This document shows, one piece after another, positions 1 through 41,923 of a stretch of 41,923 nucleotides of DNA (positions are counted from its first letter, which is position 1; each line of letters opens with the position of its first letter). The position numbers and the translations under genes were made by a program. The notes beneath the pieces are model-generated. The model saw only the letters and a list, made by a program, of their open reading frames with translations. It was not told where the DNA came from and made no database searches. The stretch comes from an uncultured Alphaproteobacteria bacterium. GTDB taxonomy: Bacteria; Pseudomonadota; Alphaproteobacteria; CAAHEQ01; UBA3637. The stretch lies in contig CALXUD010000004.1 in NCBI GenBank assembly GCA_944391585.1, forward strand, positions 1 to 41,923, read 5' to 3'.

Positions 1-932
1 CTTTGGGAACTTTTACCTGCGTTACAGGGGTATCTGGGGGCGGGAAATCATCATTGGTTATTGAAACACTGTATAAGGGATTGAATCAATTGATTAATCA
101 CTCAAAGGAACCAGCAGGTCCTTATGATAAAATACGAGGGATGGGTTATATTGATAAAATAATCGATATTGATCAAAGTCCTATTGGGCGTACACCACGT
201 TCTAATCCAGCTACTTATACAGGAATGTTTACACCTATTCGAGAATGGTTTGCGGGTTTACCAGAAGCAGTTGAGCGTGGTTATAAAGCAGGGCGTTTTT
301 CTTTCAATGTAAAAGGTGGGCGTTGTGAAGCCTGTCAAGGAGATGGTGTTTTAAAAATTGAAATGCATTTTTTACCTGATGTTTATGTGACGTGTGATAC
401 ATGTAAAGGGAAACGATACAATCGAGAAACACTGGACGTCACATATAAAGGTAAATCTATTGCAGATGTGCTGGCAATGACAGTAGATGAAGCAGCTGAC
501 TTTTTCCAAAATATTCCAACTATTCGGGATAAATGCCAGTTATTACAGCGAGTTGGATTGGGATATATTTCATTAGGTCAATCAGCAGTAACTTTATCTG
601 GTGGTGAAGCTCAACGCATTAAGTTATCTAAAGAATTATCTCGTCGGGGAACAGGAAAAACATTATATATTTTAGATGAGCCGACAACGGGATTGCATTT
701 TGCCGATATTCAAAAATTATTGGATGTATTACACGCATTGGTGGACCAAGGCAACACCGTTGTTGTGATTGAGCATAACTTGGATGTGATTAAAACAGCC
801 GATTATATTATTGATATGGGGCCTGAAGGAGGCGATGGCGGTGGTCGAGTTGTGGCAACCGGCACACCGGAGCAGGTGGCTGATGTGCCCGAAAGCTATA
901 CAGGACAGTATTTAAAACGGATATTGAAATAG
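1..932 (+). CDS. uvrA: UvrA, excinuclease ABC subunit A (C-terminal part, 5' end outside window)
   Basis: This is the C-terminal third of the DNA-damage recognition ATPase of nucleotide excision repair, which works with UvrB and UvrC in the cytoplasm. The visible part opens at the second ABC domain with Walker [10 protein letters not shown], then the zinc-finger pair CEAC and CDTC around residues 108-135, the ABC signature [15 protein letters not shown], and Walker [13 protein letters not shown]. It ends with a stop after LKRILK, as UvrA proteins do. The Walker A has GGGKS where many bacteria have GSGKS, which does not disturb the lysine and serine needed for ATP binding. The reading frame is open to the window edge, so the apparent TTG near base 3 is not a start. 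The N-terminal two thirds of the gene lies upstream of this window. Confidence 0.97.
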
Positions 933-955
933 CTTTTTTAAAGGTTTGGGGATTG

Positions 956-1819
956 ATGTCAGAAAGAATTGAAAAATACGAACCGTTTGGACGGGGCTTT
1001 TTAAAAGAAAGCATTGATGAAAACAATCGTTTAACGATAATGTATTGCGATAAAAACAAAAAGCCTATGCCATTTGCCAAAAATTGTCAAAAAATTGCTG
1101 TTTTTTCAAATGGATATTATCTTGTTAAAATGAGGGGATTTGAACTGGAAAAGGTGTGTTCAATATTTTCGGCTGTGGATATTAAAACGGGAAAAGAAGT
1201 TTTAAAAACGATAGAATTGAAAAATCCGATTTCAGATTGCTATGTATATTGTGATGATAAAGGAAAAAAAATTCATTCATTCCCTTTTGGTTATGAGTAT
1301 TGTTTTTTTGAATATAAAAAAGAAATTTATATGATTCAAAAGCGAGAAGATAAAGGTCTTTTCTATCTGGCGGATCAAAACGCCAAATTGATTCAAACGT
1401 TAGAAGATGTTGTAGTTGATGAAACAGGCGATGTTTATTTATTCGGACAAAATGATACTGTTCGTTTGGATAAAAAAAAGTTAGAAATAAAACTGGTGAG
1501 TACGATTTTTGAAACAGAAGGATTTTTATGGCAAAAACAACCCATGTTGCGTCAGTCTTGGCAGGAAAAGAAGTTGGATAATGGCGATGTTTTGTTTCAC
1601 TCTCCGATGGGATGGGATCAAGTGGCTGCTCAATTAGGGCACCCATGGTCTGAGAATAAAAAGAAAAGAATGGAACGTTTATATAGCCTTTTCCCGGAAT
1701 TTCCTTCGGAGAAAAAGAAAATTTCTAAACAAGAAACACAAAAAGTTAAGTCCCATTCAGCCAATAAAAAAATTTTTCAAAATGTTATTATTGAGGGAGA
1801 ATATCATATAAAATCATAA
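956..1819 (+). CDS. Hypothetical protein
   Basis: I do not recognise this 287-residue protein. The ATG at 956 is preferred over the TTG one codon upstream, and a purine-rich AAAGG lies about 12 bases ahead. It has no signal peptide or membrane segment. It is rich in aromatic and lysine residues and contains several short segments that read like beta-strand repeats with turns, such as YLADQNAKL and VYLFGQNDTVRLD, which could suggest a small WD/propeller-like or beta-rich fold, but that is only an impression. The C-terminal 40 residues are lysine- and serine-rich and probably disordered. It follows uvrA by 23 bases and is probably co-transcribed. The long intact frame with codon use like its neighbours supports a real gene. 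Confidence 0.75.
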   Translation: MSERIEKYEPFGRGFLKESIDENNRLTIMYCDKNKKPMPFAKNCQKIAVFSNGYYLVKMRGFELEKVCSIFSAVDIKTGKEVLKTIELKNPISDCYVYCDDKGKKIHSFPFGYEYCFFEYKKEIYMIQKREDKGLFYLADQNAKLIQTLEDVVVDETGDVYLFGQNDTVRLDKKKLEIKLVSTIFETEGFLWQKQPMLRQSWQEKKLDNGDVLFHSPMGWDQVAAQLGHPWSENKKKRMERLYSLFPEFPSEKKKISKQETQKVKSHSANKKIFQNVIIEGEYHIKS

Positions 1820-1903
1820 AATTTTGGATATTCCTGTAAAAATCCTTTGAAATAAAACCGAAAATATCTTAATATAAAAAAAGTTTAAATAAAGGAGAAA
1901 GTT

Positions 1904-2656
1904 ATGCCAAAAAAAACAACAACCTTAAAAACGCTTAAAAAATCGGAAGTTTCCACTCAACAATCTCTGAAGGAGTCCCATGTGGATTTATCGTGGAAAC
2001 GGTATCTAGTACAGCCTATTGTTAATATTCATAAAGAAGGTTGGAAAATTTTAGGTGTGATGTTTGCTGTTGCTGTTTTATTAGGATTGATTTGGGATGG
2101 CTTTTGGTGTTTTTCTCTTCCGATTTTAGCTTTTGGCCTTTATTTCTTCCGAAATCCGGAACGTGTTTCTCCGACAAACGAAAATTTCATTTTAGCGCCG
2201 GCGGATGGAATTGTGAGTAATATTAAAGCGGTTATTCCTCCTAAAGAATTAGACATCGGAACAGATCCGTTAACACGCATCAGTATTTTTATGAGTGTTT
2301 TTTCCGTTCATGTCAATCGTGTGCCGGTATCCGGTATTGTTCATAAATTAAATTATCGGCCAGGGAAATTTGTTTCTGTGCAAGATAAGGATTCTGAAGA
2401 TAACGAACGTCAAGAAATTTCAGTAATCATGAAAAATGGTACAAAGATTGGTTTCATTCAGATTGCGGGATTGGTGGCACGACGGATTTATTGCCCTTTG
2501 AAACTCGGTGATAAATTAACAGCGGGGCAGATTTTTGGTTTAATTCGGTTTGGCTCTCGGTTGGATGTCTTTTTACCCAAGGGAGTAGAGCCAAAAGTGA
2601 TTGTCGGCCAAACAACAATTGCAGGCGAAACAGTATTGGCCGATTTAGAAAAATAA
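1904..2656 (+). CDS. psd: Phosphatidylserine decarboxylase proenzyme (short Psd type)
   Basis: This enzyme converts phosphatidylserine to phosphatidylethanolamine at the inner membrane, the last step of the pathway whose first enzyme is the next gene. It is a pyruvoyl enzyme: the proenzyme cleaves itself ahead of a serine to make the prosthetic group. The likely site is G217-S218 in the motif LIRFGSRLDVFLP near the C-terminus. Other family features are FRNPER, LAPADGIV and FMSVFSVHVNRVP. A hydrophobic stretch around residues 45-75 fits membrane association. At 250 residues it matches the short Psd form typical of Alphaproteobacteria. The N-terminal 30 residues are lysine- and threonine-rich and unusual. 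The ATG is preceded by a strong AAAGGAGAAAG site, and pssA follows after 10 bases. Confidence 0.95.
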   Translation: MPKKTTTLKTLKKSEVSTQQSLKESHVDLSWKRYLVQPIVNIHKEGWKILGVMFAVAVLLGLIWDGFWCFSLPILAFGLYFFRNPERVSPTNENFILAPADGIVSNIKAVIPPKELDIGTDPLTRISIFMSVFSVHVNRVPVSGIVHKLNYRPGKFVSVQDKDSEDNERQEISVIMKNGTKIGFIQIAGLVARRIYCPLKLGDKLTAGQIFGLIRFGSRLDVFLPKGVEPKVIVGQTTIAGETVLADLEK

Positions 2657-2666
2657 GGATTCCATT

Positions 2667-3470
2667 ATGTTAGAATATAATAAAAAGTTGCGTAAAATTT
2701 TTCCAAACTCTATTACAATGTTGGCTTTAGCGTTTGGGGTGTCTTCTTTGAATATGGCTTTTTGGGGACATTGGCAAATGGCGATTTTCTTTATTACGCT
2801 CTCAGCCTTTTTTGATTTTATGGATGGTAAAATTGCCCGATTGTTGAGGGTTGAATCTAAATTCGGAGCCGAATTGGATTCACTGTCTGATTTTGTTAGT
2901 TTTGGTGTTGCTCCTGGTTTTTTAATGTATCAATGGACAATGGATCCTGCTATTCGCTTAGATGCCTTAAGCGGAGCAGTTGTTCGGGCAGATGCGGTTG
3001 GGGTGCCCTGGGGATTTGCATTGTTTTTAGCAATGTGTTGTGCAATGCGCTTAGCTCGTTTTAACACAATGCTTGATTCTGAAAAAGAGAAACCTTCTTA
3101 TTGGAAGCATTTCTTTATGGGGGTTCCAGCACCGGCAGGGGCCGGAATTGCCATTTTGCCATTGATTTTATGGTTAGCAACGGGCGCTCAATTTGACTTT
3201 TTCAGATCACCGATTTTGGTGGCACTCTTTTTGGTGTTTTCTGCTATTATGATGGCTAGTCAAATTCCGACGTGGTGTTTGAAACATGTTCATTTATCCA
3301 GTAAACATTTGTTGGCATTGCGCATTGTCTTTGTGTTTTTTGTTGCTTCATTGGTTTCTTTTCCATGGATTGTATTAAGCTTGATAGGGCTTTCCTATTT
3401 GATTTCCATTCCTGTCGGGATTTATTATTTTGGTAAATTAAAAAAACAAAAGGAGGGTTCTCGCGGATGA
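2667..3470 (+). CDS. pssA: CDP-diacylglycerol--serine O-phosphatidyltransferase
   Basis: This integral membrane enzyme makes phosphatidylserine from CDP-diacylglycerol and serine, feeding Psd encoded just upstream. The CDP-alcohol phosphatidyltransferase signature DGX2ARX8GX3DX3D is fully present: DGKIAR, then GAELDSLSD, around residues 52-75. About six to eight hydrophobic helices follow, as in the family, and the length of 267 residues is normal. A ribosome-binding site is weak (AAGGATTCC before the ATG), consistent with coupling to psd. Its stop overlaps the next start by four bases (ATGA), so translation of the following exported protein is probably coupled. Confidence 0.95.
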   Translation: MLEYNKKLRKIFPNSITMLALAFGVSSLNMAFWGHWQMAIFFITLSAFFDFMDGKIARLLRVESKFGAELDSLSDFVSFGVAPGFLMYQWTMDPAIRLDALSGAVVRADAVGVPWGFALFLAMCCAMRLARFNTMLDSEKEKPSYWKHFFMGVPAPAGAGIAILPLILWLATGAQFDFFRSPILVALFLVFSAIMMASQIPTWCLKHVHLSSKHLLALRIVFVFFVASLVSFPWIVLSLIGLSYLISIPVGIYYFGKLKKQKEGSRG

Positions 3471-3976
3471 AAAAAATTTTACTTATGGCGTTAGCTGGAT
3501 TGATTGCCTTGCCGGTATTTGCTCAATTGCCGACAGATCCATGGGCTCAAAAAACGGTTCAACAGCAAAAAAAATTGGATCAAGCAAAAGCAAAATCACG
3601 TAAAACAGTAAATTTCAGAGGTGAAAATCCTAATAATGTTCCATTACCGAATTATGTCGGGGAAAAAACAACATGGAATACGCCCATGGGGCAGCGTGAA
3701 ATTGCGCCGGATGTGAATATTACAAATATGCTTTTAATGACGCAGCATTTACGTAACGTCGGTTATCAAATTCCAACAGGATTGGATCAGGTGATTACAA
3801 ATGCGCCGGCTAATTTGCGCCGGCAGATTTTAGGAGCATTGAATTATATCCAATCTTCTCGGCATCCGGTAGCTGTTGGGGCTGAGGGTATGTCAGACAT
3901 TTTTGAAAAATATACCGGTTTTTCTATTACGAATTTAATTGAAAACTCTATTCGGATTATTGACGCCAGACGTTAA
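3467..3976 (+). CDS. Hypothetical exported protein
   Basis: I do not recognise a family. The first 19 residues form a clear Sec signal peptide (MKKILLMALAGLIALPVFA, cleavage before QLP), so the mature product of about 150 residues should be periplasmic. The mature N-terminus is rich in Gln, Lys and Ala and probably helical, followed by a region rich in Asn and Pro (GENPNNVPLPNYVGE) and a more compact C-terminal helical part. There are no cysteines. The gene starts inside the pssA stop codon (ATGA overlap) and has an AGGAGGG site. It is followed 11 bases later by another exported protein, so these two are probably expressed with the phospholipid genes and may act together in the envelope. Confidence 0.8.
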   Translation: MKKILLMALAGLIALPVFAQLPTDPWAQKTVQQQKKLDQAKAKSRKTVNFRGENPNNVPLPNYVGEKTTWNTPMGQREIAPDVNITNMLLMTQHLRNVGYQIPTGLDQVITNAPANLRRQILGALNYIQSSRHPVAVGAEGMSDIFEKYTGFSITNLIENSIRIIDARR

Positions 3977-3987
3977 GAGGAGGCTTT

Positions 3988-4563
3988 ATGCGCTTTATTT
4001 CTTTTTTCTTGTCTGTTTTATTGACATTAAGTGTTCATGCACAAACAAATACGGAGGATGCTCGTCCTAAAAATCAAATGAGCGCTATTGATAGGTTGGT
4101 TTTAGATTCGGAAATGATGCGTTCTCCGGTGTATACAAAACGAGCTTATAGACGTGCTCAACAATTGGATCGAGCCGTTGAACAAAAACAAGCTGCTTAT
4201 TTGCAACAACAGAAAAAAGAAAAGCAATTAACCGAGGATGAATTTGAAAAAGAACAAGAAAGATTGAAAAAAATGCGTTTAATGGATTATGGAATGGCAG
4301 ATGTGGATTTAAAAGCGCAAAGTGCCCAAATCACACAAGATCCTGTTCAGTCTTTTTATGACTTATCTCGAAATGTTAAAACAGGCGGGTATGGTAAAAC
4401 GGTAGAAGAACTAAAAGCTGAAAAGGCTGCTCGCGCAGAAGCGCAGGCAGCTCAAACAGGTTTAACTCCTGAAGAATATCAAGCTGCTTTAGCAGAGGAA
4501 AAAAAACGCTCCAATCCACTGGGGAAAAAAACAATAACTGTTTCGCCAAACGCTTTTAAATAA
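3988..4563 (+). CDS. Hypothetical exported coiled-coil protein
   Basis: An unrecognised 191-residue protein with a Sec signal peptide (hydrophobic core FFLSVLLTLSV, cleavage after HAQ or HA). Most of the mature chain, roughly residues 60-105 and 140-175, is highly charged and rich in Gln, Lys and Glu, and reads as alpha-helical coiled coil. It has no cysteines and no membrane segment beyond the signal. An AGAGGAGG site precedes the ATG. Position directly after another small exported protein and before trmJ, in an operon that starts with psd, suggests an envelope role, but nothing more specific can be supported. Confidence 0.8.
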   Translation: MRFISFFLSVLLTLSVHAQTNTEDARPKNQMSAIDRLVLDSEMMRSPVYTKRAYRRAQQLDRAVEQKQAAYLQQQKKEKQLTEDEFEKEQERLKKMRLMDYGMADVDLKAQSAQITQDPVQSFYDLSRNVKTGGYGKTVEELKAEKAARAEAQAAQTGLTPEEYQAALAEEKKRSNPLGKKTITVSPNAFK

Positions 4564-4564
4564 T

Positions 4565-5305
4565 ATGAAATATTTACCAAATGAACAAAATGATTATGCG
4601 CCGATTGTAATATTGGTACGCCCTCAATTGGCTGAAAATATGGGGATGGTTGCGCGAGCAATGATGAATTGCGGATTATCGCAATTGAGGATTGTAAATC
4701 CAAGAGAATCTCATTTATCTGATAAAGCCATTTCTGCAGCTTCCGGGGCAGGTAGTATTTTAGAGCAAGCTATTGTTTTTGATTCTTTATTAGATGCGTT
4801 GGCAGACATCCAATTTTCATTGGCGACTACGGCTCGGATACGGGAAATGGTAAAGCCCGTTTTTACACCGGATTTTGCTCAAAAAGAGTTGGTTCAACAT
4901 ATTCAAGCTGGTCAAAAATGTGCGGTTTTATTCGGTCCGGAACGTACTGGATTAGAAAATGATGATTTAGTGATGATGGATGGGTTAATCAATATTCCAT
5001 TAAATCCAAAACACACATCATTGAATTTATCACAAGCAGTTCTTTTAATTGGATATGAGTGGTATAAGAGGATGAGTGTTCAGGAGAAACATTTAGAAAC
5101 AAATGGGGCTTTTGTTGCCACTAAGGAAAAATTGAATCACTTTTTGACTCATTTAGAAGAGATTTTATCTCAAAAAGGGTATTTCCGTTTTCCGGATAAA
5201 GAAGAGAGGATGAAACGCAACTTGCGTGATATTTTTACCCGCTCCAGCTTAACCGATTCCGAAATTAAAACACTTTATGGTGTCTTGGATTATTTGAATA
5301 AATGA
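4565..5305 (+). CDS. trmJ: TrmJ-family RNA 2'-O-methyltransferase (SPOUT/SpoU)
   Basis: This is an S-adenosylmethionine-dependent 2'-O-ribose methyltransferase of the SpoU class, most like TrmJ, which methylates position 32 of tRNAs. The three SpoU motifs are visible: N-terminal RPQLAENMGMVARAM, then LFGPERTGL, then IPLNPKHTSLNLSQAV forming the SAM-binding trefoil knot. Its length of 246 residues equals that of the well-known TrmJ. A C-terminal helical extension with RFPDKEERMKRNLRD is typical of the TrmJ branch. The ATG lies one base after the preceding stop with no Shine-Dalgarno of its own, so translation is probably coupled. It converges with prfC, the two stops being only a few bases apart with no obvious hairpin terminator. 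Confidence 0.9.
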   Translation: MKYLPNEQNDYAPIVILVRPQLAENMGMVARAMMNCGLSQLRIVNPRESHLSDKAISAASGAGSILEQAIVFDSLLDALADIQFSLATTARIREMVKPVFTPDFAQKELVQHIQAGQKCAVLFGPERTGLENDDLVMMDGLINIPLNPKHTSLNLSQAVLLIGYEWYKRMSVQEKHLETNGAFVATKEKLNHFLTHLEEILSQKGYFRFPDKEERMKRNLRDIFTRSSLTDSEIKTLYGVLDYLNK

Positions 5306-5311
5306 TTCAAT

Positions 5312-6907
5312 TTAAAACTGTTGTTCGCGTGTTTTTTCCAATTTAATATCGGGAAAATCTTCTATTGCTTTATTTAAATGCCATGCATTTCGGGTTAAGA
5401 AAACGACGGCTCCGTCATGATCATGTGCGATATTAGCTGGATTGGCATCCATAAATTTCTGGACAGCTTCATTTGAACCGCGTACCCAGCGAGCAGTAAA
5501 GAAGGTTGTTGGTTCAAAGGTAACAGGGATATCATACTCTGTTCGAATCCGATCGGCTAACACTTCAAATTGTAAAGCTCCGACAACGCCGACAATCCAA
5601 TCGGTCCCAATAGTTGGTTTGAATACGCTGGCTCCGCCTTCTTCAGCGATTTGTTGTAAAGCTTTTGCCAAATGTTTTGTTTTTAAGGGATCTAATGCGC
5701 GTACTTTTTGCAATAACTCGGGTGCAAAGGTGGGGATGCCGGTAAAATGTAGTTTTTCACCTTCGGTCAATCCATCACCGATACGCAAGTTCCCATGATT
5801 TGGAATACCTACGATATCTCCGGCATAGGCATCTTCAGCCAATTCGCGATCTTGCGCTAAAAACATCACCGGATTTGGCAAAACGATTTGTTTCCCCTCG
5901 CGCACGTGTAATAATTTCATACCGCGTTTGAAATGGCCACTACACAACCGAACAAAAGCAATTCGATCACGATGTTTTGGATCCATATTGGCTTGAATTT
6001 TAAATACGAAACAAGATACTTTTTCTTCTGTTGGCTGAATTTCTCGTTCTACAGTTTTTTGTGGGCGCGGGCAGGGAGCAAAATCCGTTAAGGCATCCAA
6101 TAATTCACGCACACCAAAATTATTAATTGCAGAGCCAAAAAAAACGGGTGTTAAAGTCCCTTCTAAATATGCTTGTTGGCTAAATGGCTGACATAGACCG
6201 CGAATCATTTCAACATCTTCACGTAATTTAGAAACTTGATGTTCTGGTAAGACTTGTTCTAACTTAATATCATTTATTCCGGTAATTTGTGCTACTAATT
6301 CCGGTAAAGCGGATTTATCAGTATTTTTTTCAAATAAATTTAATTTATCGTTGAGTAAATCAAAACAGCCTTTAAAATCGCGTCCCATCCCGATTGGCCA
6401 AACGGCTGGTGTTACATCCAGAGCCAGTGTTTGTTCAATTTCTTCTAATAATGCAAAAGGATCTTGACCGTCTCGATCTAATTTATTGATAAAGGTAATA
6501 ATGGGAATGTCGCGTAATCGACATACTTCAAATAATTTTTTTGTCTGTTCCTCAATACCTTTTGCGGCATCAATAACCATTACAGCAGAATCAACAGCAG
6601 TTAACACGCGGTAGGTGTCTTCCGAGAAATCTTCATGCCCTGGGGTATCCAAAAGATTAAAGGTGCATCCCTTATATTCAAATGTCATAACAGATGAAGC
6701 TACGGAGATTCCACGCTCTTGTTCTACCTTCATCCAATCGGAATGTGCACGTCGGCGTTCCCCTTTGGCTTTAACTGCACCCGCTTGTGCGATTGCTCCG
6801 CCAAACAGTAATAACTTTTCAGTTAATGTTGTTTTGCCGGCATCAGGGTGAGAGATAATAGCAAATGTGCGTCGTTTAGAAACGATGTTTTTTAAATTTT
6901 CTGACAT
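5312..6907 (-). CDS. prfC: Peptide chain release factor 3
   Basis: A translational GTPase that removes RF1 and RF2 from the ribosome after termination. The G motifs are in order from the N-terminus: G1 SHPDAGKTTLTEKLL, G2 RGISVASSV, G3 DTPGHEDF, G4 NKLDRDG. The RF3-specific switch region GERRRAHSDWMKVEQERG separates it from EF-G, and the 531-residue length matches RF3 (about 529). Downstream are the beta-barrel domain II and the C-terminal domain with GVVGALQFEVL. The start is set by an AAAGGATTTCCT stretch and the first ATG of the frame. A near-consensus promoter lies upstream at 6937-6965. The gene is a single transcription unit between trmJ and tRNA-Leu. Confidence 0.96.
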   Translation of the reverse strand: MSENLKNIVSKRRTFAIISHPDAGKTTLTEKLLLFGGAIAQAGAVKAKGERRRAHSDWMKVEQERGISVASSVMTFEYKGCTFNLLDTPGHEDFSEDTYRVLTAVDSAVMVIDAAKGIEEQTKKLFEVCRLRDIPIITFINKLDRDGQDPFALLEEIEQTLALDVTPAVWPIGMGRDFKGCFDLLNDKLNLFEKNTDKSALPELVAQITGINDIKLEQVLPEHQVSKLREDVEMIRGLCQPFSQQAYLEGTLTPVFFGSAINNFGVRELLDALTDFAPCPRPQKTVEREIQPTEEKVSCFVFKIQANMDPKHRDRIAFVRLCSGHFKRGMKLLHVREGKQIVLPNPVMFLAQDRELAEDAYAGDIVGIPNHGNLRIGDGLTEGEKLHFTGIPTFAPELLQKVRALDPLKTKHLAKALQQIAEEGGASVFKPTIGTDWIVGVVGALQFEVLADRIRTEYDIPVTFEPTTFFTARWVRGSNEAVQKFMDANPANIAHDHDGAVVFLTRNAWHLNKAIEDFPDIKLEKTREQQF

Positions 6908-6936
6908 AGGAAATCCTTTATATTCAATATTGCGTT

Positions 6937-6965
6937 TTTATATCAAAAAAGAAAGAAAATTTCAA
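6937..6965 (-). promoter_or_regulatory. Predicted sigma-70 promoter of prfC
   Basis: On the minus strand TTGAAA (6965-6960) and TATAAA (6942-6937) are separated by 17 bases, close to the housekeeping consensus, and the start codon of prfC is about 30 bases downstream. Read from sequence only. Confidence 0.6.
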
Positions 6966-6973
6966 CATTTTTA

Positions 6974-7002
6974 TTGTGTTTTAAATGGAATCATGCTATA
7001 TA
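6974..7002 (+). promoter_or_regulatory. Predicted sigma-70 promoter of tRNA-Leu and tig
   Basis: TTGTGT and TATATA are spaced by 17 bases and end 22 bases before the mature 5' end of tRNA-Leu. A CCCCCG discriminator-like stretch follows the -10 box, which is common in stable RNA promoters. It is arranged back-to-back with the prfC promoter; no terminator separates the tRNA from tig, so both may be read from here. Confidence 0.55.
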
Positions 7003-7024
7003 TACCCCCGAAATGCTATAAACA

Positions 7025-7107
7025 GCGGACGTGGTGGAATGGTAGACACGACGGTCTTAGAAGCCGTTGCCAAAAGCGTGTGGGTTCAAGTCCCTCCGTC
7101 CGCACCA
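7025..7107 (+). tRNA. tRNA-Leu (anticodon UAG)
   Basis: An 83-base class II tRNA with encoded CCA. The acceptor stem pairs GCGGACG with CGTCCGC, discriminator A, then CCA. The anticodon stem ACGGT/GCCGT closes the loop CTTAGAA, giving anticodon UAG, which reads CUN leucine codons. A long variable arm follows the anticodon stem and the T-loop is GTTCAAG. The trigger factor start codon lies only 23 bases after the CCA, so processing of this tRNA probably frees the 5' end of the tig message. Confidence 0.96.
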
Positions 7108-7129
7108 AAACTTGTAAAAGGAAAAAATT

Positions 7130-8470
7130 ATGAATGCAAAAAAAACATCTGATTTAAAAAAACATTTTGACATTAAAATTGCAGCCAAAGATTTTGCGGC
7201 TAAAATTGAAGAAAAATTGGCTAAAATCGCTCAAGAAGCTAAATTGCCTGGCTTTCGTGCAGGTCATGCACCAAAAGAATTGATTAAATCTAAATATGAA
7301 AACGCGGTTAAAGGTGAAGCATTGGATGAATTGATTCAAGCTATGACGGAAAAAACGTTTAAGGATAATAATATTCGTCCGGCTTTGCGTCCAAAGGTAG
7401 AAATTAAAAAATTTGAAGATGGAAAAGATATTGAATATACCATTGATGTAGAAGCGTTGCCTGAAATTAAACCGGCTGATATGTCAAAATTATCTATTTC
7501 TAAATTAAAAGCTGTTGCAGGAGATAAAGAAGTTGAAGAAGCGATTAATCGACTAGCTCAATCTCGCCGAACAACCGAAGTGATTGATGAAAAACGTCCA
7601 ACTAAAAAAGGTGATATTGTTGTTATTGATTTTGTCGGTTCTATTGACGGTAAAGAATTTAAAGGCGGAAATGGGAAAAATTATTATTTGGATTTGGGTT
7701 CTAACACCTTTATTCCTGGTTTTGAAGATCAATTAATTGGTCATAACATTGGAGATAAAGTAGATGTTAATGTTGTATTTCCAGAAAATTATCATGCTAA
7801 AGAATTAGCCGGTCAAAAAGCATTATTTAAAGTGGATTTAAAAGAATTGCGTCGTGTGAAAAATCCAGATATTAATGATGATTTTGCAAAATCTTTCGGA
7901 TCGGAATCGTTAGAAAAGTTAAAAGAAATGATTGTTGCAGAATTAAATAAAGAATATGATCGTGTTTCTCGGATGCATGCAAAACGTGCTTTATTAGATG
8001 TTTTATCCGATACGCATGATTTTGAAGTGCCGGCCGGTATGGTTGATTTGGAATTTGATGCTATTTGGAAACAATTTGAGCAAGCCAAGAAAAACAATCA
8101 ATTGGATGAAGATGAAAAAACAAAGTCTGAGGACGAACTCAAAAAAGAATATCACGATATTGCGGAACGTCGTGTTCGTTTAGGGTTGTTATTGGCAGAA
8201 ATTGCTAACCAAAACAAAATCACCTTGACTCAAGAAGATATTTCCGGTGCCATTATTGCGGAGGCGCGACGTTATCCGGGGCAGGAAAAAGTTGTGTTTG
8301 AATACTATCAAAAAAATCCGCAAGCATTAGATGCGATTAAAGCGCCTTTGTTTGAGGAAAAAGTGGTGGATTTCCTGTTGGGACAAATCAAATCGGATGA
8401 AAAAACGGTTTCTGTGAAGGAATTGTATGATTATAATCCGGATGCAAAAGAAAACAAAAAGAAAAAATAA
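7130..8470 (+). CDS. tig: Trigger factor, ribosome-associated chaperone
   Basis: Trigger factor binds ribosomal protein uL23 at the exit tunnel and shields nascent chains. The N-terminal ribosome-binding domain has the signature GFRAGHAPKELIKS (residues about 41-54; the family motif is GFRxGKxP, here with H at the lysine position). The FKBP-type peptidyl-prolyl isomerase domain runs from about residue 155 to 240 (GDIVVIDFVGSIDGKEF, IPGFEDQLIGHNIGD). The rest is the helical chaperone arm. Length 446 is normal. An AAAAGGA site precedes the ATG. Its place ahead of clpP and clpX is the classic order for this chaperone/protease locus. Confidence 0.96.
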   Translation: MNAKKTSDLKKHFDIKIAAKDFAAKIEEKLAKIAQEAKLPGFRAGHAPKELIKSKYENAVKGEALDELIQAMTEKTFKDNNIRPALRPKVEIKKFEDGKDIEYTIDVEALPEIKPADMSKLSISKLKAVAGDKEVEEAINRLAQSRRTTEVIDEKRPTKKGDIVVIDFVGSIDGKEFKGGNGKNYYLDLGSNTFIPGFEDQLIGHNIGDKVDVNVVFPENYHAKELAGQKALFKVDLKELRRVKNPDINDDFAKSFGSESLEKLKEMIVAELNKEYDRVSRMHAKRALLDVLSDTHDFEVPAGMVDLEFDAIWKQFEQAKKNNQLDEDEKTKSEDELKKEYHDIAERRVRLGLLLAEIANQNKITLTQEDISGAIIAEARRYPGQEKVVFEYYQKNPQALDAIKAPLFEEKVVDFLLGQIKSDEKTVSVKELYDYNPDAKENKKKK

Positions 8471-8488
8471 CTCTAAATGGAGCGCAAA

Positions 8489-9103
8489 ATGACAAATTGG
8501 ACTGACATTTCAATGAATAATCTGGTGCCGACCGTGATTGAACAAACCGGTCGCGGTGAACGGGCATTTGATATTTATTCACGCTTGTTAAAAGAACGAA
8601 TTGTTTTTTTAACAGGGCAGGTGAATGATGAAGTGGCCAGTCTGATTTGTGCGCAGTTTTTGTTTTTGGAGGCTGAAAATCCTAAAAAGGAAATTTCTTT
8701 TTATATTAATTCACCCGGTGGAGTTGTGACATCTGGATTAGCTATTTTAGATACCATGAATTATATCCAATGTCCTGTTTCCACGGTTGTGATGGGGCAG
8801 GCAGCCAGTATGGGATCTTTATTGTTGACCTGTGGAACAAAGGGGCGCCGCTTTGCTTTGCCGAATGCACGTGTGATGATTCATCAACCTTCCGGTGGCT
8901 TTCAAGGGCAAGCAACGGATATTGAAATTCATGCGCGTGAAATTTTAGCGGTTAAAGCTCGTTTAAATCAAATCTATGTTGAGCAAACGGGCCAACCTTT
9001 GGATGTGATTGAAAAGGCGATGGAACGCGATAATTTTATGACGGCACAGGAAGCGAAAAGTTTTGGTTTAATTGATGAAGTAATTACGAAAAAACCAGAA
9101 TAA
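8489..9103 (+). CDS. clpP: ATP-dependent Clp protease proteolytic subunit
   Basis: ClpP is the serine protease chamber that ClpX, encoded next, feeds with unfolded substrates. The catalytic triad is visible as S107 in [11 protein letters not shown]132 in MIHQPSGG and D181 in MERDNFM. Conserved [20 protein letters not shown] at the N-terminus and YINSPGG are also present. I choose the ATG at 8489 because GGAG lies seven bases upstream of it; an in-frame ATG at 8477 would add MERK but has no ribosome-binding site, and the GGAG would then fall inside the gene. With this start the protein has 204 residues, close to the usual 193-207. It follows tig by 18 bases. Confidence 0.95.
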
Positions 9104-9114
9104 GGAGGAATGTA

Positions 9115-10395
9115 ATGGCAAATGAAAACAAAACAGATCAGTTAACTTGCTCATTTTGTAATAAGACGCAAAATGAAGTGCGTAAATTGATTGCAGGAAA
9201 ATCTATTGTTGGGCCGGATGGTAAGAAGCAAAATGTTTTTATTTGTGATGAATGTATTGAACTTTGTGCAGATATTATTAAAGATGCTGTTAAGCCGGAA
9301 GAAAAAAAAGATGGTGCGTTGGTTTTGAAAAAACCAAAGGAAATTCGGGCAATTTTAGATGAATATGTAATTGGTCAGGATGCCGCTAAGAAGGCTTTGT
9401 CTGTGGCTGTTTACAATCACTACAAACGTTTAAATTCCAAGGATGCGCAAGATGAAGTTGAGATTTCAAAATCTAATATCCTATTATTAGGGCCGACAGG
9501 ATCCGGAAAGACGTTGTTGGCACGTACATTAGCTAAAATTTTAGATGTGCCGTTTGCGATTGCTGATGCGACCACTTTAACGGAAGCAGGCTATGTTGGC
9601 GAAGATGTTGAAAATGTTGTTTTAAAATTGTTGCAAAATGCTAATTATGATGTAAAAAAGGCTGAACGAGGAATTATTTATATTGATGAAATTGATAAAA
9701 TTTCTCGTAAATCTGATGGCCCGTCTATTACACGTGATGTATCGGGTGAAGGGGTGCAACAAGCCTTATTAAAATTGATTGAAGGGACTGTTGCTTCTTT
9801 GCCGCCTCAAGGTGGGCGTAAACATCCGAATCAAGAGTATATTCAGGTAGATACATCGCATATTTTGTTTATTTGCGGTGGTGCGTTTGACGGATTGGAA
9901 AAAGTAATTGAACGGCGAGAAGCCTCTTATTCCGTTGGTTTTGGAGCGGATATTAAAGAAAAGGGAAAAACACAAATTGGTGAACTTTTATCCAAATTGG
10001 AACCCAATGATTTACTGAAATATGGTCTCATCCCGGAATTTATTGGACGTTTGCCGGTCATTGTTTCTTTAAATGATTTGGATGAAACTGCGTTGATTGC
10101 GATTTTAACTCAGCCTAAAAATTCATTGATAAAGCAGTATCAATCATTGTTTAAAATGGAGGGGGTTCAACTTTCTTTTACGGATGAAGCCCTATCTTTA
10201 ATTGCTCAAAAAGCAATTAAACGGAAGACCGGTGCCCGAGGTTTACGCTCTATTGTTGAAAATTTATTGATGGATTTAATGTATGAGTTACCTTCCATGA
10301 CTGGTTTGAAAGAAGTTGTTGTGAATGAAAAAGTGGTTGCTGGAAGCGCAGACCCATTATTTATTTATGAAGATTCTGAAAAAACGGCTGGTTAG
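9115..10395 (+). CDS. clpX: ATP-dependent Clp protease ATP-binding subunit ClpX
   Basis: ClpX is the AAA+ unfoldase partner of ClpP. It has the N-terminal zinc-binding domain with CSFC and CDEC (residues about 11-45), Walker A GPTGSGKT, Walker [11 protein letters not shown], the pore loop GYVGEDV, sensor regions, and the C-terminal [13 protein letters not shown] sensor-2 helix. The IGF-type loop that docks on ClpP reads [14 protein letters not shown] in the adjacent region. At 426 residues the length is normal. A strong AAGGAGGAATG site precedes the ATG, 11 bases after clpP. The lon gene follows about 100 bases later with its own predicted promoter. Confidence 0.97.
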
Positions 10396-10434
10396 TACAT
10401 ATACTTAAAAGGGTATGAAAAAACACGCCTTTGC

Positions 10435-10465
10435 TCTTGCAAAATAATCTTGCAATGCATATATA
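10435..10465 (+). promoter_or_regulatory. Predicted lon promoter with TCTTGCAA direct repeats
   Basis: TTGCAA (10437-10442) and TATATA (10460-10465) are spaced by 17 bases, 33 bases before the lon ATG. The octamer TCTTGCAA occurs at 10435-10442 and again at 10448-10455, 13 bases apart, so the first copy overlaps the -35 box and the second lies in the spacer. Neither a CIRCE element nor a sigma-32 type box is visible. Confidence 0.5.
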
Positions 10466-10497
10466 TGTAATCATTAATGAACAACAAAGGGAATCTT

Positions 10498-12836
10498 ATG
10501 ACAGAAGAAAAAACATTAAAAGATGGCATTTATCCAGTGCTTGCACTGCGAGATATTGTGATTTATCCTCATGTGATTGCTCCTTTATTTGTGGGGCGCG
10601 ACAAGTCTATTGCGGCGCTTGAAAATGCAATGGAAAATAATAAACAAGTTTTATTATTGGCGCAAAAAGACGCATTAATTGACACTCCTTATACAGGAGA
10701 TTTATATAAAGTCGGCACATTGGCAAGTATTTTGCAATTATTAAAATTACCGGATGGGACCGTTAAAATTTTAATAGAAGGGAATGCTCGTGCTCAAGTC
10801 GTTGACTTTACTCAGAATAATAATTTTTTTGAAGCACATGCCGAGGTTCTATCTGATACGCAAGTTGATAATGATGCTGAAATTGAAGTTTTGATGCGTT
10901 CTGTTTTGGCGCAGTTTGAACATTATGTGCATTTAAATAAGCGAATCGGTCCGGATATTTTAATGGCTGTTAATTCCATTAAAGAAGCGGATAAATTGGC
11001 GGATGTGATTGCAACTCATTTAACTTTAAAAATTGAGGATAAGCAAAAATTATTGGAAGTGAATTCGTTGCAAAAACGTTTGGAGATGCTTTTTGCTCTT
11101 ATGGAAAAAGAAATCAGTGTATTACAGGTAGAACGCAAAATCCGTAAGCGGGTTCAAAATCAGATGAAAAAAGCCAACGAGAATACTATTTAAATGAACA
11201 AATGAAAGCTATTCAAAAAGAATTGGGCGATTCCGAAGATGGTGGTGATATTCAAGATTTGCAGGATAAAATTAAAAAATCCGGAATGCCGAAAGAAGTT
11301 CGAGAAAAAGCTGAAGGAGAATTAAAAAAACTACAAATGATGGGCCCCATGTCTGCCGAAGCAGGTGTCATTCGTAATTATGTGGACTGGTTGGTTTCTA
11401 TCCCTTGGAAACAAAAGCAAAATTTACAAACCGATTTAGTGAAAGCGAAACAAATTTTAGATGAAGATCATTATGGATTAGAGAAGGTTAAAGAACGTAT
11501 TTTAGAATTTTTAGCTGTCCAAAATCGTACACAATCAACCCAAGGTTCTATTTTGTGTTTAGTTGGAGCGCCGGGGGTTGGAAAAACGTCGTTGGGACGT
11601 TCTATCGCGCGGGCAACGGGTCGCTCTTTTGTGCGGGCATCTTTAGGTGGTATGCGAGATGAAGCTGAAATTCGAGGTCATCGTCGTACTTATATTGGAG
11701 CAATGCCAGGAAAAATCATTCAAGGAATGAAAAAAGCAAAAACAATTAATCCTTTATTTTTATTGGATGAAATTGATAAATTGGGGAATGATTATCGGGG
11801 CGATCCATCCTCGGCTTTGTTGGAGGTTTTGGATCCCGAACAAAATAAAAACTTTAATGACCATTATATTGAGGTGGACTATGATTTGTCTCATGTGATG
11901 TTTATTACAACGGCTAATACATTAAAAATGCCGCGCCCGTTGTTGGATCGGATGGAAATCATCCATTTGGATGGTTATACCGAAGACGAAAAAGTGAATA
12001 TCGCGCTTCAACATTTAATTCCGAAACAATTTAAGTTGGCAGGATTAGATGAGAAAGAATTAAAGATAAAGGAAGAAGCATTACGAGATTTAATCCGCTA
12101 TTATACGCGTGAATCCGGTGTACGTAATTTGGAGCGAGAAATTGCTAACTTAGCTCGAAAAGCTGTGAAAGAATTGCAATTAGGTTCAAAAAAAGCCATT
12201 ATGATTGATTCTGATAATTTGAAAAAATATGCTGGTGTGCGTAAGTTTAATTTCGGATTAGCTGAAGAAGAAGATCAAATCGGAACCACAACAGGTTTAG
12301 CTTGGACAGAGGTTGGGGGAGAAATTTTATCCGTAGAAGCGGTTGTTATGCCGGGAAAAGGAAAAATTATTCAAACTGGTCAATTGGGTGACGTTATGAA
12401 AGAATCAGTTGAGGCAGCTTATTCTTTTATTCGTTCTCGTCACATTTTCTTTGGGATTCCTTCGGAAATCTTTGAGAAAAATGATATCCATGTGCATGTG
12501 CCGGAGGGCGCTACACCTAAAGATGGCCCATCAGCGGGTATTACAATGATGACCTCTATGGTATCAGCTTTAACGGGGATTCCGGTGAGAAAAGATATTG
12601 CCATGACAGGGGAAATTACATTGCGAGGACGTGTTTTACCGATTGGTGGATTGAAGGAAAAAATGTTAGCTGCTTTGCGTGCAGGGATTAAAACCATCTT
12701 AATTCCACAAGATAATGTTAAAGATTTGGAAGAAATTCCGGATAATGTGAAACAAGGAATGGAGATTATTCCCGTTTCTTCAGCTGAAGAAGTGGTTAAA
12801 TATGCTTTAACCAAACCGTTAAAACCGTTAAAATAA
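10498..12836 (+). pseudogene. lon: ATP-dependent protease La (Lon), interrupted by a one-base frameshift
   Basis: Lon degrades misfolded and regulatory proteins; it is a AAA+ serine protease. The gene is split into two frames. The first (10498-11193, 231 residues) holds the N-terminal substrate-binding domain starting MTEEKTLKDGIYPV and stops after [13 protein letters not shown]. The second (open from before 11172, first ATG 11202, to 12836) holds Walker [10 protein letters not shown], Walker [10 protein letters not shown] and the catalytic serine in [10 protein letters not shown]. Reading one base back after the six-A run at 11167-11172 restores [20 protein letters not shown], the normal Lon linker. 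The repaired product would be 779 residues, normal for Lon. So one A is missing or an indel error is present. The ATG at 10498 is preceded by AAAGGGAATCTT. As sequenced, no full-length Lon can be made without frameshifting. Confidence 0.9.
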
Positions 12837-12840
12837 CGAT

Positions 12841-12867
12841 TCCCCCTTTTATAAGGGGGATTTTTTT
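12841..12867 (+). terminator. Rho-independent terminator after lon
   Basis: The stem TCCCCCTT pairs with AAGGGGGA around a four-base loop and is followed by seven T residues, five bases after the lon stop codon. Confidence 0.9.
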
Positions 12868-13015
12868 ATTGCACCTTATATTGAAAATTGCTATAAGAAA
12901 GTTTGAAAAAATCATATAAGGCATGGATATAAAAGATAACTTTTTGTTATTTATAAAGTATGCGTTAATCGTTATATTAGTTGTGTTTTTTATATTTAAA
13001 GAAAGGAAAAATGAA

Positions 13016-13480
13016 GTGAAAATTCAGCACAATTTACTAAGGAAAAAAGAGTTTGGTCGAAGTATGGTTGAGATGTTGGGAGTTTTAGCAATTATCGGGG
13101 TGTTATCCGTTGGCGGAATTGCTGGATATCGATATGCGATGACACAACATAAACTAAATCAATTATTTTATGATATTGAAATTGAGCGTGTTGCTGCGCT
13201 AGAAGAAATGAATAAAGAAAATCCAACCAGTTATGTCTCTGAAACGAAAAATAGTGGAGAATTTATAATGATTCCAAGCTGTTTAAGATGGTCGATGGCT
13301 TTGGAAAAATGTTTTGCTTTAAAATTTTACATTAAAGATCCAGATGTTTGTGAAGCTTTTAAAAAACAAGCCCCTGACAATTGGGTGCTAGTCCATCAAA
13401 ATACTCCTCCGTTCCCTATAAAACAAATTATGTCTTGTGATAATTTACCTACAGAGATTATGATGGGTTTTTCGCGATGA
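13016..13480 (+). CDS. Type IV prepilin-like / pseudopilin-like protein
   Basis: The product carries a class III (prepilin) leader: a short basic stretch ending RKKEFG, then R-S-M-V-E with Glu at +5, and a hydrophobic helix LGVLAIIGVLSVGGIAGY. Such proteins are cut by a prepilin peptidase and assemble into pili or secretion pseudopili. I prefer the GTG at 13016 because AAAGGA lies eight bases ahead and it yields a normal 14-residue leader. An in-frame ATG at 12923 would add an extra membrane helix of 31 residues and has only a poorly placed AAGG. The mature domain of about 140 residues contains five Cys, including C-x8-C, that could form disulfides. No pilus assembly genes are in the window, so this is an orphan. 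The 3' side may be degraded (see findings). Confidence 0.75.
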   Translation: MKIQHNLLRKKEFGRSMVEMLGVLAIIGVLSVGGIAGYRYAMTQHKLNQLFYDIEIERVAALEEMNKENPTSYVSETKNSGEFIMIPSCLRWSMALEKCFALKFYIKDPDVCEAFKKQAPDNWVLVHQNTPPFPIKQIMSCDNLPTEIMMGFSR

Positions 13481-13715
13481 AATTTGAGTGTTTTGATGCG
13501 GAATTTATTCTGAGACTACAATGGCTTTTTGTGGGACGTATCCTGTATCGTTAAACGGCATTGAATTTTATCAAAACGAATCGTTTTTAGGCTTTGAAAA
13601 ATGCTTATTTAAAAGTTTTTTCTATTAAAAAGAGTTTATTTTTTGTCTTAATCAACTTTTAGGTGTTATTTTTAAAAAAAAAGTGAAAAAACAAGCCTTT
13701 TTTAAAAAAAGTTTG
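13481..13715 (+). other. Spacer between prepilin gene and hup with two tiny ORFs
   Basis: This AT-rich stretch holds no convincing gene. An ORF of 25 codons (13477-13554) starts inside the prepilin stop codon (ATGA), and another of 35 codons (13521-13628) contains the phrase CGTYPVSLNGIEFY. They overlap in different frames and might be remnants of a longer cysteine-containing pilin tail. From 13610 onward the sequence is almost only A/T runs leading into the hup promoter. Confidence 0.4.
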
Positions 13716-13744
13716 TTGACAATGGCAGAAAATAGGGGTTAGAT
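13716..13744 (+). promoter_or_regulatory. Predicted promoter of hup
   Basis: A perfect -35 box TTGACA at 13716-13721 is followed after 17 bases by TTAGAT, a weak -10 match (TAGATA with an 18-base spacer is the alternative). The leader to the HU start would be about 70 bases. Confidence 0.5.
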
Positions 13745-13821
13745 AAAAAATGTAAGGTAAAAAATCCATGGAAATGGCAAAAAACCTTAATTATTAACAT
13801 ATATATATGAAGGAGTTTATT

Positions 13822-14097
13822 ATGAACAAACAAGAATTAGTTGATGCAATTGCAAAAAAAGCAGGCTTAACAAAAACAGATGCCTCTAAAGGTTTGGAAG
13901 CATTTATTGAAGTTGTTGCTACAGCTTTGAAAAAAGGTGGCGATGTTCGTATCACAAACTTTGGTTCTTTTGTTGTTTCCAGCCGTGCTGCAACAACTGG
14001 CCGTAATCCACGCACAGGTGCAAAAATTAAAATTAAAGCATCAAAACAACCAAAATTCCGTGCTGGTAAAGGTCTAAAACAAATTGTTAACAAATAA
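13822..14097 (+). CDS. hup: DNA-binding protein HU
   Basis: HU is a small dimeric nucleoid protein that bends DNA. The 91 residues match the family length, beginning MNKQELVDAIAKKAGL, with the conserved arm sequence GRNPRTGAKIKI and the DNA-intercalating Pro in the tip, then FRAGKGLKQIV. I choose the ATG at 13822 rather than the in-frame ATG at 13807 because AAGGAG sits six bases upstream of 13822 and the standard HU N-terminus begins there. Position after lon and before tRNA-Val is the usual alphaproteobacterial order. Confidence 0.97.
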   Translation: MNKQELVDAIAKKAGLTKTDASKGLEAFIEVVATALKKGGDVRITNFGSFVVSSRAATTGRNPRTGAKIKIKASKQPKFRAGKGLKQIVNK

Positions 14098-14106
14098 TTT
14101 TTGTTG

Positions 14107-14135
14107 TTGACTTTATTCGAAAAGGATGGTATAAA
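14107..14135 (+). promoter_or_regulatory. Predicted promoter of tRNA-Val
   Basis: TTGACT and TATAAA are spaced by 17 bases, ending 37 bases before the mature tRNA. The -10 box lies in the loop, and part of the spacer in the 5' stem, of the hup terminator hairpin. Confidence 0.55.
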
Positions 14136-14151
14136 AAATGCCATCCTTTTT
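14120..14151 (+). terminator. Rho-independent terminator after hup
   Basis: The stem AAAAGGATGG pairs with CCATCCTTTT around an 11-base loop and runs into a T tract, 22 bases after the hup stop codon. Confidence 0.8.
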
Positions 14152-14172
14152 GTTAAGGATGGTTTAGGTGAT

Positions 14173-14249
14173 GGGCGACTAGCTCAGCTGGTTAGAGCAC
14201 CTCGTTTACACCGAGGGGGTCTGCGGTTCGAATCCGTAGTCGCCTACCA
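14173..14249 (+). tRNA. tRNA-Val (anticodon UAC)
   Basis: A 77-base tRNA with encoded CCA. The acceptor stem is GGGCGAC with GTCGCCT (first pair G-U), discriminator A. The anticodon stem CCTCG/CGAGG closes the loop TTTACAC, giving UAC. D-loop and T-loop (GTTCGAATC) are canonical. A terminator follows at 14271. Confidence 0.96.
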
Positions 14250-14270
14250 AGAAAAGAATAATAAAATCAA

Positions 14271-14302
14271 ACACTTGTATATGTTTTTACAAGTGTTTTT
14301 TT
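14271..14302 (+). terminator. Rho-independent terminator after tRNA-Val
   Basis: ACACTTGTA pairs with TACAAGTGT around an eight-base loop and is followed directly by a T tract. Confidence 0.85.
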
Positions 14303-14445
14303 GTAGCAAAATATACAGAACAAAACAAAAACAAACACTGAATAAAGGAAAAATATCTATCAAAAGTTGGGAAAAAGTGGGAATTTTTTTTAACAAAAAT
14401 ATGATAAAATTGATATAAATAAAAAAATATGTAGAAAATTTAATA

Positions 14446-14524
14446 AAAAGAAAAACGTGGCAACAGTCTACCTTATCTCAAGATGCCACTTGTTCAAACA
14501 GAGAGTACTTCCCCACAATACATG
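14446..14524 (-). ncRNA. Candidate small RNA, function unknown
   Basis: The 440-base gap 14250-14691 has no protein gene. On the minus strand TTGATA (14560-14555) and TTAATA (14536-14531) are spaced by 18 bases and look like a promoter. About 35 bases after the expected start, GTGGCA pairs with TGCCAC (14489-14484 with 14462-14457) and is followed by G-less TTTTTCTTTTT, a factor-independent terminator. The resulting transcript would be about 80 bases. It does not resemble 6S, 4.5S, tmRNA or RNase P RNA. The hairpin could instead simply terminate read-through from hemY, whose stop is about 200 bases upstream. Confidence 0.35.
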
Positions 14525-14530
14525 CAGTTA

Positions 14531-14560
14531 TATTAACGCCAAATGAGATTGTGTTATCAA
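14531..14560 (-). promoter_or_regulatory. Candidate promoter of the small RNA
   Basis: TTGATA and TTAATA on the minus strand with an 18-base spacer. Support is weak in this AT-rich spacer except for the terminator hairpin that follows at a plausible distance. Confidence 0.3.
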
Positions 14561-14691
14561 TAAAAGTTATCTACATATTGCTACCTTAAAAAGGTTGTTT
14601 TAAAATTAATTTATCTTTTAATGAAACTCTTTTTTGAATCGGCTTTAGCAATAAAATATGTATAGAAACAAATAATTAATTAAAATACATG

Positions 14692-15774
14692 CTATAATTC
14701 TTCGGCTTTATTGAGCCATTCTTTGGCTTGATCAGCGTGGTGATATCCATCCCCTTCAATTTTTGCCATCATTAATGCAACTTGTTGTGTTAAAGGATAA
14801 GCATGTAAATATACATCCAAATTTTCTTTTGCCAAAGCCCATTCACCGATTTTAGTGGCGTAATCGGATAAAGCTAACAAATATAGACCGCCAGACTGAT
14901 TAGATGAAACAAATTTTTCAATCAGTTTTGTTTGTTTTTTTAAAGGAAGGGTGGATATTGTTTTTTGGAAAGCTTCATACACATCCCAATCCGGTGTTAA
15001 ATGCCATGCTTTTGACAAAATATCGGGTGCTTTTTTGGGGGCCGCCTTGGCATAGGCTAAAGCCATCAGAGGATTATCAGGCATCAAGCTAAAAGCTTCT
15101 TTATATTGCTTGAGTTGGAATAAAATCTCGGCTTTTTTGCGTGTATAAGACTCTCTTTGAATCCATTTTCTTTTAGATAACATTTCTAATGTTTTTAGCG
15201 CTTCTTGAGGATTATTTTGCATTAATTGTAAATTTAATAGTTCATTAAAAATCCATGAAACATTTGGATATTCTTTTGCAGCACTATCTAAAAGTTTTTC
15301 TTGAAGATTTAAATCGCCTTGTGCTTGCGCTTCTTGGATTAAGCCACGAAAACCGGCTAATTTTGTTTGCGGGTATTGCAACAGTTGTTCAAAAACCTCA
15401 TGAGAAGGATGGAAAAGTGCTTCAACCAACAAAGGGTCAAGTGTATCTTTTTGGCAAAATGTTTTTTTTAGCTTTAAAATTTGATCTTGATGTGTGTCAT
15501 CTTGATCCAAAACAGTAGTCAAAATCAATTGCCAGAAATTTGTTTTTTGATGCGCGTTTTTTAATGTTTGATGTGTGCGATAATTTTGAAGCCAATGCCA
15601 TGGTTTTTTGAATAAACGTAATATATAAAATAAAATAAGCAAGAAGGCAATTAATAAAAGAGCCGACAGAGAAATTTCAAATCCGAAAGCAGAAATATGC
15701 ATCATCCATAAACCGTTGGCACTAAAATAAAGACCAATAATAATTAAAGTAATAGTTAAAAGAAATTTCCACAT
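14692..15774 (-). CDS. hemY: HemY-like TPR membrane protein
   Basis: This matches the HemY N-terminal family: two hydrophobic helices at the very N-terminus (LLTITLIIIGLYFSANGLW and a second at residues 33-52) followed by a helical tetratricopeptide-like domain to the C-terminus. The family is widespread next to heme genes in Proteobacteria, but it is not an enzyme of protoporphyrinogen oxidation and its exact role is unclear. Length 360 is shorter than the 400-500 usual in relatives. It starts one base after the stop of the Mic60-like gene, so the pair is one operon. In related bacteria hemC/hemD come first; they are absent here, and a divergent unrelated gene sits upstream. Confidence 0.8.
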   Translation of the reverse strand: MWKFLLTITLIIIGLYFSANGLWMMHISAFGFEISLSALLLIAFLLILFYILRLFKKPWHWLQNYRTHQTLKNAHQKTNFWQLILTTVLDQDDTHQDQILKLKKTFCQKDTLDPLLVEALFHPSHEVFEQLLQYPQTKLAGFRGLIQEAQAQGDLNLQEKLLDSAAKEYPNVSWIFNELLNLQLMQNNPQEALKTLEMLSKRKWIQRESYTRKKAEILFQLKQYKEAFSLMPDNPLMALAYAKAAPKKAPDILSKAWHLTPDWDVYEAFQKTISTLPLKKQTKLIEKFVSSNQSGGLYLLALSDYATKIGEWALAKENLDVYLHAYPLTQQVALMMAKIEGDGYHHADQAKEWLNKAEEL

Positions 15775-15775
15775 C

Positions 15776-16786
15776 TTAAACTCCTGTTTTTAAAATCAAA
15801 TCGTCCAACATTTTTTTTGCTTCAATATATTGTTCTGCATATTGAATATAAGGATGCATTTCTTTCTGGCTTAATGGCGGTAATTGTTGTAATAGCCGAA
15901 GTGTTTCTTCAATTTGTTTATCTTCTAAAGCTAATTGAGCATGATCTAGAATATTTTCCACCCGTTCTTCTGCCGGACTTAGATTCCGCACTTGAACAAG
16001 AGAGAGGAAAAAGCTCTTCATATATCCTTTCCAGGAAGGATCTAATTCCCGATAAAATACACGTAAGGCCTTGGTTTTATTTTGTTGAAAAATGCTTTCT
16101 AATTCGCTATAAACTGGCTTTGTTTGAAGACAAAAACTGGATAAAGCAGCAGCAATTTTTTGAGCTTCAGTAGGTTGAACACTCCCCATCGCTTGTTGGA
16201 AAGAATGCGTGCAAGAGCGTCCTAACATAAAATCATCGCGTAAAGCAATTAACAAAGCATGTGTTTGTGTTGATTGTTTAGAAAGTTCTTGTGTTCGTGA
16301 TTGTTCTTCTTCTGATGGAGTATCCATAGAAGAATTATCCGATGACTTAGGATTGATTGATGTAAGATTTAAAGGCTGTGTATGGTTAATATCAATCTCA
16401 TTATCCAACGGGTTAATGTTCATTTCTGTGGAGGGTGAGGAGGAAAGGGGCGTATTTTCCACAGACTCTATTAGGGATATATTTGTTTTCTCTGGTTCTT
16501 CAGGAAGTATAGAAGCAGGTTGGTTTTGCTCTAAAACAGGGACTAAAGACATTAAGGGTTCTTGTGTTCCCGACATATGAGGTTGTTGTGTGGGAATAGA
16601 AGATAAGTTTTTTGTTTCCACATTTTTTATTTTTTGAATAAGAGAAAATGTTTGGTTTTGCGCTTCCTCATCTTTTAAATAAAAAAATATAATTCCACAT
16701 GCTGCAATTAAAAGAAAAAAAATGAAAAACAAGCGTTTTCCTTTTGAGGGAAATGTGGGATTTTTTTTGGCCGTTGAATCTGACAT
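15776..16786 (-). CDS. Mic60/mitofilin-like inner membrane protein
   Basis: I assign this to the bacterial Mic60 (COG4223-type) family by context and architecture. It has a cytoplasmic basic N-terminus, one membrane helix at about residues 18-40 (LFFIFFLLIAACGIIFFYL), a long low-complexity Ser/Thr/Glu/Asn/Pro linker to about residue 165, and a helical C-terminal domain. The last 60 residues (ALEDKQIEETLRLLQQLPP, then YIQYAEQYIEAKKMLDDLI) resemble the mitofilin signature. It sits directly before hemY, the standard place for alphaproteobacterial mic60. Family members shape inner-membrane invaginations and touch outer-membrane proteins. At 336 residues it is short and has no long coiled coil. 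AAAGGAG precedes the ATG. Motif similarity is modest, so the family call is probable rather than certain. Confidence 0.65.
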   Translation of the reverse strand: MSDSTAKKNPTFPSKGKRLFFIFFLLIAACGIIFFYLKDEEAQNQTFSLIQKIKNVETKNLSSIPTQQPHMSGTQEPLMSLVPVLEQNQPASILPEEPEKTNISLIESVENTPLSSSPSTEMNINPLDNEIDINHTQPLNLTSINPKSSDNSSMDTPSEEEQSRTQELSKQSTQTHALLIALRDDFMLGRSCTHSFQQAMGSVQPTEAQKIAAALSSFCLQTKPVYSELESIFQQNKTKALRVFYRELDPSWKGYMKSFFLSLVQVRNLSPAEERVENILDHAQLALEDKQIEETLRLLQQLPPLSQKEMHPYIQYAEQYIEAKKMLDDLILKTGV

Positions 16787-16808
16787 GTTTAACTCCTTTA
16801 TTATAAAC

Positions 16809-16838
16809 AGTATAGGTATTTTTAAGAGAAAAAATCAA
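16809..16838 (-). promoter_or_regulatory. Predicted promoter of the Mic60-like/hemY operon
   Basis: On the minus strand TTGATT (16838-16833) and TATACT (16814-16809) are 18 bases apart, giving a leader of about 15 bases with the AAAGGAG site of the first gene. Confidence 0.5.
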
Positions 16839-16877
16839 GCAAATTTCTTTTGTATCCAATCTGTTATTAAAAAAAGA

Positions 16878-16905
16878 TTGTTTTTTAAGCGGAATATGCT
16901 AAAAT
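16878..16905 (+). promoter_or_regulatory. Predicted promoter giving a leaderless transcript
   Basis: TTGTTT and TAAAAT are 16 bases apart, and the -10 box ends seven bases before the ATG at 16913. Transcription would start at or next to the A of the start codon. No Shine-Dalgarno is present. Confidence 0.45.
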
Positions 16906-16912
16906 AACCGCT

Positions 16913-17422
16913 ATGACGACAGTTTCTGATGTAGATATTTTGCAAATTCCTCTTTATGTCTTGGTTCAACGTATTTTGAGCCGAAGTGATTTAACTTTTG
17001 GCCAAATTACGCAAGCATTTTCTGCTATTAAAGATGAAAAAGATCCTTTAACATTACGTGAAAAATTGATTTCTTTTGCTCTAAATTCGAAAGTAAAAAA
17101 AAGACGTTTGATACCTGTGGTTGCTCAAAAACAAGATTTAGAGTTAAAGAAAATGGCTCTGAATGTTTTACACTCCGATTTTCATCCTGATGTTTTTAAA
17201 ACAAAAGCGTCTATTTCTTTCTATTGGCTTTTGCATCATTTGTCCTATCCAGAAAAACGAAAAGGACAATGTCCGTTTTTTGAAAAGGGGCCTTCTTTTT
17301 ATTCATTCGCTCAATTTTTGGAGCAAGTTCAGAAAAGTTATGAAAAGCAGGAAGCAGCAAAAGAACATAAGCGTTTAATGCGTTTGCTGGATCGCAAGAT
17401 TCCACGACCGCGTGAGCGGTAG
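16913..17422 (+). CDS. Hypothetical protein
   Basis: I do not recognise this 169-residue soluble protein. It has no signal peptide or membrane helix, is helical in appearance and becomes strongly basic at the C-terminus (EHKRLMRLLDRKIPRPRER), which might bind nucleic acid. The first 100 residues contain short helical repeats (DPLTLREKLISFALN, DLELKKMALNVLHSD). The start has no ribosome-binding site and sits at the expected transcription start, suggesting a leaderless message. It is divergent from the Mic60-like operon and precedes proS by 63 bases, possibly in one transcription unit. Confidence 0.75.
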   Translation: MTTVSDVDILQIPLYVLVQRILSRSDLTFGQITQAFSAIKDEKDPLTLREKLISFALNSKVKKRRLIPVVAQKQDLELKKMALNVLHSDFHPDVFKTKASISFYWLLHHLSYPEKRKGQCPFFEKGPSFYSFAQFLEQVQKSYEKQEAAKEHKRLMRLLDRKIPRPRER

Positions 17423-17485
17423 GATTCTGTATTTTATGTTTGTTTTAACTTATTTTATCAATTTGGTTTTTTAGGAGATTATATC

Positions 17486-19003
17486 ATGACTTTACAAAAT
17501 ACGCGGGAATCAAATTATCCGGAATGGTTCCAAAATGTTATTCAAGCTGCAGATATGGCCGAGATTTCAGCTTCTCCCGGGTGTATGGTAATTAAACCTT
17601 GGGGATATGGCATCTGGGAACGTATTCAACGTTTATTAGATGAAAAAATCAAAGAAACAGAGCATGAAAATTGCTATTTTCCGATTTTTATTCCACTTTC
17701 ATTCTTTAAAAAAGAAGCTGAACATGTTGAAGGATTTGCAAAAGAAATGGCGGTTGTGACACATTCTCGGTTGGTGAATCAAGAGGGTGAATTGGTTCCT
17801 GATGGTAAATTGGAAGAACCATTGATTGTGCGACCGACTTCCGAAACCATTATTGCGGATTCTTTTTCAAAATGGATTAAGTCCTATCGGGATTTACCGG
17901 TTTTGATTAACCAATGGGCTAATGTTGTGCGTTGGGAAATGCGTCCGCGTATTTTCTTAAGAACGCGTGAATTTTTATGGCAAGAAGGACATACCGCTCA
18001 TGAAACATTAGATGAGGCCGAAGCTGAAGCTAAAAAAATGTTAAATGTTTATATTGATTTAGCTGAGAATTGCTTGGCAATGCCGGTTGTTTCCGGACAA
18101 AAACCGTCTCATGAAAAATTTGCAGGTGCCGTTAATACCTATACCGTTGAACCGATGATGCAGGATGGACGTGCATTGCAGGCCGGCACCTCTCATAATT
18201 TGGGGGATAATTTTGCAAAATCAGCTCATATTCAGTTTCAGGGACGTGACGGAAAATTGCATCATGCATTTACAGCTTCTTGGGGTGTTTCAACACGTTT
18301 GATCGGCGGAGTTATTATGTCGCATGCTGATGATGAAGGAATGGTTGTGCCTCCGGTTATTGCACCGCATCAAGTGGTTATTGTCCCTCTTTACAAGGAT
18401 GAATCCAAACGAGAAGCGGTTGCAGCTTATGCTGAAAAACTGCGCACCGAATTGGCAGCCAAAACAGCTTTTGGTGAAAAAGTACGTGTGCGTTTGGATA
18501 ATCGCTCAAAGGAATCTGTGGATAAAATGTGGGAATGGACGCGTAAAGGTGTTCCTCTGATTATTGAAGTTGGGCCGCGAGATTTGGAAAAAAACGCCTT
18601 AATGATTCGGCAACGGATTGATATAAATACAGATTCATGGAAATCTTTTGTCGGATTTGATGAATTTGTGGCATCAGTCGGGCAACGATTGGAATCTATT
18701 CAATCTCAAATGTTTAATCAAGCAAAAAAGCGTTTGCAAGATAACATTGTGATGACGATTAAAACGCCGGCAGAATTAGAAAAATACTTTTCTAATCAAA
18801 ATGTATGGGTTGAAGGAAGTAAGCCAAAAGTTTCTTTTGTGCGTGGTAAATGGTGTGGCGATGATGCGGCAACGGTGGATAAATTGAAAGAAATGAAAAT
18901 CACAATTCGTTGTATTCCATTTGATCAATCCGGGACCGAAGGAATTTGCTTGATTACAGGTCGTCCCGCGACATTGGATGTAATTTACGCAAGAACATAT
19001 TAA
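17486..19003 (+). CDS. proS: Prolyl-tRNA synthetase, archaeal/eukaryotic-like type
   Basis: This class II synthetase charges tRNA-Pro. Class II motif 2 is in the VRWEMRPRIFLRTREFLWQEGH region and motif 3 at GVSTRLIGGVIM. VRPTSETI and TAHETLDEAE are typical. The start YPEWFQNVIQAADMAE, the lack of a bacterial editing insertion between motifs 2 and 3, and a C-terminal extension (about residues 400-505) ending in tyrosine (DVIYARTY) place it with the archaeal/eukaryotic-type ProRS. Alphaproteobacteria generally carry a bacterial-type enzyme of about 440 residues, so this could be an ancient transfer. TTAGGAG precedes the ATG. A terminator follows. Confidence 0.95.
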   Translation: MTLQNTRESNYPEWFQNVIQAADMAEISASPGCMVIKPWGYGIWERIQRLLDEKIKETEHENCYFPIFIPLSFFKKEAEHVEGFAKEMAVVTHSRLVNQEGELVPDGKLEEPLIVRPTSETIIADSFSKWIKSYRDLPVLINQWANVVRWEMRPRIFLRTREFLWQEGHTAHETLDEAEAEAKKMLNVYIDLAENCLAMPVVSGQKPSHEKFAGAVNTYTVEPMMQDGRALQAGTSHNLGDNFAKSAHIQFQGRDGKLHHAFTASWGVSTRLIGGVIMSHADDEGMVVPPVIAPHQVVIVPLYKDESKREAVAAYAEKLRTELAAKTAFGEKVRVRLDNRSKESVDKMWEWTRKGVPLIIEVGPRDLEKNALMIRQRIDINTDSWKSFVGFDEFVASVGQRLESIQSQMFNQAKKRLQDNIVMTIKTPAELEKYFSNQNVWVEGSKPKVSFVRGKWCGDDAATVDKLKEMKITIRCIPFDQSGTEGICLITGRPATLDVIYARTY

Positions 19004-19022
19004 ATAAGCATTTATTTAAAAC

Positions 19023-19053
19023 TCCCCCTTGTTGTTAAATAGGGGGATGTTTT
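19023..19053 (+). terminator. Rho-independent terminator after proS
   Basis: TCCCCCT pairs with AGGGGGA around an 11-base loop, followed by a short, imperfect T tract (TGTTTT). Confidence 0.7.
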
Positions 19054-19097
19054 AAATATAAAAAAATAATCAAAAATTTTATTTTATGAAAAAATTG

Positions 19098-19126
19098 TTG
19101 CATGTTTCAATTTTAAATTGTAATCT
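19098..19126 (+). promoter_or_regulatory. Predicted promoter of the acyltransferase gene
   Basis: TTGCAT and TAATCT are spaced by 17 bases, about 40 bases ahead of the ATG at 19166. Confidence 0.45.
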
Positions 19127-19165
19127 TTTTGTATTGTATATTTAAGATTGAATTAGGCTCTGTTT

Positions 19166-19900
19166 ATGTGGAAATTTTTTATTCGAGTAATTAGTTGTTT
19201 TATTTTAAATAAAGAGAAGCGAAAAGCTTTTAGAAAAGCATATTTATATCCGGGTATTTTTATTAATAAAGGTATTGATAATCAGCTTTTAATTTTTAAA
19301 AATGGAAGATGGATTTCGGTAAAAAAAGTGCCAGGAGCCGAAATTGCCATTACGGGGGATCATAATCGTATTGAAATTGGAGAAAATTCTTACTTTAAAA
19401 ATGCAAAAATTGAAATTTCTCATACAAATTATGCACATGTTAAAATAGGATCAAATTGCCAATTGGATAATTTTCTTATCCATTTTTCCAAAGGGGAAAA
19501 CCAGACTTTTTCAATCGGAGATTATTCTTCAACAGGTGGTATTTCCATTATGTTGCCATCACACACATCTTGTTATATTGGGAATAATTGTATGTTTTCA
19601 AAAGATATTTGCATATGGGCTGGTGATGGTCATACGCTTTTTAATTATAAAACGGGAAATGTTTTGAATAAAAAAGAATACACAATTCGGATAGGAAATT
19701 ATTGTTGGGTTGGTTGGGGAACAGCTCTACTTAAAAATACTGTTTTACCGGATTATACAATTGTTGGAATGCAATCGGTTGTGACGAAAAAATTTACTCA
19801 AAAATATACGGTTCTTGCCGGTAATCCGGCTAAAATCATTAAAAAAGATGTTGCGTGGGATAGAGCTGATCCATATGAATTTAACGTAAAAAGCCTTTAA
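19166..19900 (+). CDS. Hexapeptide-repeat (left-handed beta-helix) acyltransferase
   Basis: The protein belongs to the LbH acyltransferase superfamily that transfers acetyl or similar groups to sugars of surface polysaccharides. From about residue 60 it shows imperfect six-residue turns (ITGDHNRIEIGENSYF, VKIGSNCQLDN, CYIGNNCMFSKDICIWAGDG), then the acetyl-CoA-binding end IGNYCWVGWGTALLKNTVLP, and finally LAGNPAKIIKKDV, the classic C-terminal signature. The likely catalytic histidine is in AGDGHTLF. The N-terminal 50 residues are basic and may pair with the membrane or with partner chains. Length 244 is usual. It stands alone between the proS terminator and the porin promoter, so its substrate cannot be told. 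Confidence 0.85.
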   Translation: MWKFFIRVISCFILNKEKRKAFRKAYLYPGIFINKGIDNQLLIFKNGRWISVKKVPGAEIAITGDHNRIEIGENSYFKNAKIEISHTNYAHVKIGSNCQLDNFLIHFSKGENQTFSIGDYSSTGGISIMLPSHTSCYIGNNCMFSKDICIWAGDGHTLFNYKTGNVLNKKEYTIRIGNYCWVGWGTALLKNTVLPDYTIVGMQSVVTKKFTQKYTVLAGNPAKIIKKDVAWDRADPYEFNVKSL

Positions 19901-19921
19901 CTCTACAAAAGTCTATTTCTC

Positions 19922-19950
19922 TTTACTTTTATTAAAAAGTTCCATATATC
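19922..19950 (+). promoter_or_regulatory. Predicted promoter of the porin/arginine module
   Basis: TTTACT and TATATC are 17 bases apart, 35 bases before the porin ATG. The ribosome-binding site AAAGGGGGAAA follows in the leader. Confidence 0.45.
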
Positions 19951-19984
19951 CTTCTTAGGTTTTGCTTTAAAGGGGGAAATTCTT

Positions 19985-21235
19985 ATGAAATATATTTTAT
20001 TAGGCACTGTTTTTTCTTGCATTTTGTGGACCATGCCGGTTTTAGCGGATAATGCGGATATAACAAACTCATCGGATGTGCAAACAACAGTGAGTACACA
20101 TAAAAAAATACAAGCTCGTTTAAAGCATGATGTGTTTCGCCATACATTGGCAGAAGCAGATTCTTTACCGTCTAAATATGCTGATTTTAAAAACTGGTTG
20201 ACGGATAAAACTGGGCTTTCTTATTCATTAACAGCCTCATTTATGCCGCAACGCGGAGCGCCGAATGGAAAGGGAACGGCATGGCAATCACAATACTACG
20301 GCTCAGCTAATTGGGATATGTTTCAATCTGAAAAATTTGGTTCCTTGTCCGCTCAAGCAGCTTATACCTTGGTGCGTAATTGGGGAAAAAGCGGTAATGA
20401 TATCGCTAATCGGATAGGCGTTATTACATCTATCAATGATTATCCAACAAATTCCAATACATTTGATCAATTGTCATTAACTTATCAATTTCCTGAACAA
20501 TTAAAATGGTTGTCCGTAACATTGGGACAATTTCCGATGTATAATTTTGATGGAACGGCGTATGACAGCAATCAGCAAATTAATTTTATCAACTATGCGC
20601 TTTCTCAAAATGCCTCATCGGCTTATTCCACAGCAAGTTTAGGGGGATATTTAACTATTTCCCCAAATGAAGAATGGTCTGTATCAGCTGGGTTTCAAGA
20701 TGCCTATAACATCACAGGAACAGCAATCAGCACATCGCACTTTGATAAGAAAAAATATACCTCGTTCGGTAGTATCAGTTATACACCAACCATTAAAGAA
20801 TGGGGTAGCGGTGAATATAGCGTTATGATTTATTATCAACCTTCCGTGCCGGCACAACCGAATAACACCATTGGTTGGAGTTTGAATGCGATGCAAAACT
20901 TTGGTAAGGTCGGTTTATTTGCTCGTGTGAATGGAGCCAGTAATTCTCCGGAAACGATTAAACAATCCTATGTTTTGGGCGGTGTTTATAATAATCCTCT
21001 TAATCGGAATGCATTGGATCAAATCGGTTTAGCTGTTGCCGTCAATAAATTGAATAAAGGGGTGAATGGAGAAGGGACACGTTCTGTTGAAAATGTATTT
21101 GAAGCTTATTGGGCATGGGGTATTTCTAACTTCTTGACAATTACGCCGGATATTCAATTCTATATCAATCCGGGAGATAACCAAAAAGTTCACACTGCAA
21201 CAGTGGCGTCTTTACGGGCAACGGTGATGTTCTGA
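19985..21235 (+). CDS. OprB-like outer membrane porin, AaxA-like candidate
   Basis: The 416-residue protein has a Sec signal peptide (cleavage after MPVLA) and then alternating beta-strand sequence ending in a C-terminal phenylalanine (ATVMF), the mark of outer membrane barrels. The strands AQAAYTLVRNWGKSG, LSVTLGQFPMYNFDG and FLTITPDIQFYINPG match the carbohydrate-selective OprB porin family. OprB family members include AaxA of Chlamydia, an arginine-taking porin encoded beside a pyruvoyl arginine decarboxylase and an antiporter. Those two genes also occur just downstream here, which makes an AaxA-like role likely but unproved; a sugar porin is the alternative. It overlaps the next start by one base (TGATG). 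A strong AAAGGGGGAAA site lies ahead of the ATG. Confidence 0.8.
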   Translation: MKYILLGTVFSCILWTMPVLADNADITNSSDVQTTVSTHKKIQARLKHDVFRHTLAEADSLPSKYADFKNWLTDKTGLSYSLTASFMPQRGAPNGKGTAWQSQYYGSANWDMFQSEKFGSLSAQAAYTLVRNWGKSGNDIANRIGVITSINDYPTNSNTFDQLSLTYQFPEQLKWLSVTLGQFPMYNFDGTAYDSNQQINFINYALSQNASSAYSTASLGGYLTISPNEEWSVSAGFQDAYNITGTAISTSHFDKKKYTSFGSISYTPTIKEWGSGEYSVMIYYQPSVPAQPNNTIGWSLNAMQNFGKVGLFARVNGASNSPETIKQSYVLGGVYNNPLNRNALDQIGLAVAVNKLNKGVNGEGTRSVENVFEAYWAWGISNFLTITPDIQFYINPGDNQKVHTATVASLRATVMF

Positions 21236-22182
21236 TGCTGGATCGTATTATTCAAATTATTGGGCTTATCTTCTTCGCTTTTGCCGTTTATTTGATTGGT
21301 AAAGAAGTAGATCGTATTGGCGCTGTTCATTTATGGCACTTGATTATTTCAACCCCTTGGTGGGTTGTGGTATTGGTTTTCTTCTTTACCTTTTTGGATT
21401 ATATCGCTTTATTCGGATATGATTGGCTTTCCTTAGAATATGTGAAACGGAAAATTTCAATCAAAGAAATTGTTAAAGCCTCCAGTATCGGTTTTGCAAT
21501 CAGTAATACCACAGGCCACGCTTATGCAGCCGGAGGATCCGTCCGATATTTGTTTTATACCCCGCTGGGATTATCTCATATTGAAATCGTAAAAATTATT
21601 GCTTTTGAATCCATCACTATTTTAATGGGGATGGCATTGGCCTATGTGGTTGCAATAGGCGCTTCATATTTGAATCCGGCATTGGATGGATATGCTTATT
21701 TACCTTATTTAAAGTGGAGTGCATTAGCTGTTGTCCTTGCGATTTTACTCTATTATTGGATTTTCGTGCGCTCTCAAAAAGTTTTTCATGTTGCCGCAGT
21801 TGATATTCAAACACCTTCCTTGTTGATGACAAGTAAACAATTTTTTGTTGGTTTTATGGATAATTTGATGGTCTGCCTTGTGTTTTATGCAGCTTTACGT
21901 TATCACATGGATGCTGATTTTATTACTGTTTTTATTGTATTTATTGTAGCTCAAACAATTGCGATTACAACACAAGTTCCCGGTGGTGTTGGTGTGTTTG
22001 AAGGTCTTTTCCTCTTTTTATTCCCACATGCGATAGAGCATCGACCGGCGGTTTTAGCTTCTTTAGCGATTTATCGGGTTTTATACTTTTTCGTTCCATT
22101 TTTTTTGGCCGGTTTGTATTTGATTGCCCTAAAAGGACTAAATTATATAAAAATAGCCTCAAAACCTGAACGAAAGTCGTAA
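21235..22182 (+). CDS. YbhN/MprF-type integral membrane protein (flippase-like domain)
   Basis: A 315-residue polytopic membrane protein of the lysylphosphatidylglycerol synthase transmembrane/UPF0104 family, with seven or eight helices and the family signatures SSIGFAISNTTG and QVPGGVGVFEGLFLFLFP. It has the membrane (flippase) half of MprF only and lacks the cytosolic aminoacyl-transferase half. Family members move or modify lipids in the inner membrane, but the substrate here is unknown. The ATG shares a base with the porin stop codon, so the two are translationally coupled, which is an unexpected pairing. It is followed by an 87-base gap and then the arginine decarboxylase. Confidence 0.85.
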   Translation: MLDRIIQIIGLIFFAFAVYLIGKEVDRIGAVHLWHLIISTPWWVVVLVFFFTFLDYIALFGYDWLSLEYVKRKISIKEIVKASSIGFAISNTTGHAYAAGGSVRYLFYTPLGLSHIEIVKIIAFESITILMGMALAYVVAIGASYLNPALDGYAYLPYLKWSALAVVLAILLYYWIFVRSQKVFHVAAVDIQTPSLLMTSKQFFVGFMDNLMVCLVFYAALRYHMDADFITVFIVFIVAQTIAITTQVPGGVGVFEGLFLFLFPHAIEHRPAVLASLAIYRVLYFFVPFFLAGLYLIALKGLNYIKIASKPERKS

Positions 22183-22269
22183 AGAATCTCTCTTGTTTTT
22201 TGAAATAAAGGCATTATATCAACTATTGGTTGCAATTTTGCACTTTAATAAAAAAAATAGGAGGAAATT

Positions 22270-22860
22270 ATGGAAGTAGGAACAAGATATCCAACACTCG
22301 CATTTCATACAGGTGGGGCAGGACAATCAGAAGATGGAATTCCACCACAACCATTTGAAACATTTTGTTATGATAGCGCTTTATTGGAAGCAAAAATTCA
22401 AGATTTTAACGTTGTACCTTATACATCTGTTTTGCCAGCGGAATTATTCGGTAATATCGTACCGGTTGATTCGGTGAAAGATCAATTTAAGCATGGAGCT
22501 GTTTTGGAAGTTATTATTGCAGGAAACGGCGCTAGAAGTGTTGATCATAAAGCGATTGCGACAGGTGTAGGCATTGTTTGGGGAAAAGATAAGAAAACCG
22601 GTAAGTTGATTGGCGGTTGGGCTGCTGAGTATGTTGAATACTTTGACACATTCATTGATGATGATATTGCCAAAGCTCATGCTGAAATGTGGCTGACAAA
22701 ATCATTAAATCATGAATTGGATATTCGGGGTGTGGAAAAACATTCTGATTTCCAATTTTTCCATAACTTTGTCAATATTAAACAAGCTTTTGGTTATTCT
22801 TTGACAGCTTTGGGCTTTTTAAATTTTGAATATGCTCCGGTTGCCAAACCGAAAAAATAA
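22270..22860 (+). CDS. aaxB: Pyruvoyl-dependent arginine decarboxylase (AaxB/PdaD type)
   Basis: The enzyme decarboxylates arginine to agmatine, consuming a proton. It is a pyruvoyl enzyme of the archaeal/chlamydial type: the proenzyme self-cleaves ahead of a serine. The site reads [11 protein letters not shown] with T52 and S53, the same residues and numbers as I recall for the Chlamydophila enzyme (Thr-Ser instead of the archaeal Ser-Ser). The 196-residue length and the conserved N-terminus ([13 protein letters not shown]), [19 protein letters not shown] and [11 protein letters not shown] fit the family. No signal peptide is present, so it is cytoplasmic. An AGGAGG site precedes the ATG. 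The antiporter gene follows after a 56-base structured spacer. Confidence 0.93.
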
Positions 22861-22867
22861 ATATTCC

Positions 22868-22910
22868 GGCAAAGGGGAACTTTCCTCTTTGCCTCTTTTA
22901 AACAAAGAGG
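22868..22910 (+). promoter_or_regulatory. Alternating RNA hairpins in the aaxB-aaxC spacer, covering the aaxC ribosome-binding site
   Basis: The spacer can fold in two exclusive ways. Structure one pairs GGCAAAGGGGAA (22868-22879) with TTCCTCTTTGCC (22882-22893); the innermost pairs must open for the loop. Structure two pairs CCTCTTT (22892-22898) or CCTCTTTG (22884-22891) with CAAAGAGG (22903-22910). CAAAGAGG includes the aaxC Shine-Dalgarno, six bases before the ATG at 22917. So the antiporter RBS can be open or hidden. No long T tract follows, arguing against simple termination. Confidence 0.55.
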
Positions 22911-22916
22911 TGGAAA

Positions 22917-24377
22917 ATGTCACAACAAAAAAAACAACAAATGAGCACCGCCGGTAAACTCGGTGTTTTTGGGCTTGCTGGTATTGTTGTCAGCTCTATG
23001 ATTGGCGGAGGGATTTTTTCTCTGCCTCAAAACATGGCTCAAAGCGCAGCGGTAGGGGCTGTTATTTTGGCATGGATTATTACCGGTTTTGGTATGTATT
23101 TCATTGCCAATACATTTCGCATTTTATCCGATGCAAAACCGGATTTAACATCGGGTATTTATATGTATGCACGATCCGGATTTGGTCCATATATGGGATT
23201 TAATATCGGATGGAGTTATTGGTTATGTCAGATTTTTGGAAATGTCGGATATGCAGTTATTACAATGGATGCATTTAATTATTTCTTTCCGGGAGTTTTT
23301 ACTGGAGGAAATAATTTATATTCTATTATAGGCGGTTCTTTTCTGATATGGTTTTTTAATTTTCTTGTTTTAAGAGGAGTTCAACAAGCAACATTAATTA
23401 ACTTAGTTGTTACCATCGCAAAAATTGTTCCATTAGTCTTATTTATTATCATTGTTGGAGCTGTCTTTAACATGGATAAATTTGATTTTGATTTCTGGGG
23501 TAATATGGCATCTGATAAATTAGGCAATGTTGGCTTACAAATCAAAAACACCATGTTGGTAACGCTCTGGGCATTTATCGGTATTGAAGGTGCTGTTGTC
23601 CTTTCCGGACGAGCGGAAAAACAATCATATGTTGGTAGGGCAACTTTAATAGGATATTTAGGGTGTTTAGCAATTTATGTCTTATTATCTGTTTTACCAT
23701 TTGGTTATATGTCTCGTGCAGAATTAGCAAATATTGCTAACCCCTCTACAGCTGGTGTTTTAGAGCATATTGTTGGTTCATGGGGTGCATGGTTAATGAA
23801 TGTTGGTGTTGTTATTGCTATTTTAGCTAGTTGGCTTTCATGGACTATGATTGTCGCAGAAATGCCTTATGCAATGGCTAAAAATGGAACATTTCCTAAA
23901 TTTTTTGGTCGGGAAAATAAAGCTGGTTCTCCAAGTACATCTTTATGGATTACAAGTGCTTTGATGCAATTAGCAATGCTTATGGTTTATTTTGCCAGTA
24001 ATGCCTGGAACACTATGCTTTCCATTACGGGAGTGATGGTGTTGCCGGCTTATTTCATGTCCTGCTTGTATTTATGGAAGTTATGTGAAGATCATGAATT
24101 TCCGAATAACATTGGTGTCAGTCGCTTTAGTGCGTTGATGACCGGTGTTTTGGGAACAGTCTATGCTATTTGGTTGATTTATGCAGCCGGATTGCAATAT
24201 TTGTTAATGGCTGTGATTTTCATTGCATTGGGATTACCTTTCTACATTTGGGCTCGGAAAGACACACCTTCCAAAGAGCCGATTTTATCGGATCCCGAAA
24301 GAGCAATGGCTGTCTTTTTAGTTGCGACAGCATTGGTGGCTATTTATGCCTTTGCTCGTGGTTTAATTCAGCTTTAG
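22917..24377 (+). CDS. aaxC: Arginine/agmatine antiporter-type APC transporter (AaxC-like)
   Basis: A 486-residue amino acid transporter of the APC superfamily, basic amino acid/polyamine antiporter branch, with about twelve membrane helices. The N-terminus has the signature LAGIVVSSMIGGGIFSLPQ (substrate-binding GGGIF loop of helix 1), and helix 6 has the WAFIGIEGAVVLSGRA motif. Adjacent to a pyruvoyl arginine decarboxylase it most likely exchanges external arginine for internal agmatine across the inner membrane, as AaxC does in Chlamydia. An arginine/ornithine exchanger is the alternative but no deiminase pathway is in view. Its RBS AGAGG is partly sequestered in predicted hairpins. A strong terminator follows. 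Confidence 0.85.
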   Translation: MSQQKKQQMSTAGKLGVFGLAGIVVSSMIGGGIFSLPQNMAQSAAVGAVILAWIITGFGMYFIANTFRILSDAKPDLTSGIYMYARSGFGPYMGFNIGWSYWLCQIFGNVGYAVITMDAFNYFFPGVFTGGNNLYSIIGGSFLIWFFNFLVLRGVQQATLINLVVTIAKIVPLVLFIIIVGAVFNMDKFDFDFWGNMASDKLGNVGLQIKNTMLVTLWAFIGIEGAVVLSGRAEKQSYVGRATLIGYLGCLAIYVLLSVLPFGYMSRAELANIANPSTAGVLEHIVGSWGAWLMNVGVVIAILASWLSWTMIVAEMPYAMAKNGTFPKFFGRENKAGSPSTSLWITSALMQLAMLMVYFASNAWNTMLSITGVMVLPAYFMSCLYLWKLCEDHEFPNNIGVSRFSALMTGVLGTVYAIWLIYAAGLQYLLMAVIFIALGLPFYIWARKDTPSKEPILSDPERAMAVFLVATALVAIYAFARGLIQL

Positions 24378-24393
24378 ATTATCCGGTTTAAGA

Positions 24394-24420
24394 AAATCCC
24401 CTGAAAACAGGGGATTTTTT
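24394..24420. terminator. Bidirectional rho-independent terminator
   Basis: AAATCCCCTG pairs with CAGGGGATTT around AAAA, with T residues on the plus side and an A-rich run on the other, so it can end both the antiporter transcript and the converging metallophosphoesterase transcript, whose stop overlaps the tail. Confidence 0.85.
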
Positions 24421-25558
24421 AATAAATTGGTTTTAATGTAATGAAGGTGATTTCGCTGTCAGATCCTAAACGCATTTGAGGGCCCCATTGTCCGGCACCT
24501 CGTGTGATATATAATGGAGCTGGTGTTTTTTCATATAAACCGGATAAATAGCCATTCCCCAACCAAACCAAGATATGGAATGGAAAAATTTGACCTCCAT
24601 GTGTGTGTCCAGAAATTTGTAAATCTATTTGATTCGGTTGAACGTGATTAATAAAGGGTGGATTATGAGAAAGTAAGATGCGATATTGTTCCGGTAACGC
24701 ATTTTCCAATACTTTATCTAATTGAATTGTTTTACGTGTAAAACGTTCATAGGATTTATTATCTGGAATACCGGCAATAAACAAATCCGGAGAAACAGAG
24801 CGTCCTGTTTGGGTTAATTCCGTGAATCCCAATTTTTGAAAAGCGTCTGAAGATTGAGCTAATCCAATATAAAATTCATGGTTTCCATGCGAAACAAATA
24901 CTCCTAAAGGAGCTTTTAAGTTTTTTAAAATTGATAAATGTTTTTGAAGCATTGATGTGTCATCATCAATAATATCTCCCGGTAAAACAATAATATCCGG
25001 TTTTAAAGCGTTTGTTTTATCTACAATACCTTGCAATTTTTTTAAAGACAGAGTGCGATTTAAATGTAAATCACTTAAAACGGCAATTGTTTTTTCACTT
25101 TTTATTTTATCTGAAAAAAGGGTAAGATATTCAACGTTTGGAACTTTAATTCCATTATATAAAGCCAATCCGGAAAAGGTAAAGACTAATAGGCCTAATC
25201 CCATGTTTGCCCAAAAAAGCGCTTTTAAATTAAAAGGCGAAAGCATAGGGAAGTTTTTTGAAAGCGCCGGAATCAGTTGATAGCTTATAATCCAAATAAA
25301 ATCACGTAGCAATAAACCGACAAAAAACAAAAAAGCACTGATAAATAAAAAATACATCGTATATGTATAGAAGTTGAACCAAAATCCATGCCATTCACGA
25401 CCGTGTGTATTTACTAAAAACGGAGCACTCCACATAAAGAAGATAATCATAGCGGTCAACATTTTATAAACAAATGACACAGGATAAGGTGCGATTAAAC
25501 GCATTGTCATCATGGATGAGGCACAAATAGCAATCATTAAAATAATTAATCCGAACAT
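24419..25558 (-). CDS. Membrane-anchored metallophosphoesterase
   Basis: The N-terminal 140 residues contain about four membrane helices. The C-terminal calcineurin-like phosphoesterase domain, from about residue 155, has all metal-binding motifs in order: SDLHLNRT (D-x-H), LPGDIIDD (G-D), SHGNHEFY (GNHE), LLSHNPP, and SGHTHGGQIFP (GHxH). The family hydrolyses phosphate esters using two metal ions; members like YkuE are membrane-associated with unknown physiological substrates, and sugar-nucleotide or lipid phosphates are plausible. Length 379 fits. It lies nine bases after the udg gene on the same strand and is probably co-transcribed. Its 3' end meets the aaxC terminator. Confidence 0.88.
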   Translation of the reverse strand: MFGLIILMIAICASSMMTMRLIAPYPVSFVYKMLTAMIIFFMWSAPFLVNTHGREWHGFWFNFYTYTMYFLFISAFLFFVGLLLRDFIWIISYQLIPALSKNFPMLSPFNLKALFWANMGLGLLVFTFSGLALYNGIKVPNVEYLTLFSDKIKSEKTIAVLSDLHLNRTLSLKKLQGIVDKTNALKPDIIVLPGDIIDDDTSMLQKHLSILKNLKAPLGVFVSHGNHEFYIGLAQSSDAFQKLGFTELTQTGRSVSPDLFIAGIPDNKSYERFTRKTIQLDKVLENALPEQYRILLSHNPPFINHVQPNQIDLQISGHTHGGQIFPFHILVWLGNGYLSGLYEKTPAPLYITRGAGQWGPQMRLGSDSEITFITLKPIY

Positions 25559-25567
25559 GTTTTCTCC

Positions 25568-26149
25568 TTATTTTAAAGCATCATAAGCGCGTTTTATTTC
25601 CTGAATATCCTGCCACATTAACCATTTTGGGCTTCCTACCGCTTTAGATTGATTTCGTAATAAATAAGAAGGGTGAAAAATAGGCATCATTTTAGAGCCA
25701 TAAGGACCGTCAAACCATTTCCCTCTCACTTTTGTAATTCCCAAAGGTGTATCGATAAAAGAAGTTAACGCCACACGGCCGCACAATAAAATTAAGCGTG
25801 GTTTTAAAAGATCAATTTGGCGGTTTAAGTAGTCACGACAGGCCGCTTTTTCATCCGGTAACGGATCCCGATTGTTAGGGGGGCGACATTTCAAAGTGTT
25901 GCAGATATACACATCTTTTTCACGAGATAAGCCGACAGATTCAAAAATTTTATCCAATAATTGACCGGCGCGTCCGACAAAGGGTTTTCCTGTTTGGTCT
26001 TCATTAAAACCGGGTGCTTCTCCAATAAGCATCAACTTTGAATTAATAGCGCCGTCTGAAAAAACAATGTTTGTTCGGCTTTTCCATAAGGAACATTTTT
26101 GACAGGACAGGCATTCATTTTTAATTGATTCTAACTCATCTTCAATCAT
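25568..26149 (-). CDS. Family 4 uracil-DNA glycosylase
   Basis: This DNA repair enzyme removes uracil from DNA. It has the family 4 motifs: GEAPGFNED, GKPFVGRAG, then NTLKCRPPNNR, and the C-terminal FHPSYLLRN motif with the catalytic-site histidine. The [4Fe-4S] cysteines are C14 and C17 in CLSCQKC, and further cysteines in YICNTLKCR and LLCGRVA. Length 193 is normal for the family, which often is annotated as a phage SPO1 polymerase-related protein. The metallophosphoesterase follows on the same strand. It has no signal peptide. Confidence 0.92.
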   Translation of the reverse strand: MIEDELESIKNECLSCQKCSLWKSRTNIVFSDGAINSKLMLIGEAPGFNEDQTGKPFVGRAGQLLDKIFESVGLSREKDVYICNTLKCRPPNNRDPLPDEKAACRDYLNRQIDLLKPRLILLCGRVALTSFIDTPLGITKVRGKWFDGPYGSKMMPIFHPSYLLRNQSKAVGSPKWLMWQDIQEIKRAYDALK

Positions 26150-26262
26150 TTATTTCCTCTTTAAATAACTCAAAAAGTGTATGTAGATTTATTTTAAAAG
26201 TCAAATCAATTTTGGTCTGTTTTTTTTGAATAAAAAACTTATATAAATAAGGGAGGGTAAAA

Positions 26263-26757
26263 ATGATTGTAACTGTTCATGATAAAATGCAAAAAGGATA
26301 TTCTTATGAAACAGTTGAGCCGGAAGGAAAACATTTTGATAATTTTTTTCAACCACAATTAACACCATTTGAAATGCTAGAATTAGGGGTTTTTGAGGGA
26401 AAGTATTTGAATGATTGTCAAGACGAATTTCCTTGTCGTTGGTTTCAATCGGCAAAATTATCTATGACTTCGGATATAAATTGTAATTATTTTAAATTAA
26501 AAGCACGAATGTCATTGCCTCAATGGCGAGAGAAAGGATGGATTTATGGACCGGATCCGAGAGGGTGGTTTCAGTGGTATTGTCGCTATTATTTAGGACG
26601 TCGATTACCTGAAATTGATAAAATTCAAATTAAACGGTGGCGATTGTTTCGGCGTCATCTTGTTCAAATAGAAAAGAATTGTCCCATTTTGGATTTTCAA
26701 TGTCGGCCAAAACAACGTCAAGCTTTATTGCAATGGGCTTATAATCCATTTATTTAA
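26263..26757 (+). CDS. Conserved hypothetical protein, unusually aromatic
   Basis: A 164-residue cytoplasmic protein with an FxPxLTPFEMLELGVFEG motif followed by DCQDEFPCRWF, and a very Trp/Tyr/Arg-rich centre (GWIYGPDPRGWFQWYCRYY). I recall this as a conserved family of unknown function seen in diverse bacteria, including many Proteobacteria, but I cannot name its role. The conserved pattern DPRGWFQWYCRYYLGRR suggests a compact, perhaps ligand-binding, fold rather than a random ORF. AGGGAGG precedes the ATG. It stands alone between the divergent udg operon and the converging RND efflux operon, with its stop nine bases from that of the outer membrane gene. Confidence 0.8.
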   Translation: MIVTVHDKMQKGYSYETVEPEGKHFDNFFQPQLTPFEMLELGVFEGKYLNDCQDEFPCRWFQSAKLSMTSDINCNYFKLKARMSLPQWREKGWIYGPDPRGWFQWYCRYYLGRRLPEIDKIQIKRWRLFRRHLVQIEKNCPILDFQCRPKQRQALLQWAYNPFI

Positions 26758-26766
26758 AGTGTCCGT

Positions 26767-28185
26767 TTAACGTCGTGTGTTTAAATAAAATTCACCACCA
26801 ATAGCTTTGTAAAATGTTGTGATATTTTGGTAAAGAGCGCCATTTGAGTTAATCATATCTGTCTGTGCGCTGATACGTCTTTCTTCTGCATCTAAAACCA
26901 TACTGTATTCAATCAATCCACTCTGATATTTATCGCGTGTTAATTGAGCAGCTTGATTCATTTTTTGATAAGCGTGCGTTAGATAAATGTTTCGTTTTAT
27001 TTCTTTATCAATGGAGACTAAAGCATTTTTGATTTCTTGTGCAGCAGTTAAAATACTTTGTTCATAAGCAATCAATTGTTCTTCTTTTAGAGATTTTTGC
27101 AATTGCACATTATTATATAAGGCTCCGAAATGAAGAATTGGAGTTGTTAGTTGAGGTACATAGCTATAAGAATAACTGTTGTGATTGAATAATTTGGGAA
27201 ATTTCAATGCTTCAAATCCCAGCATGCCGGATAAATTGACAGATGGGAACAATTCGGCAATAGCAGCTCCGATTAAGGCATTTTGAGCAATTAACTGTTC
27301 TTCTTGAACACGCACATCTGGTCTTTGACGAATAATATCGGCCGGTAGTTCATATAATTTGTCAACTTTATATTGAAAGGGTTGTTGAATTAAATTTTTT
27401 TTATTTTGAGCTAAAATTTTGTTTAAACTGCCGGGTAGTTCTCCCACCAATAAAGCCAAAGCATTTTGAAAACTGACTTGTTGGTATTCCAGTTGTGGAA
27501 TGCTGGCTTTTGTTGTTTCCAGCTGATAACGTGCTTGATCTAAATTGATTTCATTAGTTAAACCGGTTTCGTATTTATCTTTGGTTAATTGATAAATATC
27601 CTTTTGAATTTGAACATTTTTTTTGGCTTCTTTTAGTAATTCTTCCGTTGTACGTAATTGAATATAATTGCTTGTGATTTCGGCAATTAAAGAAACATAA
27701 ACATTTTTTAAATTTTCAATGCTGGCGCTTTCATTGGCTTGTGCCGATTCAATGCGTCGTCTGGTTCCGCCAAAAATATCAATTTCCCAATTCATATCAA
27801 GGCCAGCCATATAATAATCTTCTTCCACCATATAGCCCATATTTTTACTTTCATTGACATAATTATATTTAGCAGCAGCATCCAGTGTCGGTAGAAGAGA
27901 AGTCTCTTGAATGCGCAAGCTTTCTCGACTTTGGCGTAATTTTATTAAAGCACTGCGTAATGTCGGAGCGTTTTGAATGCCTTTTTTTAACAAAACATTT
28001 AATGTCGGATCATTCAATTCTAATGGATGGAAAGGGACTTTTTGCATATTTTGAACAGGCTTTAATTCTAAAGATTGTTCCACTTGCTTTTGAGTGAAAA
28101 AAACAGGTTGTTGATAATCCGGTCCTAGCATGCAAGCGCTCAGACAGAAGAAGGCGGAGAGAAGTAAACTAGAGCGATAATTCAT
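26767..28185 (-). CDS. RND efflux outer membrane lipoprotein (NodT/OprM family)
   Basis: This is the outer membrane channel of a tripartite drug-efflux pump. It has a lipoprotein signal peptide with lipobox LSAC (cleavage before C18) and then two OEP repeats forming the TolC-like barrel and alpha-helical tunnel. Typical phrases are LGPDYQQP, RRRIESAQANESAS, RPDVRVQEEQLIAQNALIGAA, LFPSVNLSG. Length 472 is normal. The ATG overlaps the permease stop by four bases, so it is coupled to the inner membrane pump. Substrates cannot be predicted. Confidence 0.93.
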   Translation of the reverse strand: MNYRSSLLLSAFFCLSACMLGPDYQQPVFFTQKQVEQSLELKPVQNMQKVPFHPLELNDPTLNVLLKKGIQNAPTLRSALIKLRQSRESLRIQETSLLPTLDAAAKYNYVNESKNMGYMVEEDYYMAGLDMNWEIDIFGGTRRRIESAQANESASIENLKNVYVSLIAEITSNYIQLRTTEELLKEAKKNVQIQKDIYQLTKDKYETGLTNEINLDQARYQLETTKASIPQLEYQQVSFQNALALLVGELPGSLNKILAQNKKNLIQQPFQYKVDKLYELPADIIRQRPDVRVQEEQLIAQNALIGAAIAELFPSVNLSGMLGFEALKFPKLFNHNSYSYSYVPQLTTPILHFGALYNNVQLQKSLKEEQLIAYEQSILTAAQEIKNALVSIDKEIKRNIYLTHAYQKMNQAAQLTRDKYQSGLIEYSMVLDAEERRISAQTDMINSNGALYQNITTFYKAIGGEFYLNTRR

Positions 28186-31100
28186 TTTTTCCTCCGTTTT
28201 TGTAAAGCATATTTTGGCGATTTTTTTGGAGCCGGATGAGAAATAATTGTATCAAAGATACTAAAAAGAGCAGGCACAAATAAGACTCCGATTAAAGTCG
28301 CAGCAATCATTCCAAAGAAAACGGTTGTCCCTATGGAAATTTGACTGGCGGCGCCCGCACCGGAGGCAAAAATCATGGGCATGACTCCTAAAATGAAGGT
28401 CAATGCCGTCATCAAAACTGCTCGATACCGCTCACTGGCTCCTTTTAAAGCGGCACTTAAAATATCCATTCCCTGACGGCGATAGGTTATGATAAATTGA
28501 ACAATTAAAATGGCATTTTTACTGGCCAGTCCAATCAAAAGAACAATTCCCAGTTGGGCGTAAATGCTGAGCGGTAGATTCATCAATTTTAAGCCAAGTA
28601 ATGCTCCTGAAATGGCAAAAATGTTAGTAAAGATAACTGATAAGGGAATTATCCAACTTTCATACAGAGCAACTAAAAACAGATAGCTGAATATAAAGGC
28701 AAAGGCAATTAAAAGAAAAGCCAATCCCGTTGTTTCAACTTCTTGCAAACTGAGTCCTGTCCAAGAAATACCAAATTGATTTCCCAGTTTTTCCATTAAT
28801 TTTTCGGTTTGATTAATGCCCGTTCCTGTGCTGATACCGGTTCCTGTTTGTGCAGTGACGGCAGCGGAAAGATATTGATTGAAGCGGTAAATAATTTTGG
28901 GAGAAAGAGTTGTTTTAAAACTGATGAAATCTTTAATTTGAACGGGTTTCCCTTCATCATTTAATACATATAATGCATCAATGTTTTCAATGTCTTTTCT
29001 GTAGGGATAATCCGCTTGCACAATTACTTTGTTAATTTGGCCGGCTACCGTGATATTATTGACATAACGTGATCCCAAATTATTTTGTAAAACCTCAAAT
29101 AAGTTGGAAAGCGGTATGTTATAAAATTCAAGCTTTGTGCGATCTATATCTAAATATAAATGTGGTGTTTTAGCCGTAAATGTGCTGAAAGCATAGGCGA
29201 ATGTTTTATCTTGATTCATCATCATCAATAATTTTTCCAACGTGTTATATAATTCAATTGGAGTTGTGTTATTGTTAATGGCATTTAATTGAAAGGATAA
29301 TCCGTTGCTGGTTCCAACACCTGGAATTGCTGGCATAGAAAAGAATTCAATGTTGGCATAAGGATCATGTGCGAACAGTTCTGATAATTTATCGTTAATG
29401 GCGGTTAAGGATAATGTTTTGGATTTTCTTTCATTCCATGGTTTTAAACCAATAACGCCCATTCCGATGTTTTCCCCACCGGCACTTAATAAACTGTTTC
29501 CGGCAATACCAATGAAGTATTTAATACCCGGTACCTGTAAAATTTTATCCGACATTTGTTCCAGTGTCTGAGTAGTTTGATTGATAGTCGCTGTATCCGG
29601 TAGTTCCACATTAACCAATAAAACCCCTTGATCTTCTTCTGGGATAAAGGAGGAGGGGATTATTTTAAATCCAATGATAATGGTTCCTATGATAAATAAT
29701 CCAACAAGAAGCGTTGGTATTAAATTTAAACAAAACCAGCGCACGACGGATAAATAAAATTTGGTTAATTTATTCAGTCCTTGATTGAACCAATAAAAAA
29801 CAGATTTCTGATTTTTATTTGATTGAGAAGATTTTTGTTCTTTTTTTAAGAAGATAGCGCATAGAGCAGGGCTTAAAGTTAATGCATTGATTGCCGAAAA
29901 AACAATCGCGGTTGCAATTGTAACGGCAAATTGTTGATAAATTTTTCCTGTGATACCGGGCATTAAAGCGACGGGGATAAAAATAGATAATAAAACCAAT
30001 GTTGTTGCGATAATGGAACTGCCAATATCTTTCATGGCTTGAATGCTGGCAGGGATTGCTTTCATTTTGTTATATTTCATGAGATATTGAACGCGTTCAA
30101 CAACAATAATGGCATCATCCACAACCAATCCGATGGCTAAAATCATGGCAAATAAAGTCAGAATGTTGATGTCAAACCCAAGTGCGTAAATAACCATAAA
30201 GGTAGCGATTAAAGAAACAGGGATTGTAATCATGGGAATAAAAGTTGTATGCGCGTTTTGTAAGAATAAGAACACAACCAAAATTACCAATCCGAATGTG
30301 ATAGTCAAAGTAGATAAAATTCCCGTAATGGAAGCATGTACAAAAGCTGTTGAGTCATATGCAATTTGAAACTCAATATCATCCGGAAAAGACTTTTTAA
30401 GCTTTGTCATTTCTGCACGCAAGTTTTTCATAATGGTTAAGGAGTTGGAATCAGGTGTTTGATTGAGTTCCATAATCACAGCCGGTCGCCCATTATATTG
30501 AGCCGATAACTGATAATTATCTGCACCGATTTCAATGCGAGCAACGTCTTTTAAGCGTACAACACCACCGCTTGTGGTGGCTGATATAACAATATTTTCA
30601 AATTGCTCGGTTGTGGATAAAAGCCCTGTTGTTGTTAAAGCTAAAACCATATTATTTGTAGGTGGGGTCGGTGCACTGCCGATACTGCCGATAGCTGCTT
30701 GATTGTTTTGAGATTCAATAGCCTTGATAATTGTATCTGCAGATAATCCTAATGCAGTTATTTTTTCAGGATTCATCCAAATGCGAATGCTGTTTTGTGG
30801 ACCAAAAATGGAAACGGCACTGATTCCCGGAATGCGTTCTAACGGATTTTGGATGTTGGTATAGGCAAAATTGCTGAGATATAAGTTATCGTAAGTTCCG
30901 CCGGGTGATTCTAAAACCAAAAAGGCCAACATGTTAGCAGATTGAGTTTTAACAGATAATCCTTCTTGTGTTACAATATCAGGTAAAATGGCTTTTACCT
31001 GATCCAATCTATTTTCAACTTTGACTTGAGCAATATCTGGATCAACACCAATGTTGAAAGTAATGGTTAATTGGTAAGTTCCGCTGTCGTTAGATGTAGA

Positions 31101-31343
31101 GGACATATAAAGCATGCCTTCAATTCCGTTGATTTGATTTTCAATAGGAACTGCAACAGTATCTACTAAAACTTGTGCGTTCGCACCGGGATAGTTTGCT
31201 TCAACAATGATTTGAGGAGGAGTGATTTGTGGATATTGAGAAATGGGCAAGATAAACCCGGCAATCGTTCCGATTAAAACCATTAGAACAGCAATAACGC
31301 CAGAAAAACGGGGATGTGTGATAAAAAAACTTGAAAGATTCAT
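28182..31343 (-). CDS. RND multidrug efflux permease (AcrB/HAE1 type)
   Basis: The 1053-residue protein has 12 membrane helices and two large periplasmic loops. The proton-relay Asp pair is in helix 4 (AIGLVVDDAIIVVERV) and the partner lysine in helix 10 (LIGLASKNAILIVQF). The N-terminus MNLSSFFITHPRFSGVIAV is the usual HAE1 start. It uses proton motive force to export drugs, bile salts or similar compounds through the outer membrane channel encoded next. It follows the adaptor gene by 11 bases. The C-terminus is short and basic. A gut or host setting for such a pump is plausible but not shown. Confidence 0.96.
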   Translation of the reverse strand: MNLSSFFITHPRFSGVIAVLMVLIGTIAGFILPISQYPQITPPQIIVEANYPGANAQVLVDTVAVPIENQINGIEGMLYMSSTSNDSGTYQLTITFNIGVDPDIAQVKVENRLDQVKAILPDIVTQEGLSVKTQSANMLAFLVLESPGGTYDNLYLSNFAYTNIQNPLERIPGISAVSIFGPQNSIRIWMNPEKITALGLSADTIIKAIESQNNQAAIGSIGSAPTPPTNNMVLALTTTGLLSTTEQFENIVISATTSGGVVRLKDVARIEIGADNYQLSAQYNGRPAVIMELNQTPDSNSLTIMKNLRAEMTKLKKSFPDDIEFQIAYDSTAFVHASITGILSTLTITFGLVILVVFLFLQNAHTTFIPMITIPVSLIATFMVIYALGFDINILTLFAMILAIGLVVDDAIIVVERVQYLMKYNKMKAIPASIQAMKDIGSSIIATTLVLLSIFIPVALMPGITGKIYQQFAVTIATAIVFSAINALTLSPALCAIFLKKEQKSSQSNKNQKSVFYWFNQGLNKLTKFYLSVVRWFCLNLIPTLLVGLFIIGTIIIGFKIIPSSFIPEEDQGVLLVNVELPDTATINQTTQTLEQMSDKILQVPGIKYFIGIAGNSLLSAGGENIGMGVIGLKPWNERKSKTLSLTAINDKLSELFAHDPYANIEFFSMPAIPGVGTSNGLSFQLNAINNNTTPIELYNTLEKLLMMMNQDKTFAYAFSTFTAKTPHLYLDIDRTKLEFYNIPLSNLFEVLQNNLGSRYVNNITVAGQINKVIVQADYPYRKDIENIDALYVLNDEGKPVQIKDFISFKTTLSPKIIYRFNQYLSAAVTAQTGTGISTGTGINQTEKLMEKLGNQFGISWTGLSLQEVETTGLAFLLIAFAFIFSYLFLVALYESWIIPLSVIFTNIFAISGALLGLKLMNLPLSIYAQLGIVLLIGLASKNAILIVQFIITYRRQGMDILSAALKGASERYRAVLMTALTFILGVMPMIFASGAGAASQISIGTTVFFGMIAATLIGVLFVPALFSIFDTIISHPAPKKSPKYALQKRRKK

Positions 31344-31354
31344 ACCGTTTTCCT

Positions 31355-32491
31355 TTATTCTTTTTGATTAACGAAAGGTTTCGCGGGCTTTCCGATTTCA
31401 ACGGATGAAACTTGTTCGGTAATCACTTGGTCTCCGGCTTTTAACCCGTTTGGAATATAAAATTGATTTTGAACGCTTTGTCCTAACTCAATTGCTTTTT
31501 TCACAATTATTTCGTTTTCCAATAAATAAATAAAATTGCCGTTTTCTTCCATGGAAACCCAATTTTTATTCACAGTCAAAGCATTTGGAATGCGTTGTTC
31601 AAATAAAACAAGAACATAAGCATTTGGCAACAGTGTTCTGTTTGGATTATCAAAATCAGCATAAAGTGTGATGGAGGAAGCAGATTCATTCACTTTATTA
31701 TCTGAAAAGCGGATATTACCGTCTTGTTCAAAAATAACCTGATCTGCCAGCATCAATTTCATTTTTCCTTTTTTGAAAAAATTGATATCTGATTGCATTT
31801 TTAAAAAATCTTTTTCCGGAATAGTAAATGCCACCCGAATAGGATTATATTGCAAAACATAAGCCAGTGAATTTCCTTGTGGTGAAACATATTCTCCGGG
31901 TGTTGCACTGATGTTGCCGACAATACCGTCAATGCTGGCCTTAATTGTAGTATATTCATAATTTACATTTGCCAATTTTAAATTGGCTTCAGCGCTTTTT
32001 AAATCAGCTTTAGCGGATAGATAATTTGTTTGCGCGTTATCCAATTCTGTTTGAGAAATGGCTTTAGAGGAGGTTCTTTTGATACGTTCCAAATATAAGC
32101 GTTCATTTTCCAAATCGGCTTTTGCTTTGGCAACGGCAGCTGCTGCCGCTTCTTTTTGTGCCAGATATTGATCTTGTTTTAAAATAAATAAGGTGTCTCC
32201 TTTTTTTACCTCTTCTCCGCCCTTAACAAGAACTTGATCTATAAAACCCGTAATGTAGGGTAGAACCGAAACGGCATGAATGGGTTGAACGGTTCCGATA
32301 TAAGAATTGGTTAATGTGATTTCTTTTGGTGTAATAATTTGAACGGGCATTTTTTTAATGGACTGAAGTGCGGGTTCATTTTTTTCTGCTTTTTTAATTT
32401 CATTGGAGCGGTAAGCGTCAAATCCCATCCAACTAACAACAAGCAATAAAACTAAAACGATAATTTCTAAAAAAAAATTGCTTTTTGACAT
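31355..32491 (-). CDS. RND efflux periplasmic adaptor (AcrA/HlyD type)
   Basis: The membrane fusion protein joins the RND permease to the outer membrane channel. It has an N-terminal membrane anchor (residues about 6-22), a lipoyl-type domain (VLVKGGEEVKKGDTLFIL), an alpha-helical hairpin from about residue 95 to 165, a second lipoyl half (NVNYEYTTIKASIDGIVGN), and beta-barrel and membrane-proximal domains. Length 378 is normal. There is no lipobox cysteine, so the protein is held by the uncleaved helix or is secreted. A GGGGGGAA site precedes the ATG. It starts the three-gene operon, divergent from the hydrogenase genes; a local TetR-type regulator is not seen. Confidence 0.94.
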   Translation of the reverse strand: MSKSNFFLEIIVLVLLLVVSWMGFDAYRSNEIKKAEKNEPALQSIKKMPVQIITPKEITLTNSYIGTVQPIHAVSVLPYITGFIDQVLVKGGEEVKKGDTLFILKQDQYLAQKEAAAAAVAKAKADLENERLYLERIKRTSSKAISQTELDNAQTNYLSAKADLKSAEANLKLANVNYEYTTIKASIDGIVGNISATPGEYVSPQGNSLAYVLQYNPIRVAFTIPEKDFLKMQSDINFFKKGKMKLMLADQVIFEQDGNIRFSDNKVNESASSITLYADFDNPNRTLLPNAYVLVLFEQRIPNALTVNKNWVSMEENGNFIYLLENEIIVKKAIELGQSVQNQFYIPNGLKAGDQVITEQVSSVEIGKPAKPFVNQKE

Positions 32492-32539
32492 ACTTCCCCC
32501 CTATACCCCTTTTTTTTGAAATGGGAAACTCTCATCTTT

Positions 32540-32570
32540 TTGTCAAGGCGACTTTCGGATATGATATAAA
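32540..32570 (+). promoter_or_regulatory. Predicted promoter of the hydrogenase operon
   Basis: TTGTCA at 32540-32545 and TATAAA at 32565-32570 are spaced by 19 bases, giving a leader of about 70 bases. The spacing is longer than ideal. The TTGTCAA stretch is also TTGACAA on the other strand, so a divergent -35 box could overlap. Confidence 0.4.
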
Positions 32571-32585
32571 AGTGAAATTATCGTT

Positions 32586-32636
32586 TGATTTTAAGGGAGA
32601 AGTGTGTTAACCCTAAATAAAATGATTTTAAAATCA
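32586..32636 (+). promoter_or_regulatory. Candidate operator: palindrome and repeated half-site in the hydrogenase leader
   Basis: TGATTTTAAAATCA (32623-32636) is a perfect 14-base palindrome touching the GGAGG ribosome-binding site of the first gene. Its half TGATTTTAA also occurs at 32586-32594. It could be a repressor site, though AT-rich palindromes arise by chance in this genome. Confidence 0.3.
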
Positions 32637-32647
32637 GGAGGCTTAAG

Positions 32648-33148
32648 ATGGTAGAAGAAAAACCAGCCAGTGTAAATGAAACAAAGGAAAAAGTTGAAAA
32701 ATTATTGGTTAAATGGAAGTCAAAACGTGGTTCTTTGATTATGGCCTTGCATGAAATTCAAGGAGTATTCGGCTTTGTTCCATGGAGTGCGGTTGAAATT
32801 GTTTCTCGTGAATTGAATATTCCGGTTTCTCAAATTTATGCGGTTTTAACTTTTTATAACTATTTTAAGCTTTCAGCTCCCGGAAAGGTTATTATTTCTT
32901 TGTGCGATGGAACGGCTTGTCATATTAAGGGAGCTCCTTCGTTGATTGATGCTATTTATAATTGTTTGGGGATTAAGGATGGAGAAACAACGGCAGATGG
33001 TGTATTCCATTTGCAAATTGTGCGCTGTCTTGGATGTTGTGGTTTAGCTCCGGTTGTTGTCGTAAATGGGAAAACATATCGAAAAGTTGTTCCAGCGGAC
33101 ATTCCTAAAATTATTGCTGAATGGCGTTCAAGTATTACAAAGAAATAG
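32648..33148 (+). CDS. hydC: NAD-linked [FeFe]-hydrogenase, NuoE-like [2Fe-2S] subunit (HydC)
   Basis: This 166-residue protein is the thioredoxin-fold [2Fe-2S] subunit that carries electrons between the flavin subunit and the hydrogenase. The cluster ligands are C86 and C91 in CDGTACHIKG and C127 and C131 in CLGCCGLAP (C-x4-C and C-x3-C). The helical N-terminal part (KRGSLIMALHEIQGVFGFVP) matches NuoE/HydC/HndA. It is not from complex I: the next two genes encode the NuoF-like and H-cluster subunits of a soluble NAD-dependent hydrogenase. AGGAGG is present before the ATG. An adjoining C130 adds a third Cys to the second pair. Confidence 0.93.
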   Translation: MVEEKPASVNETKEKVEKLLVKWKSKRGSLIMALHEIQGVFGFVPWSAVEIVSRELNIPVSQIYAVLTFYNYFKLSAPGKVIISLCDGTACHIKGAPSLIDAIYNCLGIKDGETTADGVFHLQIVRCLGCCGLAPVVVVNGKTYRKVVPADIPKIIAEWRSSITKK

Positions 33149-33157
33149 GAGGAACGG

Positions 33158-34945
33158 ATGGTGGAATTAACACAAGAACAAATTGAAAAATTAAAACAGT
33201 TAGGGCGCACTCAAAAAGAAAATCTGCTCAAATTGGGAGAGGAGTTTGTTCAAAATCATAAAAAATATATTGCTTCAATTTATACCTGTAATGCAACGGG
33301 ATGTCATTCAGGGGGTGCTGGTAATGTTATAGACGCATTTAAAGAAAGTTTAGAGACATTTGGTTTACAAGATAAGGTGCGTATGGTGGCAACGGGGTGT
33401 ATGGGATTGTGTGCCTGTGGACCATTGGCAAGAGTTGAAATTAAAGGGCGAGATCCATTTTTATATCAACAAGTTACCCCAGATATTGCTCGTTTAATTG
33501 TGTCGGAGCATATTGTGCCGACACTAAAAAAAGATCCTTCAGAACCGTTAAAATTATCAACCTATTTAAAGAATAAAGAATTGTCATTAAATTTACCTTT
33601 TTTTACAAAACAGAAAAAAGTGGTTTTAAAAAATTTAGGGCATTCTGATCCTGAAGATTTAGGAGAATATGTTGCCGAAGGTGGTTATCAAGCCTTAATG
33701 AAATGTTTAGAAATGAAACCTGAAGAAGTTATACAAATCATTAAGGATAGTGGTTTGCGAGGTCGTGGAGGAGCAGGTTTCCCAACAGGTGTAAAATGGG
33801 AAATGTTGGCAAAAGCCCCTTTGGTAGATGGAGAAAAATTTGTCGTATGTAATGGCGATGAAGGTGATCCTGGGGCTTATATGGATTCGTGTATTCTAGG
33901 TGGTGGAGCACATCAGGTTTTAGAAGGAATGATGATTGCGGCTTATGCAACAGGAGCAACGTCCGGCTGGTTTTATATCCGTGCGGAATATCCTTTGGCA
34001 TTACAGCGAGTGGAATTGGCGATTAAACAAGCCAAAAAATATGGTATTTTAGGTCGTCGTATTTTCGGTTCGGATTTTGATTTTATGGCGGAATTGCGTT
34101 ATGGAGCAGGGGCTTTTGTTTGCGGAGAGGAAACAGCATTGCTGGAATCACTGGAAGGAAAACGTGGTACACCGCATCCGCGTCCTCCGTATCCGACTCA
34201 AAAAGGATTATTCGGAAAACCAACTGCTATCAATAATGTTGAGACACTTGCAAATATTGCTCCAATTATTTTACATGGTCCCAAATGGTTTCAAAAGATG
34301 GGAACAAAAACATCAAAAGGAACAAAAGTTTTTGCTTTGACCGGAAAAGTTCAACATTCAGGTTTAGTAGAAGTTCCAATGGGAACGAAAGTAAGTGAAA
34401 TGGTTAATGAAATTGGAGGGGGGACAAGCTCAGGAAAACCATTTAAAGCCGTTCAAACGGGAGGTCCTTCCGGAGGTGTTATTCCAGCATCACATTTAGA
34501 TTTACCATTATGTTATGAAGAGTTGAAAAAAATCGGTTCTATGATGGGATCTGGTGGTATGATTGTGATGGATTATGATGATAGCATGGTTGAAATTGCA
34601 AAATTTTATTTAAATTTTACGGTTGATGAAAGTTGTGGTAAATGCGCTCCGTGTCGAATTGGAGGTTATCAAATGTTGCAGTTGGTTAAGAAAATTGCAG
34701 ATAAGCGCGGATCGGCAGCGGATTTGGAAAAAATTAAAGAAATTGGTTCTGCGATGAAGCGTGGGGCTTTGTGTGGTTTAGGACAAACAGCTCCGAATCC
34801 GGTTTTATCTACAATTAAATTTTTTAAAGAAGAATATGATGCCTTGATTCAGGAAGCTGAAACTAAACGTCAGGCACAACAAAAATTAAAAGGCGAGATG
34901 AAACAACTGGAAGCTCAAATGAATGCACTGAATAAAGAGGGATAA
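33158..34945 (+). CDS. hydB: NAD-linked [FeFe]-hydrogenase, NuoF-like flavoprotein subunit (HydB)
   Basis: The diaphorase subunit binds FMN and NAD(H). It has an N-terminal [2Fe-2S] thioredoxin-like domain (C44, C49, C81, C85), then the NuoF core from about residue 165 with the GLRGRGGAGFPTGVKW FMN loop, the NADH loop (ICNGDEGDPG-type, here VCNGDEGDPGAYMD), and the [4Fe-4S] ligands SCGKCAPC around residue 493 plus a later Cys in GALCGLGQ. It ends with a Gln/Lys/Glu coiled-coil tail after FKEEYDALI. Classic HydB proteins continue there with a two-[4Fe-4S] ferredoxin domain (CxxCxxC repeats), which is missing. This may change its coupling to ferredoxin. AGGAGG precedes the start. Confidence 0.93.
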   Translation: MVELTQEQIEKLKQLGRTQKENLLKLGEEFVQNHKKYIASIYTCNATGCHSGGAGNVIDAFKESLETFGLQDKVRMVATGCMGLCACGPLARVEIKGRDPFLYQQVTPDIARLIVSEHIVPTLKKDPSEPLKLSTYLKNKELSLNLPFFTKQKKVVLKNLGHSDPEDLGEYVAEGGYQALMKCLEMKPEEVIQIIKDSGLRGRGGAGFPTGVKWEMLAKAPLVDGEKFVVCNGDEGDPGAYMDSCILGGGAHQVLEGMMIAAYATGATSGWFYIRAEYPLALQRVELAIKQAKKYGILGRRIFGSDFDFMAELRYGAGAFVCGEETALLESLEGKRGTPHPRPPYPTQKGLFGKPTAINNVETLANIAPIILHGPKWFQKMGTKTSKGTKVFALTGKVQHSGLVEVPMGTKVSEMVNEIGGGTSSGKPFKAVQTGGPSGGVIPASHLDLPLCYEELKKIGSMMGSGGMIVMDYDDSMVEIAKFYLNFTVDESCGKCAPCRIGGYQMLQLVKKIADKRGSAADLEKIKEIGSAMKRGALCGLGQTAPNPVLSTIKFFKEEYDALIQEAETKRQAQQKLKGEMKQLEAQMNALNKEG

Positions 34946-34946
34946 T

Positions 34947-36707
34947 ATGGAAAAACAAGTAAATGTTATTATAGATGGTGTTAAAGTTAGTGTTCCTGAA
35001 GGGACAACCATTTTAGATGCTGCACGTAAAATTCAAGTGGAAATCCCAACCTTATGTTATCATCCGGATTTGCATCCACGTGCTTCTTGTGGTATTTGTG
35101 TTGTTAAAGTGGGTGGAAAAATGTTGCGCGCTTGCTGCACACCGGTAGAAGAGGGAATGGATATTATTACCCGCGATCCGGAAATCATTGAAACAAGACG
35201 CACGATTTTAAAGCTAGAGCTTTCACATCATCCGCAAGAATGTTTAACTTGTATTAGAAATGAATCTTGTGAATTACAACATTTAACATCTATTTTTGGA
35301 ATTCGGGAGCGTGGTTTTAATAACATTACCCCACAATTACCCAAAGATGATAGCACAAAATGTATTGTTTTTGATCCACGTAAGTGTATTTTATGCGGTC
35401 GCTGTATTGAGGTCTGTCAAACTGTTCAAAAAGTATCTGCTTTGGCTTTTTTAAATCGCAGTATTGATACACAAGTAGCTCCTGCAGGAGATTTGCCATT
35501 AGCCGATACGCCGTGCATAAAATGTGGACAATGTACAGCACATTGTCCGACAGGAGCATTAACTGAATATGATAGTTCTGAAGAAGTTTGGAAAATGCTA
35601 GAAAATCCAGATTATTATACAGTTGTTCAAATTGCACCGGCGGTACGTGTTTCTTTGGGTGAAGCTTTTGGATTAGAGCCAGGAACATTAACGACTGGAA
35701 AAATTTATGCTGCATTACGTCGAATGGGTTTTAAAGCAATTTTTGATACAAATTTTGGTGCCGATGTGACTATTATGGAAGAGGCAAGTGAGTTTGTGGA
35801 ACGCTTTACCAAAAATCCAAAGTCATTACCTTTGATTACAAGTTGTTGTCCGGCTTGGGTAGATTATATGGAAAAATTTTTCCCGGATATGATTCCTTAT
35901 TTCTCAACATGTAAATCTCCACATGCAATTGTTGGAGCATTATCAAAGACTTATTATGCAGATAAAATAAAAATTCCTGTGGAAAAAATGCGCGTTGTTT
36001 CCATTATGCCTTGTACAGCAAAAAAATTTGAAATTATTCGTTCAAAAGATATGTTCTCCAGTGGTTTTCAAGATGTAGATGTGACATTAACAACGCGTGA
36101 AATCGCTCGTATGATTAAGCAAGCTGGGATTGATTTTGTTAATTTGCCAGAAGAAAAAGCTGATAATCCATTGGGGGAATACACAGGTGCTGGAACGGTA
36201 TTTGGTTTTTCCGGCGGGGTGATGGAAGCGGCGTTGCGTACGGCACATTATCTGATTACCGGTAAAGAAATGGCGGATAAAAATTTGGAAATTAAGCCAA
36301 TTTTGGGTTTAGATAAAGGTATTAAGGAAATGACAATGACAATTCAAGGTCATGAGATTCGGATTGCTGTTGCTCATGGAATTGGCCATGTTGGGGACTT
36401 ATTAACACATATTCGTGAAAAATTGGCACGTGGAGAAGAAACGCCGTATCACTTTATTGAGGTGATGGCATGTTCTGGTGGATGTGTTGGAGGTGGAGGG
36501 CAACCACGTGGAGTCACAAATGAAGTACGTAAAGAACGGATGAAGGGGTTAATGAAAGATGATAAACAATCTCAGAAACGGTGCTCTCATCAAAATAAAG
36601 ACGTGCAAAAATTGTATAAAACCTTTTTGAAAAAGCCATTGAGTAAAAAGGCTCATGAGTTATTACACACGCATTATATAGCACGCCCGTTATATAAGAA
36701 AGATTAG
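34947..36707 (+). CDS. hydA: [FeFe]-hydrogenase catalytic subunit (HydA)
   Basis: This subunit makes or consumes H2 at the H-cluster. In order: an N-terminal [2Fe-2S] plant ferredoxin-like domain (CYHPDLHPRASCGIC and ACCTP), a His-type [4Fe-4S] (HHPQECLTCIRNESCELQ), two [4Fe-4S] (CILCGRCIEVC and CIKCGQCTAHCPTG), then the H-cluster motifs TSCCPAW (298-304), MPCTAKKFE (from 354) and MACSGGCVGGGGQP (from 507). The L3 motif has S510 where P is usual (MACPGGC). The C-terminal 60 residues form the small-subunit-like tail. At 586 residues it is an M3-type enzyme. It begins one base after hydB. Maturases HydE, HydF and HydG are not in the window but are needed for activity. Confidence 0.95.
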   Translation: MEKQVNVIIDGVKVSVPEGTTILDAARKIQVEIPTLCYHPDLHPRASCGICVVKVGGKMLRACCTPVEEGMDIITRDPEIIETRRTILKLELSHHPQECLTCIRNESCELQHLTSIFGIRERGFNNITPQLPKDDSTKCIVFDPRKCILCGRCIEVCQTVQKVSALAFLNRSIDTQVAPAGDLPLADTPCIKCGQCTAHCPTGALTEYDSSEEVWKMLENPDYYTVVQIAPAVRVSLGEAFGLEPGTLTTGKIYAALRRMGFKAIFDTNFGADVTIMEEASEFVERFTKNPKSLPLITSCCPAWVDYMEKFFPDMIPYFSTCKSPHAIVGALSKTYYADKIKIPVEKMRVVSIMPCTAKKFEIIRSKDMFSSGFQDVDVTLTTREIARMIKQAGIDFVNLPEEKADNPLGEYTGAGTVFGFSGGVMEAALRTAHYLITGKEMADKNLEIKPILGLDKGIKEMTMTIQGHEIRIAVAHGIGHVGDLLTHIREKLARGEETPYHFIEVMACSGGCVGGGGQPRGVTNEVRKERMKGLMKDDKQSQKRCSHQNKDVQKLYKTFLKKPLSKKAHELLHTHYIARPLYKKD

Positions 36708-36729
36708 TTGTTTAAAAACTTTAATATAT

Positions 36730-37176
36730 TTATTTAATTTTTTGATTTTTAAAGATATATTTTGTTTTGTATTCTTTTATTTTTTCGGCTGAAATAAAGC
36801 GCTTATAATCTGTAAAAGTTGGATTTGGCATATGATCCCAATCGTTCACCCATATCCAAGATTCACACTTGTCGGGCTCCATTACTTGCGGAATACCGGA
36901 TTGGATACAGGCCCCCATAATGACAGAAATGGAATGCTTGTTTTCTTCTTTAAAAATATTTTCCGTAATACCGATTAATTTCAGTTTATGGATTTTTAAT
37001 CCTGTTTCTTCCCATGCTTCACGTTGAACGGCCTTGTTGATTGTTTCCCCAAATTCAATCCATCCGCCGGGTAAGCAATATCGTCCGTTGGCATGTGCTG
37101 ATTTACGTTTGCCCATTAAAAATTGGCCGCGTTCGTTAAAAATCACAACGCCACATCCAATACCCGGTCTATCCAT
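36730..37176 (-). CDS. Nudix hydrolase
   Basis: A 148-residue Nudix protein that hydrolyses a nucleoside diphosphate linked to another group. The Nudix box fits GX5EX7REUXEEXGU: it starts GGWIEFGE and ends REAWEETGL, with the metal-binding glutamates in REAWEETGL (residues about 55-64). The preceding YCLPGGW and the opening GCGVVIFNERGQFLMGKR are typical of small ADP-ribose or nucleotide-sugar-type members. The substrate is unknown. The C-terminus is lysine-rich. It lies convergent with hydA, whose stop is 22 bases away, and divergent from the SIMPL gene. Confidence 0.9.
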   Translation of the reverse strand: MDRPGIGCGVVIFNERGQFLMGKRKSAHANGRYCLPGGWIEFGETINKAVQREAWEETGLKIHKLKLIGITENIFKEENKHSISVIMGACIQSGIPQVMEPDKCESWIWVNDWDHMPNPTFTDYKRFISAEKIKEYKTKYIFKNQKIK

Positions 37177-37195
37177 TTTCCCTCCTAAAAAAAAC

Positions 37196-37224
37196 TTGTA
37201 TTTTCTTTTTTTTCCACTTATTAT
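37196..37224 (+). promoter_or_regulatory. Predicted promoter of the SIMPL-BOF gene pair
   Basis: TTGTAT and TATTAT are spaced by exactly 17 bases, 24 bases before the ATG at 37249. Confidence 0.5.
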
Positions 37225-37248
37225 TTATATAACATATTGGAGTTAAGA

Positions 37249-37968
37249 ATGGAAACAAAAATAATTGCTGGCTTATTGATTGCAGGAGGAATAGCTCTTG
37301 GAGGTTTTTTCCCTGGCTATTATTACTATCAAGCGCAAATGAATAACCGAACCGTGACAGTGAAAGGATTGGCTGAAAAAGATGTAAAAGCTGACTTAGC
37401 TGTTTGGGATATTAAATTTAAAACAACGGGTAATGATTTAGCAGTCCTTCAAAAAATGATGGAAAATCATTTAGATTTAATTTTATCTTATTTGAAAGAA
37501 TGTGGATTTTCCTCAACGGAAATTATTATTGGTCGTATGAATACAAATGATCTGATGACAAATCCTTATCGAGATGATAAAGTATCTACTTCCCGTTATA
37601 TTTTAAGTCAAACAATTACCGTTCGCTCTCATCAAGTTGATCAAACGGAAAGTGCTTTGCGAGCGATTAGCTCTTTAGTCTCTAAAGGTGTTATTTTTGA
37701 TAATCAGGAATATGGTTCCCCTGTTTCTTATTTGTTTACAGGGTTAAATGCGGTTAAACCGCAAATGTTAGAGGAGGCGACTCAAAATGCTCGTCAAGCG
37801 GCAGAAGAGTTTGCTAAAAGCTCCAATAGTCAAGTCGGTAAAATTAAAAATGCCAATCAAGGTGTTTTTTCTATTTTACCAAGAGAGCAAACACCGGGTG
37901 CAAACGAATCTGAACAAATTAATAAAAAAATTCGAGTTGTTTCAACCGTTGTTTATTATTTAAATTAA
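37249..37968 (+). CDS. SIMPL domain protein (DUF541)
   Basis: A 239-residue protein with one N-terminal helix (IIAGLLIAGGIALGGFFPGYYYY), probably an anchor or signal, followed by a SIMPL domain (RTVTVKGLAEKDVKADLAVW at its start). SIMPL proteins are exported and linked to the cell envelope and stress, with no defined enzyme activity. I choose the ATG at 37249 because GGAG lies a few bases upstream; the TTG at 37237 is on that site. The next gene is an exported BOF protein 19 bases later, so the pair may be an envelope-stress operon. The region ends with a conserved-looking KIRVVSTVVYYL strand. Confidence 0.85.
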   Translation: METKIIAGLLIAGGIALGGFFPGYYYYQAQMNNRTVTVKGLAEKDVKADLAVWDIKFKTTGNDLAVLQKMMENHLDLILSYLKECGFSSTEIIIGRMNTNDLMTNPYRDDKVSTSRYILSQTITVRSHQVDQTESALRAISSLVSKGVIFDNQEYGSPVSYLFTGLNAVKPQMLEEATQNARQAAEEFAKSSNSQVGKIKNANQGVFSILPREQTPGANESEQINKKIRVVSTVVYYLN

Positions 37969-37987
37969 ACATAGAAAGGAGAAAAAT

Positions 37988-38356
37988 ATGAAAAAGTTAT
38001 TATTAGCGTCTATTTTAGGTGTTGCCTTCATGACATCTTCTGCAGTGATGGCTCAATTAGCTCCAACAGGAGGATTTAAAGGCCCTTCTGCCGTTGGTAT
38101 GGCTACAGTTGCCGATGTGGCGGCAATGCCCGATGATCAACATGTCATTTTAGAGGGATATATTGAACAACATCTACGTGGAGATAAATATTTATTTAAA
38201 GATAATACCGGAAAAATTACGGTTGAAATTGATGAAGATGATTGGCGTGGTTTGACAGTTGAACCAACAACAAAAGTTCAAATTAACGGTGAAGTTGATA
38301 AAGGTCTTTTTGAAGAAACAACCGTTGATGTTGATGTCATTCAATTGGCGAAATAA
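37988..38356 (+). CDS. BOF/YgiW-YdeI family periplasmic OB-fold protein
   Basis: A 122-residue protein with a Sec signal peptide (cleavage after AVMA) and an OB-fold domain. Signature phrases are GGFKGPSA, VEG-type strand ILEGYIEQHLRGDKYLFKD, and DDWRGLTVEPTTKVQINGEVD. Family members (YgiW, YdeI, BOF) are stress-tolerance proteins in the periplasm, often bound to small cations or involved in resistance to peptides and oxidants. It is encoded 19 bases after the SIMPL gene with an AAGGAG site and is followed by a strong terminator. Confidence 0.9.
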   Translation: MKKLLLASILGVAFMTSSAVMAQLAPTGGFKGPSAVGMATVADVAAMPDDQHVILEGYIEQHLRGDKYLFKDNTGKITVEIDEDDWRGLTVEPTTKVQINGEVDKGLFEETTVDVDVIQLAK

Positions 38357-38371
38357 TCAATTTTCCTAGAT

Positions 38372-38400
38372 AAAATCCCCGATATCATCGGGGATTTTTT
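38372..38400. terminator. Bidirectional rho-independent terminator
   Basis: AAATCCCCGAT pairs with ATCGGGGATTT around a three-base loop and ends in T residues. It closes the BOF transcript and meets the stop codon of the converging PEBP gene. Confidence 0.9.
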
Positions 38401-38875
38401 AGTTTTTATAAAACCCTGTTAAAATAGCTGTTCCCAAAATATGCTCTTTATGACGTATTAAAATTTCTTCAAGAGTTTTACGAGTAAACCCAGTTTTTAA
38501 ATCCAATTCTATATCCAAAGCATAAACCGTAAAAATATATTTATGTATTTTATCAGGGGGAGCAGGTCCTCCATAACAATCTTCATTCCAAGAATTTTTC
38601 CCTTGAATAAGAAGATCGTTTTGTTGGGAAGCATTTTCCGGTAAAATAGGTTCTTTTAAATTAGCAATTAACCAATGAACCCAAATAAAACCAGCTACAG
38701 AAACAGAATCTGGATCATCCATAATTAAAACAAAAGATTTTGTCCCTTTAGGAGGCTCATGAATGGTAATTTCTGGAGATAATAATGGCATACCTATATT
38801 ATTCGTTTTACCTCGTTTTCCGCATATGTCTTTTATAAAACCATTTTCATCAATATCTGCACTGGTTATAAACAT
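38399..38875 (-). CDS. YbhB/YbcL family (PEBP/Raf kinase inhibitor-like) protein
   Basis: The 158 residues match the bacterial phosphatidylethanolamine-binding protein-like family. The ligand-pocket motif LIMDDPDSV, followed by GFIWVHWLIANL (DPD and HW), and the later EDCYGGPAPPDKIHKYIFTVYAL (GPxPP and HxY) are all present. The molecular function of bacterial members is unknown. There is no signal peptide, so it is cytoplasmic. AAGGAGGATTATTG is visible ahead of the ATG on the minus strand. It converges with the BOF gene and is divergent from the DNA glycosylase. Confidence 0.9.
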   Translation of the reverse strand: MFITSADIDENGFIKDICGKRGKTNNIGMPLLSPEITIHEPPKGTKSFVLIMDDPDSVSVAGFIWVHWLIANLKEPILPENASQQNDLLIQGKNSWNEDCYGGPAPPDKIHKYIFTVYALDIELDLKTGFTRKTLEEILIRHKEHILGTAILTGFYKN

Positions 38876-38929
38876 TCAATAATCCTCCTTCTTCTCTTTA
38901 TAAAGGTTTTTTATTTCGAAAGTCAAGCC

Positions 38930-38958
38930 TTTCTTTTTATTTTAAAATCATATATAAT
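38930..38958 (+). promoter_or_regulatory. Predicted promoter of the 3-methyladenine glycosylase, leaderless
   Basis: A perfect -10 box TATAAT at 38953-38958 lies seven bases before the ATG at 38965, so transcription probably begins at the start codon. The -35 match (TTTCTT) is weak. No ribosome-binding site is present. Confidence 0.4.
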
Positions 38959-38964
38959 TTAAGT

Positions 38965-39558
38965 ATGGATATGGATTTTACTAAACGAAAATTACCGCGT
39001 GAATCTTATTTGCAAGATATTTTTGACATTGCTAAAAGGACATTGCTCGGAGCTTATTTATGCACATATACGGAAGGTCAATTAACAGTTGGTCAGATTT
39101 GTGAATTAGAAGTGTATTTAGGAGCTCATGATAAAGCGTCGCATACCTATCAATATCATCGTTCACCTCGTGTGGAAAGTATGTATAAAATCGGGGGACA
39201 CACTTATGTATTTTTTGTATATGGGATGCATCATCAATTATGTGTCGTGACGAATGAAGCTGAAGAACCGAATGCGATTTTAATTCGGGGAGTTAAACCA
39301 ATTTATGGAATTGATGTGATGAAAAAACGCCGTCAGATGCAAAATTTGAAAAATTTAACCAATGGACCGGGGAAGGTGTGTCAAGCATTTGGAATTACCC
39401 GAAAAATGGATGGAAAAGACTTATTGGGAGATGAAATTTGGATAGCTCCCAGAGTAGAAAAAATCCCTTTACGCCGAATAAAAGCAACTCCTAGAATTGG
39501 TATCCCATATGCAGAAGAATTTAGATTAAAACCCTGGCGTTTTATATTAGAGTATTAG
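38965..39558 (+). CDS. DNA-3-methyladenine glycosylase (AAG/MPG family)
   Basis: A base-excision repair enzyme that removes alkylated purines from DNA. At 197 residues it is a compact member of the AAG/MPG fold. Motifs: LPRESYLQDIFDIAKRTLLG at the start, LEVYLGAHDKASHTY (with the catalytic Glu/His region), VESMYKIGGHTYVFFVYGMHHQLCVVT, ILIRGVKPI, and NGPGKVCQAFGI. The protein ends in RFILEY. The gene appears leaderless. It is convergent with the phosphopantetheinyl transferase, the two stop codons overlapping by four bases. Confidence 0.93.
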   Translation: MDMDFTKRKLPRESYLQDIFDIAKRTLLGAYLCTYTEGQLTVGQICELEVYLGAHDKASHTYQYHRSPRVESMYKIGGHTYVFFVYGMHHQLCVVTNEAEEPNAILIRGVKPIYGIDVMKKRRQMQNLKNLTNGPGKVCQAFGITRKMDGKDLLGDEIWIAPRVEKIPLRRIKATPRIGIPYAEEFRLKPWRFILEY

Positions 39559-40148
39559 TTTAAATTAATAAATTTAATATCTGATTTTATTTTATTATAT
39601 GATGAAATTGTTGCTGCATATTTTGGAATATTTGTGATGTCGTAAAAATAAATGTTCTTTTTTCGTTCTTCTAAAGATTGAAGTTTAAAAGCAGCTTCCT
39701 TGTGTGTCCATAAACGATAAAAAAATGCTTGTTTTTCGATATCGGATTTTTGATTCCAATCATTTGGTATTTCAGTTGGAAAAATGCGTTTCATTAAATG
39801 ATTAACAGACTTATTTTGTATTTCTTGAATATCAACACCAATTGCTTCATTGGCTAATACAAAAACGATATATTTTTTAGAATGCGACAAACTGATATAA
39901 TATCCCTTTTCTTGGGGGAGAAAAAGAGAACCATTTTTATGAACGCCAATTTCAATTTCAGTCGTTTTTTTTTCAAAATAGACCGCGCATTGTTTTTTAA
40001 TAAGAGCGCGCCCTAAAATAAATTCACGCCGCCGTTTTAAAGATGGCATCTCGCTTAATCGTTTTTTTTCCGCAACGGACAACACTTCTTCCCATTTTTT
40101 GAGGCTTTCGCTTGATATGTTTTCTATATCGGCAATGAAACAAATCAT
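39555..40148 (-). CDS. 4'-phosphopantetheinyl transferase (Sfp-like)
   Basis: This 197-residue protein belongs to the Sfp/HetI type that transfers phosphopantetheine from coenzyme A to acyl, aryl or peptidyl carrier proteins. The motifs are IGVDIQEI (magnesium-binding D) and FYRLWTHKEAAFKL (W-x-x-KEA), and the earlier LGRALIKKQ. It is longer than AcpS, so it likely serves a fatty acid, polyketide or peptide carrier other than the housekeeping route, but no such synthase is visible. The start overlaps the stop of the broken LD-carboxypeptidase by four bases, so they form one operon. Confidence 0.88.
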   Translation of the reverse strand: MICFIADIENISSESLKKWEEVLSVAEKKRLSEMPSLKRRREFILGRALIKKQCAVYFEKKTTEIEIGVHKNGSLFLPQEKGYYISLSHSKKYIVFVLANEAIGVDIQEIQNKSVNHLMKRIFPTEIPNDWNQKSDIEKQAFFYRLWTHKEAAFKLQSLEERKKNIYFYDITNIPKYAATISSYNKIKSDIKFINLN

Positions 40149-41224
40149 GCGCTTACTCCGCTTTCTAGAATAGAAACGGTTTTTTGTGTCGGATTAATTT
40201 CACATTCTGCCCCGTATGGAAGAATGAGTTGTGGAACCGTATGCCCATAGTCCATATTGGTAACAACCGCTAAATCTTCTCGTCCATATTCTTTCAACAC
40301 CTTTAAAATTGCGTCATCAAATTTCGGATATGTGGCAAGCCATTTGTTTTTATGTTCTTCATCAATGAATTTACCGCTGCCCGGTCTGGCAAATAAAAGC
40401 CCATTGAGAGAGTTTAAAATCCCCTGTGCACCTAAATTACGCAACCAGCAAGTCATCGTAGCGGGAGAGGGCATTTCTTCTGAATTTTCAAGGAACAAAA
40501 TAGCACCTTTAAAATCATCTAAAGTCGGCCATAATGCAGTTCCCACACACATCTCCATTAAAACATCTGTGCAACCGCCAATGAGTGGTCCTTTGACCGT
40601 TTTATTGCCTTGAATATATCGCCAAGGAGTCGAAGGAATACGTGGTCGTTTAGGTTGTTCTTTAGCTCGCCAATCTACAAAGTCAACAATGAAGTATTCA
40701 CTTTGAGGTAAAACACCGATGGGTTCAGTTGAAAAGAGAGTCTTTTTTGTATTTTGAATCATGATATCCGGAACTCCTCCATTTTAGGCATATCAAAAAA
40801 AAAGACAAGCAGAATAAAAAGAACGCAGACCGGCTTTAAAGCACATTAAATGGTTAGTGGTGCTATCTGAAATCCCCAGAAAGATTTTTGGATTTTTTCG
40901 AATAATATCAAAATGTGTTTCATTCATTAAAGAGAGGAGGCGAATTGTGTCGTCCCCGCCAATGTTGCAAATAATTCCCTTAATATCCGGGTTTTGAAAA
41001 GCCCACATCATGTCTTCTAATCGCCATTCTGGATGATTATAAATTTCATCAGGCATTTTCAAAGCATGTGGCGTTGGTATTACATTAATACCAAATGTTT
41101 CTTCTAATTGTTGAACTCCTTGTTTATAACGGTTGGGAAATAAACCAGCTGCACCAAAAGAAAGAGTAATGGCAGCAATTGTATCTCCTTGTTTTAAAAG
41201 TGTTGGTTTAACGAGTGTTTTCAT
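40145..41224 (-). pseudogene. LD-carboxypeptidase (S66/MccF-like), interrupted by two in-frame stops
   Basis: Peptidase S66 enzymes trim murein tetrapeptides or, as MccF, inactivate microcin C. Two ORFs in the same frame together make one family member of about 359 residues. The N-terminal part (41224-40793) has the nucleophile serine region GISDSTTNHLM. Then come TGA (40795-40793) and TAA (40786-40784). The C-terminal part (40783 down, first ATG 40762) has LIGGCTDVLME, LENSEE with the likely Glu and NMDYGHTVPQ with the likely His. Reading across the stops gives SFYSACLFF-stop-YA-stop-NGGVPD, which aligns without gaps to the expected (FYGPALLTDFAENGG)-like segment. So the gene is probably inactivated by substitutions. 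GGAGGAG before the 40762 ATG could let the second half be translated alone, but it would lack the serine. Confidence 0.8.
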
Positions 41225-41923
41225 TTTTAAGTGTTTCCTTCATTATTTTAAAGAATTTTTTTGAACCGTGTCCTTTGTCTGCCACAATGAGAAGGCGCGA
41301 TTTTGGATGGGCTTGATGCAAATCAAAAGCTTGATATAAAGGACAACAAAAATCCAATCTGTTATGAAAAATCAACAGGGGAATTTTAGCAATTTTGGAA
41401 ATATCGTGAAGCAATTGATTTTCTTTTAAGAACATATGATTCTTTTCGTAATGCATATAGATTCTGAATGAATTCAATTTCTTTTCCAAAATAGGCTGAT
41501 GTGTTGGAAATTGAATATCCATTTCTCCTAATAAATGTTCATAAGCTTTATAGTAATTGAAAGCCTTGGCCTGATCAGATTTTTTAGATGAAAAAATAAG
41601 TTTATGATAATAATTGATAATTCCATCCTTACCGGCTTCATTTTCTAATATCTGAATTAAGTCCGGGTAAAAGAGACGGCTGGTTTTATAGATCCATTCC
41701 GAATCTTGCTTGCGTCCTAAAAATACGCAATTCACAATGATTTTTTTGCTTATTTCCGGGTAGGTTTCAGCAAAGAGCAGGGCGCATGTTGCGCCATATG
41801 ATCCTCCGGCGACAATGATCTTTTCTTTAATTTTTAAATAATCAATTAAACGCTTTCCATCAGAAACGGTTTTTTGAATAGTGTTTTCATAAAATGGGTC
41901 TTGATAGGTTGACAGACCACATC
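41208..41923 (-). CDS. Proline-iminopeptidase-like alpha/beta hydrolase (5' end outside window)
   Basis: The frame is open to the window edge and starts beyond it. The visible 237 residues read CGLSTYQDPFYENT, the VAGGSYGATCALL nucleophile elbow, and near the C-terminus a catalytic-type aspartate in FHNRLDFCCP and a histidine in ADKGHGSKK, as in the prolyl aminopeptidase (S33) family. CGLS before NT matches the RGCGxS oxyanion-side motif of proline iminopeptidases. The start codon often assumed at a GTG in the middle of the frame is not right, since coding similarity continues through it. Its stop overlaps the LD-carboxypeptidase start by 17 bases, so both were one operon. Confidence 0.82.
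   Translation of the reverse strand, partial: CGLSTYQDPFYENTIQKTVSDGKRLIDYLKIKEKIIVAGGSYGATCALLFAETYPEISKKIIVNCVFLGRKQDSEWIYKTSRLFYPDLIQILENEAGKDGIINYYHKLIFSSKKSDQAKAFNYYKAYEHLLGEMDIQFPTHQPILEKKLNSFRIYMHYEKNHMFLKENQLLHDISKIAKIPLLIFHNRLDFCCPLYQAFDLHQAHPKSRLLIVADKGHGSKKFFKIMKETLKNENTR

Follow-up and report, generated by a model that had tools for sequence, protein, structure and literature searches.

A Mic60-like and HemY-like gene pair is kept in small alphaproteobacterial genomes without the heme synthesis genes tested

Mic60 and HemY are a known pair of alphaproteobacterial proteins; the new observation is that the pair is kept in a family in which the heme genes tested are missing. The window, i.e. 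the whole stretch of DNA analysed, is a contig of 41.9 kb from a draft genome of 1.08 Mb in 74 contigs, which is 84% complete, is called G000 here and is counted among the 33 genomes of its family. Two neighbouring reading frames on its reverse strand, proposed as Mic60-like and HemY-like in an earlier note on this DNA, were confirmed to lie 1 bp apart. The first runs from 16786 to 15776 (minus strand) and encodes 336 amino acids; its assignment uses the open reading frame, family homologues and hhalign to canonical Mic60. The second runs from 15774 to 14692 (minus strand) and encodes a tetratricopeptide repeat (TPR) protein of 360 amino acids, assigned by the open reading frame and an alignment of 34 rows. 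By profile comparison the two are diverged orthologues of alphaproteobacterial Mic60 and of TPR-type HemY, respectively.

The two genes are adjacent in 32 of the 33 family genomes, at 30 loci with gaps ranging from -8 to +12 bp and in addition in G007 and G016; the exception is G032, which is in 310 contigs. The reading frames of both genes are intact in nearly all members of the family. HemB, HemC and the ferrochelatase HemH were found in none of the 33 genomes, G000 included, in line with the lack of heme synthesis which the earlier note had considered for this lineage; the majority of the other genomes sampled from the class have them. LpxC, which served as completeness control, was detected in 32 of the 33, so that the family genomes are complete enough for such absence counts. 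The position of mic60 between hemD and hemY, usual in Alphaproteobacteria, agrees with the published order HemC-HemD-mitofilin-HemY (PMC7641849) and with the sampled heme-making relatives (e.g. G035, G036, G041, and G047), where HemC is found a few kb from HemY on the same contig. As genomes of 0.9–1.8 Mb which do not carry the heme genes tested have, with hardly an exception, retained the pair, its selected role is unlikely to be heme synthesis, and this retention suggests that the name HemY misleads. The part of the literature on Mic60, mitofilin, and HemY which was surveyed did not describe the pair in any organism lacking heme synthesis.

The name HemY is also used for a Bacillus-type oxidase, which is an unrelated enzyme, other than the TPR-type HemY dealt with here. 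The window protein remained below cut-off with Pfam HemY_N and with NCBIfam and gave no usable match. Among the 34 aligned family members, HemY_N was called in 24 and TIGR00540 in 29, the invariant HemY residues are preserved across the alignment, and the family profile aligned to E. coli HemY by hhalign with 96.5% over 350 columns, i.e. near full length. Residues 2–37 (15664..15771, minus strand) form an N-terminal helix and a beta-hairpin in an AlphaFold model of low confidence in this part; they are predicted to be a membrane anchor and a periplasmic loop. A long helix starts at residue 38 after the hairpin, and residues 93–359 (14698..15498, minus strand) build a TPR superhelix with a pLDDT of about 95. 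Anchor, hairpin, and superhelix are thus shared with the TPR-type HemY proteins (PF07219 HemY_N, TIGR00540). LapA had been considered as a source of the N-terminus and was discarded, with 26% by profile and no Pfam LapA match.

The family differs from TPR-type HemY in having no hemC/hemD operon, and in a C-terminal CxxC...CxxC zinc ribbon which is absent from the C-terminus of E. coli HemY. This ribbon occurs in 33 of the 34 aligned proteins, the window copy alone being without it, and PF18073 (Zn_ribbon_LapB) was called in 13 of the 34. The window protein ends just short of the ribbon position. A frameshift hiding the ribbon was rejected, since no CxxC and no remnant was found downstream in any frame. 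As the ribbon is lost, the function of HemY may be altered in the window species.

The ribbon leads to an alternative in which HemY would be a LapB-like adaptor with a rubredoxin-type ribbon, bringing substrate to a membrane protease and thereby setting lipopolysaccharide (LpxC) levels; its partner in the periplasm would be Mic60. LapB is likewise a membrane-anchored TPR protein with such a ribbon, and the LapB structure 7t6d gave the best TM-score for HemY among the matches listed (0.59 of the query as compared to at most 0.42 for non-LapB structures). The HemY profile aligned to E. coli LapB with 92.2% (E value 5.7e-7), and the 210 aligned columns take in the ribbon. The PF18073 calls favour the same reading, and LpxC itself is present in the family. 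Ribbon matches within the family fell mostly in frames of HemY length and in longer frames, and judged by their sequence the three longer frames inspected resemble RadA. TPR similarity is common, however, the ribbon search was no dedicated LapB search, and the profile score is lower for LapB than for E. coli HemY. Moreover, E. coli has LapB in addition to HemY, and the window HemY does without the ribbon altogether. In the four family members examined, LpxC has a tail unlike that of E. coli, and LpxC of A. tumefaciens and R. capsulatus carries no FtsH degron according to a review (PMC12444477). These tails, the review of LpxC control, and the lost ribbon together argue against an E. coli-like LapB mechanism here, and the alternative as a whole is considered unlikely, while the likeness of HemY to LapB suggests a more specific adaptor role for the protein.

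It could also be imagined that the lineage scavenges heme from outside and that HemY and Mic60 serve the assembly of heme proteins. HemY owes its name to its place in hem operons (PMC7641849), and a missing ferrochelatase fits imported heme and a heme-independent role alike. Cytochrome bd subunit I was detected in none of the 33 genomes, however, and the window encodes [FeFe]-hydrogenase metabolism: NuoE-like, NuoF-like, and [FeFe]-hydrogenase genes stand in a row at 32648-36707 (plus strand), the hydrogenase and NuoF domains being confirmed by Pfam and the NuoE-like one recognised by eye. From the hydrogenase genes in the window and the missing cytochrome subunit the family is probably anaerobic. 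A role in handling imported heme is regarded as improbable, a little more so than the LapB-like adaptor.

Identification of the Mic60-like protein required the family as well, because a direct scan of the window sequence against Pfam Mitofilin gave no match and the identity of the family members to it is 13–26%, indicating fast divergence. Taken by themselves these two results would also fit an unrelated membrane protein whose helical or coiled-coil likeness to Mic60 arose by chance. Homologues were found by sequence in 29 of the 33 genomes, the window's own included, and the alignment of these 29 proteins was turned into a profile and compared by hhalign with canonical Mic60, represented by ten proteins of other families in the class (G034 among the ten). 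The profile search suggested by the earlier note, negative for the window sequence alone, was positive at this level, yielding 98.0% (E value 1.5e-13), with 155 columns aligned in the C-terminal mitofilin domain; 20 column-shuffled profiles gave 0.0% and a reversed profile 0.7%. In addition the copy of G018 exceeds the Mitofilin cut-off on its own with 36.5 bits, and the gene order, mic60 before HemY, is the same as in heme-making relatives. Given the profile comparison, the G018 copy, and the gene order, a chance resemblance is held to be very improbable. The family and canonical Mic60 share aromatic residues at F233 and W252, L302, and a basic residue at R267. The first lipid-binding helix of Mic60 is marked by an aromatic residue and an arginine, of which F233 and R267, positions unmapped to the yeast residues, may be the counterparts; F233 is aromatic in 100% of family and 80% of canonical rows, and R267 is basic in 83% and 90%. 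When the Mic60 alignment was used to search PDB sequences, only weak, chance-like matches were returned, and Foldseek with the AlphaFold model found no PDB entry at E <= 0.001 and the MIC60 helical bundle 9qwr only at E 1.3, with the long disordered part of the model lowering whole-chain scores. E. coli HemX, examined as a possible relative of Mic60, scored 0.7% with the family profile and 19.7% with the canonical one, over N-terminal columns only, and is unsupported at single-sequence sensitivity.

That the pair might be a decaying hem-operon remnant under no selection, for which the fast divergence of Mic60, the shortened window HemY, and a broken-up mic60 frame in G027 could be quoted, is hardly credible in view of its adjacency in all but one of these small genomes, the nearly always intact frames, and the preserved invariant residues of HemY. 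In G027 (locus L007; a 68% complete genome) mic60 lies in pieces as open reading frames 834-1238 and 1567-1992, by sequencing error or by real decay.

The architecture of the window protein resembles that of alphaproteobacterial Mic60 (PF09731), with an N-terminal transmembrane helix, a disordered linker, a C-terminal helical mitofilin-like domain, and a position directly upstream of HemY. The transmembrane helix is predicted for residues 18–38 (16673..16735, minus strand) from an AlphaFold helix, hydropathy, and flank charge. Since the residues before it are basic and those after it acidic, the C-terminal part is predicted to be periplasmic. The long disordered linker mentioned in the earlier note was recovered by AlphaFold at residues about 57–158 (16313..16618, minus strand), where pLDDT is mostly below 60, secondary structure is absent, and the family aligns poorly. 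The mitofilin-like helical domain follows at residues 159–335 (15782..16312, minus strand) with pLDDT mostly above 90, and this is the region which aligns to canonical Mic60. It contains Cys192 (16211..16213, minus strand) and Cys219 (16130..16132, minus strand), which pair with each other in the alignment: 22 of the 29 members have both, seven have neither, and a single one never occurs. This pattern is suggestive of a disulfide, although the seven without the pair may share ancestry. The flank charge of the helix, the signal-peptide-like N-termini of some relatives, and the all-or-none cysteine pair point to a periplasmic location of the domain.

Besides the cysteine pair found in most of the family, three features set these proteins apart from canonical alphaproteobacterial Mic60. 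Their gene is not beside hemC or hemD and the heme genes tested are absent, the window protein has no Pfam match, and a strong transmembrane helix is missing in four relatives. The latter, at loci L018, L022, L028, and L029, have signal-peptide-like N-termini and are possibly soluble in the periplasm. A parallel to these four is provided by Mic34 and Mic40 of Euglenozoa, cryptic mitofilin proteins which are not integral to the membrane (PMC12631773). Mic34 and Mic40, in contrast to the proteins described here, are mitochondrial and are not known to have a HemY partner.

The reading preferred here is a heme-independent envelope module consisting of a periplasmic Mic60 arm and a cytosolic HemY adaptor, and is probably correct; the topology, the joint action, and the envelope role in it are inferred. 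An ancestor of the lineage would have lost heme synthesis, and mic60 and hemY would have stayed behind as a two-gene operon. Mic60 would be held by one inner-membrane helix and expose its mitofilin domain to the periplasm on a disordered tether of ~100 residues, where the domain could attach to membrane and to a partner in the outer membrane or periplasm, in a contact-site or curvature function. HemY would be fixed by its N-terminal membrane anchor, and its TPR superhelix, predicted to be cytosolic, would serve this assembly as an adaptor at the inner face. The lasting function of the pair would then be envelope organisation, not heme. Of the joint heme-independent envelope function which the earlier note had put forward, the independence from heme synthesis draws on the retention of the pair without HemB, HemC, and HemH, and the joint action and the envelope role are suggested by adjacency, topology, and fold. 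According to work cited in PMC12631773 and PMC12136173, alphaproteobacterial Mic60 makes contacts between membranes and forms intracytoplasmic membranes; that Mic60 of other organisms touches membrane or a partner in the outer membrane, as proposed here for the periplasmic arm, has been reported in work cited in PMC12631773.

The literature covered discusses bacterial Mic60 as ancestral to the cristae organiser and ties it to bioenergetic membranes. The family described here is a natural experiment separating Mic60 and HemY from heme, and it opens to direct test the role of bacterial Mic60 where no heme-based respiratory membrane has to be shaped. A more far-reaching idea, which is offered tentatively and is rather doubtful, would be that the two proteins constitute one trans-envelope machine, with Mic60 as the membrane-tethering arm in the periplasm and HemY as a LapB-like adaptor in the cytosol. 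Its ancestral alphaproteobacterial job would have been envelope homeostasis, and the connection with heme and respiration, like the later one with mitochondrial cristae, would be secondary.

The situation is not confined to one family. HemB was absent in 38 of 241 sampled alphaproteobacteria, and 21 genomes without a HemB match, not all 38, were taken for a survey of the pair; four of these 21 have HemC. In G034, G053, G067, G096, and G137, which represent five further families and have neither HemB nor HemC, HemY is found with a clear Mic60 upstream. In G081, G111, and G131 HemY is present and the similarity of the upstream protein is too weak for a call. HemY stands without Mic60 in G146, the only HemY-like match in G123 is a weak one, and G074 gave two weak matches which are unlike HemY. 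HemY_N had no match in G043, G049, G056, G094, G113, and G115. As several other HemB-less alphaproteobacteria do without the pair, it is not universally needed. In a quick HemY tree the family rows form one clade with G034, G053, G067, and G096 (SH-aLRT 96), in which many branches are long, G067 falls inside the family rows, and the order is unsure; from this shared clade the loss of heme synthesis there may be old.

The two-gene unit may have its promoter at 16809..16838 (minus strand), with the elements TTGATT-18-TATACT; this is a consensus match only, and matches of this type are no more numerous in the region than in shuffles. A search by tblastn for relatives with conserved order, in stretches found via the neighbouring ProS, detected no pair and no synteny there. 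On the other side of the pair, at 12923-13480 (plus strand), the window carries a frame whose protein shows a pilin-like motif, GRSMVEMLGVLAIIGVLSVGGIAGYRYAM, near the N-terminus, preceded by a hydrophobic stretch, and gives a weak N_methyl match only. The earlier note had pointed to a divergent gene where hemD would be. A divergent gene for 169 amino acids is indeed present at 16913, but the gene upstream of mic60 differs across the family (MreB, SurA/PpiD-like, HlyD-like, or DNA glycosylase), and the 169-residue gene is therefore no conserved replacement of hemD. Envelope genes (MreB, SurA/PpiD-like) adjoin the pair in several genera, and which ones do so varies from genus to genus. An MreB-like frame lies divergently upstream of mic60 at loci L020, L021, L023–L025, and L027, confirmed by Pfam for L020 and L021 and recognised by sequence likeness for the others.
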